From Ferruginibacter albus (lineage in GTDB: Bacteria > Bacteroidota > Bacteroidia > Chitinophagales > Chitinophagaceae): DNA of 64,000 bases. The position numbers and the translations under genes were made by a program. The stretch covers positions 1,886,001 to 1,950,000 of the forward strand of contig NZ_CP083388.1 in the NCBI RefSeq assembly GCF_020042285.1, read 5' to 3'. Shown one piece after another: positions 1-64,000 of this stretch. Numbering within the stretch: the stretch's first letter is position 1; each line of letters starts with the position of its first letter. The notes under the pieces were generated by a model. That model made no database searches, was not told the DNA's origin, and worked only from the letters and a program-made list of their open reading frames with translations.

Positions 1-2
1 GA

Positions 3-1421
3 ACCGGCGTATTATTACGTGGATTGCCTGATTACTTTATTGATAAAGCCAATCGCCAGGGGAAATTCAATGGAAGAATTGTTGTGGTTAAATCTACAGA
101 TGGTGGCGATGGTGCAGCATTTGATAAGCAGGATGGTTTATATACGCTTTGTGTTCGTGGAATTGAAAACGGTAAAGTAGTAGAAGAGAATATTTTGAAT
201 TCATCTATAAGTCGTGTATTGTCTGCTAAAAGTGATTGGAAGGCAGTGAAAGAATGTGCACATAATCCTGAATTGCAGATCGTAATTTCCAATACAACGG
301 AAGTGGGTATAGAATTAGTGAGTGATGATATACGTATTCATCCACCTGTATCATTTCCCGGAAAATTGTTAGCGTTTTTACATGAACGTTATAAAGCATT
401 TGCAGGAAGTGAACATTCAGGTTTGGTGATCGTTCCAACAGAATTGATCAGCAACAATGGTAAAAAATTAGAATCAATTGTAATTGAACAAGCTCACTTA
501 AATGGCTTGGACGATGCATTTATAGACTGGTTGGAAAACCACAATACATTCTGCAATACATTGGTAGATAGAATTGTGCCAGGCAAGCCGAGTGCTGCAG
601 CTAAAGAGGCATTACAGAAAAAATTCGGCTATGATGATGATCTGATCACGATGTCGGAAGTATATCGTTTATGGGCAATTGAAGGTGATGAAAAAGTGAA
701 AGCAAAATTATCTTTTGCGGAAGCAGATAGCGGGGTAGTGATTGTTCCGAATATAGATCTATTTAAAGAGCTAAAATTACGTTTACTAAATGGAACGCAT
801 ACCCTAAGTTGTGGTTTGGCATTTTTAGCAGGTTTTGATACGGTTAAAAAAGCAATGGACGATACAACAGTATCTACGTTCATCAGTAACTTGATGACAA
901 AAGAAATTGCACCGGCAATTCCATATAAAGTGGATGCAAAAGAAGCGCAGGATTTTGCAACAAAAGTATTGGACCGCTTCCGTAATCCAAATATCGAACA
1001 TCAATGGATCAGCATTACCATGAATTATACGTCTAAGCTGGAAATGCGTGTACTTCCTGTATTACAACAATATTATAAGCTGTTCAATGCTGTGCCGGAG
1101 CATTTTGCCTTAGGCTTTGCTGCGTATATGTTATTTAATAAACCGGTAAAGAAAGAGGGAGATGTTTATTACGGAGAATTGAATGGCGTAGCATATCCTA
1201 TTAAAGATGATAAAGCGGCAACAATGTATAAAAAATGGCAGGAAACAAAATCTTCTGCTATAGCGGAAGCTGTTTTACATGATACGGCATTGTGGGGTGG
1301 AACAGACTTGTCTGTATTGCCCGGGTTTGCAGAATCTGTGCAGGAAAAATTGAATGATATTTTAGTGAATGGAATTACTGCTGTAATAAAAGAAACTGAA
1401 AATAAAAAAGTGATAGCATAA
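3..1421 (+). CDS. uxaB: Tagaturonate/fructuronate reductase (altronate oxidoreductase), 5' partial
   Basis: NAD-dependent reductase of the mannitol dehydrogenase family that interconverts tagaturonate and altronate in cytoplasmic hexuronate breakdown. The reading frame is open to the window edge. The first in-window residues (TGVLLRGLPDYFIDKANR) are an internal part of the family's N-terminal nucleotide-binding region, so I infer that roughly 30-40 residues lie upstream. The TTG at 24 is not a real start. The C-terminal helical domain is complete and ends at TAA 1421. Only 3 bp separate it from uxaA, so the two are an operon. The neighbours uxaA and uxaC fix its role better than its own sequence does. 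Fructuronate reductase (UxuB) activity cannot be excluded, but the pairing with altronate dehydratase favours UxaB. Confidence 0.88.
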   Translation, partial: TGVLLRGLPDYFIDKANRQGKFNGRIVVVKSTDGGDGAAFDKQDGLYTLCVRGIENGKVVEENILNSSISRVLSAKSDWKAVKECAHNPELQIVISNTTEVGIELVSDDIRIHPPVSFPGKLLAFLHERYKAFAGSEHSGLVIVPTELISNNGKKLESIVIEQAHLNGLDDAFIDWLENHNTFCNTLVDRIVPGKPSAAAKEALQKKFGYDDDLITMSEVYRLWAIEGDEKVKAKLSFAEADSGVVIVPNIDLFKELKLRLLNGTHTLSCGLAFLAGFDTVKKAMDDTTVSTFISNLMTKEIAPAIPYKVDAKEAQDFATKVLDRFRNPNIEHQWISITMNYTSKLEMRVLPVLQQYYKLFNAVPEHFALGFAAYMLFNKPVKKEGDVYYGELNGVAYPIKDDKAATMYKKWQETKSSAIAEAVLHDTALWGGTDLSVLPGFAESVQEKLNDILVNGITAVIKETENKKVIA

Positions 1422-1424
1422 ACA

Positions 1425-3083
1425 ATGAACAAGAAAGTAATTAAGGTTAATGCAGATGATAATGTAATTGTTGCATTAACAGATTTGCAGAAAGGAGAAA
1501 CAGTTGAATATAATGGCGAATCATTCACGTTGCAAACGGATGTGGCTGCCAAACATAAGTTTGTTACCGGCGATTTAAAAATTGGCGATGAAATACACAT
1601 GTATGGAGTATTAGTAGGTAAAGCTTCGGAGCCGATTGCAAAAGGAGCACGTATAACAACTACCAATATTAAACATGCAGTATCAGGGGAGTTTGTGGTA
1701 AATCAAAATGATGTTAAATGGAACGCTCCTGATGTTTCTAAATGGAAAGGAAAAGAATTTTTAGGATATCATCGCAGCGATGGAAAAGTGGGTACAGCTA
1801 ATTATTGGTTGGTAGTTCCATTAGTATTTTGTGAAAACAGGAATATTGAAATTTTAAAAGAAGCTTTCTTAAAAGAATTAGGTTTTGCAAAACCTAATAA
1901 TTATCAGCAACAGGTAAAAGAGTTGGTTAAACTAAAAGAAAGTGGTGCCAGCATGGAAGAGATATTGAACTTCCAGTTTACTGTTGAAGCAAGTACCTCA
2001 AATCAAAAATCTGCACAGTTCCCAAATATAGATGGCATTAAATTTTTAACGCATGAAGGCGGTTGTGGTGGTATTCGCCAGGATGCAAATGTATTGTGCA
2101 GTTTATTAGCTTCATACATTACACATCCAAACGTAGCAGGAGCAACAGTTTTAAGCTTAGGATGTCAAAATGCACAGATAAGTATTTTGGAAGAAGAAAT
2201 TGCAAAACGCAATCCAACTTTCGATCGTCCATTATTTATATTGGATCATCAGCAAAGTGGCAGCGAACCAAGATTATTAACCGAAGCAATTAATAAAACA
2301 TTTGCAGGCTTAGTAAAAGCAAACGAAACAAAGCGTGAACCAGCACCTCTCACTAAATTAACGATTGGCGTAAAATGTGGTGGTAGCGATGGCTTCAGCG
2401 GTATCAGCGCAAATCCTGCTGTTGGTTATGTAAGTGATATTATTGTAGGATTAGGCGGAAGTTCAGTATTGGCAGAGTTCCCTGAGTTATGTGGAGTAGA
2501 GCAGGAGTTAGTGAATAGAACAGTAAAGAAAGAAGATGCTGAATTCTTTTTACAATTAATGAAAAAGTATGCCGCTAATGCAGCGGCTGTAGGAAGTGGA
2601 TTTGATATGAATCCATCTCCGGGCAATATTAAAGACGGTTTAATTACAGATGCAATGAAAAGCGCCGGCGCAGCTAAGAAAGGCGGCACTTCGCCAATCG
2701 TTGATGTATTGGATTATCCGCAGCAGGTAAAAAATCCTGGTTTGAGTTTATTATGTACGCCGGGCAATGATGTGGAAGCGGTAACAGGTTTGGCTGCAGC
2801 TCACAGCAATATCGTGTTGTTCACAACGGGCTTGGGTACGCCGACAGGAAATCCTGTTGCACCAACTATTAAGATCAGCAGCAATACCAAATTGTTCAAT
2901 AAAATGCACGACATCATTGACGTGAACACAGGTACTGTTATTGAAGGTGATGAAACCATTGAACAGGCAGGTGGGCGTTTGTTTGATTATATATTAAAAG
3001 TTGCAAGTGGTGAAGAGATCATCAGTGCTGTTCGTAACGGGCAGGATGATTTTATCCCGTGGAAGCGTGGAGTATCGTTATAA
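1425..3083 (+). CDS. uxaA: Altronate dehydratase
   Basis: Dehydrates D-altronate to 2-keto-3-deoxygluconate (KDG). The 552-residue product has an N-terminal SAF domain (about residues 1-100). The D-galactarate dehydratase/altronate hydrolase core follows, with family features such as LGYHRSDGKVGTANYW (about 113-128), a GGCGG segment (about 211-215) and KCGGSDGFSG (about 317-326). This is the full-length form; some relatives split the two domains. It starts with ATG 3 bp after the uxaB stop, so coupled translation is likely. After the gene about 185 bp separate it from uxaC, a gap that could hold a second promoter, though I found no clear TAnnTTTG box there. Confidence 0.92.
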   Translation: MNKKVIKVNADDNVIVALTDLQKGETVEYNGESFTLQTDVAAKHKFVTGDLKIGDEIHMYGVLVGKASEPIAKGARITTTNIKHAVSGEFVVNQNDVKWNAPDVSKWKGKEFLGYHRSDGKVGTANYWLVVPLVFCENRNIEILKEAFLKELGFAKPNNYQQQVKELVKLKESGASMEEILNFQFTVEASTSNQKSAQFPNIDGIKFLTHEGGCGGIRQDANVLCSLLASYITHPNVAGATVLSLGCQNAQISILEEEIAKRNPTFDRPLFILDHQQSGSEPRLLTEAINKTFAGLVKANETKREPAPLTKLTIGVKCGGSDGFSGISANPAVGYVSDIIVGLGGSSVLAEFPELCGVEQELVNRTVKKEDAEFFLQLMKKYAANAAAVGSGFDMNPSPGNIKDGLITDAMKSAGAAKKGGTSPIVDVLDYPQQVKNPGLSLLCTPGNDVEAVTGLAAAHSNIVLFTTGLGTPTGNPVAPTIKISSNTKLFNKMHDIIDVNTGTVIEGDETIEQAGGRLFDYILKVASGEEIISAVRNGQDDFIPWKRGVSL

Positions 3084-3268
3084 GATTATTTTGATATCAA
3101 TAGTAGTTCTTTAATCAACATCGTTGTGTCACTCACTTGTCCGGCATAAATTCTATGTAACAAGGTTCACCCAACGAAACAAAGGATACCAAGCTAACAA
3201 AGCTATGATCGTTTTCTCTTTGTTTTCTTTGTTCCCTTTGTGTGAAACAAAAAATAAATCAGTGTGTA
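3084..3268. other. Intergenic region uxaA-uxaC with CTTTGT repeats
   Basis: This 185-bp gap holds a pyrimidine-rich stretch (about 3211-3245) in which CTTTGT recurs at short, irregular spacing just before uxaC. No hairpin terminator and no exact TAnnTTTG box were found. Whether the repeats have a regulatory role is unknown. Confidence 0.4.
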
Positions 3269-4711
3269 ATGAAAAAATTTCTTGACGAAAATTTCTTATT
3301 AGAAAGTAAAACTGCACAGCAGTTGTATCATGACTTTGCAAAACAAATGCCGATAATTGATTATCATAATCACTTGCCTCCAGATCAGATCGCCAACGAT
3401 ATAAACTTTCAAAACCTGACGCAGGTCTGGCTTTATGGTGATCATTACAAATGGCGTGCAATGCGTACAAATGGCGTGCATGAAAGTTATTGCACCGGCG
3501 ATAAAGATGATTATGCAAAATTTGAAAAATGGGCAGCAACCGTTCCTTATACGTTGCGTAATCCATTATATCATTGGACTCACTTAGAGTTGCAACGCTA
3601 TTATGGTATCAATAAAATTTTATCGAGCGAAACTGCTAAAGAAATTTATGATGAAGCATCTGCAAAATTGCAGACAGCAGATTATTCCGTTCGCAATTTG
3701 TTGCGTATGGCAAATGTAAAAGTGCTATGTACAACAGATGATCCGATCGATTCATTAGAACATCATGCAAAAATTAAAGCAGATGGTTTTGAAATAAAAA
3801 TATTGCCTGCTTTTCGCCCCGATAAAGCAATGAATGTGGATGATGTTGCAACCTTTAATACATACGTTGATAAAGTAGAAGCTGTATCAAATGTTTCAGT
3901 TTCATCTTACGATGATTATCTGAAAGCATTAAAAAATCGCCACGACTTTTTTGCTACAATGGGTAGCACTGTTTCTGATCATGGTTTGGAACAGATCTAT
4001 GCTGAGGATTATACTGAAGCAGAGATCAGAACCATCTTCTCAAAGATCAGAAGTGGCAAGGCTTTGGACTATACAGAAAATTTAAAGATCAAATCTGCTT
4101 TCCTAGTTGAATTTGCAAAATGGGATGCTGAAAAAGGTTGGGTGCAACAATTTCACTTAGGCGCATTGCGTAATAACAATGCACGCATGATGAGATTATT
4201 AGGACCGGATACCGGTTGGGATTCTATCGGTGATTTCTCTCAGGGAAAAGCATTGGCTAAATTCTTAAATAAGTTGGATACAACAGATCAATTGGCTAAA
4301 ACAATTTTATACAACCTCAATCCTGCAGACAACGAAGTAATGGCAACTATGATCGGTAACTTCAATGATGGTTCCGTTGCAGGTAAGGTTCAGTTTGGTA
4401 GTGGCTGGTGGTTCCTGGATCAAAAAGATGGAATGATCAAACAAATGAATGCACTAAGCAATATGGGCTTATTAAGCAAGTTTGTGGGTATGCTGACAGA
4501 CAGTCGCAGCTTTATGAGTTATCCTCGTCACGAATATTTCCGCCGCATATTATGTAACATGTTCGGTAGCGAAATAGAAAACGGTGAATTGCCGAATAAT
4601 ATCGAATGGGTTGGTAAAGTAATAGAAGATATCTGCTTCAACAACGCTAATGCTTATTTTGGCTTTAACGCTGTAAATAAAATAACTGCTAAATCAGCAG
4701 CATTGGTTTAA
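3269..4711 (+). CDS. uxaC: Glucuronate/galacturonate isomerase
   Basis: Isomerises D-glucuronate to fructuronate and D-galacturonate to tagaturonate, the entry step of the pathway. It belongs to the amidohydrolase-like uronate isomerase family. The metal-binding DYHNHL motif sits at residues 31-36, and the 480-residue length fits the family. A GTG-initiated form from 3242 is possible, but the ATG at 3269 gives the usual N-terminus (MKKFLDENFLL), so I chose it. The gene follows uxaBA on the same strand. A probable terminator lies downstream at 4738-4762. Confidence 0.93.
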   Translation: MKKFLDENFLLESKTAQQLYHDFAKQMPIIDYHNHLPPDQIANDINFQNLTQVWLYGDHYKWRAMRTNGVHESYCTGDKDDYAKFEKWAATVPYTLRNPLYHWTHLELQRYYGINKILSSETAKEIYDEASAKLQTADYSVRNLLRMANVKVLCTTDDPIDSLEHHAKIKADGFEIKILPAFRPDKAMNVDDVATFNTYVDKVEAVSNVSVSSYDDYLKALKNRHDFFATMGSTVSDHGLEQIYAEDYTEAEIRTIFSKIRSGKALDYTENLKIKSAFLVEFAKWDAEKGWVQQFHLGALRNNNARMMRLLGPDTGWDSIGDFSQGKALAKFLNKLDTTDQLAKTILYNLNPADNEVMATMIGNFNDGSVAGKVQFGSGWWFLDQKDGMIKQMNALSNMGLLSKFVGMLTDSRSFMSYPRHEYFRRILCNMFGSEIENGELPNNIEWVGKVIEDICFNNANAYFGFNAVNKITAKSAALV

Positions 4712-4737
4712 TAAATGTTTGATTTTATTTTTTAGTA

Positions 4738-4762
4738 AGCCGCCTTTATAAGCGGTTTTTTG
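4738..4762 (+). terminator. Probable terminator after uxaC
   Basis: A short GC stem (GCCGC pairing with GCGGT, with one G-T pair) around an 8-nt AT-rich loop is followed by a run of six T. It sits 27 bp after the uxaC stop and 38 bp before the porin gene, so the porin may have its own promoter. Confidence 0.6.
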
Positions 4763-4799
4763 TTGCGTTAAATTCCTTTTCTTTGCGCAAAATTTTGCT

Positions 4800-6101
4800 A
4801 TGCGCTTAAGGATGTTTCCAGCCTTACTGGGATTGCTATTTATTGCCCAGTCTGCTCAATCTCAATTTTTAATGGATATGGTGGATACCAGTAAAGATAT
4901 TGGTAAAGGCATGTTGTCTATTTATAAACGATTTGATTTCATACGGATGGGTGGTTATATACAACCGCAATTTCAGGTTACACAGGAGCCGGGCGCTAAA
5001 AGTTATGCCGGTGGCGATTTTGCGCCAAATGTAGATAATCGTTTTATGCTTCGCAGGGGACGTATCCGTTTTGAATATGCACACTTTGCTGAACAAACAG
5101 GACCGTCTGTACAATTTGTTTTCCAGTTTGATGGAACGGAACGAGGCGTTTTCATAAGAGACTTTTGGGGAAGAATATTTGAAAATAAATTCAAGCTGTT
5201 TTCTTTTTCAATGGGCATGTTTGCACGCCCGTTTGGATATGAGATAAACCTTGCTTCAAGTGATAGGGAAAGTCCTGAAAGAGGAAGGATGAGTCAAATA
5301 CTAATGAAGACGGAACGGGATATGGGGGCGATGGTTTCCTTTGAGCCTCGCAGGCAAAAAGGGTTCTTACATTATTTCAAGGTAGATGCCGGCTTCTTCA
5401 ATGGACCCGGATTAAATGCTCCTGCAGATTATGACAGTCATAAAGATTTTATTGCAAGGGTAGCGATCAAACCTTTTCATATCAATAAAAAGATAACTTT
5501 TTCTACGGGGGTGTCATTGTTAGATGGAGGCTTTCTGCAAAACACCAAATATGTGTACACATCCAATCGTGATCTAAGATCATTTACTATTGATTCATCA
5601 CAGAATAATATAGGTAAGATCGCACCAAGAAAATATTATGGTGCTGATGTGCAATTGAAAATTAAAGATAAGTAAGGCTGTTTTACAGAATTGCGTGGAG
5701 AAATAATTATAGGAAAACAAACAGCTACAGCAGCTACATCTGAAACACCTGCAGCATTACTAACCGGTACCGATGCGTATTATGTAAGAAATTTTAACGG
5801 TGCTTACTTTTATTTTTTACAGAATATCTGCAACTGGCATCACCAGTTAGGTGTTAAATATGATTGGTATGACCCCAATACAGATGTAAAAGGAAATGAT
5901 ATTGGCAAAGCCGGAACTAATACCAATGCGACAGATATTAAATATTCTACTTTAGGTTTTGGATATATTTATTACATCAATGAAAACGTAAAATTGGTTG
6001 TATGGTATGATAGGGTTATGAATGAAACAACTCAAGTAACCGGTTATGCCACTGATGTAAAAGATGATGTATTTACCTGCAGGTTACAATTCAGGTTTTA
6101 A
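4800..6101 (+). pseudogene. OprO/OprP-like phosphate-selective porin interrupted by an in-frame TAA
   Basis: Outer-membrane beta-barrel porin of the OprO/P type. The N-terminus has a signal peptide ending near QSAQS. The barrel segments include IRMGGYIQPQFQV, FMLRRGRIRFEYAHF and YADVQLKIKDK-like strands, typical of the family. The frame stops at TAA 5673-5675 after 291 codons. It then continues in the same frame, without any indel, for 141 more codons to TAA 6101. The second part contains ELRGE, a FNGAYFYFLQNI segment and a closing aromatic residue (RLQFRF), as expected of the last strands of this barrel. The lesion is therefore a single nonsense codon. A truncated 291-residue barrel would lack its last strands and probably not insert. 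It could be a recent pseudogene, a sequencing error, or (unlikely) readthrough. Its place after uxaC suggests a former role in uronate uptake. Its 3' end overlaps the convergent next gene by 4 bp. Confidence 0.8.
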
Positions 6102-7342
6102 AATGCCCATCCCGCTGTAACATAAAGTGTTGTCAGGTCGCCTAAATAATACTCATAATTGGCAGCATCAGTAGGTAAGCTATAATCTACCAATAACATT
6201 AACTTGTTTGCCAGCAAGATGCTTGTTTGTAAATTAAAAGACATTTCTAATGATGGCAGTTTATCTATAATGATTCCGTTATTTCTGTTGTCTTTCTTAA
6301 TTGCTTCATTATTGTTTATATAACTAACACCAAGTCCTCCTGCTAATCTCCACGATAGTGTATTTGCCTGCACAATATTATATCCGGCATATGATATTAA
6401 GGAAGCTTTAAAACTTGATCTAAAGGTAAAAGTTTGATCGTAATAAGAGGGCCCACCTGTTTTATAGGTGCCACTATGATCATAAGAAGATACATTTAGT
6501 TGGGGTGAAAAAGAAAGTCTTCCAAAGTTTCTCTGAGTTGGAATAATTGCTCCAGCTATAAAAACCGGGCTTATAGATGTATTGTATTTTGCTAGCACAA
6601 CAGGGAGCGTATTGTCACCGGAAACAGAGAATGAGTTAACAGCAATACCTCCGGAGATAAAATATTTTATTTTCTTTTTGTCCGCACTCTTTGATGTAAT
6701 AGCAGCTGCAGGCGTATTATAAATAGTTTCTAAAAAATTTGCCAGGCTCAATTCATCATATTTAAGTTCGTTTACTTGAATTTTTTTATCAGCAATTTCA
6801 GCGGAAAAAACATTGGACAATTGCTGTTTATAAATATCTCCTTGAACAAATGCTGAAGTTTCTGAAATATAGCCTTTGTATTTTAATTCCTGTATTGGCT
6901 CATTTTTATACTTATAGAAATAATTTGTTCGTTTGGCATCCTGCAATTCAAATAGCTGAAATTGATAGTTGATGAAAATAATTCTTAAAAAGCAAGAGAT
7001 AGCTTCTATCTGATCAGAAGAATCCGTTGTTGCTGTTTGTAATTCTGTTGGATTAAGCAAGCGAAACCCGGAATAGCTTACATAAGAATCGTATCCTTCT
7101 ATTGAAAGATATTTACAGTTATTGGCAGTAAGTATTGTTTTAGTATCATTAGTCCCTATAAAAGTTACGTTGGCTGGGTTGTTTCCCCACTCTTTATAAC
7201 CGGGGAAGCAACCTTTAATAGTGTCTCCGGAGGTAGTAATATAATAACCGGGTATTTTTTTATCAGTTTGTGAAAAACAAATAAAGGGAGAAAAAACTAA
7301 AAGGCATAGGAAGGTATTCAGTAAGGTTGATTTGTTGTTCAT
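6098..7342 (-). CDS. Outer-membrane beta-barrel-like protein of unknown function
   Basis: The 414-residue product has a clear signal peptide (MNNKSTLLNTFLCLLVFSP, cleavage near CFSQ) and then YYITTSGDTIKG, an opening common in Bacteroidota envelope proteins of unknown role. The second half (from about residue 220) alternates aromatic and small residues like beta-strands and ends in aromatic AGWAF, consistent with a barrel in the outer membrane. No enzyme motif is visible. The gene runs convergent to the broken porin with a 4-bp overlap of stop regions and stands alone on its strand. I do not recognise a named family. Confidence 0.7.
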   Translation of the reverse strand: MNNKSTLLNTFLCLLVFSPFICFSQTDKKIPGYYITTSGDTIKGCFPGYKEWGNNPANVTFIGTNDTKTILTANNCKYLSIEGYDSYVSYSGFRLLNPTELQTATTDSSDQIEAISCFLRIIFINYQFQLFELQDAKRTNYFYKYKNEPIQELKYKGYISETSAFVQGDIYKQQLSNVFSAEIADKKIQVNELKYDELSLANFLETIYNTPAAAITSKSADKKKIKYFISGGIAVNSFSVSGDNTLPVVLAKYNTSISPVFIAGAIIPTQRNFGRLSFSPQLNVSSYDHSGTYKTGGPSYYDQTFTFRSSFKASLISYAGYNIVQANTLSWRLAGGLGVSYINNNEAIKKDNRNNGIIIDKLPSLEMSFNLQTSILLANKLMLLVDYSLPTDAANYEYYLGDLTTLYVTAGWAF

Positions 7343-7447
7343 TTATAAGGTATTTTGGATGAAGATAAAGATTTATTAAATATAGAGAATAGGGGGTATG
7401 AATTTTTAAAGCTCAAGTAAGAAAATGAATAATACAAAAACGGTCTA

Positions 7448-7822
7448 TTATCTAACAGACTCTTCTTTTTGTTTTTTGGAGGGTCTGGTCTTACGATAGA
7501 AATAGATTATAATGCCAATAATTATTGAATAAAAGTAGGCATCTAAAAAAAGCCCGATGAAATACGTTTGCCAATTGTAATTGGTGGTGTACCTAAAAAA
7601 ATGGTAGATCAACTGCATAAAAGGAAACGAGAAAACAACGTATATATCGGAAAGAAAATGTTGAATAAAGCCGGCTTGTGCTCCATCTTTGTCAACACTG
7701 TCGGCTCCTAAAAAAGACAGGCAAGCCAATAAGAAAATAAAAAACGCACGTATAGTGATTCTTAAAAAATTTATGCTTTTAAAAAAGCGTTTAATCCTTC
7801 TCCGACGCTTACCATAAGCCAT
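7448..7822 (-). CDS. Small membrane protein, unknown function
   Basis: The 124-residue product has a very basic N-terminus (MAYGKRRRRIKRFFK), then hydrophobic segments at about residues 22-42, 58-75 and 87-110, and a lysine-rich tail. The positive-inside rule suggests a cytoplasmic N-terminus. No family is recognised. It lies between two other minus-strand envelope genes, with about 80-105 bp on each side, so co-transcription is possible but not shown. Confidence 0.6.
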   Translation of the reverse strand: MAYGKRRRRIKRFFKSINFLRITIRAFFIFLLACLSFLGADSVDKDGAQAGFIQHFLSDIYVVFSFPFMQLIYHFFRYTTNYNWQTYFIGLFLDAYFYSIIIGIIIYFYRKTRPSKKQKEESVR

Positions 7823-7903
7823 AACAGCAAAAGTTTAATTAAATGTATGCTATCAAAGGGCAGCTTGATCTTCTGTATAAAAATACATTATTTTAAGGGA
7901 GTT

Positions 7904-8695
7904 TTATCCGAAAATCTCATTCAATATACCCGCTAAACGTACGCCTGCTTTTAAGAGTTGAGCATTTATAATATGTATGTTATCATAGTTATACCGGTAT
8001 CCTAATTTAGGGTTATCCAAACTAACGCCATTGTATATTTTCACTGCCAGCTCATGCGATTCAAAAACCCAATCGTAAAGTGGTGTTTTTTGCCATTGAA
8101 GTTTTTGAGATGGTGTAACATAATTAATAGCACCAGCATATTCGGTATAGCTTAATTGCTGAAAATCTATCAGCTTTTCATCCCATACAGAATGAAGATT
8201 GGTTTGCTCTTTGAACCATTGAACTTTAATTTTATTACCTCCCCAATCTTCTTCACGACTAACATGCAAAGGCTGATGAACATCACCTACAAAATGGACC
8301 AATAAACGCAGGTACATTTGCTGCTTGTCTTTTGCCAGGTTCTTTTTCTTCAATTCTTTTATCAAGAAATTTATTTCTGTATAAACATCTTTAGCTGTAT
8401 CGGTCAATAAATATTTTTTTAGTTGTACTTCATTAATGCTGTCAGTCAAATTAATATAATGATAATCGGTCAGGTAGCTGTATGAAGAATCAGAACGTAT
8501 AAAATCAGCCCAATTACTAGACATCGCAATGGATTCGTTGCCTAATATGGTTTTTATTGCCAGTTTTGCTTTTGGCGTTAAGTAGCTTTCTGCAATTTGT
8601 CCAACTATTCTGTGTCCCAATACTCCCCATGCCATTGCATTAAACGAGCTGTAAAAAAGTAAGCCTGTTAATACCAATTTTTTAAGTGATCTCAT
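7904..8695 (-). CDS. S1/P1 family zinc nuclease, secreted
   Basis: Exported nuclease of the S1/P1 (phospholipase C/P1 nuclease) fold that cleaves single-stranded nucleic acid with three zinc ions. The signal peptide ends at AMA, leaving Trp23 as the mature N-terminus. In this family that residue provides a zinc ligand through its amino group. Other visible ligand motifs are GHRIVGQIAE (His28), the DYHYIN segment, HFVGDVHQPLHVS, WGGNKI and NLHSVWDE. The 263-residue length is usual. A likely job is scavenging phosphate or nucleosides outside the cell, which would fit the Nuc_H_symport-type permease about 2 kb away (inference). Confidence 0.88.
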   Translation of the reverse strand: MRSLKKLVLTGLLFYSSFNAMAWGVLGHRIVGQIAESYLTPKAKLAIKTILGNESIAMSSNWADFIRSDSSYSYLTDYHYINLTDSINEVQLKKYLLTDTAKDVYTEINFLIKELKKKNLAKDKQQMYLRLLVHFVGDVHQPLHVSREEDWGGNKIKVQWFKEQTNLHSVWDEKLIDFQQLSYTEYAGAINYVTPSQKLQWQKTPLYDWVFESHELAVKIYNGVSLDNPKLGYRYNYDNIHIINAQLLKAGVRLAGILNEIFG

Positions 8696-8751
8696 GCTGA
8701 TTTATTTTGGCAACGTTATCGTAATTATTCAAGCTAAGTTATGAATTAGTT

Positions 8752-8782
8752 ATTGCCTTTTTGTTAACTTGTAATATAATTG
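8752..8782 (+). promoter_or_regulatory. Possible Bacteroidota-type promoter of the kdgK-like gene
   Basis: ATTG at 8752-8755 and TATAATTG at 8775-8782 are 19 bp apart and resemble TTTG / TAnnTTTG with one mismatch each. The predicted start would lie about 25 bp before the ATG at 8815. Confidence 0.35.
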
Positions 8783-8814
8783 CGAACGGTTCAGCTTAGA
8801 TAAATTTTTATTCA

Positions 8815-9828
8815 ATGGCTAAGAAGAAAGTCCTTTGTTTTGGAGAATTATTATTACGTATTTCGCCCGCTGTTAATGCTACAGCAGAGAAAAATCCTGT
8901 ATTGGTATATGTAGGTGGCGCCGAAGCCAATGTAGCAACAGCTTTGGCAGGCTGGGATGTTCCGGTAAAATATTGTACGGTGTTGCCGGATAATTTTATG
9001 GCTCGTCACATGCTGCATTATTTAGAGTATCATAATATATATACATCGTCTGTTTTATTTTCTGGCAACCGTATTGGTTTGTATTATTTAGAAAGAGGAG
9101 CAGATCTGAAAGGAAACATGGTGTACGACAGGGATCATTCTTCTTTCTCTGAATTAAAACGTGGCATGATCGATTGGGACAGGGTTTTGCACGATGTGTC
9201 CTGGTTTAATTTTTCTGCTATTAGCCCTGCATTGAATGAGAACGTTGCAGATGCTTGCCTGGAAGCGCTCGAAGCTGCATCGAAAAAAGATATTACTATT
9301 TCGGTAGATCTAAACTATCGCTCCCGTTTATGGAAATATGGCAAACACCCAATTGATGTAATGCCTGCATTGGTAGAACATTGTGATGTGGTTATGGGGA
9401 ATATCTGGAGTGCGAATACTTTATTAGGAATTCCTGTTGATGAGCATATCCATGATAAAAAAAGCAGGGATGCTTATTTGTCACATGCAGTTGAAACATC
9501 TAAGCAGATCATCCAAAAATTCCCCAAGTGTAAAACCGTTGCCAACACTTTTCGTTTTGACAGCAAGGATAATGACATCTTATATTATACCAGCTTATTT
9601 ACAGATAATAAAGAATTTCATTCCCAGGAATTTACCTGTCATGGTGTAGTGGACAGGTCGGGTAGTGGGGATTGCTTTATGGCAGGATTGATCTATGGAT
9701 TATACAATCAACATGCTCCACAGGAACTATTGAATTATGCATCTGCAGCAGCTTTTGGTAAACTGCAGGAATTTGGCGATGCAACGGGGCAGGATGTATT
9801 GACCGTTTCTGAAATGAGTAGTAAATAA
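8815..9828 (+). CDS. kdgK: PfkB-family sugar kinase, probable 2-keto-3-deoxygluconate kinase
   Basis: Ribokinase/PfkB fold kinase. The first family signature is GGAEANVATALAGW (about residues 33-46). The ATP/anion-hole motif is DRSGSGDCF, with the putative catalytic base Asp286. The 337-residue length is typical of KDG kinases. Phosphorylating KDG to KDPG is the step after UxaA, so its place 4-5 kb from uxaBAC supports this substrate; the sequence alone would allow another keto-acid or sugar. It stands alone on its strand, between divergent and convergent neighbours. Confidence 0.8.
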   Translation: MAKKKVLCFGELLLRISPAVNATAEKNPVLVYVGGAEANVATALAGWDVPVKYCTVLPDNFMARHMLHYLEYHNIYTSSVLFSGNRIGLYYLERGADLKGNMVYDRDHSSFSELKRGMIDWDRVLHDVSWFNFSAISPALNENVADACLEALEAASKKDITISVDLNYRSRLWKYGKHPIDVMPALVEHCDVVMGNIWSANTLLGIPVDEHIHDKKSRDAYLSHAVETSKQIIQKFPKCKTVANTFRFDSKDNDILYYTSLFTDNKEFHSQEFTCHGVVDRSGSGDCFMAGLIYGLYNQHAPQELLNYASAAAFGKLQEFGDATGQDVLTVSEMSSK

Positions 9829-9838
9829 AACTTTCTGG

Positions 9839-10666
9839 TTAATCCCAGCTTGCAAACTTAAAACCTAAAGTAATCAGCCAGTCTCCCTGGAGGATCTTCG
9901 GTTTATACAAATTTCCTCCTATATCGTATTCATCGTAATTAAAAGCTCGCGTGGTACCAAACTTTGCAAAGAGAAAGGTGTTATTTCGTTTATTTTTATC
10001 CTGATCAATCAATACATCTAATGCAACACCTGCCTGGTAAGCCAATGTTGTTGAAGTAGCAAATACAGATCTATTATTCAGTACAATATTACTAATGTTT
10101 GTATAGTTAGGATTGAAGTCTGATGGCTTTGAGTATTCCAATGATGAATTACGCAATGAAAACCCTAGATATGGATATAAGTTTACTTTTAATGATTTTA
10201 TAAAATCATATCCCCAATCAAATTCAAGTAAGCTCGATAGAGATACTTTTATTGACTCGTTTTCTTTAGTTGCGTTATTGTTTAATCCTATTACAGCGAA
10301 ATAGAAATCGAACATACGTCGCTTCTTTTGGCTGCTTATGCCTATACCAAATCTTGATGAAAATGGATTCAATTTAGTAAAGCCGCTTTGTGTAATGCTG
10401 TTATTCAAATTGCTGTAATCAGAGTGGAGCATATCGCCAAATAAAGAGAAGGCAATATACCCATGTCCTTTTGAGCGTAAAGAATCGATCTTTTTTACCA
10501 ATTTTTTGTATTGCTCCGTTCCAACTAATGAATCATATGCATGTATGCGAAGTGCAGAAAGTTGGCGTTCGTAAATTATTAATGAAGTTCTTTTAGATTC
10601 GGGAACTTTTTGAGCCATTGTAAAGAATGGGAGCAGCAGTAAGGAAAACAAAATTATTTTTTTCAT
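9839..10666 (-). CDS. Predicted outer-membrane beta-barrel protein, unknown function
   Basis: The 275-residue product has a signal peptide (MKKIILFSLLLLPFFTMAQ). A short helical region follows (about 25-65, rich in K, S and L), then strands with alternating hydrophobic residues, ending in LGFKFASWD. This is the usual build of Bacteroidota outer-membrane barrels of unknown role. It converges with the kdgK-like gene 10 bp away, with no clear terminator between them. Confidence 0.65.
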   Translation of the reverse strand: MKKIILFSLLLLPFFTMAQKVPESKRTSLIIYERQLSALRIHAYDSLVGTEQYKKLVKKIDSLRSKGHGYIAFSLFGDMLHSDYSNLNNSITQSGFTKLNPFSSRFGIGISSQKKRRMFDFYFAVIGLNNNATKENESIKVSLSSLLEFDWGYDFIKSLKVNLYPYLGFSLRNSSLEYSKPSDFNPNYTNISNIVLNNRSVFATSTTLAYQAGVALDVLIDQDKNKRNNTFLFAKFGTTRAFNYDEYDIGGNLYKPKILQGDWLITLGFKFASWD

Positions 10667-10801
10667 GTAGAGTTTATTGAATTGCCATAAAGATATGAGA
10701 TAGAACTAAGAAGAGCGTTTAAGTTAATATCAATACTTTCAAAATATATCTTATCTTCCGTTACCAAACTTTTTCTATTTTTTATTTTTAAAACTGCTGC
10801 T

Positions 10802-12049
10802 ATGGGTATTAAGTTTAGGCTTACTGTAATGAATTTTTTAGAGTTTTTCATTTGGGGTTCCTGGTTAATTTCTTTGGGAGGGTATTTGTTTAATGTATTA
10901 CATTTTACAGGCATCCAGGTTGGCAGCATCTATGGAACAATGGGTATTGCCTCTTTATTTATGCCTGCATTATTAGGTATAGTGGCAGACAGGTGGGTAA
11001 ATGCAGAAAGAGTATTAGGCTTGTGTCATATCATTGGTGCCGTTTTATTATACCAGGCTTCAAAAGCAACCAGCTTTAGTTCTATCTACCTGATTATGTT
11101 CTTAAATTCAATGGTATTCATGCCTACCATTGCTTTAAATAATACAGTTTCTTATATCGTTCTTGAAAACAGGGGATTTAATATCATAAAAGATTTTCCG
11201 CCAATACGGGTTTGGGGAACTATTGGTTTTATTGTTGCCTTGTGGGTGGTGGATTTTAGCGGTTGGACAAACAGCCCGCTTCAATTTTATATCAGTTCTG
11301 TTTCTGCTTTGTTTTTAGGTATCTATTCATTTACGATCCCACCATGTCCGCCTGCTAAAACAAAAGAGAAAAAAAGTTTGGCAGCTTCATTAGGCTTAGA
11401 TGCATTTGTTCTTTTTAAAAATAAGAAAATGGTGATATTTTTTATTTTCTCAATGTTGCTGGGTGCTGCTTTACAAATAACCAATGTTTATGGAAGCGCC
11501 TTTTTAAGAGACTTTGCTAACGTTAAGGAATATGCCAATTCTTTTGGAGTGATACATTCTAATCTTCTAATTTCCATTTCACAGATATCGGAAACTTTAT
11601 TCATTCTTACTATACCATTCTTTTTACAGAAGTTTGGGATTAAACGTGTAATGATCATAAGCATTTTTGCCTGGGTGTTGAGGTTTGGCCTGTATGCTGT
11701 TGGCAACCCGGGTAGCGGATTGATATTGTTAGTGCTTTCTATGGTCGTTTATGGAATGGCGTTCGACTTTTTTAATATTTCCGGTTCATTATTTGTAGAA
11801 AAAGAAGCCGATATTAAAATAAGGGCAAGTGCACAAGGTTTATTTATGCTGATGACGAATGGCATAGGAGCTTTCTTAGGAACATTGATAAGCGGCGAAG
11901 TGGTAGATCATTTTACAGCGAATGGTGTAAAGGATTGGACAAGCATCTGGTTTTGTTTTGCAGGATATGCGCTGGTTATCGGTTTGATCTTTCCTTTAGT
12001 ATTTAAATATAAACACGATCCCACGCAGATTGCAGCAATAAAACATTAA
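10802..12049 (+). CDS. MFS permease of the nucleoside:H+ symporter (NupG/XapB-like) family
   Basis: Inner-membrane transporter of 415 residues with about 12 hydrophobic segments. The N-terminus (KFRLTVMNFLEFFIWGSW) and the IRVWGTIGFI segment near residue 137 match the Nuc_H_symport family of the major facilitator superfamily. In Bacteroidota such permeases are often found beside sugar catabolic genes, so a hexuronate or another sugar is as likely a cargo as nucleosides; the sequence does not decide. The region upstream (10667-10801) shows no clear promoter box. The gene ends about 75 bp before the convergent monooxygenase gene. Confidence 0.75.
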   Translation: MGIKFRLTVMNFLEFFIWGSWLISLGGYLFNVLHFTGIQVGSIYGTMGIASLFMPALLGIVADRWVNAERVLGLCHIIGAVLLYQASKATSFSSIYLIMFLNSMVFMPTIALNNTVSYIVLENRGFNIIKDFPPIRVWGTIGFIVALWVVDFSGWTNSPLQFYISSVSALFLGIYSFTIPPCPPAKTKEKKSLAASLGLDAFVLFKNKKMVIFFIFSMLLGAALQITNVYGSAFLRDFANVKEYANSFGVIHSNLLISISQISETLFILTIPFFLQKFGIKRVMIISIFAWVLRFGLYAVGNPGSGLILLVLSMVVYGMAFDFFNISGSLFVEKEADIKIRASAQGLFMLMTNGIGAFLGTLISGEVVDHFTANGVKDWTSIWFCFAGYALVIGLIFPLVFKYKHDPTQIAAIKH

Positions 12050-12122
12050 GCAGTTTTTCAATTCCCGATCAGGATTAGAAGATGTAAAGAGCTTATTTAG
12101 CAGTTCAATAGTGAAATGAATA

Positions 12123-13349
12123 TCAAGCTTTGGGAGTCTTTATATGTTCCGGGCGCACGCCCATACCAACTACCCGTGCAGGAATTCTTTGTAATACAGG
12201 AAACCATTTTAATAATTTAAAAAAGAAGGGGAGCTTTGTTTGTTTGGTAAGATCTGTTTTTCGTTGTATAATTCCATTCTGAATAAATACCTGCACCTTT
12301 TGAATGATCCTTGCAGGAAACATTCTTCTTTGCTGCACCTGTTTTAAAATATCGATCGTGATGGGTTGTTTATCAAGCAATGGCTTGTATAAGATATTTG
12401 CGGTAGCTACAGCATCCTGTATCGCCAAATTTATTCCCACACCGCCAATGGGCGACATCGCATGTGCGGCGTCGCCAATACATAGCAGTCCATCGCAATA
12501 CCATTGTTCTAAATGATCGATGGCAACACTTAATAATTTTACCTGTTCCCAGTCTTTTAATTCATCCACACGGTCACTTAAAAATGCAGCAGTGGCAGCT
12601 ACTTCTTTTTGAAAGGATGTTATATTGTTTTGCTTGATCTTTTCATAACCATCTTTTGCAATTACATAGGCACATTGCCAGTATTCACCTCTTTGCAATA
12701 GCACCATCATTCTTCCCATGGCAAAACGACCAAAGGTTTCTACCGGGTCTATTTTTTTTCTTGATAAACGAAACCACAGCACATCGATAGGAGCGCCGGT
12801 GGTTGACACTTTTAAGTTTGCCTGTTGCCGTACCGTAGATCGTCTGCCATCTGTCCCTATCACTACATTAGCAGAAACGGTAAGCATACCGTTGGGCGTA
12901 ACAGCTTTAATACCGGACACTTTACCATTCGTTTTTACCAGTTCGGTAACATTGGCTTCCGTCAACAATTTAAAGTTGTTATATTGTTTAGCTTGTGTGG
13001 CGATAAAATTTAAAAAATCCCATTGAGGCATTAAACCCAATACAGGCTTTGCTAAGGGTAAATAACTGAAATCGGCTATCTGCACGGTAAAATCATTGTA
13101 CTGACCTTTTAAGGTAGTTACTTCCTGGTGAGGCACTTTTAAGAAATCATCTAAAATATTCAGCTCGTGCATTAACTGTATGGTGGAAGGATGAATGGTA
13201 TCTCCTCTGAAATCACGCAGAAAATCTTTATGCTTTTCCAGTACAATAACGTTAACGCCCGCCCGGGCTAATAAAAATCCTAACATCATCCCTGCAGGAC
13301 CGCCACCGCAAATACAACAATCAGTAGTCATTGTAGAAAGATCATCCAT
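12123..13349 (-). CDS. FAD-dependent monooxygenase (aromatic hydroxylase / UbiH-like)
   Basis: Flavoprotein monooxygenase of the p-hydroxybenzoate hydroxylase type. It shows the dinucleotide-binding GGGPAG motif at residues 15-20 followed by the acidic end of the second strand (VIVLEKH), a DGRRSTVR segment (the DG motif), and the second FAD motif CIGDAAHAMSPIGGVG. The substrate is unknown; an aromatic or polyketide-like compound is usual. The open frame extends upstream to 13535, but the extra 62 residues are low-complexity and overlap a tandem repeat. I therefore chose the ATG at 13349 (MDDLSTMTTD); the ATG at 13331 is also possible. The 21-bp array at about 13474-13684 lies in its 5' region. 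Confidence 0.85.
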   Translation of the reverse strand: MDDLSTMTTDCCICGGGPAGMMLGFLLARAGVNVIVLEKHKDFLRDFRGDTIHPSTIQLMHELNILDDFLKVPHQEVTTLKGQYNDFTVQIADFSYLPLAKPVLGLMPQWDFLNFIATQAKQYNNFKLLTEANVTELVKTNGKVSGIKAVTPNGMLTVSANVVIGTDGRRSTVRQQANLKVSTTGAPIDVLWFRLSRKKIDPVETFGRFAMGRMMVLLQRGEYWQCAYVIAKDGYEKIKQNNITSFQKEVAATAAFLSDRVDELKDWEQVKLLSVAIDHLEQWYCDGLLCIGDAAHAMSPIGGVGINLAIQDAVATANILYKPLLDKQPITIDILKQVQQRRMFPARIIQKVQVFIQNGIIQRKTDLTKQTKLPFFFKLLKWFPVLQRIPARVVGMGVRPEHIKTPKA

Positions 13350-13473
13350 ACAGCATTTGTTTATTGTTTTAAAATTACAATAAACTGAGGTGAAAATAAT
13401 GATGATATACCTGGCAGAGCAATTGTACATGCTCTTGGTCAATATTGACAACATCCCTTGCAATGTTTGCGGA

Positions 13474-13684
13474 CCAGCCGGAAGAAAGAACATTGTCGCC
13501 GGATATTTATACAGTGCCTCCGTCAGAATATACAAAGGAGGGTGTAAATATATACAGAGGCTCCGTCAACATGAACATCGCCTCTGTCAACGTTGTAAAC
13601 GCCGTTTGCAACATTAACAATTGCTCCGTCAGAATGTACAGAAGGGTTGTATAAATGGTAAACGACGTTTTACATTTATACAAT
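13474..13684. repeat. 21-bp tandem array, about ten degenerate units
   Basis: Units of 21 bp (one of 22 bp at 13558-13579) follow each other without gaps. The best ones start at 13516, 13558, 13580 and 13622, with a shared core CTCCGTCA (CTCTGTCA at 13582) and then an AT-rich half ending in TACA or TAAAC. Outer units are more worn down. The period is 7 codons, and one forward frame reads heptads such as ASVNVVN and CSVRMYR, but the 22-bp unit breaks the frame and no plausible start or domain is present. It lies between the 5' end of the monooxygenase gene and the trxA terminator. Confidence 0.7.
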
Positions 13685-13883
13685 GTGGGTGGAATACATA
13701 AAGATCAATGGAAAATTTAGTAATGATGCTTTACATTAACTCTTAGTCAACGTTTAAATCTTCAATAAGAATGGGTAATAAGAAAGGGCTTTGTGTACTG
13801 AAGATATGTGAATGGTGATGAGTTGGATTTGAAACAAAGTCAGGAATAACTATTGATAACCGTGACAATATGAAATGCTTTAA
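13685..13883. other. Intergenic stretch without recognised features
   Basis: Between the 21-bp array and the trxA terminator I see only AT-rich sequence with no open frame, RNA gene or clear hairpin. Confidence 0.5.
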
Positions 13884-13914
13884 ACAAAAAAGGCTGCCTT
13901 TTCAGACAGCCTTT
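13884..13914 (-). terminator. Rho-independent terminator of trxA
   Basis: On the minus strand an 8-bp stem (AAAGGCTG with CAGCCTTT, arms at 13889-13896 and 13907-13914) is followed by a run of T. It lies 19 bp after the trxA stop. Confidence 0.85.
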
Positions 13915-13932
13915 ACAATAGGTTTTCCTTAA

Positions 13933-14253
13933 TTAGTTCATGTGTTGCTCGATCTTTTTAACAAAGTTTGCTTTTGGCTGAGCACCCACTAATTTATCTA
14001 CAACCTGCCCGCCTTTTACAAAAAGGATAGCAGGAATACTTGTAATACCATAGTTCATAGATACCTGCGGATTGTGATCAACATTTACTTTACCAATGTT
14101 TACCTTACCGTCGTATTCTTTAGATAATTCCTCGATAACAGGACCGATCGCACGGCAAGGACCACACCACTCAGCCCAAAAATCAACTACTGATAATTTA
14201 TCTGAATCAAGTACTTTTTCCTTGAAGTTCACATCTGTTAATTCTACTGCCAT
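13933..14253 (-). CDS. trxA: Thioredoxin
   Basis: Small cytoplasmic redox protein of 106 residues with the active site WCGPC at residues 29-33 (Cys30, Cys33). It also has the buried Asp of DFWAEWC, the cis-proline region SIPAILF and the GAQPK turn. It reduces protein disulfides, including methionine sulfoxide reductases such as the MsrA encoded at about 25 kb. The gene is monocistronic: a strong terminator follows, and a TAAATTTG box (-7 type) lies about 40 bp upstream. Confidence 0.95.
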
Positions 14254-14290
14254 ATTAATTTATTTTTAAGTTTTTGTGATTAAAGAGGAA

Positions 14291-14298
14291 CAAATTTA
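14291..14298 (-). promoter_or_regulatory. Candidate -7 box of trxA
   Basis: TAAATTTG on the minus strand fits the Bacteroidota TAnnTTTG consensus exactly and would start transcription about 30 bp before the trxA ATG. No matching TTTG was found at the usual 19-21 bp distance, so support is partial. Confidence 0.35.
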
Positions 14299-14419
14299 CA
14301 TCCAATTTCTTAGATGCGCTGTAATGACATATTCACAAAACATTTGTCAGTGTGAATTGTTCAAAAATGGTCATTATTTCATGAAAAATACAGACTTTTA
14401 GCATCGAGTTATGTGTATA

Positions 14420-14448
14420 AAAAAAGGTTCAGGAAATGCCCGAACCTT
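14420..14448 (-). terminator. Terminator of the lipoprotein gene
   Basis: Arms AAGGTTC (14424-14430) and GAACCTT (14442-14448) form a stem with a T-run on the minus strand, 23 bp after the stop of the upstream lipoprotein gene. Confidence 0.8.
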
Positions 14449-14470
14449 GTCTTTTTTGAATATTGTCTGC

Positions 14471-14935
14471 TTAAAATGTTTGAACGTATTTGCCGGAAGC
14501 TTTTAAAATGGTAGTACCTGTAATATCCGGTGTCATAGATATATTGGTAAACGTAGCCACATATTTTCCATTTACAATAGTTACCACTACTTTATCGCCG
14601 GAAGCTCCTGTAGAAGTATAATGAGCAAAAGGGTTTTCATTATCTATTTCAACAAAGCACTGTGAACTGGTTGAAAGGTCAATGCTGCTGACAACCGTAT
14701 ATGTTCCAGCAACAGGGGCTTGCGTAAAATCAATATCAAAGCCACCATTGCCACCACCCGCACTAAGAATATTATCATTAGCAACTACTCCTATACTGCT
14801 GGTATTGGTTTTACCGTCAATGGTCCACGAGCTTTCGCCGGTTGTGCCGGTTCCGGGATCGGTACTGTCTTTTTTACAGCTAAATAATAGCGTTACACAG
14901 CATACGGCTAAGGCGGATAAAAAAACTTTTTTCAT
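14471..14935 (-). CDS. Small lipoprotein of unknown function
   Basis: The 154-residue product has a lipobox LFSC with lipidated Cys20, followed by KKDS and a Gly/Thr/Pro linker. The rest looks like a beta-rich domain (SSWTIDGKT near residue 35, then alternating strands to the C-terminus), as in many Bacteroidota surface or periplasmic lipoproteins. No catalytic motif is visible. It is transcribed in the same direction as dnaE upstream (93 bp away), but its own terminator and spacing suggest a separate unit. Confidence 0.7.
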   Translation of the reverse strand: MKKVFLSALAVCCVTLLFSCKKDSTDPGTGTTGESSWTIDGKTNTSSIGVVANDNILSAGGGNGGFDIDFTQAPVAGTYTVVSSIDLSTSSQCFVEIDNENPFAHYTSTGASGDKVVVTIVNGKYVATFTNISMTPDITGTTILKASGKYVQTF

Positions 14936-15027
14936 TTGTAAGTTGTTTTTTGGTTATAAATATTACAAATGAAAATATAAAATATGTGAGTAACAAAAAA
15001 AATTAAATTATTTGATAAGCATCAAGC

Positions 15028-18000
15028 TTATGCTGTTACCACGTTCACATCCAGATCGGGGTTATTATTTAGAAAGATCGCCATATCATCGTTCATGGTA
15101 AAGCCTTTTTCAAGCGTATACATACCTACTTTGTAATCGTTTCTTATATCTTTTAAATTAAAACGCAAGCCGGATTTGCCGGGATTTTGTCGAATATTGT
15201 TCTCTATAAAATCCACCATTTCCGGTTTAATGAATTGCGGCTCTATATTGATCACTATTTGCTTGGTAAGGGTAGGTTTTACCGTTTCGAGTAAATGGAT
15301 TTTTGATAACTTAAACTCATATTGATCACTGTTGTAACGTTGTTTAAAAGCACCTTCCACCATTACGATCATTCCTTTTTCCAAATAGTTCGTGTATTTC
15401 ACATAATCTTCGCTCCATAGCATGAACTCACTTTTATCGCTGTAATCTTCAATGGTCAATATGCCGAAATTCTTTCCTGTTTTGGTTACCCGGTGTTGGG
15501 CATCTATTACCAGACCTGCTACACGAAAAGCCCTGTAAGGGTTAGGATGTGTTGCCACGGCTGCTTTAAATTCGTTGTATTCTGCTAAAGAGGTAATATT
15601 ATAATGTCTCATCTCAAACTTAAAGTTATCCAGCGGATGCCCGCTCATGTACATGCCCGTAACTTCCTTTTCAAAATCAAGTTTTACCGATAGCGGCCAA
15701 GGCTCGCAAATAGGTAATTTTGGTGCAGCGATCTCAGGCATTTGCAGGTCGCCAAATAAAGTATTGGTAGCACTGGATGCCTGCGATTGAAAAATGTTCC
15801 CAAACTTTACGACTTTCTCCAAACCGGGAGAATCGCCGGGAACCTGGAAGAAGTATTGCGCCCGATGAATGTCTTTATAACAATCAAAAGCACCGGAGTA
15901 CGCCAAGCTTTCCAGCGATTTTTTATTTACAGTTCTAAGGTTTGCCCGCTTTACCAGGTCGTAAATAGTAGTGAAGGGACCACGTTTGCCTCTTTCTTCA
16001 ATAATACTGTCAATAGCAGCTTCACCTACGCCTTTTAATCCGCTGAAGCCAAAGCGTATCTCGCCTTTATCATTTACAGCAAAGCCGCTTTGCGATTCAT
16101 TGATATCCGGACCCAATACTGTAATGCCCATGCGTTTGCACTCTTCCATAAAGAAGGTGATCTTATCAATGCTGCCGGCATGGTTTAAAACCGCCGCCAT
16201 GTATTCACTTGGATAATGCGATTTTAAATAAGCCGTTTGATAGGCTACAAATGCATAGCAGGTGGAATGTGATTTATTAAAAGCGTACTGTGCAAATGCC
16301 TCCCAGTCCGTCCATACTTTTTCCAGGATATCTTTAGGGTGTCCTTTGCCGGTAGCTCCTTCAATGAACTTCACTTTCATTTTATCCAGCACCGCTTTTT
16401 GTTTCTTACCCATTGCCTTACGCAATACGTCGGCATCTCCTTTACTAAAGCCTGCCAGCTTTTGCGAAAGCAACATCACCTGTTCCTGGTAAACTGTAAT
16501 ACCGTAGGTTTCCTTCAGGTATTCTTCCATATCGGCAAGATCATAGACAACCTGTTTCTTGCCATGCTTTCTATCTACATAATCAGGAATATACGCCATC
16601 GGACCGGGGCGATACAAGGCATTCATAGCGATAAGATCATCAAATTTATCCGGCTTTAATTCACGCAGATACTTTTGCATACCAGCACTTTCAAACTGGA
16701 ATGTACCATTGGTATCGCCTTGTTGATAGAGCTGGTATGTTTTTTCATCATCCAACGGAATATCATCGATCGCTATATCTACATTATGATTTTCCTTTAT
16801 CAGCTTTAATGCAGTTTTAAGAATGCTAAGGGTTTTTAAACCCAGGAAGTCCATTTTAATTACACCTGCCTCTTCGATCACACTGCCTTCAATTTGTGTG
16901 ATCCATAATTCCGATTCTTTGGAAGTGGCTACCGGTAATAGTTCTGTCAGGTCTTTCGGTGCAATGATAATACCTGCGGCATGGATGCCGGTATTGCGAA
17001 CAGAACCTTCCAATACCTCAGCTTCATGTAATATCTTGCTGAGTACGTCAGTGCCATTATATATCTCACGCAGTTTTTTTACATTCTCAATATCATCCGC
17101 TATCAATGCTTCTTTTTCTTCCAACGATTTCTCGCCGTCTTTTGCTTCCTTAGCAGTAATAGGAGCCTTTAATAATCTTTTTAAAACAATACCCGGACGT
17201 TCAGGAACCAATTTGGATAAAGCCCTGCTCTCCGGCAAAGGCAGATCCATTACACGGGCAACATCGGCAATGCTCGATTTAGCAGCCATGGTACCGTAGG
17301 TAATAATTTGTGCTACCTGGTTCTTACCATATTTCTGAACAACGTAATCAATTACCTTTTGGCGTCCTTCATCATCAAAGTCCGTATCAATATCGGGCAT
17401 TGACTTACGTTCGGGATTTAAGAATCTTTCAAAAAGTAAATTGTATTTTATGGGATCGATATTGGTAATGCCGATGCAATATGCTACCACACTGCCAGCC
17501 GCAGAACCACGACCGGGACCTACAAACACACCAATTTCCCTGCCTGCACGAATGAAATCACTTACAATTAAAAAGTACCCGGCAAACCCCATGTTACGAA
17601 TAACTTCCAGCTCAAACTTTATGCGTTCTTCCGTCTCGGGAGTTAATATTTTATAACGATCTTTTGCACCCGACCATGTTATGCTTTCTAAATAATCATC
17701 CTGCGATTTAAAGTTAGCAGGCACCACAAAATTGGGCAACAGGATATCACGTTTTAGATCCAGTATTTCAACCTTATCTACAATTTCATTGGTGTTGTCA
17801 ATTGCTTCGGGTAAATCATCAAACACAGTTGACATTTCCTGCGTGGTCTTAAAATAAAACTGGTCGTTGGGAAATGCAAAGCGTTTGTTTTTAATTAAAA
17901 CGTCATCATCAGTAAATTCACGAAGGGCAGGAGTGGCTTGTTTTTCGCCCGTATTAATGCACAACAAAATATCATGCGCATTAAAATCTTTTTGATCAAC

Positions 18001-18648
18001 ATAATGAGAATCGTTGCTGGCAATAACTTTTACATTATACTTTTTGGCATACTTTAATAGTATCTCGTTTACCTTATCCTGTTCAGGAATACCGTGGCGT
18101 TGCAACTCTACGTAATAATCCTGCTGAAATATATTCAACCACCATTTGAATTCATTCTCGCCTTCTGCTTCGCCTTTTTTTAATATAGTTTGAGGCACTA
18201 AGGCGCCAAGACAACAAGTGGTTGCTATTAACCCCTCATGGTACTTATGAATAAGCTCTTTATCGATACGCGGATACTTGGAATACATTCCTTCGATATA
18301 ACCAAGGGATGTAAGCTTTACGAGGTTCTTATAGCCAACATCATTTTTGGCCAATAGTATTTGATGGTGTCGCGGATCTTTTTCTTCCTTGCTGAAATTT
18401 TTGCGGGTGCGGTCTTGTGTAATATAGAACTCGCAACCAACAATGGGTTTTATTTTCAGCGTTCCATCATCGTTCTTGTGATTATAGGCTTCTTTCACAA
18501 ATTCAAAAGCGCCGAACATATTACCATGGTCGCTTATGGCCAGTGCCGGCATACCGTCTGCAATAGCCTTTTTATATAAGGATTTGATAGGAGCAGCCCC
18601 ATCCAGCAAAGAAAACTGCGTATGTACGTGAAGATGTGAGAATTTCAT
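15028..18648 (-). CDS. dnaE: DNA polymerase III alpha subunit
   Basis: Replicative polymerase of 1206 residues, full length. The order is an N-terminal PHP domain (HLHVHTQFSLLDG, residues 5-17; SDHGNMFG near 40-47), the catalytic C-family core with MPDIDTDFDD (catalytic Asp419 and Asp421), then thumb and fingers and a helix-hairpin-helix region (GFSGLKGVG). A C-terminal OB domain follows (about residues 1000-1100, with VAGLVIDAQHRVTKTG). It is the DnaE1 type by its length. The start ATG at 18648 gives the conserved N-terminus. It is followed by the small lipoprotein gene on the same strand. Confidence 0.96.
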   Translation of the reverse strand: MKFSHLHVHTQFSLLDGAAPIKSLYKKAIADGMPALAISDHGNMFGAFEFVKEAYNHKNDDGTLKIKPIVGCEFYITQDRTRKNFSKEEKDPRHHQILLAKNDVGYKNLVKLTSLGYIEGMYSKYPRIDKELIHKYHEGLIATTCCLGALVPQTILKKGEAEGENEFKWWLNIFQQDYYVELQRHGIPEQDKVNEILLKYAKKYNVKVIASNDSHYVDQKDFNAHDILLCINTGEKQATPALREFTDDDVLIKNKRFAFPNDQFYFKTTQEMSTVFDDLPEAIDNTNEIVDKVEILDLKRDILLPNFVVPANFKSQDDYLESITWSGAKDRYKILTPETEERIKFELEVIRNMGFAGYFLIVSDFIRAGREIGVFVGPGRGSAAGSVVAYCIGITNIDPIKYNLLFERFLNPERKSMPDIDTDFDDEGRQKVIDYVVQKYGKNQVAQIITYGTMAAKSSIADVARVMDLPLPESRALSKLVPERPGIVLKRLLKAPITAKEAKDGEKSLEEKEALIADDIENVKKLREIYNGTDVLSKILHEAEVLEGSVRNTGIHAAGIIIAPKDLTELLPVATSKESELWITQIEGSVIEEAGVIKMDFLGLKTLSILKTALKLIKENHNVDIAIDDIPLDDEKTYQLYQQGDTNGTFQFESAGMQKYLRELKPDKFDDLIAMNALYRPGPMAYIPDYVDRKHGKKQVVYDLADMEEYLKETYGITVYQEQVMLLSQKLAGFSKGDADVLRKAMGKKQKAVLDKMKVKFIEGATGKGHPKDILEKVWTDWEAFAQYAFNKSHSTCYAFVAYQTAYLKSHYPSEYMAAVLNHAGSIDKITFFMEECKRMGITVLGPDINESQSGFAVNDKGEIRFGFSGLKGVGEAAIDSIIEERGKRGPFTTIYDLVKRANLRTVNKKSLESLAYSGAFDCYKDIHRAQYFFQVPGDSPGLEKVVKFGNIFQSQASSATNTLFGDLQMPEIAAPKLPICEPWPLSVKLDFEKEVTGMYMSGHPLDNFKFEMRHYNITSLAEYNEFKAAVATHPNPYRAFRVAGLVIDAQHRVTKTGKNFGILTIEDYSDKSEFMLWSEDYVKYTNYLEKGMIVMVEGAFKQRYNSDQYEFKLSKIHLLETVKPTLTKQIVINIEPQFIKPEMVDFIENNIRQNPGKSGLRFNLKDIRNDYKVGMYTLEKGFTMNDDMAIFLNNNPDLDVNVVTA

Positions 18649-18789
18649 TTACCCCAAGCCTTTTTAAATTGTAGAGCTTACAAATATCGTTCATAACAAG
18701 GGGATTGTACGCTTTGTTTTTTCCACAGTAATTTATGGGAGCAAAGGCTTGGTTGCGGGAAAACAATTAACATCGGTTTATAAAAAGAA

Positions 18790-18821
18790 GTTGATTAAGG
18801 AATAGAAGGGGCGTACCTTTG
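18790..18821 (+). promoter_or_regulatory. Bacteroidota-type promoter of the NlpC/P60 gene
   Basis: GTTG at 18790-18793 and TACCTTTG at 18814-18821, 20 bp apart, match the TTTG / TAnnTTTG promoter well. Transcription would start close to 18828, about 25 bp before the ATG. Confidence 0.6.
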
Positions 18822-18853
18822 CGCAGCTTTTGTAACTATAAAACATCCAATGC

Positions 18854-19507
18854 ATGAAAAAAATATTTATTTCTGTTGGTCTTCTTGCAGGAGGAATGTC
18901 CTTTGCCAAAGCGCAAGCTACTTCAGTAAAATTCATAGATAATATAGAAATTGTTCCCGGTACTTCTTCCGGTGAAAGTTTACGTACGCCAACTGCCTCT
19001 TCTAAAACAAGTACAGCAAAGCCAATAACAGCTACTGTAGTAACGAATACTTCGGCCTCCTATATTGAAAAATGCTCTTCGCTTCAATTCAAATATGGCT
19101 TATTGTTAGATACTGCAGTAGAGCTTATTACCAATCTTAAGCTATATGGGTTTATAGATGAATGGATGAGCACCCGTTACAAATATGGCGGCACTACACA
19201 GGATGGAATTGATTGCAGCGCATTTGCATCAACATTAATCAACAATGTATATGCTGTTACACTTCCCCGTACGGCAAAAGAACAATATACGGCTACAGAC
19301 AGGCTGTATAGAGATGATCTGAAAGAAGGCGATCTTGTTTTTTTTAATACACGAGGAGGTGTAAGCCATGTAGGCGTGTATCTATGGAATGGTTATTTTG
19401 TGCATAGCAGTACCAATGAAGGTGTTACCATAAGTAATTTGGATGAAGGCTATTATAAAAAGAAATTTATTGGCGGCGGAAGAGTTTCCAATATTACAGG
19501 TAATTAA
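18854..19507 (+). CDS. NlpC/P60 family peptidoglycan endopeptidase
   Basis: Exported cysteine peptidase of 217 residues that probably cuts the peptide stems of peptidoglycan. A signal peptide ends near AKAQ, a Ser/Thr-rich linker follows, and the NlpC/P60 domain covers about residues 100-215. The catalytic triad is visible: Cys121 in DCSAF, His172 in SHVGVYL and a third polar residue, probably His184 in FVHSS. A good promoter lies just upstream. Its stop overlaps that of the convergent flippase gene by 4 bp, leaving no room for a terminator. Confidence 0.9.
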   Translation: MKKIFISVGLLAGGMSFAKAQATSVKFIDNIEIVPGTSSGESLRTPTASSKTSTAKPITATVVTNTSASYIEKCSSLQFKYGLLLDTAVELITNLKLYGFIDEWMSTRYKYGGTTQDGIDCSAFASTLINNVYAVTLPRTAKEQYTATDRLYRDDLKEGDLVFFNTRGGVSHVGVYLWNGYFVHSSTNEGVTISNLDEGYYKKKFIGGGRVSNITGN

Positions 19508-21021
19508 TCATTTACTTTTTTTAGCCGTAAACGTTTCAATGTTGTTTGCCAAACGGGGATAATATCCGGGGATAGTTTTAGTAGAAGAGTTCCGGGTATG
19601 AACAATAAACAAAAAGTAATACTTCGAATAACGATCCAGCCAAATCCTGTATAATTATTAAACAGCAAATAGCAGCAGTAATAACAACCCGCTCCTAAAA
19701 ACAACGTATAGAGTGTCTTCATATCAAAAGGTTGCAGCTTGAATTTTTTCAACAAAAACCAATACCTGATGGCATTATACACAGTAAAAGAAATAAGATT
19801 GGCAATAGCCGGGCCCAATGTTCCAAAATAATATTTAGTAAGAAAATAGTTCAAGGGAAGTGTCAATGCTACTAAAATTATTCCTGTAAAAAGCTCAAAA
19901 CGCCAAAGGGTGGAAGTACCGATGATCTGTGCATTTACACCCGTTCCCATGTCTATTATTCGCATCAATCCAATGAAAAAGAAAACCCAACGTGCTTGCG
20001 AATAGTTTTTTTGAAAATGAAAGGTGTGGATACCATCCGTAAAGTTTAGCCATATTAAGAGAAACAACCCTATAGCAAAGATCAATTGATTAATAGAAGA
20101 ACGATGGTAAATTCGGTTGATCTTTGCCATGTCCTTATCTTTCCATGCCTGTGATAATGCTGCGAAAGAAGCTGAAATGATACCTCGTTGAGGCGCCTGT
20201 ACAACACTTGCAATATTTTGGCCTAATGTAAAAACAGCTACAGCAGCTAAGCCTTCTTTTGATACTGACCCTAATAGAATTGAATCGAACACCTGTGAAA
20301 TATTGTAAACGATCAAGCCGCCGAATATATAGCTTACAAATACTACGATCTTTCTAAAAAATTTTTTGGTAACAATGCTTGTATTGAATGTAAAAGATAT
20401 CTGTCCTTTTATAAACAAATAAATAAATAATCCTGCGGCGATGCCTATATAAGTGAATGAATAAATGTGAATGAACGTGTTAAATGGAGTGGTGATCTTT
20501 GCAAAAAAGAGGAATATTAATATCGTAGTAAATAAGCGAAAAATAACCTCCCTGAATAAGCTGGTTATTACCGACTCTTTTAATTGCCATGCATATGCTT
20601 CAAAGATAGTATAGAGGGTAAGCCCGAGTCCAAGTGGGAATATCAAGTAATAATATTGTACAAACTGTGGCGAATTCTGACTGTATTTTCTTATTACGGT
20701 GTCTTTAAACATTAATCCTAATACTACAACAAAGCAAAAGCCGATCAAGGATATTGTAAGTGCCCAGGTAAGTATATCATTTTTTTTCTTCGATAGGTTG
20801 TCGTTATAATACGGATAAAATTTTGTGATATAGGCTCCCATACCAAACGTAGCAAAAGAACATATGATGTTGGCAACAGCAATAAAAATGCCTGTTAGTC
20901 CATATTCCGATTGAGAGAAGCCGCCTTCTTTCGTAAATAAGTAGGTATTAAAAAAACCCAATGCAAAGCCTATATATACTATTATCGAAGAAAGAATACT
21001 TTGCTTTCGTATTTGCGACAT
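19504..21021 (-). CDS. Polysaccharide flippase (Wzx/MATE-like) membrane protein
   Basis: The 505-residue integral membrane protein has about 12-14 hydrophobic helices in the arrangement of the polysaccharide-biosynthesis/MOP flippases, which move lipid-linked sugars across the inner membrane. The N-terminus has RKQSILSSIIVYIGFALGF, and a long run of helices fills the rest; the lysine-rich tail is cytoplasmic. No sugar-synthesis genes lie nearby, so the substrate is unknown. It follows the M1 peptidase gene on the same strand with an 18-bp gap and may be co-transcribed with it. Confidence 0.8.
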   Translation of the reverse strand: MSQIRKQSILSSIIVYIGFALGFFNTYLFTKEGGFSQSEYGLTGIFIAVANIICSFATFGMGAYITKFYPYYNDNLSKKKNDILTWALTISLIGFCFVVVLGLMFKDTVIRKYSQNSPQFVQYYYLIFPLGLGLTLYTIFEAYAWQLKESVITSLFREVIFRLFTTILIFLFFAKITTPFNTFIHIYSFTYIGIAAGLFIYLFIKGQISFTFNTSIVTKKFFRKIVVFVSYIFGGLIVYNISQVFDSILLGSVSKEGLAAVAVFTLGQNIASVVQAPQRGIISASFAALSQAWKDKDMAKINRIYHRSSINQLIFAIGLFLLIWLNFTDGIHTFHFQKNYSQARWVFFFIGLMRIIDMGTGVNAQIIGTSTLWRFELFTGIILVALTLPLNYFLTKYYFGTLGPAIANLISFTVYNAIRYWFLLKKFKLQPFDMKTLYTLFLGAGCYYCCYLLFNNYTGFGWIVIRSITFCLLFIPGTLLLKLSPDIIPVWQTTLKRLRLKKVND

Positions 21022-21039
21022 ACTGTTGTTTGCGCTAAA

Positions 21040-22770
21040 TTAATTTACCTTTTTGGTATTGATGTAGAAATTTCTGTCGACACTGAATTTATTTTCACCG
21101 GGAGGCATGTTCAATGTTTGCCATTGTTCAGCAGGTTTGATCCAATGTTCACCATTGCAATTGATCTTTAAAGGAAGATCAAAGCCGCTGACACAATTTG
21201 TCCAGCGATAAGAGAGTGCTTTATTATCTAGCTTATATTCTAATGTCGGGATATTAATAGTTCTTAAATATTGATCGAATACTTTAGAGAAGTTGATTTT
21301 TGATTGTTGAGAAATATAATCTTCAATCTGTTTGGTGGTTACGGTTTGATGATAGAATGTTTTGTTCAATCCTCTTAGTATTTGCCTGAATAGCGAATCA
21401 TTATTAATTACCTGGCGGATGGTATGCAGCATGTTAGCCGCTTTGTAATACATATCAATTTCGGGCTCTTTATTCACTCCATAAGCAGTGATAATAGGTT
21501 CTTTGTTTTCGATGTTCTTTCTTAACCCGATCACATAATCATTACCTGCTTCTTTGCCATAATAATATTCCGTAAACAATGCTTCACTGTAGTTGGTAAA
21601 ACCTTCATGCACCCACATATCGGCAATGTCTTTGGTAGTAATATTGTTGCCAAACCATTCATGACCGCTTTCATGCACGATCATAAAATCCCATTTCATT
21701 CCCCAGCCGGTGCCGCTCAGGTCTTGTCCATAATAGCCCATGCGATAGCCGTTACCGTAAGCAACAGCGCTCTGATGTTCCATACCGAGATAAGGAGCAT
21801 CTACCAGCTTATATCCATCTTCATAAAAAGGATAAGGGCCAAACCAATATTCAAATGCTTTCATCATTCTTGTAGCATCTTTAAAATGTTCTTTGGCTTT
21901 GTCCAAATTATAGTCCAACACCCAATAATCCATATCCAGTTTTCCTTTTTCTCCGTTGTATACTTCTCCAAAGTGAACGTACTTGCCGATGTAAGGAATG
22001 AGATTATAATTATTAATAGGAGATTTTACTTCCCATGTATACGTTTTAGTTCCGTCTTTATTGTCAACTGTTTTTGATAATCGTCCGTTGCTGACTGCCA
22101 TTAGTGTATCCGGTGCTGTTATCGTAAGACTTGCGCCATTATCCGGCTCATCGCCCTGGTAATCTTTGCAAGGATACCAAACACTTGCTCCTAAACCCTG
22201 GCAGGCAATACTTACCCATGGTCTGTCTAATTTGTCTTTTGTCCAAACAAGACCGCCATCCCAAGGGGGCTTAATAGCTACAGTAGGTTTGCCGTGATAG
22301 TCAATAATTAGCTTTTTATACTCTTTATATTCTTTGACATTATATTCTTTAACGAGGTTTGGTGGAATAGTAAATTTTAAAAAGTATGCATTCCCTTGCC
22401 TTGTTATTTCTTTTGCTTTTATTTGGATTGTACCAGACATATTCAATGCATTTGCTTGTTCATAAGAAGAAGCATTTGCTGTTCCAATTTCTAATTGTGC
22501 GTCATCAATAATTAAGGGCTCTTGCAGATCAATTTGAAATACAGAATCAGTTCTTAATTCTTTAAACGTAATTGTATTCTGTCCTTTAATAGTACTGTCA
22601 TTGATATTAAATGATACATTCAAATCATATCTCTGCACATCCCACCAACTCCTTCCTTCTACATTACTTCCCCGTAATGTATCTGCATGTGTAAAAGGCT
22701 GCGCTTGTGAATGGTCAATAGTGAATAGTGAAAATATGAGAAGTACAATAATGTTAAAATGCTTATTCAT
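21040..22770 (-). CDS. M1 family zinc aminopeptidase, exported
   Basis: Metallo-aminopeptidase of 576 residues with a signal peptide ending near SQAQ. The zinc site HESGH (His366, Glu367, His370) with Glu389 in HEGF is spaced exactly as HExxH-x18-E. The substrate-binding loop appears as GMEHQS in place of the usual GAMEN, a common variant. The C-terminal helical domain is short, as in Bacteroidota secreted M1 peptidases. The divergent gene 45 bp upstream encodes an oligopeptide-binding lipoprotein, which suggests a peptide-use unit (inference). Confidence 0.9.
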   Translation of the reverse strand: MNKHFNIIVLLIFSLFTIDHSQAQPFTHADTLRGSNVEGRSWWDVQRYDLNVSFNINDSTIKGQNTITFKELRTDSVFQIDLQEPLIIDDAQLEIGTANASSYEQANALNMSGTIQIKAKEITRQGNAYFLKFTIPPNLVKEYNVKEYKEYKKLIIDYHGKPTVAIKPPWDGGLVWTKDKLDRPWVSIACQGLGASVWYPCKDYQGDEPDNGASLTITAPDTLMAVSNGRLSKTVDNKDGTKTYTWEVKSPINNYNLIPYIGKYVHFGEVYNGEKGKLDMDYWVLDYNLDKAKEHFKDATRMMKAFEYWFGPYPFYEDGYKLVDAPYLGMEHQSAVAYGNGYRMGYYGQDLSGTGWGMKWDFMIVHESGHEWFGNNITTKDIADMWVHEGFTNYSEALFTEYYYGKEAGNDYVIGLRKNIENKEPIITAYGVNKEPEIDMYYKAANMLHTIRQVINNDSLFRQILRGLNKTFYHQTVTTKQIEDYISQQSKINFSKVFDQYLRTINIPTLEYKLDNKALSYRWTNCVSGFDLPLKINCNGEHWIKPAEQWQTLNMPPGENKFSVDRNFYINTKKVN

Positions 22771-22815
22771 TTCTACGCCTTTATTTTGCTAATTTAGTTC
22801 AGTTTTATATTATTT

Positions 22816-24438
22816 ATGAACCATTCATATAATAAGTTTAGTGTTCGGTATTTACTTGTTGCTTGCAGCTTATGGCTGGTGGCTTGCTCTTCTCATCAGC
22901 ATCCTGATAAGAAAATATTTCATTACAACGAAAGCAGCGGCATTGCTTCTTTAGATCCTGCCTTTGCAAAGAACCAATCTATCATGTGGGCGGTGCATCA
23001 AATCTATAATACATTGATAGAGGTGGATGATAAGATGCAATTGAAACCTTCGCTGGCGCAGCGTTGGGAAATAGCTGCCGATAATCTTACGTATACGTTT
23101 CATTTACGTACCGATGTTTTCTTTCACCGGGATGATTGTTTTGCTAATAAAGAAAGAAGGTTAACAGCATTTGATGTTGAATACAGCTTTAAGCGTATTA
23201 CAGATAAAAACGTGGCAAGCCCCGGCGCATGGATATTTAATAAAGTGGCTGTGGATGGATTTAAAGCGATCAATGATTCCACTTTTCAATTAAAGCTGAT
23301 ACAGCCTTTTCAACCAATACTCGGCATACTAAGTATGCAATATTGTTCCATTGTTCCAAAGGAAGCAGTAGAAAAATATGGAACTGATTTTCGTCGCCAC
23401 CCGGTTGGTACAGGACCATTCCAGTATGTTGCATGGGAAGAAGGGCAGGCGTTGATCTTAAAAAAGAATGAACAGTATTTTGAAAAAGATAGCACAGGCA
23501 GATCATTACCTTATTTAGACGGCATCAAAGTTTCTTTTAATGAAAGCAAGGCAACAGAGTTTTTAGAGTTTCAGCAAGGCAAGCTGGATTTTATAAATGA
23601 TATCGATCCATCCTTTAAAGATGAAGTGCTTACTAAAACAGGTAACTTAAAAAAGGAGTGGGAGGGAAAGGTCATCTTACAAAAACATCCTTATCTGAAC
23701 ACTGAATACTTCGGCATCTTATCAGATACCAATAATGCTATTCTTGCAAACTCGCCTTTGCGTTTTAAAAAGATCCGGCAGGCAATTAATTATGGGTTTG
23801 ACAGAAGAAAGATGATGTTGTACATCCGTAACTCTATTGGCACTGCAGCAGAGAATGGTTTTGTTCCGCAGGGGTTACCTTCTTTCGATACTTCAATTAT
23901 TGGTTATCGTTATGATGTAACTAAAGCAAAACAATTATTAGCTGAAAGCGGCTTCCCTAACGGGGAGGGGTTACCACCCATTACCTTACTCACCATTCCT
24001 ATTTATGCAGATATTGCCGGTTACTTCGCTAATGAACTGGCACAGATCGGCATTACCATTAAAGTAGAAGTAATTCAAAAAAGCTTATTGCTGGAACAAA
24101 CGGCTAAATCGCAGGCGTTGTTTTTCAGAGGCAGCTGGATCGCAGATTACCCGGATGCTGAAAATTACCTGGGCGTATTTTATAGTAAGAATCCGGCACC
24201 TCCGAATTACACACGCTATAACAATCCTGCTTTTGATAAGCTATATGAAGAAGCACTGGCAGAAAAAAATGATTCCTTGCGATACAAATTATATCAGCAA
24301 ATGGACAAGCTGGTGATCGATGATGCCGTGATCGTTCCGTTATGGTATGATGAGGCAATTCATTTGGTGCAACCTACTATTAAAAACTTTGAAGCGAATA
24401 GTTTGAATTTATTAGAGCTAAGAAAGACAAAAAAATAA
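22816..24438 (+). CDS. Oligopeptide ABC transporter substrate-binding lipoprotein (SBP family 5)
   Basis: Periplasmic solute-binding protein of the DppA/OppA family, 540 residues, anchored as a lipoprotein (lipobox LVAC, Cys24). Family features include the ASLDPAF start of the mature domain, LKPSLAQRW, TAFDVEYSFKRI and HPVGTGPFQYVAW. The permease and ATPase genes of the transporter are not in this window, so partners lie elsewhere. It is divergent from the M1 peptidase. A perfect hairpin follows the stop. Confidence 0.9.
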   Translation: MNHSYNKFSVRYLLVACSLWLVACSSHQHPDKKIFHYNESSGIASLDPAFAKNQSIMWAVHQIYNTLIEVDDKMQLKPSLAQRWEIAADNLTYTFHLRTDVFFHRDDCFANKERRLTAFDVEYSFKRITDKNVASPGAWIFNKVAVDGFKAINDSTFQLKLIQPFQPILGILSMQYCSIVPKEAVEKYGTDFRRHPVGTGPFQYVAWEEGQALILKKNEQYFEKDSTGRSLPYLDGIKVSFNESKATEFLEFQQGKLDFINDIDPSFKDEVLTKTGNLKKEWEGKVILQKHPYLNTEYFGILSDTNNAILANSPLRFKKIRQAINYGFDRRKMMLYIRNSIGTAAENGFVPQGLPSFDTSIIGYRYDVTKAKQLLAESGFPNGEGLPPITLLTIPIYADIAGYFANELAQIGITIKVEVIQKSLLLEQTAKSQALFFRGSWIADYPDAENYLGVFYSKNPAPPNYTRYNNPAFDKLYEEALAEKNDSLRYKLYQQMDKLVIDDAVIVPLWYDEAIHLVQPTIKNFEANSLNLLELRKTKK

Positions 24439-24439
24439 A

Positions 24440-24470
24440 AATGGATAATTGATATGCTCAATTATCCATT
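24440..24470. terminator. Bidirectional hairpin between peptide-binding protein and msrA
   Basis: A perfect 13-bp inverted repeat (arms 24440-24452 and 24458-24470, 5-nt loop) lies between two convergent genes, with A/T-rich flanks on both sides. It can serve both strands as terminator. Confidence 0.8.
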
Positions 24471-24488
24471 ATCTATCTTTTGTTTTTA

Positions 24489-25157
24489 TTAATTCTTCTT
24501 CAACTTATCCTTAAACACCTTCTCAAACTTTTCCACCTTAGGTCTTATCACCAAGCGGCAATAAGGTTCATCACCGTTTTCATTGAAATAATTCTGATGA
24601 TAATCTTCCGCAGGATAGAATTTAGTAAAAGGTTCTATTATCGTAACGATCGGGTCAGGATAAGCACCTGCCTTATTTAATTCGTCTTTATACTTTTCAG
24701 CTTTCGCTTTTTGTTCATCACTATGATAAAAAACTACGCTGCGATATTGCGTACCCACATCATTGCCCTGCCTGTTTAAAGTGGTTGGGTCATGTGTTTT
24801 CCAAAACACTTCCAATAGTTCATCATAGCTGATAACGGATGGATCGTATACAATCTGCAGACATTCAGCATGTCCGGTTGTGCCTGTGCAAACCTGTTTG
24901 TAGGTAGGGTTTTCAACAGTGCCGCCGCTGTAACCGCTGGTTACTTTTAGTACTCCTTTCAACTCCTGGAAAACGGCTTCTGTACACCAGAAGCAGCCAT
25001 TGCCAAAGGTTGCTGTATCTGTTTTTTGAGATGAATTGGTTGTTGTCATATTATTACTGTCCTTTGTTGTTTTTGATTTTTGAGCATTACAAGATAAAGC
25101 GATAAACGTTATGAATGCTATAGCCAGATTTTTGATCATTTTCTTTTTGTTTAGCAT
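24489..25157 (-). CDS. msrA: Peptide-methionine (S)-S-oxide reductase, lipoprotein form
   Basis: Repairs methionine-S-sulfoxide in proteins. It has the active-site motif GCFWC (Cys55, Cys58) and the family segments GYSGG, HAE and YHQNYF. The N-terminus is a lipoprotein signal with ALSC (Cys23), so this version acts in the periplasm, where it would need an electron donor from the envelope thioredoxin-like system. An inner start at 25139 (MIKNLAIAF) gives an equally good signal peptide. It is a single gene, flanked by hairpins on both sides. Confidence 0.93.
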
Positions 25158-25222
25158 TTGATATACGTAATACTAAAGTACGTGGTTTTTGCAGCCTTCC
25201 ATCTATTAGATTGTACAAAATA

Positions 25223-25254
25223 AAACGCCAAACAGGTTGAATTGTTTGGCGTTT
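25223..25254 (-). terminator. Terminator downstream of the 25273-25995 gene
   Basis: 12-bp perfect arms AAACGCCAAACA (25223-25234) and TGTTTGGCGTTT (25243-25254) with an 8-nt loop, followed on the minus strand by a T-rich run. Confidence 0.8.
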
Positions 25255-25272
25255 GCGTAGTGCGTACTGTTA

Positions 25273-25995
25273 TTAATAATCTTCTTTTTGCCAGCCCCAG
25301 CTACGATATAGGGTTGGATAGGTGCCAGGATAGTTTCCCTCTAATACCCTGCGAAGACTTTTCATTACCTTTTTGATTTGTTCTTTATTGGTGTTTTTAG
25401 CGCCTACCTGTTCGCTTATTTTGCCATCGGTATTGCCGGCGCTGATCACAGAGGCATTATATACCGTATAGATATCGTTCCAAAAATTACCGCCATATTC
25501 TTCGCCGGCAAAGCCCTCTGCAGTGATCGCATCCTTCATTTGCTGTAAAGCTACCAGGCGCTTGTTCCTGTCTCTGGGAAGTTCATATACTTCGCCTCGC
25601 TTTTCAATGCCAAATTGCAGGTAATGTGCAGGGGCATTTTGTTTTTTGAATTTTTTTTGCAGGTATACTTTTACTTCCGATACCGCAGCATCTATTGATG
25701 CGTCCAATTGTGAAAGTGTTTGTGTAAGTATAGGTCTTCCGCCGCCCGTTGCCGCACGTCCCTTAAGCTGGGTTTCATACGAAGCTACCAGTGCACTAAA
25801 ATCTGCCGCATTGGTATAGACCAATGTAATAACAGGATTGTCTGTCCAAGCTTTGGCAACGGCTACTGCTACATGCAGAAAATCACTGTCTTTTTTAGGA
25901 AGCCCGCTTTTTTTGTGTGCTGGAGCGGGGGTGTTAGATGGAGCGCCCGATGCATTGCCGGCATCCGGGGCACGAAGGAATTTTAAGTTATTCAT
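25273..25995 (-). CDS. Conserved-looking hypothetical protein
   Basis: The 240-residue product has a Pro/Ala-rich, likely disordered N-terminus (about residues 1-35) and then a mainly helical body. Visible segments are SQLDASIDAAVSEVKVYL, a RDRNKRLVALQQM helix and an aromatic C-terminus SWGWQKEDY. There is no signal peptide, so it should be cytoplasmic. I do not recognise a family or a catalytic motif. It forms its own unit with a strong terminator. Its 5' side faces the 42-bp repeat region. Confidence 0.6.
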   Translation of the reverse strand: MNNLKFLRAPDAGNASGAPSNTPAPAHKKSGLPKKDSDFLHVAVAVAKAWTDNPVITLVYTNAADFSALVASYETQLKGRAATGGGRPILTQTLSQLDASIDAAVSEVKVYLQKKFKKQNAPAHYLQFGIEKRGEVYELPRDRNKRLVALQQMKDAITAEGFAGEEYGGNFWNDIYTVYNASVISAGNTDGKISEQVGAKNTNKEQIKKVMKSLRRVLEGNYPGTYPTLYRSWGWQKEDY

Positions 25996-26122
25996 GTGTA
26001 AGATTTGTGTTACTAATTAATGACAATAGTAAATTACTAAGAAGCTTACATTCAGTGGTTAAGCTTTAAAACAATGGTGACAATTTGTAGTATGGGCAAT
26101 ATATTTTAACAGAAGATAAGCA

Positions 26123-26350
26123 CCGGAGGAACTCCGGAAGGTGTGTTAGCAGGAAATATATGCAGTGGAGGATCTCCGGAGGATAGGTTAGCATTAAACA
26201 TGTATACCGGAGGACTTCCGGAAGGCAAGTTTGTAAGTACTATGCGTACTGGAGGAACTCGGGGAGACAGGTTTGCAGCAGACATGAATAGTGGAGGAAC
26301 TCCGGAGGGGATGTTTTGAAGAGAAATTGGTAGTGGAGGATGTGCAGGCT
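26123..26350. repeat. 42-bp-period array of palindromic GGAGGA...TCC cores (six units)
   Basis: The core GGAGGA recurs at 26125, 26167, 26209, 26251, 26293 and 26335, exactly 42 bp apart each time. In unit 1 the core is a perfect palindrome (CCGGAG-GAA-CTCCGG), and units 2, 3 and 5 keep a clear stem; the last unit is degraded. The parts between cores also resemble each other (for example AGGTTAGCA or AGGTTTGCA, then ACATG). One forward frame is open from 26110 to a TGA at about 26317 and reads 14-residue units of the form GGxPEGxxAxxMxT, but it has no early ATG and no known domain. Confidence 0.75.
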
Positions 26351-26464
26351 TATATTTGTTTATTGATTTTTAGCAAGGTGAAATTTTTGGGAGTAGAGGA
26401 TGATGGTATATATTTATGTGTTGTATTCAATTAGGCAACCCACATTTTAAAGGTTACAGCAATA
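26351..26464. other. Intergenic sequence before the HEPN-like gene
   Basis: The stretch between the 42-bp array and the next start codon is AT-rich and shows no exact TAnnTTTG box. With the array it forms a 469-bp gap (25996-26464) with no convincing gene. Confidence 0.4.
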
Positions 26465-27220
26465 ATGAAAATAAGATTTGTTTCTGAAGAATTATTAAAA
26501 TGGAACATATCAGTTTCAAGCTCGTCATTTAATAACCATACTTCAATGCTAAGGCCATATGAAATGATTAAACATTCAGAAAGTTTAATTACTCCAAGTT
26601 CTTCAGAATTTAATTTAGCAGATGGTATAGCAAACTTAAAACGAGCAATAAATCATAGGCTTCAAATTATCGAATCAATTTATAAACTTAAAGATATAAA
26701 GTTTAAAAATGCACCTAAAGGAGGATATCTAGAATTATTAGAATGTTATGGACTTGCAAAACCCTACATTATTAAATTGTTAATGGAAATACGTAATAGA
26801 ATTGAGCATGATGACGCTAAACCTCCCAAAAAGGAAAGATGCCAAGAATTACTAGATATCACATGGTATTTTTTAAAATCAACAGACAAATTAGTTTATT
26901 CAATTACTAATTCTGTTTTGATAGAACCTGTAGAGAAGCAGGGATATTTCGGAAAGTATGGATGTGATATGCATGTTGACTTTTCTAAGAAAGTTTTTAA
27001 GATGTCGGGATGGATTCCATCTTCATTTATCACAACAAAAAAAGAAAATAGTTTTTTTCAAATCAATTGTACCGTTATGCATGATGGAGAATTTTGGAGA
27101 AACAAAGATTCAAATATTCATAAAGACAAAACTAAAGAAGATATTTGGATTATTGGAAATCTTAAAGTATCTGAAGAGCAAAAGAAAGAATTTTTAATTA
27201 AAATTCTAACGGCAAATTAA
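26465..27220 (+). CDS. HEPN-like domain protein of unknown function
   Basis: The 251-residue protein has a helical middle region (about residues 55-145) containing MEIRNRIEHDD, that is Arg110-Asn111-x3-His115. This is the RNxxxH (R-x4-6-H) motif of HEPN domains, which are often RNA-cutting or RNA-binding parts of toxin-antitoxin, abortive-infection and CRISPR systems, but also occur in plain structural roles. The C-terminal part (about 150-251) looks beta-rich with aromatic residues and is not recognised. There is no signal peptide. Its place beside REP/RAYT elements and orphan genes suggests an accessory defence-type gene, but no antitoxin partner (MNT nucleotidyltransferase) is seen. The HEPN call rests on one motif plus helix context. 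Confidence 0.55.
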   Translation: MKIRFVSEELLKWNISVSSSSFNNHTSMLRPYEMIKHSESLITPSSSEFNLADGIANLKRAINHRLQIIESIYKLKDIKFKNAPKGGYLELLECYGLAKPYIIKLLMEIRNRIEHDDAKPPKKERCQELLDITWYFLKSTDKLVYSITNSVLIEPVEKQGYFGKYGCDMHVDFSKKVFKMSGWIPSSFITTKKENSFFQINCTVMHDGEFWRNKDSNIHKDKTKEDIWIIGNLKVSEEQKKEFLIKILTAN

Positions 27221-27231
27221 AATTTTCTTCC

Positions 27232-27279
27232 CTTCGCCTTGGTTCGTGTCTACACGAACCATTCGCTAAAGTCCAATCC
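27232..27279. repeat. REP element 1 (upstream arm of the RAYT unit)
   Basis: A palindromic core (TGGTTCGTG - TCTA - CACGAACCA) flanked by CTTCGCC on one side and TTCGC on the other. It is the inverted complement of the copy after the transposase, apart from a few bases at the inner end. Confidence 0.85.
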
Positions 27280-27309
27280 ATTAAAATAAAATATTTCTTA
27301 ACTTGTTCA

Positions 27310-27861
27310 ATGCAAACCACCCAACGAAAATCTTTCACAGCAATTGGCAATATATATTTTTGGACAGCAACGATTCACAAATGGTACCCTTTGTTACAAA
27401 ACGATACAGAAAAAAAGCTTATCGCAGATTCGCTTAAAACACTTTCGGATAAAGGTGCTATAACAGTATATGCATTTGTTATCATGCCCAACCATATTCA
27501 TTTAATATGGCAACTGAATGCGCCAAATGGAAAGGAAAGTGCAAAAGGCAGCTTTCTTAAATTCACAGCACATGAATTTAAAAAGATGTTGAAATTATCA
27601 GGAGGCTTGGAGAATTATAAAGTAGACGCAGCCAATAAGGAATACCAGTTTTGGCAAAGAGACTCGTTAGGGATAGAAATATGGAGTCGTGAAGTAGCTA
27701 AACAAAAACTGAATTATATCCATAACAATCCGGTATCAGGTAAATGGCAATTGGCAAAAAATGATATTTCGTATTATTATTCTTCAGCGAAATTTTATGA
27801 AGATGGTATTGATGAATTTGGCTTTCTGAATAATTTGTTTAAAGTATTTGACGGAGATTGA
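27310..27861 (+). CDS. REP-associated tyrosine transposase (RAYT, IS200/IS605-like Y1 family)
   Basis: Single-strand DNA transposase of 183 residues. It has the HUH motif in MPNHIHLIW (His62, His64) and the catalytic Tyr136 in KQKLNYIHNNP, both in the right order and spacing for RAYTs. The SREVAKQKLNYIHNNPV segment is typical of the Bacteroidota group. The protein is complete. It is framed by REP sequences in opposite orientation (27232-27279 and 27857-27901), which are the expected substrates. RAYTs usually stay single-copy and mobilise REPs. A copy of its last 41 codons occurs about 640 bp downstream. Confidence 0.93.
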   Translation: MQTTQRKSFTAIGNIYFWTATIHKWYPLLQNDTEKKLIADSLKTLSDKGAITVYAFVIMPNHIHLIWQLNAPNGKESAKGSFLKFTAHEFKKMLKLSGGLENYKVDAANKEYQFWQRDSLGIEIWSREVAKQKLNYIHNNPVSGKWQLAKNDISYYYSSAKFYEDGIDEFGFLNNLFKVFDGD

Positions 27862-27921
27862 CCATAGCGAATGGTTCGTGTAGACACGAACCAAGGCGAA
27901 GGGACACGAACCAAGGCGAAG
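27857..27921. repeat. REP element 2 plus partial third arm
   Basis: A full REP copy at 27857-27901, overlapping the RAYT stop codon, holds the same GGTTCGTG/CACGAACC hairpin as REP 1 in inverted orientation. Directly after it, 27902-27921 repeats the right half alone (GGACACGAACCAAGGCGAAG). Confidence 0.85.
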
Positions 27922-27959
27922 AGGCTGCTAAATGCAGCCTTTTTTATTACATTTGAAAC

Positions 27960-28310
27960 ATGAAGAAAATCTTGTTTGCAATTGTTATGTTTTCTAGTTG
28001 TACTAATAATCACAATACAGTTAAGAGCGTTTCCCTCGGTAAAGAGGATTCTTTAAAAGTAAATTTGATTGGCGAATGGGGTGGGAATGAAAATACTGCT
28101 ATTATGGTATTTGAAAAAGATTCTATGTATTTCACAAATCGGAAACAGCATTATTCTTATAAAATTGATAGTACCGATATTATAATTAAATTAGAAATAC
28201 ATGAATATAAAATGAAAAATGTTTCCATTATAAAAGATACTTTTCAGTTTTATAGTGCAGACCTTCCAACAATTCCTATTAAATCATATCGGGTTAAAAA
28301 AAAGTCATAA
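27960..28310 (+). CDS. Small lipoprotein of unknown function
   Basis: The 116-residue product has a short signal (MKKILFAIVM) and lipobox FSSC (Cys14), followed by TNN and a Ser/Lys-rich linker. The mature part has LIGEWGGNENTAIMVF (about residues 36-51), a layout seen in small lipocalin-like or DUF-type surface lipoproteins, with strands to the end. No family is assigned. The gene sits between REP copies and so is probably island cargo. Confidence 0.6.
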   Translation: MKKILFAIVMFSSCTNNHNTVKSVSLGKEDSLKVNLIGEWGGNENTAIMVFEKDSMYFTNRKQHYSYKIDSTDIIIKLEIHEYKMKNVSIIKDTFQFYSADLPTIPIKSYRVKKKS

Positions 28311-28336
28311 TTTTTTTTACCTCCCGTGGTGCAACA

Positions 28337-28382
28337 GATTGACCATAGCGAATGGTTCGTGGAGACACGAACCAAGGCGAAG
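28337..28382. repeat. REP element 3
   Basis: Same REP as at 27857 and in the same orientation, with GGAGA in place of GTAGA at the hairpin tip. It is joined directly to the copied RAYT tail, with the bases AGG shared at the junction. Confidence 0.85.
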
Positions 28383-28504
28383 GTAAATGGCAATTGGCAA
28401 AAAATGATATTTCGTATTATTATTCTTCAGCGAAATTTTATGAAGATGGTATTGATGAATTTGGCTTTCTGAATAATTTGTTTAAAGTATTTGACGTAGA
28501 TTGA
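28381..28504 (+). pseudogene. Copied 3' end of the RAYT gene (last 41 codons)
   Basis: Positions 28381-28545 match 27738-27902 at an offset of 643 bp with only two base differences (one in the last codons, turning VFDGD into VFDVD, and one in the REP loop). The coding part keeps the frame and the TGA stop at 28502-28504 but lacks the HUH motif and catalytic tyrosine, so it cannot work. It is enclosed by REP 3 and REP 4. The near identity points to a recent event. Confidence 0.9.
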
Positions 28505-28545
28505 CCATAGCGAATGGTTCGTGGAGACACGAACCAAGGCGAAGG
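28500..28545. repeat. REP element 4
   Basis: Fourth REP copy, overlapping the stop of the RAYT fragment. It carries the same GTGGAGACAC hairpin tip as REP 3. Confidence 0.85.
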
Positions 28546-28587
28546 AAGTAGTAATAATTGTAAAACGACACATTAATAAGGACTAAA

Positions 28588-29013
28588 ATGGACATTCAAA
28601 AGCAAATCAACAATTACATAGCATCGCAACCTGATACAAAACGTTCAGATATGGAAGCTTTGCATAAGCGCATACTTAAACTATTTCCAAAAGGTAAATT
28701 ATGGTTTTTAGACGGCAGGGACGACAAAGGGAAAATTGTTACCAATCCTAATATTGGCTATGGTCTTCTAACAATGAAATATGCTGATGGTAAGACCAAA
28801 GAATTTTACCAGGTTGGTATTAGTGCAAACACAACAGGAATATCAGTTTATATTATGGGCATTCAAGACAAAAAGTATTTACCCGGAACCTATGGAAAAA
28901 CAATAGGTAAGGCAAGTGTAACCGGATACTGTATTAAGTTCAAAACACTGAAAGACATAAATATCGACATATTGGAAGCGGCAATCCGAGATGGTGTTAA
29001 GCAAACGGCTTAA
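28588..29013 (+). CDS. DUF1801 (YdhG-like) protein
   Basis: The 141-residue cytoplasmic protein opens with INNYIASQPDTKRSDMEALHKRIL, the usual N-terminal helix pair of the DUF1801 family (YdhG/YjbR-like fold). It is followed by the strands of that fold (GYGLLTMKYADGKTKEFYQVG, VSIYIMGI-like). The family is linked in some bacteria with iron handling and is otherwise poorly defined. The C-terminus ends with a short helix (ILEAAIRDGVKQ). The gene lies just after REP 4 and is probably island cargo with its own expression. Confidence 0.7.
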   Translation: MDIQKQINNYIASQPDTKRSDMEALHKRILKLFPKGKLWFLDGRDDKGKIVTNPNIGYGLLTMKYADGKTKEFYQVGISANTTGISVYIMGIQDKKYLPGTYGKTIGKASVTGYCIKFKTLKDINIDILEAAIRDGVKQTA

Positions 29014-29102
29014 CCTACTACTGTCTTCACCAATCATGATATAGATATATTCATTTGTTTAGGCTTAACTTAACGCTTACTTTTAGTTTACAAATAATTA
29101 TT

Positions 29103-30398
29103 ATGAAAATTATTTTCTTACAATCAATATTTTTTCTTTTGATCGCTTCCTGCGTATTGGCACAAGAGAATGCTGTTATTGATATCAGCAATCTTACAGA
29201 AAACAGTCCGGCAGGTTGCCTTAGCGGTAATTGCAAAGATGGCGAGGGCGTATATTTTTATAATTACGGGTATTTTTTGATGTATATATCTGCGGGTACT
29301 TTTTCTGACGGATATATTGATGGTTATGCTGCTGAGTATACATTAAGACCGTATGGTGCCGACGGAAAAGTAAGACTGTTTAGTGTGAAGCGTGGCATGA
29401 TGAAAAATACATTATTAAAAGAAGGCAGCTATACTTTACTTTCATTGCGAAGCGGCGATACATTGGAAACGGCCGTTGGCACTTTTGAGGATACTGAATT
29501 TAAAGGTATCAAGCTTATAAAAGGTACTCATTTTTTTTATCCAATGGGTAAGTCATCCAATCAATTTTTGCAGGAGGAAGGTAGTTTTGACGGCTATAAT
29601 AGTTTTAATGTAAAGGTTACCAGCCACAACCTTCTTACTATGCCCGACAATAATTTTACAATTAACCTATATAATCCGCTTGATTATTACTGTCTTTCGG
29701 GAGATTGTATAAATGGAAAAAGCGTTCTGCTCACAGAACGTGGTATTTATGCCGGAAAATTTAAAGACCACAATTTTGCGTCAGGCACTATAGAATTTTT
29801 TAATGCTGCAATCAACGATGGTGCCGGTATCTTTACTACTAAAGATGGTGTAAACGGTACATTTACACCCGCCGGAAGCAATGATGCAATTGTGGCAACA
29901 CTAAATAGTAGCAATGATTATAAGGTTGTTATTAAATATGATGATTACAGACCAACAGGCAGCAAGAGAAATAAGATTTCCCAATACGCTCAAAACTGGC
30001 TTACTTCAGTATACATACCGGATGTTGTTTTTTATCAGCGGGTCTCCAATACATATGATAGTCTTCAACAAAAGGAAGATGCCCTTATCAAAATAGAGGA
30101 AGAAAAGGAGCAGGCAGAATACGAAAAAAATCATCCTTATATACATCAAACCATTACACCTTATTCAAAAGAAACCGATCCATACTATTATAGTCCGGAA
30201 CAAAAACGTCAGATGGCGTTGTACAACCAATCCGGTAGTTCCGGGGGTAGTTCATCTTCATCATCGTATTCAAGTTTTTCGTCGTGTTCAGTATGCGGCG
30301 GGCGTGGCTATATGGAATATGATTGCGGGGGAGGTGGCGGTCATCTATGCCGTAAATACTGCACAGCATGCAATGGTACAGGGCGTGTGCATAATTAA
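29103..30398 (+). CDS. Exported MORN-like repeat protein with a C-terminal DnaJ-type zinc finger
   Basis: The 431-residue protein starts at the ATG at 29103, not the upstream TTG. The N-terminus fits a signal peptide ending in VLAQ, or a lipoprotein (IASC, Cys17). The body has degenerate MORN-type units (SGNCKDGEGVYFY, SGDCINGKSVLL, YAGKFKDHNF) at about residues 35-300. A charged coiled stretch (about 330-355) and a Ser/Gly-rich linker come next. The end holds CSVCGGRGYME and CTACNGTGR, two CxxCxGxG-like zinc-binding knuckles as in DnaJ. Such a zinc finger is unusual in an exported protein. Function unknown; a structural or membrane-surface role is plausible. A perfect REP palindrome follows the stop. 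Confidence 0.65.
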   Translation: MKIIFLQSIFFLLIASCVLAQENAVIDISNLTENSPAGCLSGNCKDGEGVYFYNYGYFLMYISAGTFSDGYIDGYAAEYTLRPYGADGKVRLFSVKRGMMKNTLLKEGSYTLLSLRSGDTLETAVGTFEDTEFKGIKLIKGTHFFYPMGKSSNQFLQEEGSFDGYNSFNVKVTSHNLLTMPDNNFTINLYNPLDYYCLSGDCINGKSVLLTERGIYAGKFKDHNFASGTIEFFNAAINDGAGIFTTKDGVNGTFTPAGSNDAIVATLNSSNDYKVVIKYDDYRPTGSKRNKISQYAQNWLTSVYIPDVVFYQRVSNTYDSLQQKEDALIKIEEEKEQAEYEKNHPYIHQTITPYSKETDPYYYSPEQKRQMALYNQSGSSGGSSSSSSYSSFSSCSVCGGRGYMEYDCGGGGGHLCRKYCTACNGTGRVHN

Positions 30399-30401
30399 AA
30401 G

Positions 30402-30439
30402 CTTTCGCCTTGGTTCGTGGACACGAACCAAGGCGAAGA
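30402..30439. repeat. REP element 5, perfect palindrome
   Basis: 16-bp perfect arms (30404-30419 and 30422-30437) around GA are built from two right halves of the REP joined head to head. It lies 4 bp after one gene and about 15 bp before the start of the next, so it may act as a terminator or processing site in a transcript. Confidence 0.85.
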
Positions 30440-30454
30440 AAAACTAGCAACTTT

Positions 30455-31213
30455 ATGACAACACTATCAACTAACATAGCTAGATGGATCGAAGATGGAA
30501 AACTTCCTCATACAACAAAAGACTTTGAGTCAACTGGAGCTAACATTGGGCAATGTATCCCGCCAATCTTTGATACTTACTGTAAAATATTTCACCCATT
30601 TGAATTGGCCACTGATGAGTCCGATATATTAGAGATTCGAAATAAATCTGATCAAAAAAAGATCTTGACACAAAATGAAATATTGAAAAGACGTGAAGAG
30701 TGGCTAAAAGAGTACAACTCAAAACAATGGAGCTTTGTAAATTGGGAAACAATAGCGGATAAGTATGGTCTCATTTTTCACAATCAGATAAATCAAAAGA
30801 CTTTTGAAAAGAAATTCCAAAAGATAGGCTGGCAAAAAAATTTAATCTTCCCAAATGAAGGACATTTAGCAAGACAATTGCTGGTAAAACTTTTGAATAT
30901 TTTAAAATTGCATACAGCGTCTCAAGAAGCTTTCATCTATCAAATTGCTCCTCACACTTCTTGGAAAGGCAACAAAGCGGAAGATTTGGTAAAGTGTAAT
31001 CTTGAGGAAGTACTGGAATATTTCAACTCAGACTTCATTGGCTATCTCTTTGCCGCAGACAAATCTTGGCTTGTTTTTACAGATACAGATTTGACATATT
31101 CAATTGTTGGTGGACAAAGAAAATTAATTGATGGTATTATCGACAGCGACCTTGAAGCGATTGAATGCACATCAATGACAAGAGTAGACGATTTCAGTGA
31201 CAATATTAACTAA
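30455..31213 (+). CDS. Hypothetical cytoplasmic protein, unknown family
   Basis: The 252-residue product is rich in charged and aromatic residues, with no signal peptide and no membrane segment. I chose the ATG at 30455 because the longer frame would start inside a REP palindrome. Segments such as KNLIFPNEGHLARQLL (about 142-157) and DFIGYLFAADKSWLVFTDTD (about 201-220) suggest a mixed alpha/beta fold like some immunity or SMI1/DUF-type proteins, but this is a weak impression. It closes the accessory island; the efflux operon follows in convergent direction. Confidence 0.6.
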   Translation: MTTLSTNIARWIEDGKLPHTTKDFESTGANIGQCIPPIFDTYCKIFHPFELATDESDILEIRNKSDQKKILTQNEILKRREEWLKEYNSKQWSFVNWETIADKYGLIFHNQINQKTFEKKFQKIGWQKNLIFPNEGHLARQLLVKLLNILKLHTASQEAFIYQIAPHTSWKGNKAEDLVKCNLEEVLEYFNSDFIGYLFAADKSWLVFTDTDLTYSIVGGQRKLIDGIIDSDLEAIECTSMTRVDDFSDNIN

Positions 31214-31278
31214 AGTCTTATTAAAAGCTGCTCATAATATTTTATTGTCGCTATGTTGGCGGATAAATACGTCATCCT

Positions 31279-34200
31279 TTAAATATCCTTCAACTCTTTT
31301 GCATCATCCAACTGTACTGTCTTCTTCTTCCTGTTTGCAATATTTGCAATCACCACAAACAATACCGGCACCACAAAAATTGCTAAACTTGTTGCAGCGA
31401 TCATACCGCCCAACACCGTCCAGCCAATAGTATTACGGGCTACCGAGCTTGCACCCGAAGCCAATGCCAACGGCAATACACCAAGGATAAACGCAATGGA
31501 TGTCATTAATATTGGGCGTAAACGCAAGCGGACAGATTCCAATGCCGCATCAGCAGCGCTCATGCCTTTATCCAATCTTTCTTTTGCAAACTCTACGATC
31601 AATATCGCATTCTTGGCAGACAAACCTATCAAGGTAATTAAACCGATCTGTGCATATACGTTATTTGATAATCTTGGAATAAGTGTTAATGCAATGATCG
31701 CACCCAACACACCGATCGGCACGGCTAATAATACAGAGAAAGGCACCGCCCAGCTTTCATACAAAGCAGCTAAGAATAAGAATACAAACACTACAGATAA
31801 AGCAAAGATGTAGGCAGAGCTGCTGCCTGATTTTTTCTCCTGCAAGCTCAAGCCTGAGAACTCATAACCATAACCTTCCGGCAAAACTTTATCCGCTACA
31901 CGTTCCAAGGCATCCAATGCCTGACCACTACTATAACCGGGAGCAGCGCTACCATCTACTTCTGCACTTCTATATAAATTAAAGTGAGAAACCAGTGGAG
32001 CCGTTTCCGTTAGCTTATAACTAACAACAGCACTTAATGGTATCATTTCGCCGCTTATATTCTTTACATAATATTGTCCTATTTTGCTTACATCACTTCT
32101 ATAGCTTGTATCCGCTTGTGCCACTACATAAAAGTTTCTTCCGTAAGCAGTGAACTGGTTAATGTACGTTCCGCCCATGTACATCTGCATGGTATTGTAC
32201 ACGTCTGCCAAATTCAAACCGAGGGTTTTACATTTATCTCTATCAACATTTACAATATAACCCGGCGTACGTGCAGAGAAGAAGGTGAACGCACCTTGCG
32301 GACTCTTATCTATCTCCGGTTGTTTCTTTACTTCAGCAACAAAGTTGTTTACAACTTTCTCAAACGTTTTGATATCATCGTTCGATTGCCGTTGTTCAAT
32401 CTGTATACTAAAACCTCCTGCGTTACCCAAACCCGGAATTGCCGGAGGTTTGATAACCACAATTCTTGCTTCTTTAATAGAGGCAAAACGTTTATTTAAT
32501 TCTGCAACAATGCCATCTATCTTTTCAGATTCTTTGGTTCTTTCATCCCATGGTTTTAATTGCATGAACATACTACCGCTGCTGGATTTAGCCCCGCCGG
32601 TTAAAAAGTTCAATCCACCTAATGCCGCTGTATGGTAGACACCTGGAACTGTTTGTGCTAACTTGATCATGCTATCCAATACATTTATAGAACGAGTGGT
32701 AGAACCAGCTTCAGGGATTTCAAACGTACAGATCAAACGTCCATCATCTTCCGTAGGAATAAAACCTGTTGGCTTTGCTTTAAATAATAGAAGGTCGCCA
32801 ACGATGATACATATTAATAAGATAACCACTAATGGCGCTTTCTTTATCCACTTGCCAACACTGGAGGTATAACCGTTGGTTATTTTAGCCAACCTTGAAT
32901 CGAACGCAAAAAAGAAACGATTCAAGCCTTTTGATTTATTGGAAAGATGCTGAGGCTTTAATAATAAAGAGCACAATGCAGGAGTAAGCGATAACGCTAC
33001 AAATGCAGATATTAAAACTGATATAGCAATAGTGATAGCGAATTGTTGATACAGCTTACCAACAATACCAGGAATAAAACCAACCGGTACAAATACCGAT
33101 GCCAATATCAAGGCAATGGCAATTACCGGAGCGCTGATATCTGCCAAAGCCCTTGCTGTGGCTTCTTTCGGCGATAAACCTTCCGAATCCATGTAATGCT
33201 GTACCGCTTCCACCACCACAATGGCATCATCTACCACAATACCAATTGCCAATACAAAACCAAACATGGTCAATGTATTAATGGTAAATCCGAGTGGTAT
33301 AAAGAATATGAAGGTGCCGACAATAGAAACAGGTATCGCCAATACCGGAATTAAAGTAGCACGCCAGTTTTGCAGGAATAAAAACACTACGATCGTTACC
33401 AGCAATAATGCTATCAATAAAGTATTTACCACATCCGATATAGAAACTTTTACTACCGTTACCGATTCAAAAGGAACCACATAATCTATATCTGCGGGGA
33501 AATATTTTTTCATCTTATCCATGGCAGCATATACACCTTCGGCAGTTTCAAGGGCATTGCTTCCCGGAGCCTGGTACACTAATAAATAAGCGCCACGTTT
33601 ACCATCCACAAAAGAGTTTGCCGAATAACTTACTTTACCTAATTGTATGCGGGCTACATCTTTTAAATAAACAATTGATTTATCAGCAGGATTAGAACGA
33701 ACAACGATATTGCCAAAATCAGCTTCTGTATTTAAACGGCTATTGGTGAAAACAGTAAACTCAAATGCAGAACCGGAGTTTTGCGGAGGCGCTCCAACAG
33801 AACCTGCAGCTATCTGTAAGTTTTGCTCATTAATTGCATTCTGAACATCGTTCGCTGTTAAACCCATTTGCGCCAGCTTATCAGGTTGCAGCCACACACG
33901 CATACTAAAATTATCAGCCCTGCTAAACACATCACCAACACCGGGTACACGTAACAGCTGGTCACGCACATATATGTTGGCATAGTTATCCATGAATGGA
34001 ATACTATGCGAACCTCCCGGCGAATAAATTGCCACCAGCATCAAAATGCTCGGGTTACGTTTTAAAGTAGTTACCCCTAACCGTTGTACCTGGCTTGGCA
34101 GGGTAGGAGTAGCAATGCCCACACGGTTTTGAATATCTAACGCAACAATATTTGGATTAGCTGCAAGGTCTAATGTAGCCGTAATAGAGGATTGTCCGCT

Positions 34201-34473
34201 GTTGGCACTATTACTTTGCATGTACGTAATTCCCGGTACACCATTCACCTGCGATTCGATTGGAGTGGTAGTAGTTTGTTCCACCGTTTGCGCATCGGCA
34301 CCGGTGAAGTTACTTGTTATCTGTACCGTTGGTGGTGTAATATCCGGATATTGACTGATCGGCATATTCATAATTGCCAACGTACCCACCATTAAGATTA
34401 CTATTGATATTACAATGGCTGTAACCGGTCTTCTTAAAAAAACATTACCACCTGTTGAAGGAGTTTCGCTCAT
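31279..34473 (-). CDS. RND multidrug efflux pump, inner-membrane subunit (HAE1/AcrB-like)
   Basis: Proton-driven exporter of 1064 residues with 12 transmembrane helices and two large periplasmic loops (about residues 40-330 and 560-870). The proton-relay acidic pair GIVVDDAIVVVE (Asp415, Asp416) lies in helix 4, as in AcrB. The N-terminus FLRRPVTAIVISIVILMVG and the second-half signature (LYESWAVPFSVLLAVPIG) are typical of hydrophobic and amphiphilic efflux (HAE1). It is the last gene of an operon with the adaptor and TolC-like genes; 190 bp separate it from the adaptor gene. Substrate unknown, probably drugs or detergents. Confidence 0.95.
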   Translation of the reverse strand: MSETPSTGGNVFLRRPVTAIVISIVILMVGTLAIMNMPISQYPDITPPTVQITSNFTGADAQTVEQTTTTPIESQVNGVPGITYMQSNSANSGQSSITATLDLAANPNIVALDIQNRVGIATPTLPSQVQRLGVTTLKRNPSILMLVAIYSPGGSHSIPFMDNYANIYVRDQLLRVPGVGDVFSRADNFSMRVWLQPDKLAQMGLTANDVQNAINEQNLQIAAGSVGAPPQNSGSAFEFTVFTNSRLNTEADFGNIVVRSNPADKSIVYLKDVARIQLGKVSYSANSFVDGKRGAYLLVYQAPGSNALETAEGVYAAMDKMKKYFPADIDYVVPFESVTVVKVSISDVVNTLLIALLLVTIVVFLFLQNWRATLIPVLAIPVSIVGTFIFFIPLGFTINTLTMFGFVLAIGIVVDDAIVVVEAVQHYMDSEGLSPKEATARALADISAPVIAIALILASVFVPVGFIPGIVGKLYQQFAITIAISVLISAFVALSLTPALCSLLLKPQHLSNKSKGLNRFFFAFDSRLAKITNGYTSSVGKWIKKAPLVVILLICIIVGDLLLFKAKPTGFIPTEDDGRLICTFEIPEAGSTTRSINVLDSMIKLAQTVPGVYHTAALGGLNFLTGGAKSSSGSMFMQLKPWDERTKESEKIDGIVAELNKRFASIKEARIVVIKPPAIPGLGNAGGFSIQIEQRQSNDDIKTFEKVVNNFVAEVKKQPEIDKSPQGAFTFFSARTPGYIVNVDRDKCKTLGLNLADVYNTMQMYMGGTYINQFTAYGRNFYVVAQADTSYRSDVSKIGQYYVKNISGEMIPLSAVVSYKLTETAPLVSHFNLYRSAEVDGSAAPGYSSGQALDALERVADKVLPEGYGYEFSGLSLQEKKSGSSSAYIFALSVVFVFLFLAALYESWAVPFSVLLAVPIGVLGAIIALTLIPRLSNNVYAQIGLITLIGLSAKNAILIVEFAKERLDKGMSAADAALESVRLRLRPILMTSIAFILGVLPLALASGASSVARNTIGWTVLGGMIAATSLAIFVVPVLFVVIANIANRKKKTVQLDDAKELKDI

Positions 34474-34663
34474 AAAATATTTTTATTTTGTACTAAGCAG
34501 TAGTACTACTATTAAACATCGTTGTGAACTTGTTCTGTTATCCATTTCTTTCAGTGAAAGAAATGAGATAATCTCACTTGCACGGCATATACACAATCAT
34601 CTTTATTTACGATGTACGAATGACGATTTACGATTGCATGCATTTTGTGCCATAGTGAGATAA
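34474..34663. other. Gap inside the efflux operon with hairpins
   Basis: A 9-bp stem (ATTTCTTTC 34544-34552 with GAAAGAAAT 34556-34564, loop AGT) is followed at once by GAGAT/ATCTC (34565-34575). Further on is a patch of ACGATTTACGA-type short repeats (about 34608-34635). There is no poly-T next to the stems on the minus strand, so it may tune or process the mRNA rather than end it. Confidence 0.5.
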
Positions 34664-35779
34664 CTATTTCTTAGGTGCACCGATCTGTACAGCAGAACTA
34701 TCACGCAACTTTTGTACACCTTCAATAACTAAAGAATCACCTTCCTGCAAACCAGCTTTCACAACTATGTTATCATTTATTCTTGCACCTAATGTTACTT
34801 TACGTTGCAATGCTTTATTATGATCTACCACAAACACAAAGTATTCACCTAACTGTTCTACCACAGCTTTATAAGGCGCCAATACAAATGATTCCTGTGC
34901 ATTGTTATTTTTAACGGCGATGTTGCAGTTCATTCCTGATCTCAATAATCCATCTTTATTCGGAAAACTTAAACGTACTTTAATGGTACCCGTTGTTGGA
35001 TCAACCGCACGATCAATGAAGCTGATGGTGCCGGGTTCCGAATAAACGGTATTGTCTGAAAATTGTATCGTTAGTGTAGAATCTTTTGCAGTAGCGGCAT
35101 GTTGCAATGCAACAAAACGTGGAATTTCTTTTTGATCAATGGCAATATCAACCGCCATTGGGTTATCTGTAGAAACGGTATTTAATAACGTTTGATTGGC
35201 TGTAACTAATGCACCGGATTTTACTTGTGATATTCCGATCGTTCCATCAAACGGCGCATAGATAGTAGCATATTTTAAATCTGCCGCCGCTCTTGAAACT
35301 GTTGCAGAAGCAGCGCTTACCTGCATTTTAGCACTTTGCAGATCTGCCAATGCATGATCAACTACTTGTTTGGCGATCGCATCTTGCTTTAATAGATCAT
35401 TATAACGATTGGCATCTTGCTGCGCTTTATCTAAGTTTGACTTCACTACATTCAAATTGCCAACTGCATTATCATACGTAGCCTGGTATTGCAAACGGTC
35501 AATATCATATAGCTTTTGTCCTTTGGTTACATGCTGACCATCACTGAAATATATGCCGGTAATGTAACCGGTTACCTGCGCTTTTAGATCTACCTGGTTC
35601 AATGCAACAATGGTTGCAGGGTATGTATCAAAATAAACAGCAGCACCTTTTGCCACTACACGCACATTTACCGGTGTTGGCGGCGGTGCAGTGGGAGCAG
35701 TGGATGAATGACCACCACATGATGTAATGGTTGCAGTAACGCTTATTACGATTAATGATTTAAAAAAGCTTTGAATCAT
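34664..35779 (-). CDS. RND efflux periplasmic adaptor (AcrA-like, MFP family) lipoprotein
   Basis: Periplasmic adaptor of 371 residues linking the pump with the outer-membrane channel. Lipobox ITSC (Cys21), biotinyl-lipoyl-like halves around VDLKAQVTGYITGIYFSDG (about 65-83) and ATIYAPFDGTIG (about 170-181), with a coiled-coil hairpin between them rich in Asn/Asp/Gln, then a beta-barrel and a membrane-proximal part. The length is usual. It follows the TolC-like gene by 30 bp and so is in its operon. Confidence 0.93.
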   Translation of the reverse strand: MIQSFFKSLIVISVTATITSCGGHSSTAPTAPPPTPVNVRVVAKGAAVYFDTYPATIVALNQVDLKAQVTGYITGIYFSDGQHVTKGQKLYDIDRLQYQATYDNAVGNLNVVKSNLDKAQQDANRYNDLLKQDAIAKQVVDHALADLQSAKMQVSAASATVSRAAADLKYATIYAPFDGTIGISQVKSGALVTANQTLLNTVSTDNPMAVDIAIDQKEIPRFVALQHAATAKDSTLTIQFSDNTVYSEPGTISFIDRAVDPTTGTIKVRLSFPNKDGLLRSGMNCNIAVKNNNAQESFVLAPYKAVVEQLGEYFVFVVDHNKALQRKVTLGARINDNIVVKAGLQEGDSLVIEGVQKLRDSSAVQIGAPKK

Positions 35780-35809
35780 ATTGTTGAATTGTCTTTAAGA
35801 GATTAGAAA

Positions 35810-37123
35810 TTATAATGTGCCTAAGGCTTTCTGCATGTCTATTTTACTTTCTAATAATTGATACAGGGAAGTAAAATAATTAAGCTGAGCAGAGCGCAGA
35901 TCGCTTTCAGCGATGATCACATCCAAATATGTTTTTATGCCTTGTTGATATTGCAAGCGTATAACATTGTACACATCATTTGCCAATGCCACATTATCCT
36001 TTAACGAAACATACGATGCCCAATTGCCTTTATATTCTGCCAATGCAGATTGATATTGAACATTGATATTGTTCTTCAGATTCACAATATCCAGGTCAAG
36101 TATTTGTAGTTGTTGCTCAGCTTGCCTTGTTTGATATATTCTTTTTCCGCCTTGAAAGATCGGTAACGTTAATTGCAATCCCACTAAAGAGTTGGGGAAA
36201 GACTCAGCATATAATTTACTGAACTGGTTATTTAAGTAATTAAAATTATAAGCGCCGAATGCAGAAACAGTAGGCAGGTAACTCCATTTATAATATTTGA
36301 TGTTTGCTTCGTATAATTTCCGTTGTGTTTGCAGTATCTGGTATTCAATGCGGCTGTCGTAATTCACCAAAGCGCTGGTATCTGCGGCAGCATCTTTTTC
36401 TATTTGTAAGGTATCATAATATAATGTCAGCGAAGCGCTATCGGGATAACCCATTTGCTGCTTTAAATAAGCGTATTTTGCAATTACTTCCGATGCTATT
36501 TGTTTGCGTTGTGCTTTTGCATTGTTCAATGAAATGGTAGCACGCTTGTAATCTGTTTTGTCTACAATGCCGCCCTGGTATTGATTGTAGGCATCTTTCA
36601 AGCTACGTTCCAAACGGGAAATATCTTCATCTATAACATCCACTTGCTTTTGTGTTAGCAACACATCGTAATAAGCTTTGCTAACGGCAGCGATGGTGTT
36701 TATTTTATTGTTGCTTGTTTCTTGTGCAGCTTCCTTGCGTACATCACCTGCTGTTCTGTTTGCTAATAGTAAATCTTTATTGAAAATATTTTGTGTAACG
36801 CTGGCGCCTAAGCCTGACACATTATGAGTACCAGTTTGCGCATACCCGCCACTGATATAGGCCGTTTGCAGTTGAATATTATTCTGATAGGAATAATTAA
36901 GATTCAATTGTGGGAACCAATCCGCTAATTTTATCTTAACCGTTTCGTCGGTTATTTTTTCGTTAATGAGTGATTGCTGGATCTGCGGCTGATGCGTTAA
37001 CGCATATTGGATACAACTATTAATAGTAGCATCAGTCAGGAGAGAATCATTTTTGGTTTGTGAAAAGGTATTACCGTATGCAAAAATGCCGATGGTAAAT
37101 AAGAGTATTAAATTTTTCCTCAT
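35810..37123 (-). CDS. TolC-like outer-membrane efflux channel
   Basis: Outer-membrane efflux protein with a signal peptide (MRKNLILLFTIGIFAYGNTF, cleavage near FSQ) and two repeated OEP halves, the helices rich in Gln, Ala, Asn and Leu (for example ARQAEQQLQILDLD-like and YKGNWASYVSLKDN). The product has 437 residues. The frame extends upstream to 37189, but the ATG at 37123 gives a proper signal peptide. A TATCTTTG box (37139-37146, minus) fits the -7 consensus just before it. It is the first gene of the tolC-acrA-acrB-like operon. Confidence 0.9.
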   Translation of the reverse strand: MRKNLILLFTIGIFAYGNTFSQTKNDSLLTDATINSCIQYALTHQPQIQQSLINEKITDETVKIKLADWFPQLNLNYSYQNNIQLQTAYISGGYAQTGTHNVSGLGASVTQNIFNKDLLLANRTAGDVRKEAAQETSNNKINTIAAVSKAYYDVLLTQKQVDVIDEDISRLERSLKDAYNQYQGGIVDKTDYKRATISLNNAKAQRKQIASEVIAKYAYLKQQMGYPDSASLTLYYDTLQIEKDAAADTSALVNYDSRIEYQILQTQRKLYEANIKYYKWSYLPTVSAFGAYNFNYLNNQFSKLYAESFPNSLVGLQLTLPIFQGGKRIYQTRQAEQQLQILDLDIVNLKNNINVQYQSALAEYKGNWASYVSLKDNVALANDVYNVIRLQYQQGIKTYLDVIIAESDLRSAQLNYFTSLYQLLESKIDMQKALGTL

Positions 37124-37251
37124 ATTAGTTCTGAAAAGCAAAGATACCGGCAAAATTGCCTTGGTCTGATGCGTTAACAAGCTATTCACCTGTCAATGAA
37201 AAGGTTAAAGAACAATAAGACGATAAAAAAGTTCAAAACTGTTAAAAAAAC

Positions 37252-37689
37252 TTATAAACTTGAATGAACATAATCCCGCAAGTGTGTAATAGTTTCTTCT
37301 TGTGAAGAAATTATTTCCTTAATAACATCTGTCATTGAAATTATTCCGGCAATGGAATCGTTTTCAAAAACGGGTAGGTAACGAATGTTCCTGTCAGACA
37401 TTAATTGCATGCAATGTTCAATGCTGTCGGATGGTTTTATTGTTGGCAGATCGGCGGTCATGATCTGTACTGCAGTTGTCTCAACAGAAGAGCGACCTTT
37501 TAAAACAACTTTTCTTGAATAATCTCTTTCAGTCATGATTCCAAGGTATTGGTCATCGTCCATAACTACTACGGAACCGATGTTTCTTTCTGCCATCATC
37601 TTTAATGCAGTAATAACGGGAGTATCGGGAGATACGGTAATAATTCCTACGGCTTTGTGACGCATGATAGCTGCTACATTTTTATTCAT
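37252..37689 (-). CDS. CBS-pair domain protein
   Basis: The 145-residue cytoplasmic protein is made of two CBS domains (about residues 8-62 with GSVVVMDDDQYLGIMTERD, and 73-130 with RYLPVFENDSIAGIISMTDV). Such stand-alone pairs bind adenine nucleotides and act as energy or signal sensors. The frame could start at 37710, but the ATG at 37689 gives the usual N-terminus. It is near the efflux operon on the same strand, with a 128-bp gap and no evident functional link. Confidence 0.88.
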   Translation of the reverse strand: MNKNVAAIMRHKAVGIITVSPDTPVITALKMMAERNIGSVVVMDDDQYLGIMTERDYSRKVVLKGRSSVETTAVQIMTADLPTIKPSDSIEHCMQLMSDRNIRYLPVFENDSIAGIISMTDVIKEIISSQEETITHLRDYVHSSL

Positions 37690-37756
37690 ATTGTAAGTTT
37701 TGATGAACAATCGTGTAAAGTAAAATACAATTTTTTTGCCGAAAAACTAAATAAGT

Positions 37757-37788
37757 TTTGGGATGAAAACATTCTAATGTTACTTTTG
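37757..37788 (+). promoter_or_regulatory. Promoter of tRNA-Ser
   Basis: TTTG (37757-37760), 20 bp, then TACTTTTG (37781-37788): an exact match to the Bacteroidota promoter. The -7 box ends 4 bp before the mature tRNA start, so the 5' leader is very short. Confidence 0.75.
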
Positions 37789-37792
37789 CGCC

Positions 37793-37877
37793 GGAGAGAT
37801 GGCAGAGCGGTCGAATGCGGCGGTCTTGAAAACCGTTGACTGTCACAGGTCCGGGGGTTCGAATCCCTCTCTCTCCG
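37793..37877 (+). tRNA. tRNA-Ser(TGA)
   Basis: Acceptor arms GGAGAGA (37793-37799) and TCTCTCC (37870-37876) pair fully. The anticodon loop CTTGAAA has anticodon TGA at 37827-37829, a long variable arm follows as in class II tRNAs, and the T loop TTCGAAT is intact. CCA is not encoded. It reads UCA and, by wobble, other UCN serine codons. Confidence 0.97.
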
Positions 37878-37890
37878 CAACTTTAAATTA

Positions 37891-37928
37891 AAAATGCCTT
37901 GTAAGTTTCTCATTTGCAAGGCATTTTT
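37891..37928. terminator. Hairpin terminator after tRNA-Ser and after the T9SS gene
   Basis: Arms AAAATGCCTTG (37891-37901) and CAAGGCATTTTT (37917-37928) form a bidirectional terminator. It serves the tRNA on the plus strand and the convergent surface-protein gene on the minus strand. Confidence 0.8.
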
Positions 37929-37948
37929 AATTATACTTATTATAAAAT

Positions 37949-40267
37949 TTAATATACTAATTTCAGGTTTGTCTTTGTTTTATCAGGTTTTACAACTTCC
38001 AATACATAAATTCCTTTCGATAGATTTGTAACCGGGCTTATTAATTCCCATCTGTTTCCTCCTGAATGTTCTATGTCTTTTACAACCAATACCTGTCCAA
38101 CACTGCTTAATAATCTAATTTGATATTGCCCAGCAGGCATATCGGTAAATTGTACTCCAATACCTGCACTTGTAATAGGATTGGGGTTGGCAGCTATTCC
38201 GGCTGCAAAATCTCCCACACTTACTCTTACCACCTGGCTGTATTCAATATTTCCATTAACGCTTATTGCTTTAATGCGGTAGTAAAAATATTTTTCATTG
38301 GTTATAGCCAGATCTGTCCAATTATAGGTAGCAGTAACATTGTTATTGGATGATTGTGTTTCTTCTTTTGTAAACTCAACTCCATTGGTAGATCTTTCTA
38401 TTTCGTATTGTTGAATATTCAATTGATTTTCCACTGCCCATTGCAGGTTTATATTCGCACCTTCTTTCCATGCCTTTATATTGAGGAATGTAACAGGCAC
38501 TGTTCCTGAAGTAAACACCACAGCAAAACGATTCGTTAACTGCGATGCCGCATTGGTATCTACAGAAAAATTAACCTTAGTGGTTGTGTTCAGATCAATA
38601 GGTGTGTTGGTGCCATTGTAGCTGTCTTGTAAAAAAGCCTGCAGCTTTGGATCATTTAAATGATCGGGTGTAAATGCAAATTGATATTCCCTGTTGGTGG
38701 CTCTCACCAGTTTTAAAAATAAAGTGTCGGTACTTCCAATAGCCGGACGTTTTTCTATTGAAAGTGTTTTGCCATCTCTCAAAAATGAAAGGGTTTCATT
38801 GGAGTTGGGAAATTTAAGTGCATCTTCATAATCAACAGTTCCATTATAGGAATTATTAAAGACGGCGGTTGAGCCATCTGCCAATACCGTGCTATTATCC
38901 GGTTGCAATAAATTCAAAGAAACATGCAAGGATGCGGTGTTGGTAGCAGATACAGCTTCATTGTCGGATAATTTACTGGTTTCATGAAAAATAACAGAAG
39001 CAGGTAATGAATCTGTTGCTTCAACAAAAAATGATTCGCCAGAATGGATAACTCCCAATTGACTTCCGCTGTTTAATGAAGAAATGAAATTGCCTGTATT
39101 ATCGGCATCATCATAGGTAACGTATCCGCCTACCTGGTTTAAAGAGGGATCCCAAACCGTAAAACGTTTCACCACGTTGGCAGAAACACTCGCACGACTA
39201 AAATTAACAGGCGAATAATAAGGGTTGCCGATCATATTGAAAGCCCTGCTGCTTGGCAGCGAATGCGCAACAAAATGAAAAGTTTGATCGCCGGTCTGTA
39301 AAAAACCATTGCAACTTAAAACAGTACTGTTGCTATTGGGAAGCGTTAAGTTATCAGGGTTTCTGTCTCCTCTTACAAAAATAAAATAGGTCTTGTTATC
39401 TGCATTTCCGTTGTTGCCTGTAAGCATAGTATGCTTGGTATCTGTTACAACTTCTAAAACCTGTGTATTGATATCAAAAGATTTTAAAGACGAATTATTA
39501 TTTACTCCCATGTCCAAACCATTGTCTACTGTAGCACCAGGACCGGTAATAAATGTTCCTTGACCAGGAACATATACACCTCCGTTTTGCCAGTTATCAT
39601 AAATAGAACCTGCATTACTTAATGCAACGGTTGTTAAATACCATGCTCTACGGCAAGCAAATTGTTTTTTTACGATCACTTTTCCCTGAATGGAATTTCC
39701 ACTGTTTGCACCGCCATTTGTAAGATCGCCAATAACAGTTGTAGGAGCGGTAGCCAATGTATCTGACCATATCACTAAATTATTACCTGTATTTAAAACA
39801 GCATTGTTGATATTGGCAAAATTCAATTTGCCGGTAATGTATAAAGAGTCGGAAAGAGTTACACTGGGATTAGCAACAATAAGGTTCTTTATCTTTTTAT
39901 TTGAAAACAAATTTCCATTGATTGTTTGAGGATCACTTCCATTTAATTCAAGCGTGCCGTCTGTTATATTAAATGATCCGCCATTGTTACTAATACTACC
40001 GCTGACCTGTAATGTACCGTTAACGCTAAAAGAAGCATCAATGTCAATTTTAATATTTTTTACCGCTGTTATCAATTCTTTCGGAATAGCAGGATAATGT
40101 GGAATATCTGCTCTTATTTCTATATCTGTATTTTTATCAGGTATTATTGCGGGTTGCCAGTTTTGAATATTATTCCAATCGGAACTTGTACCACCCATCC
40201 AAAACGTTTGTGCGTATTCTTTTATTCCCCATAATGAGAAAATAAAAAAGAGTAATATTTTTTTCAT
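37949..40267 (-). CDS. T9SS-exported surface protein with type A sorting domain
   Basis: The 772-residue protein has a signal peptide (MKKILLFFIFSLWGIKEYAQ), a repetitive beta-rich body (FWMGGTSSDWNNIQNW; NG/TL repeats to about residue 190), a conserved central region (CRRAWYLTT, YFIFVRGDRNP) and a fibronectin-like part (about 600-690). At the C-terminus is a type IX sorting domain (about 690-772: NPNPITSAG near its start, GIYVLEV near its end). It is exported and fixed to the cell surface by T9SS. It is a paralogue of the gene at 49908-52115 in layout and in many segments. The exact role is unknown, likely adhesion or matrix. Confidence 0.85.
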   Translation of the reverse strand: MKKILLFFIFSLWGIKEYAQTFWMGGTSSDWNNIQNWQPAIIPDKNTDIEIRADIPHYPAIPKELITAVKNIKIDIDASFSVNGTLQVSGSISNNGGSFNITDGTLELNGSDPQTINGNLFSNKKIKNLIVANPSVTLSDSLYITGKLNFANINNAVLNTGNNLVIWSDTLATAPTTVIGDLTNGGANSGNSIQGKVIVKKQFACRRAWYLTTVALSNAGSIYDNWQNGGVYVPGQGTFITGPGATVDNGLDMGVNNNSSLKSFDINTQVLEVVTDTKHTMLTGNNGNADNKTYFIFVRGDRNPDNLTLPNSNSTVLSCNGFLQTGDQTFHFVAHSLPSSRAFNMIGNPYYSPVNFSRASVSANVVKRFTVWDPSLNQVGGYVTYDDADNTGNFISSLNSGSQLGVIHSGESFFVEATDSLPASVIFHETSKLSDNEAVSATNTASLHVSLNLLQPDNSTVLADGSTAVFNNSYNGTVDYEDALKFPNSNETLSFLRDGKTLSIEKRPAIGSTDTLFLKLVRATNREYQFAFTPDHLNDPKLQAFLQDSYNGTNTPIDLNTTTKVNFSVDTNAASQLTNRFAVVFTSGTVPVTFLNIKAWKEGANINLQWAVENQLNIQQYEIERSTNGVEFTKEETQSSNNNVTATYNWTDLAITNEKYFYYRIKAISVNGNIEYSQVVRVSVGDFAAGIAANPNPITSAGIGVQFTDMPAGQYQIRLLSSVGQVLVVKDIEHSGGNRWELISPVTNLSKGIYVLEVVKPDKTKTNLKLVY

Positions 40268-40522
40268 AGTTCACTATTTTATGCTTTAAGCGATTTGTTA
40301 AAATTGTTTAAGCATATAGTACATTATCTATGCCTGTTTTATTTTATGGTTGATAATTGCAAAGTCTTGCTGGAGAAGGCTGTAAATGCTTTGAATAAAA
40401 TTATTTAGTGGAAAAAATTGCCTTACAATGTAGAAATACTGTCTCAACAAAAATGGCATAATGTTAAATAAAAATCATCTCAAGAACTATAGAATTGTTG
40501 ACAGCAAAAGCCAGTGTATTTT
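40268..40522. other. Intergenic region without recognised features
   Basis: AT-rich gap of 255 bp between two co-directional surface genes. No exact TAnnTTTG box and no good hairpin on either strand. Confidence 0.4.
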
Positions 40523-41554
40523 TTAAAACCTTGGGCATCTTACAGCATCTTTGCTGGAGTTATGATCAAAATACTTTTGATACGTCAATCCCATTTCAAA
40601 GGCACCTTTTGTATCGCTTGCCTGTGGTAAGCCTGAGATATTAATATCATAACTAACGGAAACGGATAATGGCAATGCAGATAGTTTTACAACTGGTATG
40701 ATGGCATCCTGCAAACGCCAGTAAGCGCCACCTTCAATAAGATATTTAGGATTGTCAATATCATCTAATTTTTTAGTTAATGATAGCCCTGCGATCAATT
40801 CATTGCCGAGGCCTTGCGTAGAATAATCTCCCTGAAAAGTAAGGTAAGAATCGGCTGTAGTGCTTAATCTTATACCTGCAGAATAAACCCATTTAGGATC
40901 AACTTCAATCGCAGGATTGGAGTAAAAAGAAATGTTGGAAGGCTTGGTGAAATGATGATATGCAATAGCAGCATACATATTGTTGTCTTTGTTTTCTCCG
41001 ATCTGTGAATTAAAACTCATTCCGGTGCTTCCATCAAAATAACTATACGAATTAGTTGTAAATGCTTCCCCATCAAAGGAACCTTCGTTGTAATTGCTTC
41101 CATCATATTGATTATCGGTGATCACTTTACTTCTGTCTAGATTTCTTTGTACAATGCCGGCCATAAATCCAAGCGATAAATACATATTCCTTTCTTCACT
41201 TAAAGATTTGTGATAGTTGATCACCGGAAGAACATGGGTAGATGAAAGCGCTATGGTTCCTGCACGGTCGTATAATATTTCTCCGCCAATGGTGATAAAA
41301 TCTGCATGCTTGCCTATAGGCAATTTAAATTCACCGCTCAACGAACCTGTTTGATAAGGAGTGGTTACGCTTTGCCATTGATTACGATATACAAATTGCA
41401 GTCGCATGTCTCCTGAAAATATGCCTGCTAATGCAGGGTTTCGTAATAATGGCGTTTCAAAAAACTGAGAAAAATGTATGTCTTGTGCTATGCTGTTAAT
41501 ACTAAACAGCAACAAGAAAAAAATATTTTTTAGTAAAGTAAATGTCTGTTTCAT
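40523..41554 (-). CDS. PorP/SprF family outer-membrane protein
   Basis: Barrel-type outer-membrane protein of 343 residues with signal peptide (cleavage near SIAQ) and the family start QDIHFSQFFETPLLRNPALAG. PorP/SprF proteins work with T9SS and are needed for attaching or moving large adhesins (SprF pairs with SprB in gliding). It follows the giant PKD protein gene with only an 11-bp gap, the usual order for such pairs, so it most likely handles that protein. Start ATG at 41554. Confidence 0.93.
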   Translation of the reverse strand: MKQTFTLLKNIFFLLLFSINSIAQDIHFSQFFETPLLRNPALAGIFSGDMRLQFVYRNQWQSVTTPYQTGSLSGEFKLPIGKHADFITIGGEILYDRAGTIALSSTHVLPVINYHKSLSEERNMYLSLGFMAGIVQRNLDRSKVITDNQYDGSNYNEGSFDGEAFTTNSYSYFDGSTGMSFNSQIGENKDNNMYAAIAYHHFTKPSNISFYSNPAIEVDPKWVYSAGIRLSTTADSYLTFQGDYSTQGLGNELIAGLSLTKKLDDIDNPKYLIEGGAYWRLQDAIIPVVKLSALPLSVSVSYDINISGLPQASDTKGAFEMGLTYQKYFDHNSSKDAVRCPRF

Positions 41555-41565
41555 AATGCGTCAGT

Positions 41566-44500
41566 TTATCGAATTAAAGCAATATCTCCTCTAAAGGTGG
41601 ATATGTAATTATTGTTACAAATAACTTCGATCACATAAGTATATACATCTGTGCTCGCCTGTTGGCCATTGAATCTTCCATCCCAGCCCATGGTGGCAGA
41701 GTTGGCAGAAAAGTTAGTGCGTTGAAATACCATTTGTCCCCAACGGTTAAATATTCTCATAGATTGAATAAGGTAAATATCCTTTCCCCTTGGATAGAAA
41801 TAATCATTCATACCATCATTATTAGGGGAGAATGTATTGGGAATAAAAATGCTTACCTGGCAAGGATAATTTACCGCTACATCATCTTTTACAGAACAAC
41901 CGGCACGGTTGGTAACTGTAACAGAATAATTGGTACTTGTTTGAGGCATAGCAACCGGGTTAGGACAATCGGCGCAACTTAAACCCGCTGCAGGGCTCCA
42001 TTGCCAGCTTACAATATCGCCTGAATATACAGGCGTAAGCGAAGTAGTAGCGCCAAAGGAAATATTTTTATCCTGTCCTGCATTTACAACGGGGTAAGCA
42101 GAAACAGCGATGGTAACGGAGGCAGAATCTGAAAAACAATGAGCATCATCTGTTCCTATCACTTTGTAAACCGTGTTTTCCATTGGTGTTGCAATAGGAT
42201 CGTTAATAAACGTATTGTTTAAGGATGCGGAAGGATACCAGTTGTATATATCAGCACCGTCAGCCGATAAATTCACAGAACTTCCCTGGCAAATAGAATC
42301 TGAAATAGGCGTAACTGTTAGTTTGATCGGTTTTTTAACAGTAATAGAAACAGAATCTGTAGTTATACAACCGTAAGCATTTTTACCTGTCACATAATAG
42401 GTAATATTGTCGGCAGGAGTGGCAATTGGATCTTCGCAAGAAGAACAACTTAAATATAAAGATGGGAACCATGAATAGCTATCAGCGCCGGTTGGCTGTA
42501 ACGTAATTTTATTGTTAAGACAAACGATGGCATCTTTTCCTGCACTTGTAGCAGGTAGTGGATTTACAGTCACTAAAGTGTTGGTGGTATCTGCACAGCC
42601 ATTTGTATTATATATGATCATTTGTAAAGGAAAGCTTCCGGCAGAAGGATATATTTGTTTAGGAGGATCCTGCAAAAGAGATGTATTGCCATTTCCAAAT
42701 TTCCAATGCCATGCAATAACAGAGCTATCAGGATTTGTCCAATTACCGGTTAAACTTAAAAAATCATTGATACATATAGTAGTATTACCAACAATAGTTG
42801 CCGAAGGACCATATACATGTACGTAGTTATTTTTAGTTAGTGTATCTGAGCAGCCATCTGTAGTGGTTACAATAAGACGTACGGAATAATTTCCCCGGTT
42901 TGCATAAACGTGTGATGGTTGCTGCGACGCTGAAAAATTTCCATCTCCAAAATTCCAATTATATGTTTTAATAACACTATTGCTTTTGGTAGAGTCTGTT
43001 AGTGTAATTGTTTTTTTGAAGCAACTAAAAGAATCAGGTGAACCAAAGTTTACTATACTTTTTGTTACATGGATAACATTATCTCCTGTTAATGGGATCT
43101 GGCAACCTTTTAAATTTGTAAGAATTACTTTAGGTTTAAAATCTCCTGCAGATAAATAGGTATAGCTAATACTTGAATCCTGCGTTTCAATAGTATTACC
43201 ATCTCCGAAATCCCAGAAATAATTCAATACACTTTCTGTTGTAACCTTAAAATCTACTTTTACCTGCGAACATCCCGATAATGGCTTGTAACTAAAAACT
43301 GCATTAGAAGAATAGAGTATGATATTTCTTTTAAAACTATCCACGCAACCGCCCGGTAATGTGGCATATAATGTTGCCGTATATTTTCCCGGAATTGAAT
43401 AGTAATGTATGGGATCTTTTAAACTGGAAGCGCTTCCATCACCAAAATCCCATTTTAACCCACGATAATTTTGTGATGTATTGGTAAAGATCACTTCAAA
43501 AGGAGAACAGGAGCCGATAGAATCGTTTATGTTAAAACCGGACTTTGGAATGCTGATGCGAATAAAATTGCTTCTTTCAATTGAATCTGTACAGCCCCTG
43601 TAATCAGTAACTGTCAACTTAACCGAATATAAACCGATTGAAGGATAGGAAGTGTTTACAGAATCAGATGTTGCGACATTGTCATTGCCTAACTGCCATG
43701 CATAAACTAGATTATCTCCTTGAGAAATACTTTTAAATCCAACATTACTTCCAATGCATGCCAATGTATCAGGAGAATCAAAATCAGCAACAGGACTGTT
43801 TATAACAACAGGCTTGTCAATACTGGCTGTATCAAAACAGCCGATAGCATCTGTTATTTTTAGCAATACATTAAAACTGCCATTCTTATAGAATGTGTGC
43901 GTAAATGGTGGCGCATTCAAATTCTCAATAACGCTATCGCCATAATTCCATTGCCAGTTACTGATCGGATGATTGTTGTCTGCTGTTGAATTATCGGTGA
44001 ATAATACATTTAATCCTTTGCAACCAGTTACGGTAGATGCAGTAAAAGCTGCAACAGGACCGATGGCTGTGATATAGTTGGTTTTTGTAATGCTGTCTTC
44101 GCATCCATTAATATCTGTAATAACCAGCTTTACTGAATAGGTGCCTGACTGGGTGTATGCATGCGTAATAGAATTTGTGGAAGAACTAGTGCTGCTACTA
44201 TCTCCAAAATAAAATGTGTAATTAGTAATATTGGCTTTATTGCTATTGATAACATTAAATGCTATCGGAGCATTTTTACAAACAGTATCTTTTGGGGTAT
44301 TAAAATCAGCATGTTCGTTTACCAATTTTATTGTTGCTGATTTTTGATTGTCACACGTTCCATTGCTTGTACTTAATGTAACCGTATAATTTCCTAATGA
44401 AGAGTATATGTGAGTTGGATTTTGTTCGGTAGATGTATTTCCATCTCCAAAATTCCAAAGCCAGGATTGAGGTTGAATAGAACTGTCTGCAAAAGATACA

Positions 44501-46362
44501 TGTGTTTTATCTATGCAGTCAAATACAGCAGCAAATTTGGCTGTTGGCGGCAAAATGGTGACTGTGCCTGTTTTATTAGTGCCACAACCGCTGCTTTTGG
44601 CAGTAAGTGTTACAGTATAAGTGCCGCTTGCTTCGTAAGCATGCGTTGGATTTTGTTGTACAGAAGAAGAGCCGTCACCAAATTGCCATGACCATTCATC
44701 GGCAGCTATAGATTGATCTGTAAACTGTATATCCTTAGCAACGCATTGTGAAACGGTAGAAGATGTAAAATTAACAGAAGTAGGTGTGCCTACTTTAACG
44801 CCGGGTCTGCTTATTACAGAATCAGAACATCCATCATTAGTGGTATAATAAAGTTTGATATCATACTTGCCGGTATCGCTATAAGTATGTTGTGGTTGTG
44901 CAGTTGTTGCGGTAATACCATCTCCAAAATCCCATAAATAAGAAGCAACACCTTTTGCATTAATAATATTGGCACTTGCTTTATAAGTAAAAGGATTGCA
45001 TCCCCCTGCAGGTAAACCAGGGATAGCAGCTTTTGGAGCCGCAATTTTAATGTAGCTTTTTTTGGTGGCAGAAGAAGTGCAACCTGCTCCATTGGTAACG
45101 GTAAGTGAAACTGTATAATTATTTATCGTTGTGTAAGTGTGTGACGGGTTTTTGTCTGTAGATGCGGTGCCATCTCCAAAATTCCATGACCAATTTACAC
45201 TACCATTGGTAAGGTCTGTGAACTGAGTAGTAAAAGGCGCTTTACAATTTAAAGAATCAGAAGCGTGAAAATTGATTGACGGAGGAGCAACGACATTTAC
45301 TTTTTTTGTAACAGAGTCTTTACATACTCCGTAGTTGTTTACAAGTTTAACATTGTAAACAGCAGGAACAGTCCATGTTTTGGTAACATCAAGGGTTGTA
45401 AAAGAAGAATCTGCCACATCCCAGTAAAAGGAAAGAGGAGCAGGAGATGAGTTGTTTTTTAAAATAGAGGTGCCTCCTAAACAAACACTATCAGGTGTTG
45501 TGAAATCTGTTTGATAATTTCTTATTAAAATACTGTCTTGCTTGTACAAGGTATCTGTACAGCCAGCAGTACTATTTACAATTAATCGGACAGAATATTG
45601 GCCACCTGCCGCATAAATATGTTTTGGATCGACCTCGTTGGAAACGCCGCCATCGCCAAAACTCCATTGATACGATAATTGCGACGGACCTGTTGAAAGA
45701 TTGGAAAAGCTGATCGTTTCAGGAGCGTGGCAACGTTCCGGTGTTGAATTTTCGAAATTTGGTATTACGCCATCTGTTACCTGTATGTATTGTGTTTTGC
45801 TGATAACTTTAGTACATCCATTATTGTTAGTTACTTTTAAAGTGACCGAATAATTGCCACTCACGGTATAAGCATGAGCAGGATTTTCATCTGTTGAAAT
45901 ATTGCCATCTCCCAGATCCCAGTACCACTGAGACAAACTTCCCGAACCAGCAACGGATTTATCTGAAAAATTGACTCTAAGGGGAAAACAGCCGGTTGTT
46001 TTTGATACTGAAAAATCTGCACCCGGGTTTGCCAAAACAGTTATAAAACCAACTTTGATAACTGAATCTTTGCCGGATGCACTGCTTATTTTTAATTTAA
46101 CAGTATAAGTGCCTGCATTAAAATAAGCAGTAGAAGGGTTTTGATTTTTGGATATAGAACCATTTCCTAAATCCCATTGCCAGGCTGTAGGGGCACCGGT
46201 TGATAAATCCTGAAAGTTTACTGTTAATGGAACACAGCCTTTTAATGTGGTAGCGGTAAAATTCGCTTTAAGCTGGGCATTAACAGGTAAGTAGCTTGCA
46301 AAAAATAATATCGAATAAATAATTGCCGGTCTGTCTATCTTGTTTCGTAAATGTAGCTTCAT
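41566..46362 (-). CDS. Giant PKD-repeat surface protein with gliding-type (CHU_C) C-terminus
   Basis: The 1598-residue exported protein has a signal peptide ending at VNAQ and about 15 PKD or PKD-like repeats, seen by WxWxFGDG-type turns (for example WQWDLGNGS, WSWNFGDGT, YFWDFGDGN, WHWKFGNGN). Three SprB-like or Ig-type modules follow (SWFPSLYLSC, NWYPSASLNN, WQWSPAAGLSC). The end (about 1490-1598) is the gliding-motility-associated domain with IFIPNTFSPNNDGMNDYF and RIFNRWGQMVFQ, a T9SS type B sorting signal. It should be exported by T9SS, with the downstream PorP/SprF partner. The likely function is adhesion or gliding. Confidence 0.93.
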   Translation of the reverse strand: MKLHLRNKIDRPAIIYSILFFASYLPVNAQLKANFTATTLKGCVPLTVNFQDLSTGAPTAWQWDLGNGSISKNQNPSTAYFNAGTYTVKLKISSASGKDSVIKVGFITVLANPGADFSVSKTTGCFPLRVNFSDKSVAGSGSLSQWYWDLGDGNISTDENPAHAYTVSGNYSVTLKVTNNNGCTKVISKTQYIQVTDGVIPNFENSTPERCHAPETISFSNLSTGPSQLSYQWSFGDGGVSNEVDPKHIYAAGGQYSVRLIVNSTAGCTDTLYKQDSILIRNYQTDFTTPDSVCLGGTSILKNNSSPAPLSFYWDVADSSFTTLDVTKTWTVPAVYNVKLVNNYGVCKDSVTKKVNVVAPPSINFHASDSLNCKAPFTTQFTDLTNGSVNWSWNFGDGTASTDKNPSHTYTTINNYTVSLTVTNGAGCTSSATKKSYIKIAAPKAAIPGLPAGGCNPFTYKASANIINAKGVASYLWDFGDGITATTAQPQHTYSDTGKYDIKLYYTTNDGCSDSVISRPGVKVGTPTSVNFTSSTVSQCVAKDIQFTDQSIAADEWSWQFGDGSSSVQQNPTHAYEASGTYTVTLTAKSSGCGTNKTGTVTILPPTAKFAAVFDCIDKTHVSFADSSIQPQSWLWNFGDGNTSTEQNPTHIYSSLGNYTVTLSTSNGTCDNQKSATIKLVNEHADFNTPKDTVCKNAPIAFNVINSNKANITNYTFYFGDSSSTSSSTNSITHAYTQSGTYSVKLVITDINGCEDSITKTNYITAIGPVAAFTASTVTGCKGLNVLFTDNSTADNNHPISNWQWNYGDSVIENLNAPPFTHTFYKNGSFNVLLKITDAIGCFDTASIDKPVVINSPVADFDSPDTLACIGSNVGFKSISQGDNLVYAWQLGNDNVATSDSVNTSYPSIGLYSVKLTVTDYRGCTDSIERSNFIRISIPKSGFNINDSIGSCSPFEVIFTNTSQNYRGLKWDFGDGSASSLKDPIHYYSIPGKYTATLYATLPGGCVDSFKRNIILYSSNAVFSYKPLSGCSQVKVDFKVTTESVLNYFWDFGDGNTIETQDSSISYTYLSAGDFKPKVILTNLKGCQIPLTGDNVIHVTKSIVNFGSPDSFSCFKKTITLTDSTKSNSVIKTYNWNFGDGNFSASQQPSHVYANRGNYSVRLIVTTTDGCSDTLTKNNYVHVYGPSATIVGNTTICINDFLSLTGNWTNPDSSVIAWHWKFGNGNTSLLQDPPKQIYPSAGSFPLQMIIYNTNGCADTTNTLVTVNPLPATSAGKDAIVCLNNKITLQPTGADSYSWFPSLYLSCSSCEDPIATPADNITYYVTGKNAYGCITTDSVSITVKKPIKLTVTPISDSICQGSSVNLSADGADIYNWYPSASLNNTFINDPIATPMENTVYKVIGTDDAHCFSDSASVTIAVSAYPVVNAGQDKNISFGATTSLTPVYSGDIVSWQWSPAAGLSCADCPNPVAMPQTSTNYSVTVTNRAGCSVKDDVAVNYPCQVSIFIPNTFSPNNDGMNDYFYPRGKDIYLIQSMRIFNRWGQMVFQRTNFSANSATMGWDGRFNGQQASTDVYTYVIEVICNNNYISTFRGDIALIR

Positions 46363-46509
46363 TCGCTTTGTGTATTAATGATTCAATACGATTGGTACTT
46401 TGGGAAATCAGCTATGTGTTAAAGAAATCAAAACAAATGCCAACAATAAATAAAGACGAAATGGGGAAAAACATCTTCTATATCTGTGTAATTTTATTCT
46501 TCTTTTAAA

Positions 46510-49005
46510 ATGCAGTTACAAAAAAGCGAAGGATATAAGATAATTCATGAGTGGCTTTTATCGAAAGGTCTTTCTGCATTTCCATTCCAGGAAAAGACCT
46601 GGCAGCATATCATCAATCATCAAAGCGGATTGGTAAATGCGCCTACGGGTTTTGGAAAAACCTATGCCGTGTTTTTGGGAGCGCTAATTCAATTTATTAA
46701 TCAATATCCAGCGGATTATAATAAAAGAAAGAACAATAAGCTGCAGCTTCTATGGATATCGCCTCTTCGTGCACTGGCAAAAGATGTAGGCAGGGCAATG
46801 GAAGAAACGATAGAGGCATTGGGAATGAACTGGAAAGTTGGTATTCGTAACGGCGACACTACGGTTAGTGAACGTCAAAAACAGCAACGAAATATTCCTG
46901 AGATATTAGTGATCACTCCGGAAAGCCTGCATTTATTGTTAGCACAAAAGAACAATGCAGCTTTTTTTACAGGGTTAAAGATCATTGCTGTTGATGAATG
47001 GCATGAGTTGTTGGGAAGTAAACGAGGTGTGCAAGTAGAGTTGGCAATATCAAGAATTATTGGGCAAAGAAAAATATTAAATGAAATAAATGATATCAGT
47101 GTTTGGGGAATAAGCGCTACAATCGGTAATCTAACTGAAGCAAAAGATGTTTTAGTAAGTTCACTTAATAAAGAAGGAGTTATCATCAGAGCTGCATTAA
47201 ATAAACGCACCGAAATTTCTTCTATCCTTCCGGATGAAATTGAAAAGTACCCATGGGCGGGGCACCTGGGATTGAAGCTAGCCGATAAGATCATTCCTAT
47301 CATTAAGCAAAGTAATACTACGCTTGTTTTTATTAATACAAGAGGAATGAGTGAAAGATGGTACCAGGCGATCGTTACCATTGCACCAGAACTTTCCGGT
47401 TTGGTAGCGCTGCATCATGGTAGCATGGAGCATGAGATACGTACCTGGGTGGAAGAATCTTTGCATAAACAAAAATTAAAGGCAGTCGTTTGTACAGCCA
47501 GCCTCGATCTGGGGGTTGATTTTAGACCTGTTGATACTGTCATACAGGTCGGCTCACCAAAAGGAGTAGCCCGTTTTTTACAAAGAGCAGGCAGAAGCGG
47601 GCATCAACCCGGTGAAACCAGTAATATCTATTTTTTACCTACACATTCATTGGAGCTAATAGAAGCTGCGGCATTAAAAACGGCGATTAAAAAAAATGTT
47701 ATTGAAAGTCGCCAACCTATGTTGTTGTGTTTTGATGTGCTGATCCAATATCTCTGCACGTTGGCTACCGGCGATGGCTTTATAGCTGAACAAATCTTTA
47801 ATGAAGTAAAACAAACATACTGTTATAAAGAGATAACAGAAGAAGAGTGGCAATATCTTTTGCATAATATCACACAAGGAGGTGTTGCCTTGCAGCAATA
47901 TGATGAATTTAAAAAAGTAGAAATTGAAAATGGTATTTATAAGATCAAGAACAGAGCCATTGCGATGAGGCATCGTTTACATATTGGTACTATTGTAAGT
48001 GAAGCCATGCTGAAAGTGAAATTGATGAACGGAAGATATATTGGCGTTATTGAAGAATGGTTCATAAGCCGATTGGAGCCGGGAGCTGTATTTACTTTAT
48101 CAGGAAGAAATTTAGAACTGATCACGATAAAGGATATGGATGTGATAGTAAAACAATCATCCTCAAAAAAAACGATCGTACCAAGTTGGCAGGGAGGCAG
48201 AATGCCGCTGAGTGCTAATCTGGGAGCTATGCTGCGCAAAATGTTTGATAAGGTTGCAGAAAAAAAGACAGGGAAATTTGAAGAAATAGAATTGGAAGTG
48301 TTAAAGCCTTTATTTCAATTGCAGCAACAATTATCTGCAATACCGCAGGCAAATGAATTATTAATTGAACATATCGAAACAAAAGATGGCTTTCATGTAT
48401 TTGTGTATCCTTTTGAAGGAAGATTGGTTCATGAAGCAATGGCTGCTTTACTGGCGTATCGGATTGCAACGATAATTCCTATTACGTTTTCAATTGCCAT
48501 GAATGATTATGGCTTTGAGTTGCTTAGTGACAAGCCTGTACCTTTGGATGACAGCAATGTGTACGAATTGTTTTCTATTGATAATTTATTGGCTGATATC
48601 CAGCAAAGCGTGAACAGTGTTGAAATGGCAAAAAGAAAATTCCGTGATATTGCTGTAATAGGAGGGCTGGTGTTTCAAGGCTATCCGGGAGAATATAAAA
48701 AGGCAAGACATCTGCAATCATCTTCGTCATTGATCTTTTCGGTATTGAGCGAATATGAAAAAGACAGTTTGTTATTACGGCAAGCCTACCAGGAAGTGTT
48801 TGACCAGCAAATGGAAGAAGTAAGATTGCGCAATGCCTTGCAGAGAATATCATCAGGAAAGATAATCGTTAGATTTCCCGGACAATTAACTCCTTTTTGT
48901 TTTCCTATCAAGGTAGATAGCATGCGTGAGAATTTAACATCAGAAAAATTAGAAGAACGAATTTTGCGAATGCAACAACAATTGGAAAAGGAGAATAGGA
49001 AATAA
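46510..49005 (+). CDS. Ligase-associated DNA damage response DEXH-box helicase
   Basis: Lhr-like superfamily 2 helicase of 831 residues. Walker A is APTGFGKT (residues 44-51), motif Ia SPLRALAKD (84-92), motif II DEWH (162-165), motif III SAT, and motif VI QRAGRSGHQPG. A C-terminal winged-helix/DUF4910-like region follows. In many bacteria this helicase belongs with an ATP-dependent ligase, an exonuclease and the phosphoesterase PdeM. Here only PdeM adjoins, overlapping by 1 bp (TAATG), so translation is coupled. It is likely a DNA repair protein. Confidence 0.9.
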   Translation: MQLQKSEGYKIIHEWLLSKGLSAFPFQEKTWQHIINHQSGLVNAPTGFGKTYAVFLGALIQFINQYPADYNKRKNNKLQLLWISPLRALAKDVGRAMEETIEALGMNWKVGIRNGDTTVSERQKQQRNIPEILVITPESLHLLLAQKNNAAFFTGLKIIAVDEWHELLGSKRGVQVELAISRIIGQRKILNEINDISVWGISATIGNLTEAKDVLVSSLNKEGVIIRAALNKRTEISSILPDEIEKYPWAGHLGLKLADKIIPIIKQSNTTLVFINTRGMSERWYQAIVTIAPELSGLVALHHGSMEHEIRTWVEESLHKQKLKAVVCTASLDLGVDFRPVDTVIQVGSPKGVARFLQRAGRSGHQPGETSNIYFLPTHSLELIEAAALKTAIKKNVIESRQPMLLCFDVLIQYLCTLATGDGFIAEQIFNEVKQTYCYKEITEEEWQYLLHNITQGGVALQQYDEFKKVEIENGIYKIKNRAIAMRHRLHIGTIVSEAMLKVKLMNGRYIGVIEEWFISRLEPGAVFTLSGRNLELITIKDMDVIVKQSSSKKTIVPSWQGGRMPLSANLGAMLRKMFDKVAEKKTGKFEEIELEVLKPLFQLQQQLSAIPQANELLIEHIETKDGFHVFVYPFEGRLVHEAMAALLAYRIATIIPITFSIAMNDYGFELLSDKPVPLDDSNVYELFSIDNLLADIQQSVNSVEMAKRKFRDIAVIGGLVFQGYPGEYKKARHLQSSSSLIFSVLSEYEKDSLLLRQAYQEVFDQQMEEVRLRNALQRISSGKIIVRFPGQLTPFCFPIKVDSMRENLTSEKLEERILRMQQQLEKENRK

Positions 49006-49655
49006 TGAAGCTTACACATCATACTATTAATAAGAATACTTTTTTATTGTCAGAACAGCGATGTTTGTTTTGGGAAGAAGAAAAAACATTGATCGTATCT
49101 GATCTTCATATTGGTAAAACAGGACATTTTCGTAAGCATGGCATTGCAGTGCCTCAAACTATTTATAAAGAAGATCTGCAGCGGCTCATTAGCCTGATAA
49201 GCTTTTATAAACCTGTACGGTTAATTGTAGTGGGAGATATGTTTCACAGTAAAGAAAACAAGGAACTGGATCTTTTTCTAAAATGGAGGATCGATCTTAA
49301 ACATATAGATCTTCATTTGGTATTAGGCAATCATGATATACTGGAAAAAAGCTGGTATAAAACATCGTTAATTGATCATAGTTCAGAATTAACCATTGGT
49401 AATTTTCATTTTGTGCATGATATAAATAGTATTGATGAGCTTGATACGAGCATGTATTATTTCTCCGGGCATGTACATCCGGCAGTAAATATCCAGGGTG
49501 TTGGCAAACAGCATATAAGTCTGCCTTGTTTTTATTTCACAAAGCAGCATGCCATTCTTCCGGCTTTCAGTAAATTTTCCGGCATGTCATTAATTAAACC
49601 TCAGCGTACCGATAGCGTATATGCTATATTGGAAAAAGGGTGTATGAAATTATAA
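49005..49655 (+). CDS. pdeM: Ligase-associated DNA damage response phosphoesterase
   Basis: Calcineurin-like metallophosphoesterase of 216 residues with metal-binding motifs SDLHIGK (Asp33, His35), GDMFHSK, GNHD and GHVHP in the right order. It belongs to the PdeM family of the ligase-associated repair set. It starts inside the helicase stop (TAATG) and is thus co-translated with it. The ligase and exonuclease of the usual set are not next to it in this window. Confidence 0.9.
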   Translation: MKLTHHTINKNTFLLSEQRCLFWEEEKTLIVSDLHIGKTGHFRKHGIAVPQTIYKEDLQRLISLISFYKPVRLIVVGDMFHSKENKELDLFLKWRIDLKHIDLHLVLGNHDILEKSWYKTSLIDHSSELTIGNFHFVHDINSIDELDTSMYYFSGHVHPAVNIQGVGKQHISLPCFYFTKQHAILPAFSKFSGMSLIKPQRTDSVYAILEKGCMKL

Positions 49656-49907
49656 AAAAGGCTCCAACGCTTTTCGCTTAATTTAATTGTATTTGATCCA
49701 TAAAAAATTTTAAGCGCTTAGTATTCAACCAAATTTTATTTCTTCTGCGTATAAACTCTATATGTATAGAAGTTTTTCTAAAAAAAGTTAGCCATTAATA
49801 TATTATTTATTGTTGTTTGTCGTTATTAGCATTGACCTATGCCCGAAAAAGTGCTTTTATGCAATGTTTTTCTAGCTATAGTCAAAATCAACTTAAAAAA
49901 ATCCCTG
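49656..49907. other. Intergenic region with no clear features
   Basis: 252 bp, A/T-rich, including TTAAGCGCTTA near 49712. An upstream start for the next gene at 49839 is possible but not preferred. No exact TAnnTTTG box and no clear terminator. Confidence 0.35.
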
Positions 49908-52115
49908 ATGAAAGGCCCATTTCAAAAAATATTCCTGCAGGCTTTTGCTTTATTCTGCACGTTTAATGCAAGTGCTCAGGTTTTTTCTTTAACTCCCGGT
50001 GGTCATTTTGTAATAAACGGTAATCCTACTTTTGTTGCTAATAATGGAGGCATAAAAAATAATGGAACCTTTACAAGAGGTAATGGAACTGTTCTGTTTA
50101 CGGGCTATAGCGATACAACTGTTTCTTTTATAACCGGCGATAGCGTAACGGCTATCACCAATTTAAGCGTTAATAAAACCAATGGTAGCGTTGCCACTAA
50201 AAGTAAGGTTTGGGTATATAATGTACTTACTATGTATAATGGTAAGTTATATGCCGATAGCGCATTAACATTAATATCAGATGTCAATAATACAGCAAGA
50301 GTAGCGCCTGTTCCTGTTAATACAAGTCGTATTGAAGGAAAGGCAATTGTGCAACGTTATATTCCTGCACGCAGATCGTGGAGATTACTAACGGCACCGG
50401 TTACCAGCTCTAACACTATTTATAATTCATGGCAGAATAATGGCGTTTATCAAACAGGGAAAGGTACTTTAATTACAATGCCTACACCTATTCCTGCAAA
50501 TAGTGGCATGGATGCCGGTATCAATGCGAATTATTCAATGAAATCGTTTAATCCTGCCACACAAGGTTTGGTAAGCATTGCCAATTCAAAAACTGCAAAC
50601 ATTTCTCCGGGTAATACAGGAAGTGCAGATAATGCAGGTTATTTCATTTTCGTAAGAGGAGACAGAGATCCTTCTACAGTAGCGAATCCTAATAATGGAT
50701 ATGTTCCTGTTAATACTACTACATTAAGCAGCTCCGGTATTTTACAGCAGGGCGATCAAATGTTTACTGCCGCAGCTACTGCCGGCAAATACACGTTGAT
50801 AGGAAATCCTTACGCTTCTCCTATTGATTTTGATAATGTAACATTGAATAATGTTACCAAACGTTTTTATGTATGGGATCCATCGTTGAACCAGGTAGGT
50901 GGCTATGTAGTTTTGGATGACGCCATCAATTCGGGTGTATATATTAAATCTGTTTCAAGAAGTGCTCAGACAAAAGAGATCCAATCGGGGCAAGCTTTCT
51001 TTGTTCAAACAACAAGTACAGCACCTGCATCAGTTCTTATCCAGGAAAGCAGCAAATCAACTACCAATAACTTATTGATGTTCCGTCCGGCAGCCGTAAC
51101 GGAAACTATCACTACCAACCTTTATTTACTAAACAGCGATAATACAACCTCCTTTGCGGATGCAACTGTTGCACAATTTAATGAATCGTTCAGCGCTGAT
51201 GTTGACTGGTTAGATGCCAGCAAGTTTGCGAATGTGAATGAAGGAATAAGCATGTTACGTAATGGTAAGAGCCTTTCTATTGAAAGAAGACCATTGATAA
51301 CTGCCAATGATACTATTTTCTTTAAACTGGCAGCAACTACTGCAAGAAGTTACCAATTGGAAGTGATCGGAGATAACATGCAACAACCGGGACTAACTCC
51401 TTTTTTAATTGATACCTATAAAGGAACAAGCACTCCGTTGGATCTATATGCAAGCAGCGGCAGCACCGTAAACTTTAGCATCACCAGCGATGCAGCCTCT
51501 GCTGTAGCTAACCGTTTTATGATCGTATTCAGAACGGCGGGAGTGTTGCCTGTGACATTTACCAGTGTGAAAGCATATCAAAAAAGCACAGGGATACAAG
51601 TTGACTGGAATGTTGAAAGTGAAGTGAACGTTATGCAATATGAAGTAGAGAAATCTGCTGATGGTAAAACATTCACCAAAACAAACATTACTATTCCAAC
51701 CGGCAATAACAATTCATCTGTGAATTATGGATGGTTAGACAGCAAGCCTTTTGAAGGCGTTAATTACTATCGCATTAAGAGTATCGACAAAGACGGTACA
51801 GTTAGATACAGCCAGATCATTCGTGTTGTTTCCGGTTCTGATAACACAACAGCCAAGACCAGCGATATAACAGTATATCCAAATCCTGTTGTTGGTAATG
51901 TAATGAATGTTCTGTTCAGCAATGAGCCTGCAGGTGATTATATGATACGATTATTAAACACCGATGGTCAGGCGGTATTTGCCAGCCAGGTAGCTGTAAG
52001 CAGCAGCAACATGACACAGGCGATATCATTACCGGCTTCATTGCCTAAAGGAACTTATGAATTAAAGGTAAATGGAAGCAATACTCAAAGTGTACAAAAA
52101 ATAGTTATACAATAA
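49908..52115 (+). CDS. T9SS-exported surface protein with type A sorting domain (paralogue)
   Basis: The 735-residue protein starts at the ATG at 49908 (MKGPFQKIFLQAFALFC, cleavage near SAQ). The frame from 49839 would add 23 residues without a signal-like sequence. The body has beta repeats (GGHFVINGNPTFV) and the segments RRSWRLLTAPV, YFIFVRGDRDP and YVWDPSLNQVGGYV, all shared with the 37949-40267 product. A fibronectin-like part (VTFTSVKAY, SEVNVMQYEVEKS) and the sorting domain (VYPNPVVGN near its start, GTYELKV near its end) follow. It is exported and attached by T9SS. The next surface gene follows 65 bp later on the same strand. Confidence 0.87.
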   Translation: MKGPFQKIFLQAFALFCTFNASAQVFSLTPGGHFVINGNPTFVANNGGIKNNGTFTRGNGTVLFTGYSDTTVSFITGDSVTAITNLSVNKTNGSVATKSKVWVYNVLTMYNGKLYADSALTLISDVNNTARVAPVPVNTSRIEGKAIVQRYIPARRSWRLLTAPVTSSNTIYNSWQNNGVYQTGKGTLITMPTPIPANSGMDAGINANYSMKSFNPATQGLVSIANSKTANISPGNTGSADNAGYFIFVRGDRDPSTVANPNNGYVPVNTTTLSSSGILQQGDQMFTAAATAGKYTLIGNPYASPIDFDNVTLNNVTKRFYVWDPSLNQVGGYVVLDDAINSGVYIKSVSRSAQTKEIQSGQAFFVQTTSTAPASVLIQESSKSTTNNLLMFRPAAVTETITTNLYLLNSDNTTSFADATVAQFNESFSADVDWLDASKFANVNEGISMLRNGKSLSIERRPLITANDTIFFKLAATTARSYQLEVIGDNMQQPGLTPFLIDTYKGTSTPLDLYASSGSTVNFSITSDAASAVANRFMIVFRTAGVLPVTFTSVKAYQKSTGIQVDWNVESEVNVMQYEVEKSADGKTFTKTNITIPTGNNNSSVNYGWLDSKPFEGVNYYRIKSIDKDGTVRYSQIIRVVSGSDNTTAKTSDITVYPNPVVGNVMNVLFSNEPAGDYMIRLLNTDGQAVFASQVAVSSSNMTQAISLPASLPKGTYELKVNGSNTQSVQKIVIQ

Positions 52116-52180
52116 TAAGCGATCATAAAAAATAAGTTAACCAAAAACGTTCTGATTAACCGTTAAATTCAAAGTATATC

Positions 52181-55100
52181 ATGCAAAAGCATCTAATCAA
52201 GTTACTGGTAGTATTTCAACTGGTAACGGTAACCAAAACCTTCTCGCAAAACTTTGCGATAAACGCCACAGGTAGTTTGCCTGATACCAGCGCCATGCTC
52301 GATATCAGCAGTAGCAATAAGGGTTTCCTTATGCCAAGGCTTAATACCACGCAAATGAATGCCATTCCTTTACCTGCCACAGGGTTGATCATTTTCAACA
52401 CTACGGTGAATGCGTTTGAAGTAAACGTAGGAACACCGGCAAGTCCTAACTGGCAGATACTCGGAACAGCCAATAATAACTGGTTGACATCAGGTAATGC
52501 GGGGACCAATGCATCAAAGTTCATAGGTACTACCGATAGTACAAGCTTTCGTTTCAGAACTAACAACCAGCAACGTTTGGTGGTAGATAGTTTAGGTAAC
52601 GTTGGTATTGGTTCGGCTCCGTCTTTTACGGCTGGCCCATACATGGATAAGTTTTTGGTAGATGCAGGTGCAACAAATTCATATAATGTAATAACGGCTA
52701 AAGGAACTGTAAATAATTATTTACAGTTTAATGTACAGAACCAATCGAATGGTACTGCCGCATCTTCGGATCTGGTGGCTACTGCGGACAATGGTAGTGA
52801 AACGAGCAATTACGTAGATATGGGGGTTAACGGCAGCGCTTATTCAGGTGGTGTAATGGGTAGTGCAAATGATGCTTACTTATTTAACATGGGTAATAAT
52901 TTATTGGTAGGAACAGGTTCTGCTTCTAAATCTGTAGTGTTTATGACAGGTGGTACTTCTCAAGGTACTAACGAAAGAATGAGAATAGACGGAAGTGGTA
53001 ACGTGGGAGTTGGTACTACAGCTCCGGGAAGTAAACTGGATGTAAAAGGAACTTTGCGTTTAAGCGGTTCTACTTCAGGATATGTAGGTTTTGCTCCTGC
53101 AGCAGCAGCGGGCTCTACTACTTATACTTTACCAAGTGCAGATGGTACAAGCGGACAACAGTTAACCACTAACGGTACAGGTACATTAACCTGGACGAAT
53201 GGTGCCGGTACAACAACTAATACATTAGGTACAAGTGGCAATACAATTACAAGCACTGTAAATGGAATAGCGGCAACAGCTAATGCAGTAAATACAGTAG
53301 TCAATGCAAGTAATGCAAACACATTAACAACAACGGTTAACGGTGTTGCAGCAACAGGTGTAAATATTATCAATACAAATGCAGCAAGCTTAAGTGGAAG
53401 CAGCTTGACTACAACAGTTAACGGTGTTGCTAGTTCTGCGGTTGATATATCAGGTGTTGATTCAAGTATTTATAAAGGTGATGGTACATTAAGAGCTAAT
53501 AGAACAGTAACTCAGGCTGACAAAAATCTAACCTTCAGCTCAACTACCGGTAACTTAATATTCAATCCTTCGTCTACAGGTAAAGTAGGAATTGGTAACG
53601 CAGCTCCTGCTAAAACACTGGATGTAACAGGTAATGGTCGTTTTACCAGCAACTTAACTGTAGGTTCTTATACATTACCTACAGCAGATGGTACCAACGG
53701 ACAATCACTGGTAACGAATGGAACAGGTACATTGGCATGGGGAACACCAACTATTACAACTACCAATACATTGGGAACAAGCGGTAATACTATTACAAGC
53801 ACTGTTAATGGTATTGCAGCAACTGCAAGTGCTGTAAATACTGTAGCTAATACAAGCAGCGCAAATACGTTAACTACAACAGTTAATGGTGTGGCTGCAA
53901 CTGGTGTAGCTATGATTAATTCAAACGCATTAAGTTTATCAGGACAAAGCTTAACTTCAACTGTAAATGGTATTGCATCATCTGCAGTAAGCTTATCAAA
54001 TCTTGATTCAAGCATTTATAAAAATGACGGAACATTATGGGCTAACAGAACTGTAACACAGGCTGACAAAAATCTAACCTTCAGCTCAACTACCGGTAAC
54101 TTAATATTCAACCCATCGTCTACCGGTAAAGTAGGAATTGGTAACGCGGCACCGGCTTATAACTTAGATGTTACCGGTACAGGTCGTTATACAGGTGCGT
54201 TAAAAATAGGAGCGTACACACTTCCTGCTACGGATGGTACTTCTAACCAGGTATTAACTACCAATGGTAGCGGAGCCGTAACATGGGTATCTCCTTCAAC
54301 AGGATATATTAATAACGGTACAACACAACAGGCATCTTCTAACTTTAATATTTCAGGGAACGGTACTATTGGTAGCTCGTTAACTGTTAGTGGTTCTGAA
54401 TCGATAGCAGGTGCAAGCTCAATTGGCGGTGCATTATCAGTAGGAAGCACACTTACAGTAGGTACTTTGGCGGTTGGTGCAAATACAGACAGCATTGTAA
54501 CCGTAACTTCTGCCGGCTTATTAAGAAAGAGAAGTATAGCAAGCATTGCGAATGGTGCTATCAGTAATTCATTCAGCTCAAGTGCAAATACAATAACAAG
54601 TACAGTAAATGGTGTAACAGCAACAGCAAACGCAGTTAACTCAGTTGTAAACGCCAGCAATACGAATACATTAACGACTACAATAAACGGAGTAACCGGT
54701 ACAGGTGTAGCCATCGTCAACACAAACGCATTAAGTTTATCAGGTCAAAACTTAACAAGTACTGTGAATGGTATTGCATCATCTGCTGTTAGCTTATCAA
54801 ATCTTGATTCAAGCATTTATAAAAATGACGGAACATTAAGAAGCGATAGAACAGTTACGATGGGAGCAAACGATCTTAATTTTAATTCAACAACAGGTAA
54901 TATTATTTTCAGTCCATCATCTACAGGTAGATTTGGTATCGGAACTACTTCTCCAGGTAGCAGCATGGACATCAAAGGCATATTGCGTTTAAGCGGTTCA
55001 ACTTCAGGCTATGTAGGCTTTGCGCCTGCAGCAGCAGCTGGTTCTACTACTTATACATTGCCTTCTGCTGATGGTACAAGTGGTCAGCAGTTAACTACCA

Positions 55101-56476
55101 ATGGTAGTGGAACTTTAAGCTGGACAACAGCTGGTAACAATACAGCCAGCAACGGCTTAACGTTGAGCGGCAGCGATATTCAATTAGGCGGTAACTTAAC
55201 ATCGAATACTACCATCACTAACAATGGTAAAACATTAAACATCGCAGGTAGCTCTATTACTTCAACATTTACCAGTGCGGGTTATTTAGGTGTTGGTACT
55301 TCTTCGCCTGCCAAAGCATTACATGTAGTAATGAATTCAAGCGGAACAAACGTAGCAACCTTCCAAAATACAAGTGCTTCAGGTTTCAGCAGTATGGATT
55401 GGTTAGATAACTCAGGTACTTTGTCTTCTACTTTTGGTTTTGCCAACAGCAGTGCAGGCGGTATCTTTTCCAACAAAGCGTATATGAACAGTTATAATCA
55501 CGACTTTGTGTTAACACGTAATTCATCTGATTATAATATCGTAATAGATGGTAGTAACGGTAATGTGGGTATTGGTAAAACGTCTCCGGGAAGTGCATTG
55601 GATGTTGCCGGAACAATACGTTTGTCAGGTTCAACATCTGGTTATGTAGGTTTTGCTCCTGCAGCAGCAGCGGGTTCTACCACTTATACTTTACCAAGTG
55701 CAGATGGTACAGCAGGACAATTCTTAAAAACGAATGGTTCGGGTGTATTAAGTTGGGCAACTGCCGGAAGCAGCTCTACTACTGTATCTAACAGCAGCAG
55801 CACAAATACATTAACTACTACTGTAAACGGTACAACCGGTACAGGCGTAAGTATCATTAATTCAAATGCATTAACTTCTGCTACCAATACAATCACCAGC
55901 ACTATTAATGGTGTTGCTGATAATGCTACAATCATTAACTCAAATGCTTTAAGCTTATCCGGTCAAAGCTTGACCAGCACTGTAAACGGGATTGCATCTA
56001 CGGCTTTAAGTTTAGCAGGTGTGGATTCAAGCATTTACAAAACAGATGGTACATTAAGAGGCGACAGAACAATTACTATGGGTGCCAGCGATATGAACTT
56101 TAATTCTACTACCGGTAATTTTATCTTCAATCCTTCAGGTGCAGGTAATATGGGTATCGGTACTACTTCACCAAACAGTGAATTGGAAGTTAATGGTGCT
56201 GTGGCAACTAAACTTTCAAAGCAAACAGGTTCCAGCGCTGTAACCTTGGATAACACTGCTGCAGTTTGGTATTTTACAGGCTCTGCATCTATCTCGTTGC
56301 CTGCAGCAAGTACATGTACAAACAGAAGGTATGTTATTGTAAACAGATATAGCACCAGTAGTACTAAAAGTATAAGTTCTTATACCGATTTAACAGGCGC
56401 ATCGGCTACAACTATTGCAAAAAACACCAGTATTGAAATCATCTCAGATGGTTCAAATTGGTTGCAAATAAAATAG
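52181..56476 (+). CDS. Giant repeat-rich exported protein (tail-fibre-like)
   Basis: The 1431-residue protein has a signal peptide near residues 1-23 (MQKHLIKLLVVFQLVTV) and the opening LPDTSAMLDISSSNKGFLMPR typical of large Bacteroidota exported proteins. It is built from Ser/Thr/Gly-rich repeats. SGSTSGYVGFAPAAAAGSTT occurs three times (about 53056, 54985 and 55620 bp) and TQADKNLTFSSTTGN twice. VGIG-type motifs (VGIGSAP, VGVGTTAPGSKLDVKG) recur as in phage-fibre chaperone-like proteins. The C-terminus (SISLPAASTCTNRRY) has no visible T9SS sorting domain, which is odd for such a protein. It may be a secreted fibre or need another export route. A terminator follows at 56519-56547. Confidence 0.8.
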   Translation: MQKHLIKLLVVFQLVTVTKTFSQNFAINATGSLPDTSAMLDISSSNKGFLMPRLNTTQMNAIPLPATGLIIFNTTVNAFEVNVGTPASPNWQILGTANNNWLTSGNAGTNASKFIGTTDSTSFRFRTNNQQRLVVDSLGNVGIGSAPSFTAGPYMDKFLVDAGATNSYNVITAKGTVNNYLQFNVQNQSNGTAASSDLVATADNGSETSNYVDMGVNGSAYSGGVMGSANDAYLFNMGNNLLVGTGSASKSVVFMTGGTSQGTNERMRIDGSGNVGVGTTAPGSKLDVKGTLRLSGSTSGYVGFAPAAAAGSTTYTLPSADGTSGQQLTTNGTGTLTWTNGAGTTTNTLGTSGNTITSTVNGIAATANAVNTVVNASNANTLTTTVNGVAATGVNIINTNAASLSGSSLTTTVNGVASSAVDISGVDSSIYKGDGTLRANRTVTQADKNLTFSSTTGNLIFNPSSTGKVGIGNAAPAKTLDVTGNGRFTSNLTVGSYTLPTADGTNGQSLVTNGTGTLAWGTPTITTTNTLGTSGNTITSTVNGIAATASAVNTVANTSSANTLTTTVNGVAATGVAMINSNALSLSGQSLTSTVNGIASSAVSLSNLDSSIYKNDGTLWANRTVTQADKNLTFSSTTGNLIFNPSSTGKVGIGNAAPAYNLDVTGTGRYTGALKIGAYTLPATDGTSNQVLTTNGSGAVTWVSPSTGYINNGTTQQASSNFNISGNGTIGSSLTVSGSESIAGASSIGGALSVGSTLTVGTLAVGANTDSIVTVTSAGLLRKRSIASIANGAISNSFSSSANTITSTVNGVTATANAVNSVVNASNTNTLTTTINGVTGTGVAIVNTNALSLSGQNLTSTVNGIASSAVSLSNLDSSIYKNDGTLRSDRTVTMGANDLNFNSTTGNIIFSPSSTGRFGIGTTSPGSSMDIKGILRLSGSTSGYVGFAPAAAAGSTTYTLPSADGTSGQQLTTNGSGTLSWTTAGNNTASNGLTLSGSDIQLGGNLTSNTTITNNGKTLNIAGSSITSTFTSAGYLGVGTSSPAKALHVVMNSSGTNVATFQNTSASGFSSMDWLDNSGTLSSTFGFANSSAGGIFSNKAYMNSYNHDFVLTRNSSDYNIVIDGSNGNVGIGKTSPGSALDVAGTIRLSGSTSGYVGFAPAAAAGSTTYTLPSADGTAGQFLKTNGSGVLSWATAGSSSTTVSNSSSTNTLTTTVNGTTGTGVSIINSNALTSATNTITSTINGVADNATIINSNALSLSGQSLTSTVNGIASTALSLAGVDSSIYKTDGTLRGDRTITMGASDMNFNSTTGNFIFNPSGAGNMGIGTTSPNSELEVNGAVATKLSKQTGSSAVTLDNTAAVWYFTGSASISLPAASTCTNRRYVIVNRYSTSSTKSISSYTDLTGASATTIAKNTSIEIISDGSNWLQIK

Positions 56477-56518
56477 GCAAATAAGCAATTCAAGTTTTTT
56501 ATAACCATTTAGAACAGT

Positions 56519-56547
56519 AACTCCTGTCACGTAAAGTGACGGGAGTT
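56519..56547 (+). terminator. Terminator of the repeat-protein gene
   Basis: 12-nt arms AACTCCTGTCAC and GTGACGGGAGTT (one mismatch) with loop GTAAA and a T-run; lies 43 bp after the stop. Confidence 0.9.
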
Positions 56548-56603
56548 TTTTTTGCCGTTTACGATTTTACAAGTTGTTCAAGTAAATAGTATTACTAATA
56601 TTT

Positions 56604-56611
56604 TATTTTTG
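56604..56611 (+). promoter_or_regulatory. Candidate -7 box of the SDR gene
   Basis: TATTTTTG fits TAnnTTTG and lies 18 bp before the ATG at 56630. A good TTTG box at the right distance was not found, so support is partial. Confidence 0.4.
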
Positions 56612-56629
56612 CACTATCAAAATTAAAAA

Positions 56630-57352
56630 ATGAAATCATCTAACAACAAAATATTGATTACCGGCGGCGCTACCGGGATAGGCTTAGGATTAACTGAACG
56701 TTTCATCAAAGAAAACAATACAGTAATTATTTGTGGCAGACGTACAGAAGTATTAAAAGCAGTAACAGATAAATTTCCTTCTGTAATTTCTAAAGAGTGC
56801 GATCTTTCTGTTGAAGCCGATCGCATTGAATTGTATAAGTGGATAGCAAAAGAACATATGGATCTGAATGTATTGGTAAACAATGCAGGTATTCAAAACT
56901 GGATGAGTGTTTCAGACGAAGGCTTTTATCAAAAAGCAGCAGATGAGATTTCGATCAACGTAACAGCGCCCGTTCATTTAGCAAACTTGTTTGTCGGTTT
57001 GCCATCATTAAATACCATTATCAATGTTACTTCAGGGCTGGCATTTATTCCGCTTTCAAAAGTTCCTGTGTATTGCGCTACCAAAGCATTTATGCGTTCC
57101 TTCACACTTTCGTTGCGGCATATGCTGCAAGAAAAAAATATAGAAGTAATAGAAATGATACCGCCCGCCTTAAATACAGACCTTGGTGCAAAAGGTATAC
57201 ACGATGCATATCCACCGGTAAGTGATTTTGTAGAAGCTGTATTTGAACAAATGAAGCAAGGAAAGAAAGAGCTTACATTTGGAACAAGCGAAGCAAGAGC
57301 AAATGCCAATAATGAAATAATAGCCGATTATTTTAATAAGATGAATCCTTGA
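56630..57352 (+). CDS. Short-chain dehydrogenase/reductase (DltE-like)
   Basis: NAD(P)-dependent SDR of 240 residues with cofactor motif GGATGIGLG (12-20), NNAG (about 84-87) and catalytic YCATK (Tyr and Lys, about 145-149) with the upstream Ser in NVTSG. The substrate is not shown by the sequence; relatives (DltE, other short oxidoreductases) are often unassigned. The gene is convergent with the sigma-factor gene (4 bp between stops) and has a -7 box just upstream. Confidence 0.88.
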   Translation: MKSSNNKILITGGATGIGLGLTERFIKENNTVIICGRRTEVLKAVTDKFPSVISKECDLSVEADRIELYKWIAKEHMDLNVLVNNAGIQNWMSVSDEGFYQKAADEISINVTAPVHLANLFVGLPSLNTIINVTSGLAFIPLSKVPVYCATKAFMRSFTLSLRHMLQEKNIEVIEMIPPALNTDLGAKGIHDAYPPVSDFVEAVFEQMKQGKKELTFGTSEARANANNEIIADYFNKMNP

Positions 57353-57356
57353 TTGC

Positions 57357-58589
57357 TTATTGCCGGCATGCTGCTATTTTATTCGAGATAAGAATTTTAT
57401 CTGAATTTGATCTTGCCAATACCAATGCATTTTGTAAATGAGCAATTGCTTTAGCATTATCAATACTTATATAAAGTTCTCCCATTAGAGAATGATATAA
57501 ATGGTTGCCGGAAAGAGCTATCTTTTCTGCTTCTATGATCGCTTCTTTTTTGCCATATACTTTAGCAAATGCATAGGTTCTGTTCAATGCAGCAATAGGG
57601 GAGTATTCAATAAGTAAAAGATGATTGTACAATTGCAAAATATTCTCCCACTTTTCAGTTGTATCTTTTTTGATGGTATGCCAGTATGCAATGCCGGCTT
57701 CTATATGATATTTTGAAAGATGATTTCCTTGAGAAGCCCGGTTCAAAAAATATTCACCTTTGGCAATCAGTTCCTCATTCCATAAAGTAGTATCCTGGTC
57801 TTGGTATAAAACGATTTCTCCATTTTGATTTACCCTCGCATCAAATCGTGATGAATGGAAGCACATTAAAGAAAGCAACGCATTCACAAAAGGCAGGTTC
57901 GTTTGCTCGTTTTCAACCAAAAGATACGTCAACCGCATTGCTTCAATGCAAAGCTCTTTACGTAATGGAATGTTTTGATGTGAAGAATAATAGCCTTCAT
58001 TAAAAAGTAAATACAATGTTGTTAGAACAGTAGAAAGGCGATCGTTTATCTCCGCTACTGTTGGTTGTTCGATTTTTATTTTATCTGTTCGGAGTCTCTC
58101 TTTAGCTCGCTGCAATCGTTTATAAATAACTTCTTTATTGGTTAGAAAAGCATTGGCGATCTCATCTGCACCAAAGCCGCAAAGCAGGTTTAAAGCTAAT
58201 CCTATTTGTGCTTCTGTGGGATTACAGGGATGACAAACAACAAATATCATTGCCAATTGACTGTCGCTAATGTTTTTTACAGACAGATCGATTTCTATTT
58301 CTTCGGAATTTTTTGAAGTATGCTTTATTGCTTTTGTAATGGTTTGTGCAAAAAGTGAATTACGCTTTATATAATCCTTTGTTTTGTTTTTTGCTACAGT
58401 GTACAGCCATGCTGTAGGGTTTTCAGGCAATCCTTTTAATCCCCATAGTTCAGAAGCAGAAAGAAAAGTGTCGCTAACAATATCTTCTGCAATTTCTATA
58501 TGTTCAATACCAAACAGCTTACAAAGTACGGCTACTATTTTCCTGTACTCTGTTCTGAATAAATGTGGTATTAATTCTGTTTGCTGCAT
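57357..58589 (-). CDS. ECF42-type RNA polymerase sigma factor with C-terminal helical/TPR domain
   Basis: 410-residue protein, much longer than a plain ECF sigma. Sigma region 2 is in the first 75 residues (with FGIEHIEIAEDIVSDTFL; AWLYTVAKNKTKDYIKR). Sigma 4 is at about 110-170 (VCHPCNPTEAQ, then LTNKEVIYKRLQRAKERLR). A long helical extension (about 190-410; DUF6596/TPR-like, with SPIAALNRTYAFAKVYG) fits the ECF42 group. In that group the sigma gene is usually next to a DGPF/YCII-type gene, and that is what lies upstream here. The ATG at 58589 (MQQTELIPHLF) is preferred over the longer frame from 58622, which overlaps a hairpin. Likely role: activation of a small stress or metabolite-response regulon, including its own partner gene. 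Confidence 0.85.
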   Translation of the reverse strand: MQQTELIPHLFRTEYRKIVAVLCKLFGIEHIEIAEDIVSDTFLSASELWGLKGLPENPTAWLYTVAKNKTKDYIKRNSLFAQTITKAIKHTSKNSEEIEIDLSVKNISDSQLAMIFVVCHPCNPTEAQIGLALNLLCGFGADEIANAFLTNKEVIYKRLQRAKERLRTDKIKIEQPTVAEINDRLSTVLTTLYLLFNEGYYSSHQNIPLRKELCIEAMRLTYLLVENEQTNLPFVNALLSLMCFHSSRFDARVNQNGEIVLYQDQDTTLWNEELIAKGEYFLNRASQGNHLSKYHIEAGIAYWHTIKKDTTEKWENILQLYNHLLLIEYSPIAALNRTYAFAKVYGKKEAIIEAEKIALSGNHLYHSLMGELYISIDNAKAIAHLQNALVLARSNSDKILISNKIAACRQ

Positions 58590-58592
58590 ATA

Positions 58593-58626
58593 ATAAATGC
58601 CTTTGCAAAAGTACAAAGGCATTTAT
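58593..58626. repeat. Hairpin with a -7-like box in its loop, between DGPF and sigma genes
   Basis: Perfect 13-bp arms (58593-58605 and 58614-58626) around an 8-nt loop. The loop reads TACTTTTG on the minus strand (58606-58613), an exact TAnnTTTG. The stem lies after the DGPF gene stop and ends 4 bp before the sigma ATG. It may be a terminator or attenuator, or a promoter feature of the sigma gene. Confidence 0.55.
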
Positions 58627-58643
58627 GCTTTTTATTATTCGGT

Positions 58644-58985
58644 TTACATGGCATCTATTTCTCTTACTTCCACGCTGCCGCCCATTTGCAAACCCGGACA
58701 ACCTTTTGCCAATTCCGTTGCTTCTTCTAAAGAGTTGGCTTTTACAATAGTATAACCTGCCAATGATTCTTTGATCTCTGTGTAAGGTCCATCAGTGATC
58801 ACATTACCCGGTTTTAGCACGTTGCCTGAAGGTACCAATCGGTTGCCTCTGTCGGTTAATTTGTTTTGAGCTGCAATCCCGCCTATCCAATCGATCCAGC
58901 GTTTAGTAACAGCCTGCATTTCTTCCGGCGAGGCTTTAGGAGTGGCTTTGTAATCTGTTCTGAACAGAAAAAGAAAATCTTTCAT
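58644..58985 (-). CDS. DGPF-domain (YCII-like) protein
   Basis: 113-residue small protein with the fold start MKDFLFLFR, the family motif DGPYTE (about 66-71, a DGPF variant) and a ferredoxin-like alpha/beta layout ending in MGGSVEVREID. Such proteins are the standard companions of ECF41/ECF42 sigma factors and may be its target, with an unknown enzyme-like role. It is 54 bp upstream of the sigma gene on the same strand, in a probable operon. A TGTCCA-N16-CGTC element precedes it. Confidence 0.85.
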   Translation of the reverse strand: MKDFLFLFRTDYKATPKASPEEMQAVTKRWIDWIGGIAAQNKLTDRGNRLVPSGNVLKPGNVITDGPYTEIKESLAGYTIVKANSLEEATELAKGCPGLQMGGSVEVREIDAM

Positions 58986-59015
58986 TTTTTAAATTTTTAA
59001 TTAGGAAAAACAAAT

Positions 59016-59041
59016 GACGATCGAGTTTTTAAAATTGGACA
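59016..59041 (-). promoter_or_regulatory. Candidate ECF-type promoter of the DGPF-sigma operon
   Basis: On the minus strand TGTCCA (59041-59036), a 16-bp spacer and CGTC (59019-59016) form a -35/-10 pair of the kind used by ECF sigma factors. The ECF42 consensus known from Streptomyces (TGTCGA) differs by one base. The predicted start is about 20-25 bp before the DGPF ATG. Autoregulation is an inference. Confidence 0.4.
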
Positions 59042-59479
59042 AGTATTTAAAATATTTTGAAAATAAACAGTTATATCCTGAAAGATATAACTCTCTTGTT
59101 TGTTTTATAATGGCAGGCGCTGATAAGATAATTAAATTAGTATGTAGGGTAGTAAAATAGTTTTTACGCGACTTTTTGCTCTAAATCAAGAAAAATGTAA
59201 AAAAGTTGTGATTTGTCAATATAAATTTTTATTTTTGCCTTGTACCGTATGATATGCACCTCGCATTTCACCTTAGTTGCCCCCTTAGCAACGTACTAAC
59301 AAGTAATCCTCTTCCTCTGAACTTTCGCTTTATCCTTCGTATTAACTCTTACACTAACGAATTAGCGTTTTAAGCTATCCTGTCATCTATTTATCATTAT
59401 CAGATTCCTGTGAATTTCATATCGTTAATCGATTGATTTTGTTTGCATTGTTTAAGTTATCGAGATAAAAAATACAGGA
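59042..59479. promoter_or_regulatory. Long leader with a candidate promoter of the giant surface gene
   Basis: TATTTTTG at 59230-59237 fits TAnnTTTG, with GTTG at 59205-59208 (21 bp upstream) as a possible partner. If used, it makes a leader of about 235 nt before the ATG at 59480. The leader is pyrimidine-rich from about 59260 to 59340 and has no clear hairpin or open frame. Confidence 0.4.
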
Positions 59480-62400
59480 ATGAAACAAGTTTACCCTCTT
59501 TTACCGTTTTCAGTGTTATTGTATACTATCAGGCATGCTGAAACAAGCATTACTACAGTTGTACTATCACTGTTATGCATCATTCTTTTTGCTGTAGCAT
59601 TAATATTTAATGATTACAAACTAAGAAAATTGAGAAAACAGGCAAGGCTTGCTTTCATCCATCATAAAAACACTCATTCTCTTAGTTTATATAAAAGAGC
59701 AGGATTAGTAATTGCCTTTCTGATAGGCGGTCTTTTTGTTACGACGGTAAGTTTAGCACAAACAACAAATACTTACAATTCAAGCACAACCTGGACTTGC
59801 CCTATTGGCGTAAGTTCTATAACTGTTGAATGTTGGGGTGCAGGCGGAGCAGGTGGTGGTGCAACAGCTAATCCATCCTCAGGCGGCGGTGGTGGTGGTG
59901 GTTCTTATGTAAAAAACACTTCAATAGCTGTTACTCCAGGAACAACATATACCATAACAGTAGGTGCAGGCGGTAGCGGAAGTACAGGAGCTGGGCAGGC
60001 TGGAGGTGATAGTTGGTTTGGAAGCACTACAACAATTTTAGCAAAAGGCGGTAATGGAGGTAATGGGGCAAGTTCTACCAACCAAACCGCTACAGGTGCG
60101 GCTGCTGTAACTACCGGTAATGTGGGCGCAACATCTCCGTTCAATTATTATGGAGGAGCAGGCGGAACGGGTAGTTCTAATGGCGGCTCAGGTGGTGGTG
60201 GCGGTTCCAGCGCAGGAACAGGTTCGAACGGTAATAATGCTTCAGGTCGTAATGGAGGAAGTGCTCCTACGGGAGGTTTTGCAGGAGCTGATGGATCTAC
60301 GTCTTCAGGCAGTGGTAGTAATGGAGGTGTTGGTGCCGGTGGCGCTGGCGGAAAAGCAAGCAGCAGTACAGACAGAAGCGGAGGTGATGGAGGCGATGGC
60401 AGAATTAAAATAACATACACTGTTTTAACGTATAAAGATGCATGGGTTTCAATGGATCTGACCGGTGGCGGCACTTTTTCAGGAACTACATGGTGTGCAG
60501 GTGAAACCAGAAATGTAAAAGTAACGGTAAAGAATACCGGTACGGCAACATGGACAGATGCAAGTCCTGATATTAACATCGGTGTTAAATGGAATACCAA
60601 CGGAACAAGCTGGAATGATTATAATGTAAGAGTGGATGCGGCAGGCTTAGCGCCCGGTGCAACTGCTACTTATACTTTACCTGTTACGGCTTCTAATAAT
60701 GTAGGTGGGGTGTACACTACGCCCTTAGCCACCGGTACTAATAAATTAACCTTTGATATAGCTTACGAAGGTGTTGCATGGTTTGCGAGTAATGCAGGCG
60801 GCGTTGGTCCAAGTAATGTTGTCAGTACTTCTTCCAGTATTACAATTGTAACTTCCCCTACAGCTAATTCAGGAAATGCATTAACTACCTGTTCTACTTC
60901 AGGAGCACTTAATATTACATCCGGAGCAAGTGCTGCCAATCAAACAAGTGTAGCATGGACATCCAGCGGAACAGGAACGTTCGCCAATGCCAGTTCATTA
61001 ACAACAGCAACGTATACACCAAGTGCAGCGGATATTGCAGCCGGAAGCGTAATGCTGACATTAACCGCTAAAGGAAGTGCATGTAATGTTTCTTCTTCAA
61101 AAACATTAACCATTAATACGCCACCCACAGCTGCAGTGGCAGGAGCAGCTCAATCAGGCGCGGCAACTTGCGGAACAACTACGGTTACATTAGGCGCCAA
61201 TACGCCAATCTACGGTTCCGGCTTGTGGACGATAACTTCAGGTACCGGTGGTTCTTTTACTGATGCCACCAGTCCAACAACAACATTCAGTGGTATTGCA
61301 GGTAGTAGCTATGCATTAAAATGGACGATCTCTCAAACAGCTTGTACATCATCTTCAGATAATACAACAGTAAGCTTTAGTCAAAATCCAACAGCAGCTA
61401 ATGCAGGTGCTGATCAAACAGATGCAGCAACCTGCGGATTAACTACGGTTACTTTAGCGGCAAACGCACCAACTGTTGGTACAGGACAATGGAGTATTGT
61501 ATCAGGTACAGGAGGTTCATTTGCAGATAATCTAAATCGTTCTACAACATTTACCGGTGTTGCAGGTAATACATATACATTAAGATGGACAATTACCAGT
61601 GCATTCTGTGGAGCTTCGACAGATGATGTAGATGTAGCTTTCAATGTTCCGCCAACAACTGCTAATGCAGGTGCTAATCAAACAGGCAATGCTACCTGCG
61701 GATTAACCACTGTAGCAATGAATGCCAATACGCCTTTAGTTGGAACAGGGCAGTGGAGTATTGTATCAGGTACAGGTGGTTCTTTCGATGATGTAAATAA
61801 TCCTGTTGCAAACTTTAGCGGTGCTGCTGGTAATAGTTATACGTTAAGATGGACGATCACTAACGGCCTTTGTAAATCAACAAGTGATGTAAATGTTACA
61901 TTTAATACCGGCGCAACTCTTGCTGATGCCGGCGCTGATCAAGGTGCTACAGCAACCTGCGGATTGACAACTGTTACATTAACGGGTAATACACCTTCTT
62001 TCGGAACAGGACAATGGAGTATTGTAAACGGAACGGGTGGTTCATTTAGTAATGCTTCTAATCCTGCATCAACTTTTACAGGAGTTGCAGGCAATACGTA
62101 TACATTAAGATGGACAATAACAAGCCCATGTAATATTACTTCTGATGACGTGGATATAACTTTCAGTGCGAATCCGACAACAGCGAATGCAGGCGCCAAT
62201 CAAACAGCTGCTGCAACCTGCGGATTAACTACAGTTACTTTAGCAGCCAATACACCAACAGTAGGAACAGGAGTGTGGAGTATTCAATCAGGTACAGGTG
62301 GAACAGTAACAGATGTAAACAATCCAACCTCAACATTTAGCGGCGTTGCCGGAAATACATATGTATTAAGATGGACCATTTCAAATAGTCCTTGTACATC

Positions 62401-64000
62401 TTCTTTCTCAGATGTTACTATTACGTTTAATCAATTACCAACAACAGCAGATGCAGGTCCTGACCAAATTGATGCTGCAACCTGCGGATTAACTACAATA
62501 ACATTAGCAGCGAATACGCCAACAACCGGTACAGGTAAATGGAATATAGTTTCAGGAACCGGTGGTGCGATCAATAACATAAACAATCCGTCATCAACCT
62601 TTAGTGGTGTTGCAGGTAATACCTATACATTAAGATGGACAGTTTCAAACAGTCCATGTACAGCATCAACAGATGATGTAGTAATTACATTCAATCAAAT
62701 TCCATCGGTTAGCAATGCATCAACCAAAAGTATTTGTAATGCTACAAGTACCAATATTGCTTTAACAGCAAGCGTTGCAAGTAATTTCAGTTGGACATTA
62801 GGAACAAATGTTGGTAGTATTACAGGTGCAAGTGCTAGTGTTAGCCCGGCAACTACCATCAATCAAACATTAAATAATTCAAGTAACTCAGGATCAGGTT
62901 CAATACAATATATTGTTACACCAACTTCAACTATAGGTTGTGTAGGTAATCCTTCAACTATAACAGTAACAGTTAATCCAACACCTGCCGTAACTAATAC
63001 AGCTACAGCGGCCACTTGTAGCGGCACGGGTCCAAACATTGGTTTAACAGCAAGTGCACCAAGCTCTTTTGCATGGACGCTCGGAACAAATGTTGGAACT
63101 ATTACCGGTGCAACTGCTACATCAGGTTCAACCATTAATCAAACATTAACCAATCCAAGTAATGCAAATACAGGCTCTATAGAATATAAGGTTACACCAA
63201 CATCTACAACAGGTTCTTGTGCGGGAAGTCCTTATACTATAACGGTTACGGTTAATCCAAAACCTGCTGTTACTACTGCAACTACTGCTTCTACCTGTAG
63301 CGGAACAAGTCCTAACATTGGTTTAACAGCAAGCACACCAAGTTCTTTTGCATGGACTCTCGGAACAAATGTTGGAACTATTACGGGTGCAAGCGCAACA
63401 TCAGGTTCATCCATCAATCAAACATTAACCAATCCAAGTAATTCTTCCAACGGAAGTATTCAATATGTTGTTACACCAACGGCAACAACGGGTTCTTGTG
63501 TAGGTAATACTACCACCATAACAGTAACGGTTAATCCAAAACCTGCCGTAAGTAATGCTGCTACGAAATCGATCTGTAGCGGAACAAGTACTAATATAGG
63601 GTTAACAGCAAGCACAAACAGCTCATTCAGCTGGAGTATAGGAACTATTACAGGAGGTATTACCGGTGCTAGTGCAGGCTCAGGACCTACAGGTACTACA
63701 ATCAACCAGGTATTAACAAACCCAAGCAATTCAACAGCAGGCACGGTACAATATGTTATTACACCAACCTCTAATACAGGTTCCTGCGCAGGCGCTCCTT
63801 ATACCATAACGGTAACGGTTAACCCATTACCAATTGTAACAGTAAGTACTAACTATTGTGTTGGGGGAGGTGTGGTGAAACTGACAGGAAATTCATCAAT
63901 TACACCTGCTACTTATTTATGGACAGACGCAGAAACTACGCAAGCTATTAATGTTGATATTGCAGGAACGTATGCCGTTACCGGTACTGTCACTGCTACA
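59480..64000 (+). CDS. Giant exported repeat protein (3' end outside window), probable T9SS adhesin
   Basis: The frame is open from the ATG at 59480 to the window end (1507 codons, no stop), so the 3' end and any sorting domain are beyond view. The N-terminus is odd: a hydrophobic segment at about residues 24-43, a basic stretch (KLRKLRKQARLAF), then a second hydrophobic segment at about 75-92 ending in SLAQ94, which looks like a signal peptide cleavage site. Next is a glycine-rich domain (about 105-310; CWGAGGAGGG, GAGGSGSTG). Then come CARDB/Ig-like parts (about 315-450) and a set of about six 87-88-residue repeats (each with ATCGLTTVTL and YTLRWTI, from about 61.1 to 62.7 kb). Finally there are about 93-residue Ig-like repeats (SNFSWTLGTNVGSITGAS, from 62.7 kb). 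Likely an outer-surface adhesin moved by T9SS. Confidence 0.85.
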   Translation, partial: MKQVYPLLPFSVLLYTIRHAETSITTVVLSLLCIILFAVALIFNDYKLRKLRKQARLAFIHHKNTHSLSLYKRAGLVIAFLIGGLFVTTVSLAQTTNTYNSSTTWTCPIGVSSITVECWGAGGAGGGATANPSSGGGGGGGSYVKNTSIAVTPGTTYTITVGAGGSGSTGAGQAGGDSWFGSTTTILAKGGNGGNGASSTNQTATGAAAVTTGNVGATSPFNYYGGAGGTGSSNGGSGGGGGSSAGTGSNGNNASGRNGGSAPTGGFAGADGSTSSGSGSNGGVGAGGAGGKASSSTDRSGGDGGDGRIKITYTVLTYKDAWVSMDLTGGGTFSGTTWCAGETRNVKVTVKNTGTATWTDASPDINIGVKWNTNGTSWNDYNVRVDAAGLAPGATATYTLPVTASNNVGGVYTTPLATGTNKLTFDIAYEGVAWFASNAGGVGPSNVVSTSSSITIVTSPTANSGNALTTCSTSGALNITSGASAANQTSVAWTSSGTGTFANASSLTTATYTPSAADIAAGSVMLTLTAKGSACNVSSSKTLTINTPPTAAVAGAAQSGAATCGTTTVTLGANTPIYGSGLWTITSGTGGSFTDATSPTTTFSGIAGSSYALKWTISQTACTSSSDNTTVSFSQNPTAANAGADQTDAATCGLTTVTLAANAPTVGTGQWSIVSGTGGSFADNLNRSTTFTGVAGNTYTLRWTITSAFCGASTDDVDVAFNVPPTTANAGANQTGNATCGLTTVAMNANTPLVGTGQWSIVSGTGGSFDDVNNPVANFSGAAGNSYTLRWTITNGLCKSTSDVNVTFNTGATLADAGADQGATATCGLTTVTLTGNTPSFGTGQWSIVNGTGGSFSNASNPASTFTGVAGNTYTLRWTITSPCNITSDDVDITFSANPTTANAGANQTAAATCGLTTVTLAANTPTVGTGVWSIQSGTGGTVTDVNNPTSTFSGVAGNTYVLRWTISNSPCTSSFSDVTITFNQLPTTADAGPDQIDAATCGLTTITLAANTPTTGTGKWNIVSGTGGAINNINNPSSTFSGVAGNTYTLRWTVSNSPCTASTDDVVITFNQIPSVSNASTKSICNATSTNIALTASVASNFSWTLGTNVGSITGASASVSPATTINQTLNNSSNSGSGSIQYIVTPTSTIGCVGNPSTITVTVNPTPAVTNTATAATCSGTGPNIGLTASAPSSFAWTLGTNVGTITGATATSGSTINQTLTNPSNANTGSIEYKVTPTSTTGSCAGSPYTITVTVNPKPAVTTATTASTCSGTSPNIGLTASTPSSFAWTLGTNVGTITGASATSGSSINQTLTNPSNSSNGSIQYVVTPTATTGSCVGNTTTITVTVNPKPAVSNAATKSICSGTSTNIGLTASTNSSFSWSIGTITGGITGASAGSGPTGTTINQVLTNPSNSTAGTVQYVITPTSNTGSCAGAPYTITVTVNPLPIVTVSTNYCVGGGVVKLTGNSSITPATYLWTDAETTQAINVDIAGTYAVTGTVTAT

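Follow-up and report, generated by a model that had tools for sequence, protein, structure and literature searches.

A tandem array of 42-bp units in the window (the whole stretch of 64,000 nucleotides analyzed here) is non-coding DNA. Nearly all of the intergenic arrays detected with it have a period of 21–22 bp, which is two helical turns, or of 41–42 bp, which is four, and such arrays are linked to two families of orphan proteins, one of which occurs in two phyla. We tentatively read the window array as a non-coding cis element that would form a two-part module together with the adjacent orphan gene.

The 42-bp array and its hairpins

The array of GGAGGA palindromes reported in the earlier note is real. 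Its six cores start at 26125, 26167, 26209, 26251, 26293 and 26335, that is, in exact 42-bp steps; in a multi-lag autocorrelation scan the array scored z = 18 at period 42, and the same scan found no arrays in 10 runs on Markov shuffles of intergenic DNA. A repeat search of the window returned four 84-nt copies with spacings of 42, 42 and 42. Five good units (26122–26331; 79% identity to their own consensus) are flanked on each side by a degenerate unit, and the array went undetected by TRF because its units are too diverged. The array and the gene facing it are composed as follows.

25273..25995, minus strand: orphan gene of family A; mainly helical product of 240 aa; 5' end toward the array, with 127 bp between it and unit 1
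26080..26121, plus strand: degenerate unit 0; second half still unit-like; in-phase TAA
26122..26163, plus strand: unit 1; CCGGAG-GAA-CTCCGG hairpin and spacer
26164..26205, plus strand: unit 2
26206..26247, plus strand: unit 3; CCGGAG-GAC-TTCCGG, with G-T in the stem
26248..26289, plus strand: unit 4
26290..26331, plus strand: unit 5; TGA in frame within the unit
26332..26373, plus strand: degenerate unit 6; holds the sixth GGAGGA core (26335)

The palindromic, hairpin-forming nature of the cores, also claimed earlier, was borne out: the consensus unit of the window array (array 1) and a relative (array 2, below) folds into a pair of perfect hairpins, CTGGAG-GAA-CTCCGG and CATGTTT-GCAGG-AAACATG. 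The window array has two hairpins in each unit, with loops of 3 nt and 5 nt. No Rfam family matched the window array at the gathering score. On the far side of the array lies an orphan ORF of 251 aa (26465–27220) without a Pfam match. Elsewhere in the window, an FAD monooxygenase-like gene starts 7 bp from a second, weaker array of 21-bp period with CTCCGTCAACATGAACATCGC-like units (13500–13660), and TRF reported a 279-bp tandem repeat of 2.7 copies with 79% matches at 62855–63616.

Related arrays and paired changes in the stems

A genome-wide search for the 42-mer, as proposed in the earlier note, yielded two relatives, both in the same genome, which thus holds three related arrays in 3.76 Mb. 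The 42-mer had no copy in any other genome searched, its matches in the genome collection being ascribed to chance, and no convincing copy of the window array was found in phages, plasmids or viral contigs. Absence from related genomes, which had been put forward as a sign of neutral decay, therefore holds for the sequence; the architecture recurs nonetheless.

Array 2 is a diverged five-unit array (G000:C1:3265838-3266046) about 10 bp past a lipoprotein gene. Array 3 (L055/L110; G000:C1:3355194-3355402) lies 5' of a paralogue (59% identity) of the window gene at 25273–25995, and retains the 42-bp step and a 6-bp stem with a 3-nt loop; its stems read GTGAGC/GCTCAC, with ATGAGC/GCTCAT and CTGAGC/GCTCAG in neighboring units. 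Unit identity to the consensus is 79, 75 and 69% in arrays 1, 2 and 3, respectively, and roughly 160 substitutions stand against a single 1-nt length change seen among them. Over 15 units, 30 stem cells were changed on both sides, compared with 12.4 in shuffles (none of 500 shuffles was as high), and 82% of cells were paired, compared with 37–51% in slid controls. Base pairing in the stems is thus backed by paired changes, and pairing is selected in some arrays.

The array-bearing genome also contains two homologous 21-bp arrays at different loci (L095, 14394–14640; L129, 6905–7130), with a unit, GTGGGAATTTGATAGCAA, that is similar to the 3' ends of arrays 2 and 3 (TAAGTGGGAATTTG). A dispersed intergenic repeat (GCCTCTTTTGGTTCGGTATTGCCG.. 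and TTTTGTACTACTGTAAACT) occurs in the flanks of L055 and L088 in the same genome.

An open frame on both strands

One plus-strand frame is indeed open across five units of the window array, as had been pointed out, and reads TGGTPEG..GMF*. However, because the unit is palindromic, a minus-strand frame also runs without stops through the core units (PMFPANMPSGVPPV). The remark that no ATG or known domain is present was also correct: the head of the plus frame has no start codon, and the frame has no Pfam match. That the array is a degenerate gene for a 14-residue repeat is highly improbable. The plus frame is open over five units in both arrays 1 and 2, where synonymous codon differences are more numerous in it than in the remaining two plus frames, but the opposite strand of these arrays is equally open and equally 'synonymous', and array 3 has stops in the very frame that is open in them. 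Unit lengths of 41, 43 and 22 bp exist in the class described below, and the 41- and 43-bp units stand beside homologues of the adjacent gene, so a reading frame could not be kept. Between the two alternatives offered in the earlier note, the degenerate repeat gene is rejected, and the row of protein or RNA hairpin sites gains from the paired changes and from membership in a gene-linked class.

A class of helically phased arrays

The window's genome carries SusC-type and hybrid two-component genes, which point to Bacteroidota. When 876 kb of it was scanned by autocorrelation, about 16 intergenic arrays were detected, or about one per 55 kb sampled, a threshold-based density derived, like the others given here, from sampled stretches of the genome. 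In unbiased stretches there were 10 intergenic arrays, with periods of 21 (five arrays), 22 (two), 41 (one) and 42 bp (two), and ten Markov shuffles gave none. Pooled intergenic autocorrelation peaked at lag 21, and lags 42, 84, 63 and 105 were also among the leading ones. Periods fell at 21 or 42 ± 1 bp in 21 of 22 arrays, or in 19 of 20 when L203 and L208 are left out; these two background arrays of genome G441 were scored at 21 bp and look like 7-bp repeats. Significant dyad symmetry was present in roughly two thirds of the arrays tested and some had none, so what the arrays have in common is helical length and not the hairpin. Most loci have a sequence of their own: the spacing persists, as does the dyad symmetry in part, whereas the sequence turns over from locus to locus.

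The congener G040 has two arrays in 200 kb, and no arrays were found in two genomes of other families (300 kb) or in the congener G050 (160 kb). The minus strands of the G040 21-bp arrays (L142, 11560–11940; L135, 7900–8160) read as heptads (E-I-D-x-V/I-x-x), which is perhaps a chance product of the period.

Locus-specific sequence, the plain decay of some arrays and the 7-bp look of L203 and L208 would all suit neutral minisatellites that arise by slippage and then decay. This reading is disfavored, and we consider it quite unlikely: the periods of 21 of the 22 arrays coincide with 21 and 42 ± 1 bp, the phase survives decay, the stems change in pairs, the linkage to gene families (below) is strong, and 460 kb of three related genomes contained no arrays.

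At least one gene start faces the array in all 15 arrays examined in the window's genome (P = 0.013, assuming that a quarter of intergenic regions are convergent), and units within one locus are up to 97–98% identical, which implies recent amplification. Both observations would fit an array that acts as a promoter-region repeat of variable copy number, tuning or switching the downstream gene without contact with the encoded protein. However, known expression-tuning repeats mostly have short units, and tuning would leave unexplained both the unit length of two or four turns and the carriage of arrays by particular orphan families across phyla; we regard it as unlikely, if less so than neutral decay.

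Linkage to two orphan gene families

Family A comprises the homologues of the window's 240-aa protein and family B those of a 117-aa protein beside another array, both collected across the order. Because the families were chosen for the arrays flanking them in the window's genome, only loci outside this genome were counted as tests. Among these, intergenic arrays were present at 10 of 14 loci of family A and at 10 of 12 of family B, compared with 11 of 279 tiles in a background set of modest size (P about 1e-18). Two further family A loci, L192 and L194, show short arrays by eye. A control within the same genomes (G441 and G323) gave 7 of 9 family loci against 9 of 81 background tiles (P = 4.5e-5). 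Except at L054, each array is found on the 5' side of its family A or B gene, with units of 41–43 bp in family A and of 21 or 42 bp in family B. On the cyanobacterial plasmid pA of Kovacikia minuta, both family B genes found have 5' arrays, of 42 and 21 bp. A third family (L111 and L219; BLASTP 1e-11) stands beside 21/22-bp arrays, at two loci only here, and array 2 and many other arrays adjoin no family A or B gene. Besides L111/L219, the proteins at L095, L132 and L217 are candidates for additional families linked to arrays. Family B was not found in viral contigs.

Array sequences are unrelated between loci, even across seven paralogues in G441. At L193, for instance, the array beside a family A homologue has TCCGTGG-GAA-CCACGGA and CATTT-TGCCC-AAATG, a layout like that of the window array in a different sequence.

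No conserved neighbor genes were found within 1.5 kb of family A or B genes, which are thus solitary. Predicted structures of both families are mainly helical (pLDDT of 85 and 89). Neither family had a significant match to solved structures or a usable match in Pfam, NCBIfam, PHROGs or PADLOC; no known DNA-binding fold was matched, and the two families show no homology to each other.

In G441, sigma-54-like promoters (TGGCACGATTTTTGC) lie between array and gene at four of the seven family A loci (L195, L196, L198 and L194). As a general feature such a promoter was rejected, being convincing mainly in this genome.

A proposed module of array and gene

In the module that we tentatively propose, units of roughly four helical turns (41–43 bp; two turns, 21 bp, in related modules) would be repeated in tandem on the 5' side of a solitary gene that encodes an orphan, mainly helical protein. 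The units would serve as a row of sites that share one face of the DNA and are occupied cooperatively by a protein, for which the product of the neighboring gene is the simplest choice. Binding might then allow the gene to control its own expression, or lead to the assembly of a nucleoprotein structure, in parallel with Rep on iterons and with centromere-binding proteins on upstream centromere repeats. The association of array and gene is observed and the binding is an inference; the bound protein may be the neighbor's own product. The locus-specific sequences, unrelated even among seven paralogues, are hard to fit to a sequence-reading protein unless shape or geometry is read or co-evolution is fast, and since some arrays lack a significant dyad, one binding mode may not suit all.

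It is possible, though we hold this still more loosely than the module itself, that the arrays represent a widespread, undescribed class in Bacteroidota and Cyanobacteriota, in which orphan helical proteins would recognize the geometry of adjacent arrays, be it a length of two or four helical turns or the shape of a hairpin, and not their sequence, so that an array could be rewritten at each locus. Searches of open-access papers turned up neither a known family fitting such a module nor a relevant paper on arrays of this kind. If it exists, both orphan protein families would acquire a physical partner, a large share of what counts as 'junk' among the intergenic repeats of some Bacteroidota would become functional as a class, and a protein-linked array with unit length fixed to helical turns and free sequence would be an unusual principle of recognition.

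A competing reading is that the array is transcribed and that its repeated hairpins are RNA bound by the adjacent helical protein in a ribonucleoprotein. A protein that reads hairpin shape would allow the sequence to change as long as pairing is kept, and the two hairpins per unit in the window array, the like layout in other sequence at L193 and the paired changes in the stems agree with this, as does the existence of RNA systems that combine an array with a helical protein (TIGR-Tas, PMC12045711). However, shuffled sequences fold as well as the arrays at L054, L191, L195 and L176, which accompany these gene families, contiguous variable spacers and an Rfam match are both absent, and an RNA needs no fixed multiples of about 10.5 bp. 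We therefore consider the RNA reading doubtful.

Comparison with known repeat systems

Iterons of plasmid rep genes are direct repeats of about two helical turns, situated on the 5' side of the gene for the protein that binds them, and their sequence is specific to each replicon. The arrays here resemble them in having repeats of about two turns upstream of a gene; however, they are chromosomal, several unrelated ones exist per genome, the units of family A span four turns, and no Rep domain was found in any flanking protein scanned.

The centromere arrays of plasmids (sopC, parC and tubC) contain short inverted repeats within longer iterated units and may sit upstream of the operon encoding their binding protein (PMC5016525). 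Here, in contrast, the gene is solitary, with no ParA/ParM/TubZ motor and no ParB/ParR/TubR gene, and the family A and B proteins matched no centromere-binding protein family.

TIGR-Tas loci have tandem arrays, mostly of 5–15 units, that adjoin the gene of a helical protein; the repeats vary in sequence between loci, and stem-loop arrays exist (PMC12045711). The arrays described here share the adjoining helical-protein gene and the locus-specific repeats, whereas their units are mostly 41–43 or 21 bp against about 36. A Nop domain was absent from the window protein (Pfam, E ≤ 1) and from other flanking proteins (Pfam, E ≤ 0.1), and no Nop chain occurred in the PDB profile matches or among the 50 fold matches listed. 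Variable spacers of about 9 nt were not found either: there was no significant 9-column variable block overall (P < 0.05 in 2 of 24 arrays), and fresh arrays are near-identical over the whole unit length. Membership in TIGR-Tas was rejected on these two grounds, and CRISPR was rejected since no unique spacers separate conserved repeats.

Borg tandem repeats are described as locus-specific, intergenic and coding, and independently arisen (PMC9879509); compared with that account, the arrays here are bacterial, tied to particular orphan genes, and built of two- or four-turn units.

Intergenic palindromic repeats near a RAYT-like gene recall REP/BIME elements, and a RAYT/Y1 transposase-like gene does lie at 27310–27861, 1 kb from the array. 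However, this gene is flanked by a distinct palindrome of its own.

Near 27222–27265, 27861–27921 and 28338–28384: RAYT-associated palindromes, GGTTCGTGT..ACACGAACC

Mobilization as a REP/BIME element by a RAYT was rejected, since the array palindrome is not dispersed genome-wide. A piece of the 3' end of the RAYT-like gene is duplicated from about 28385.
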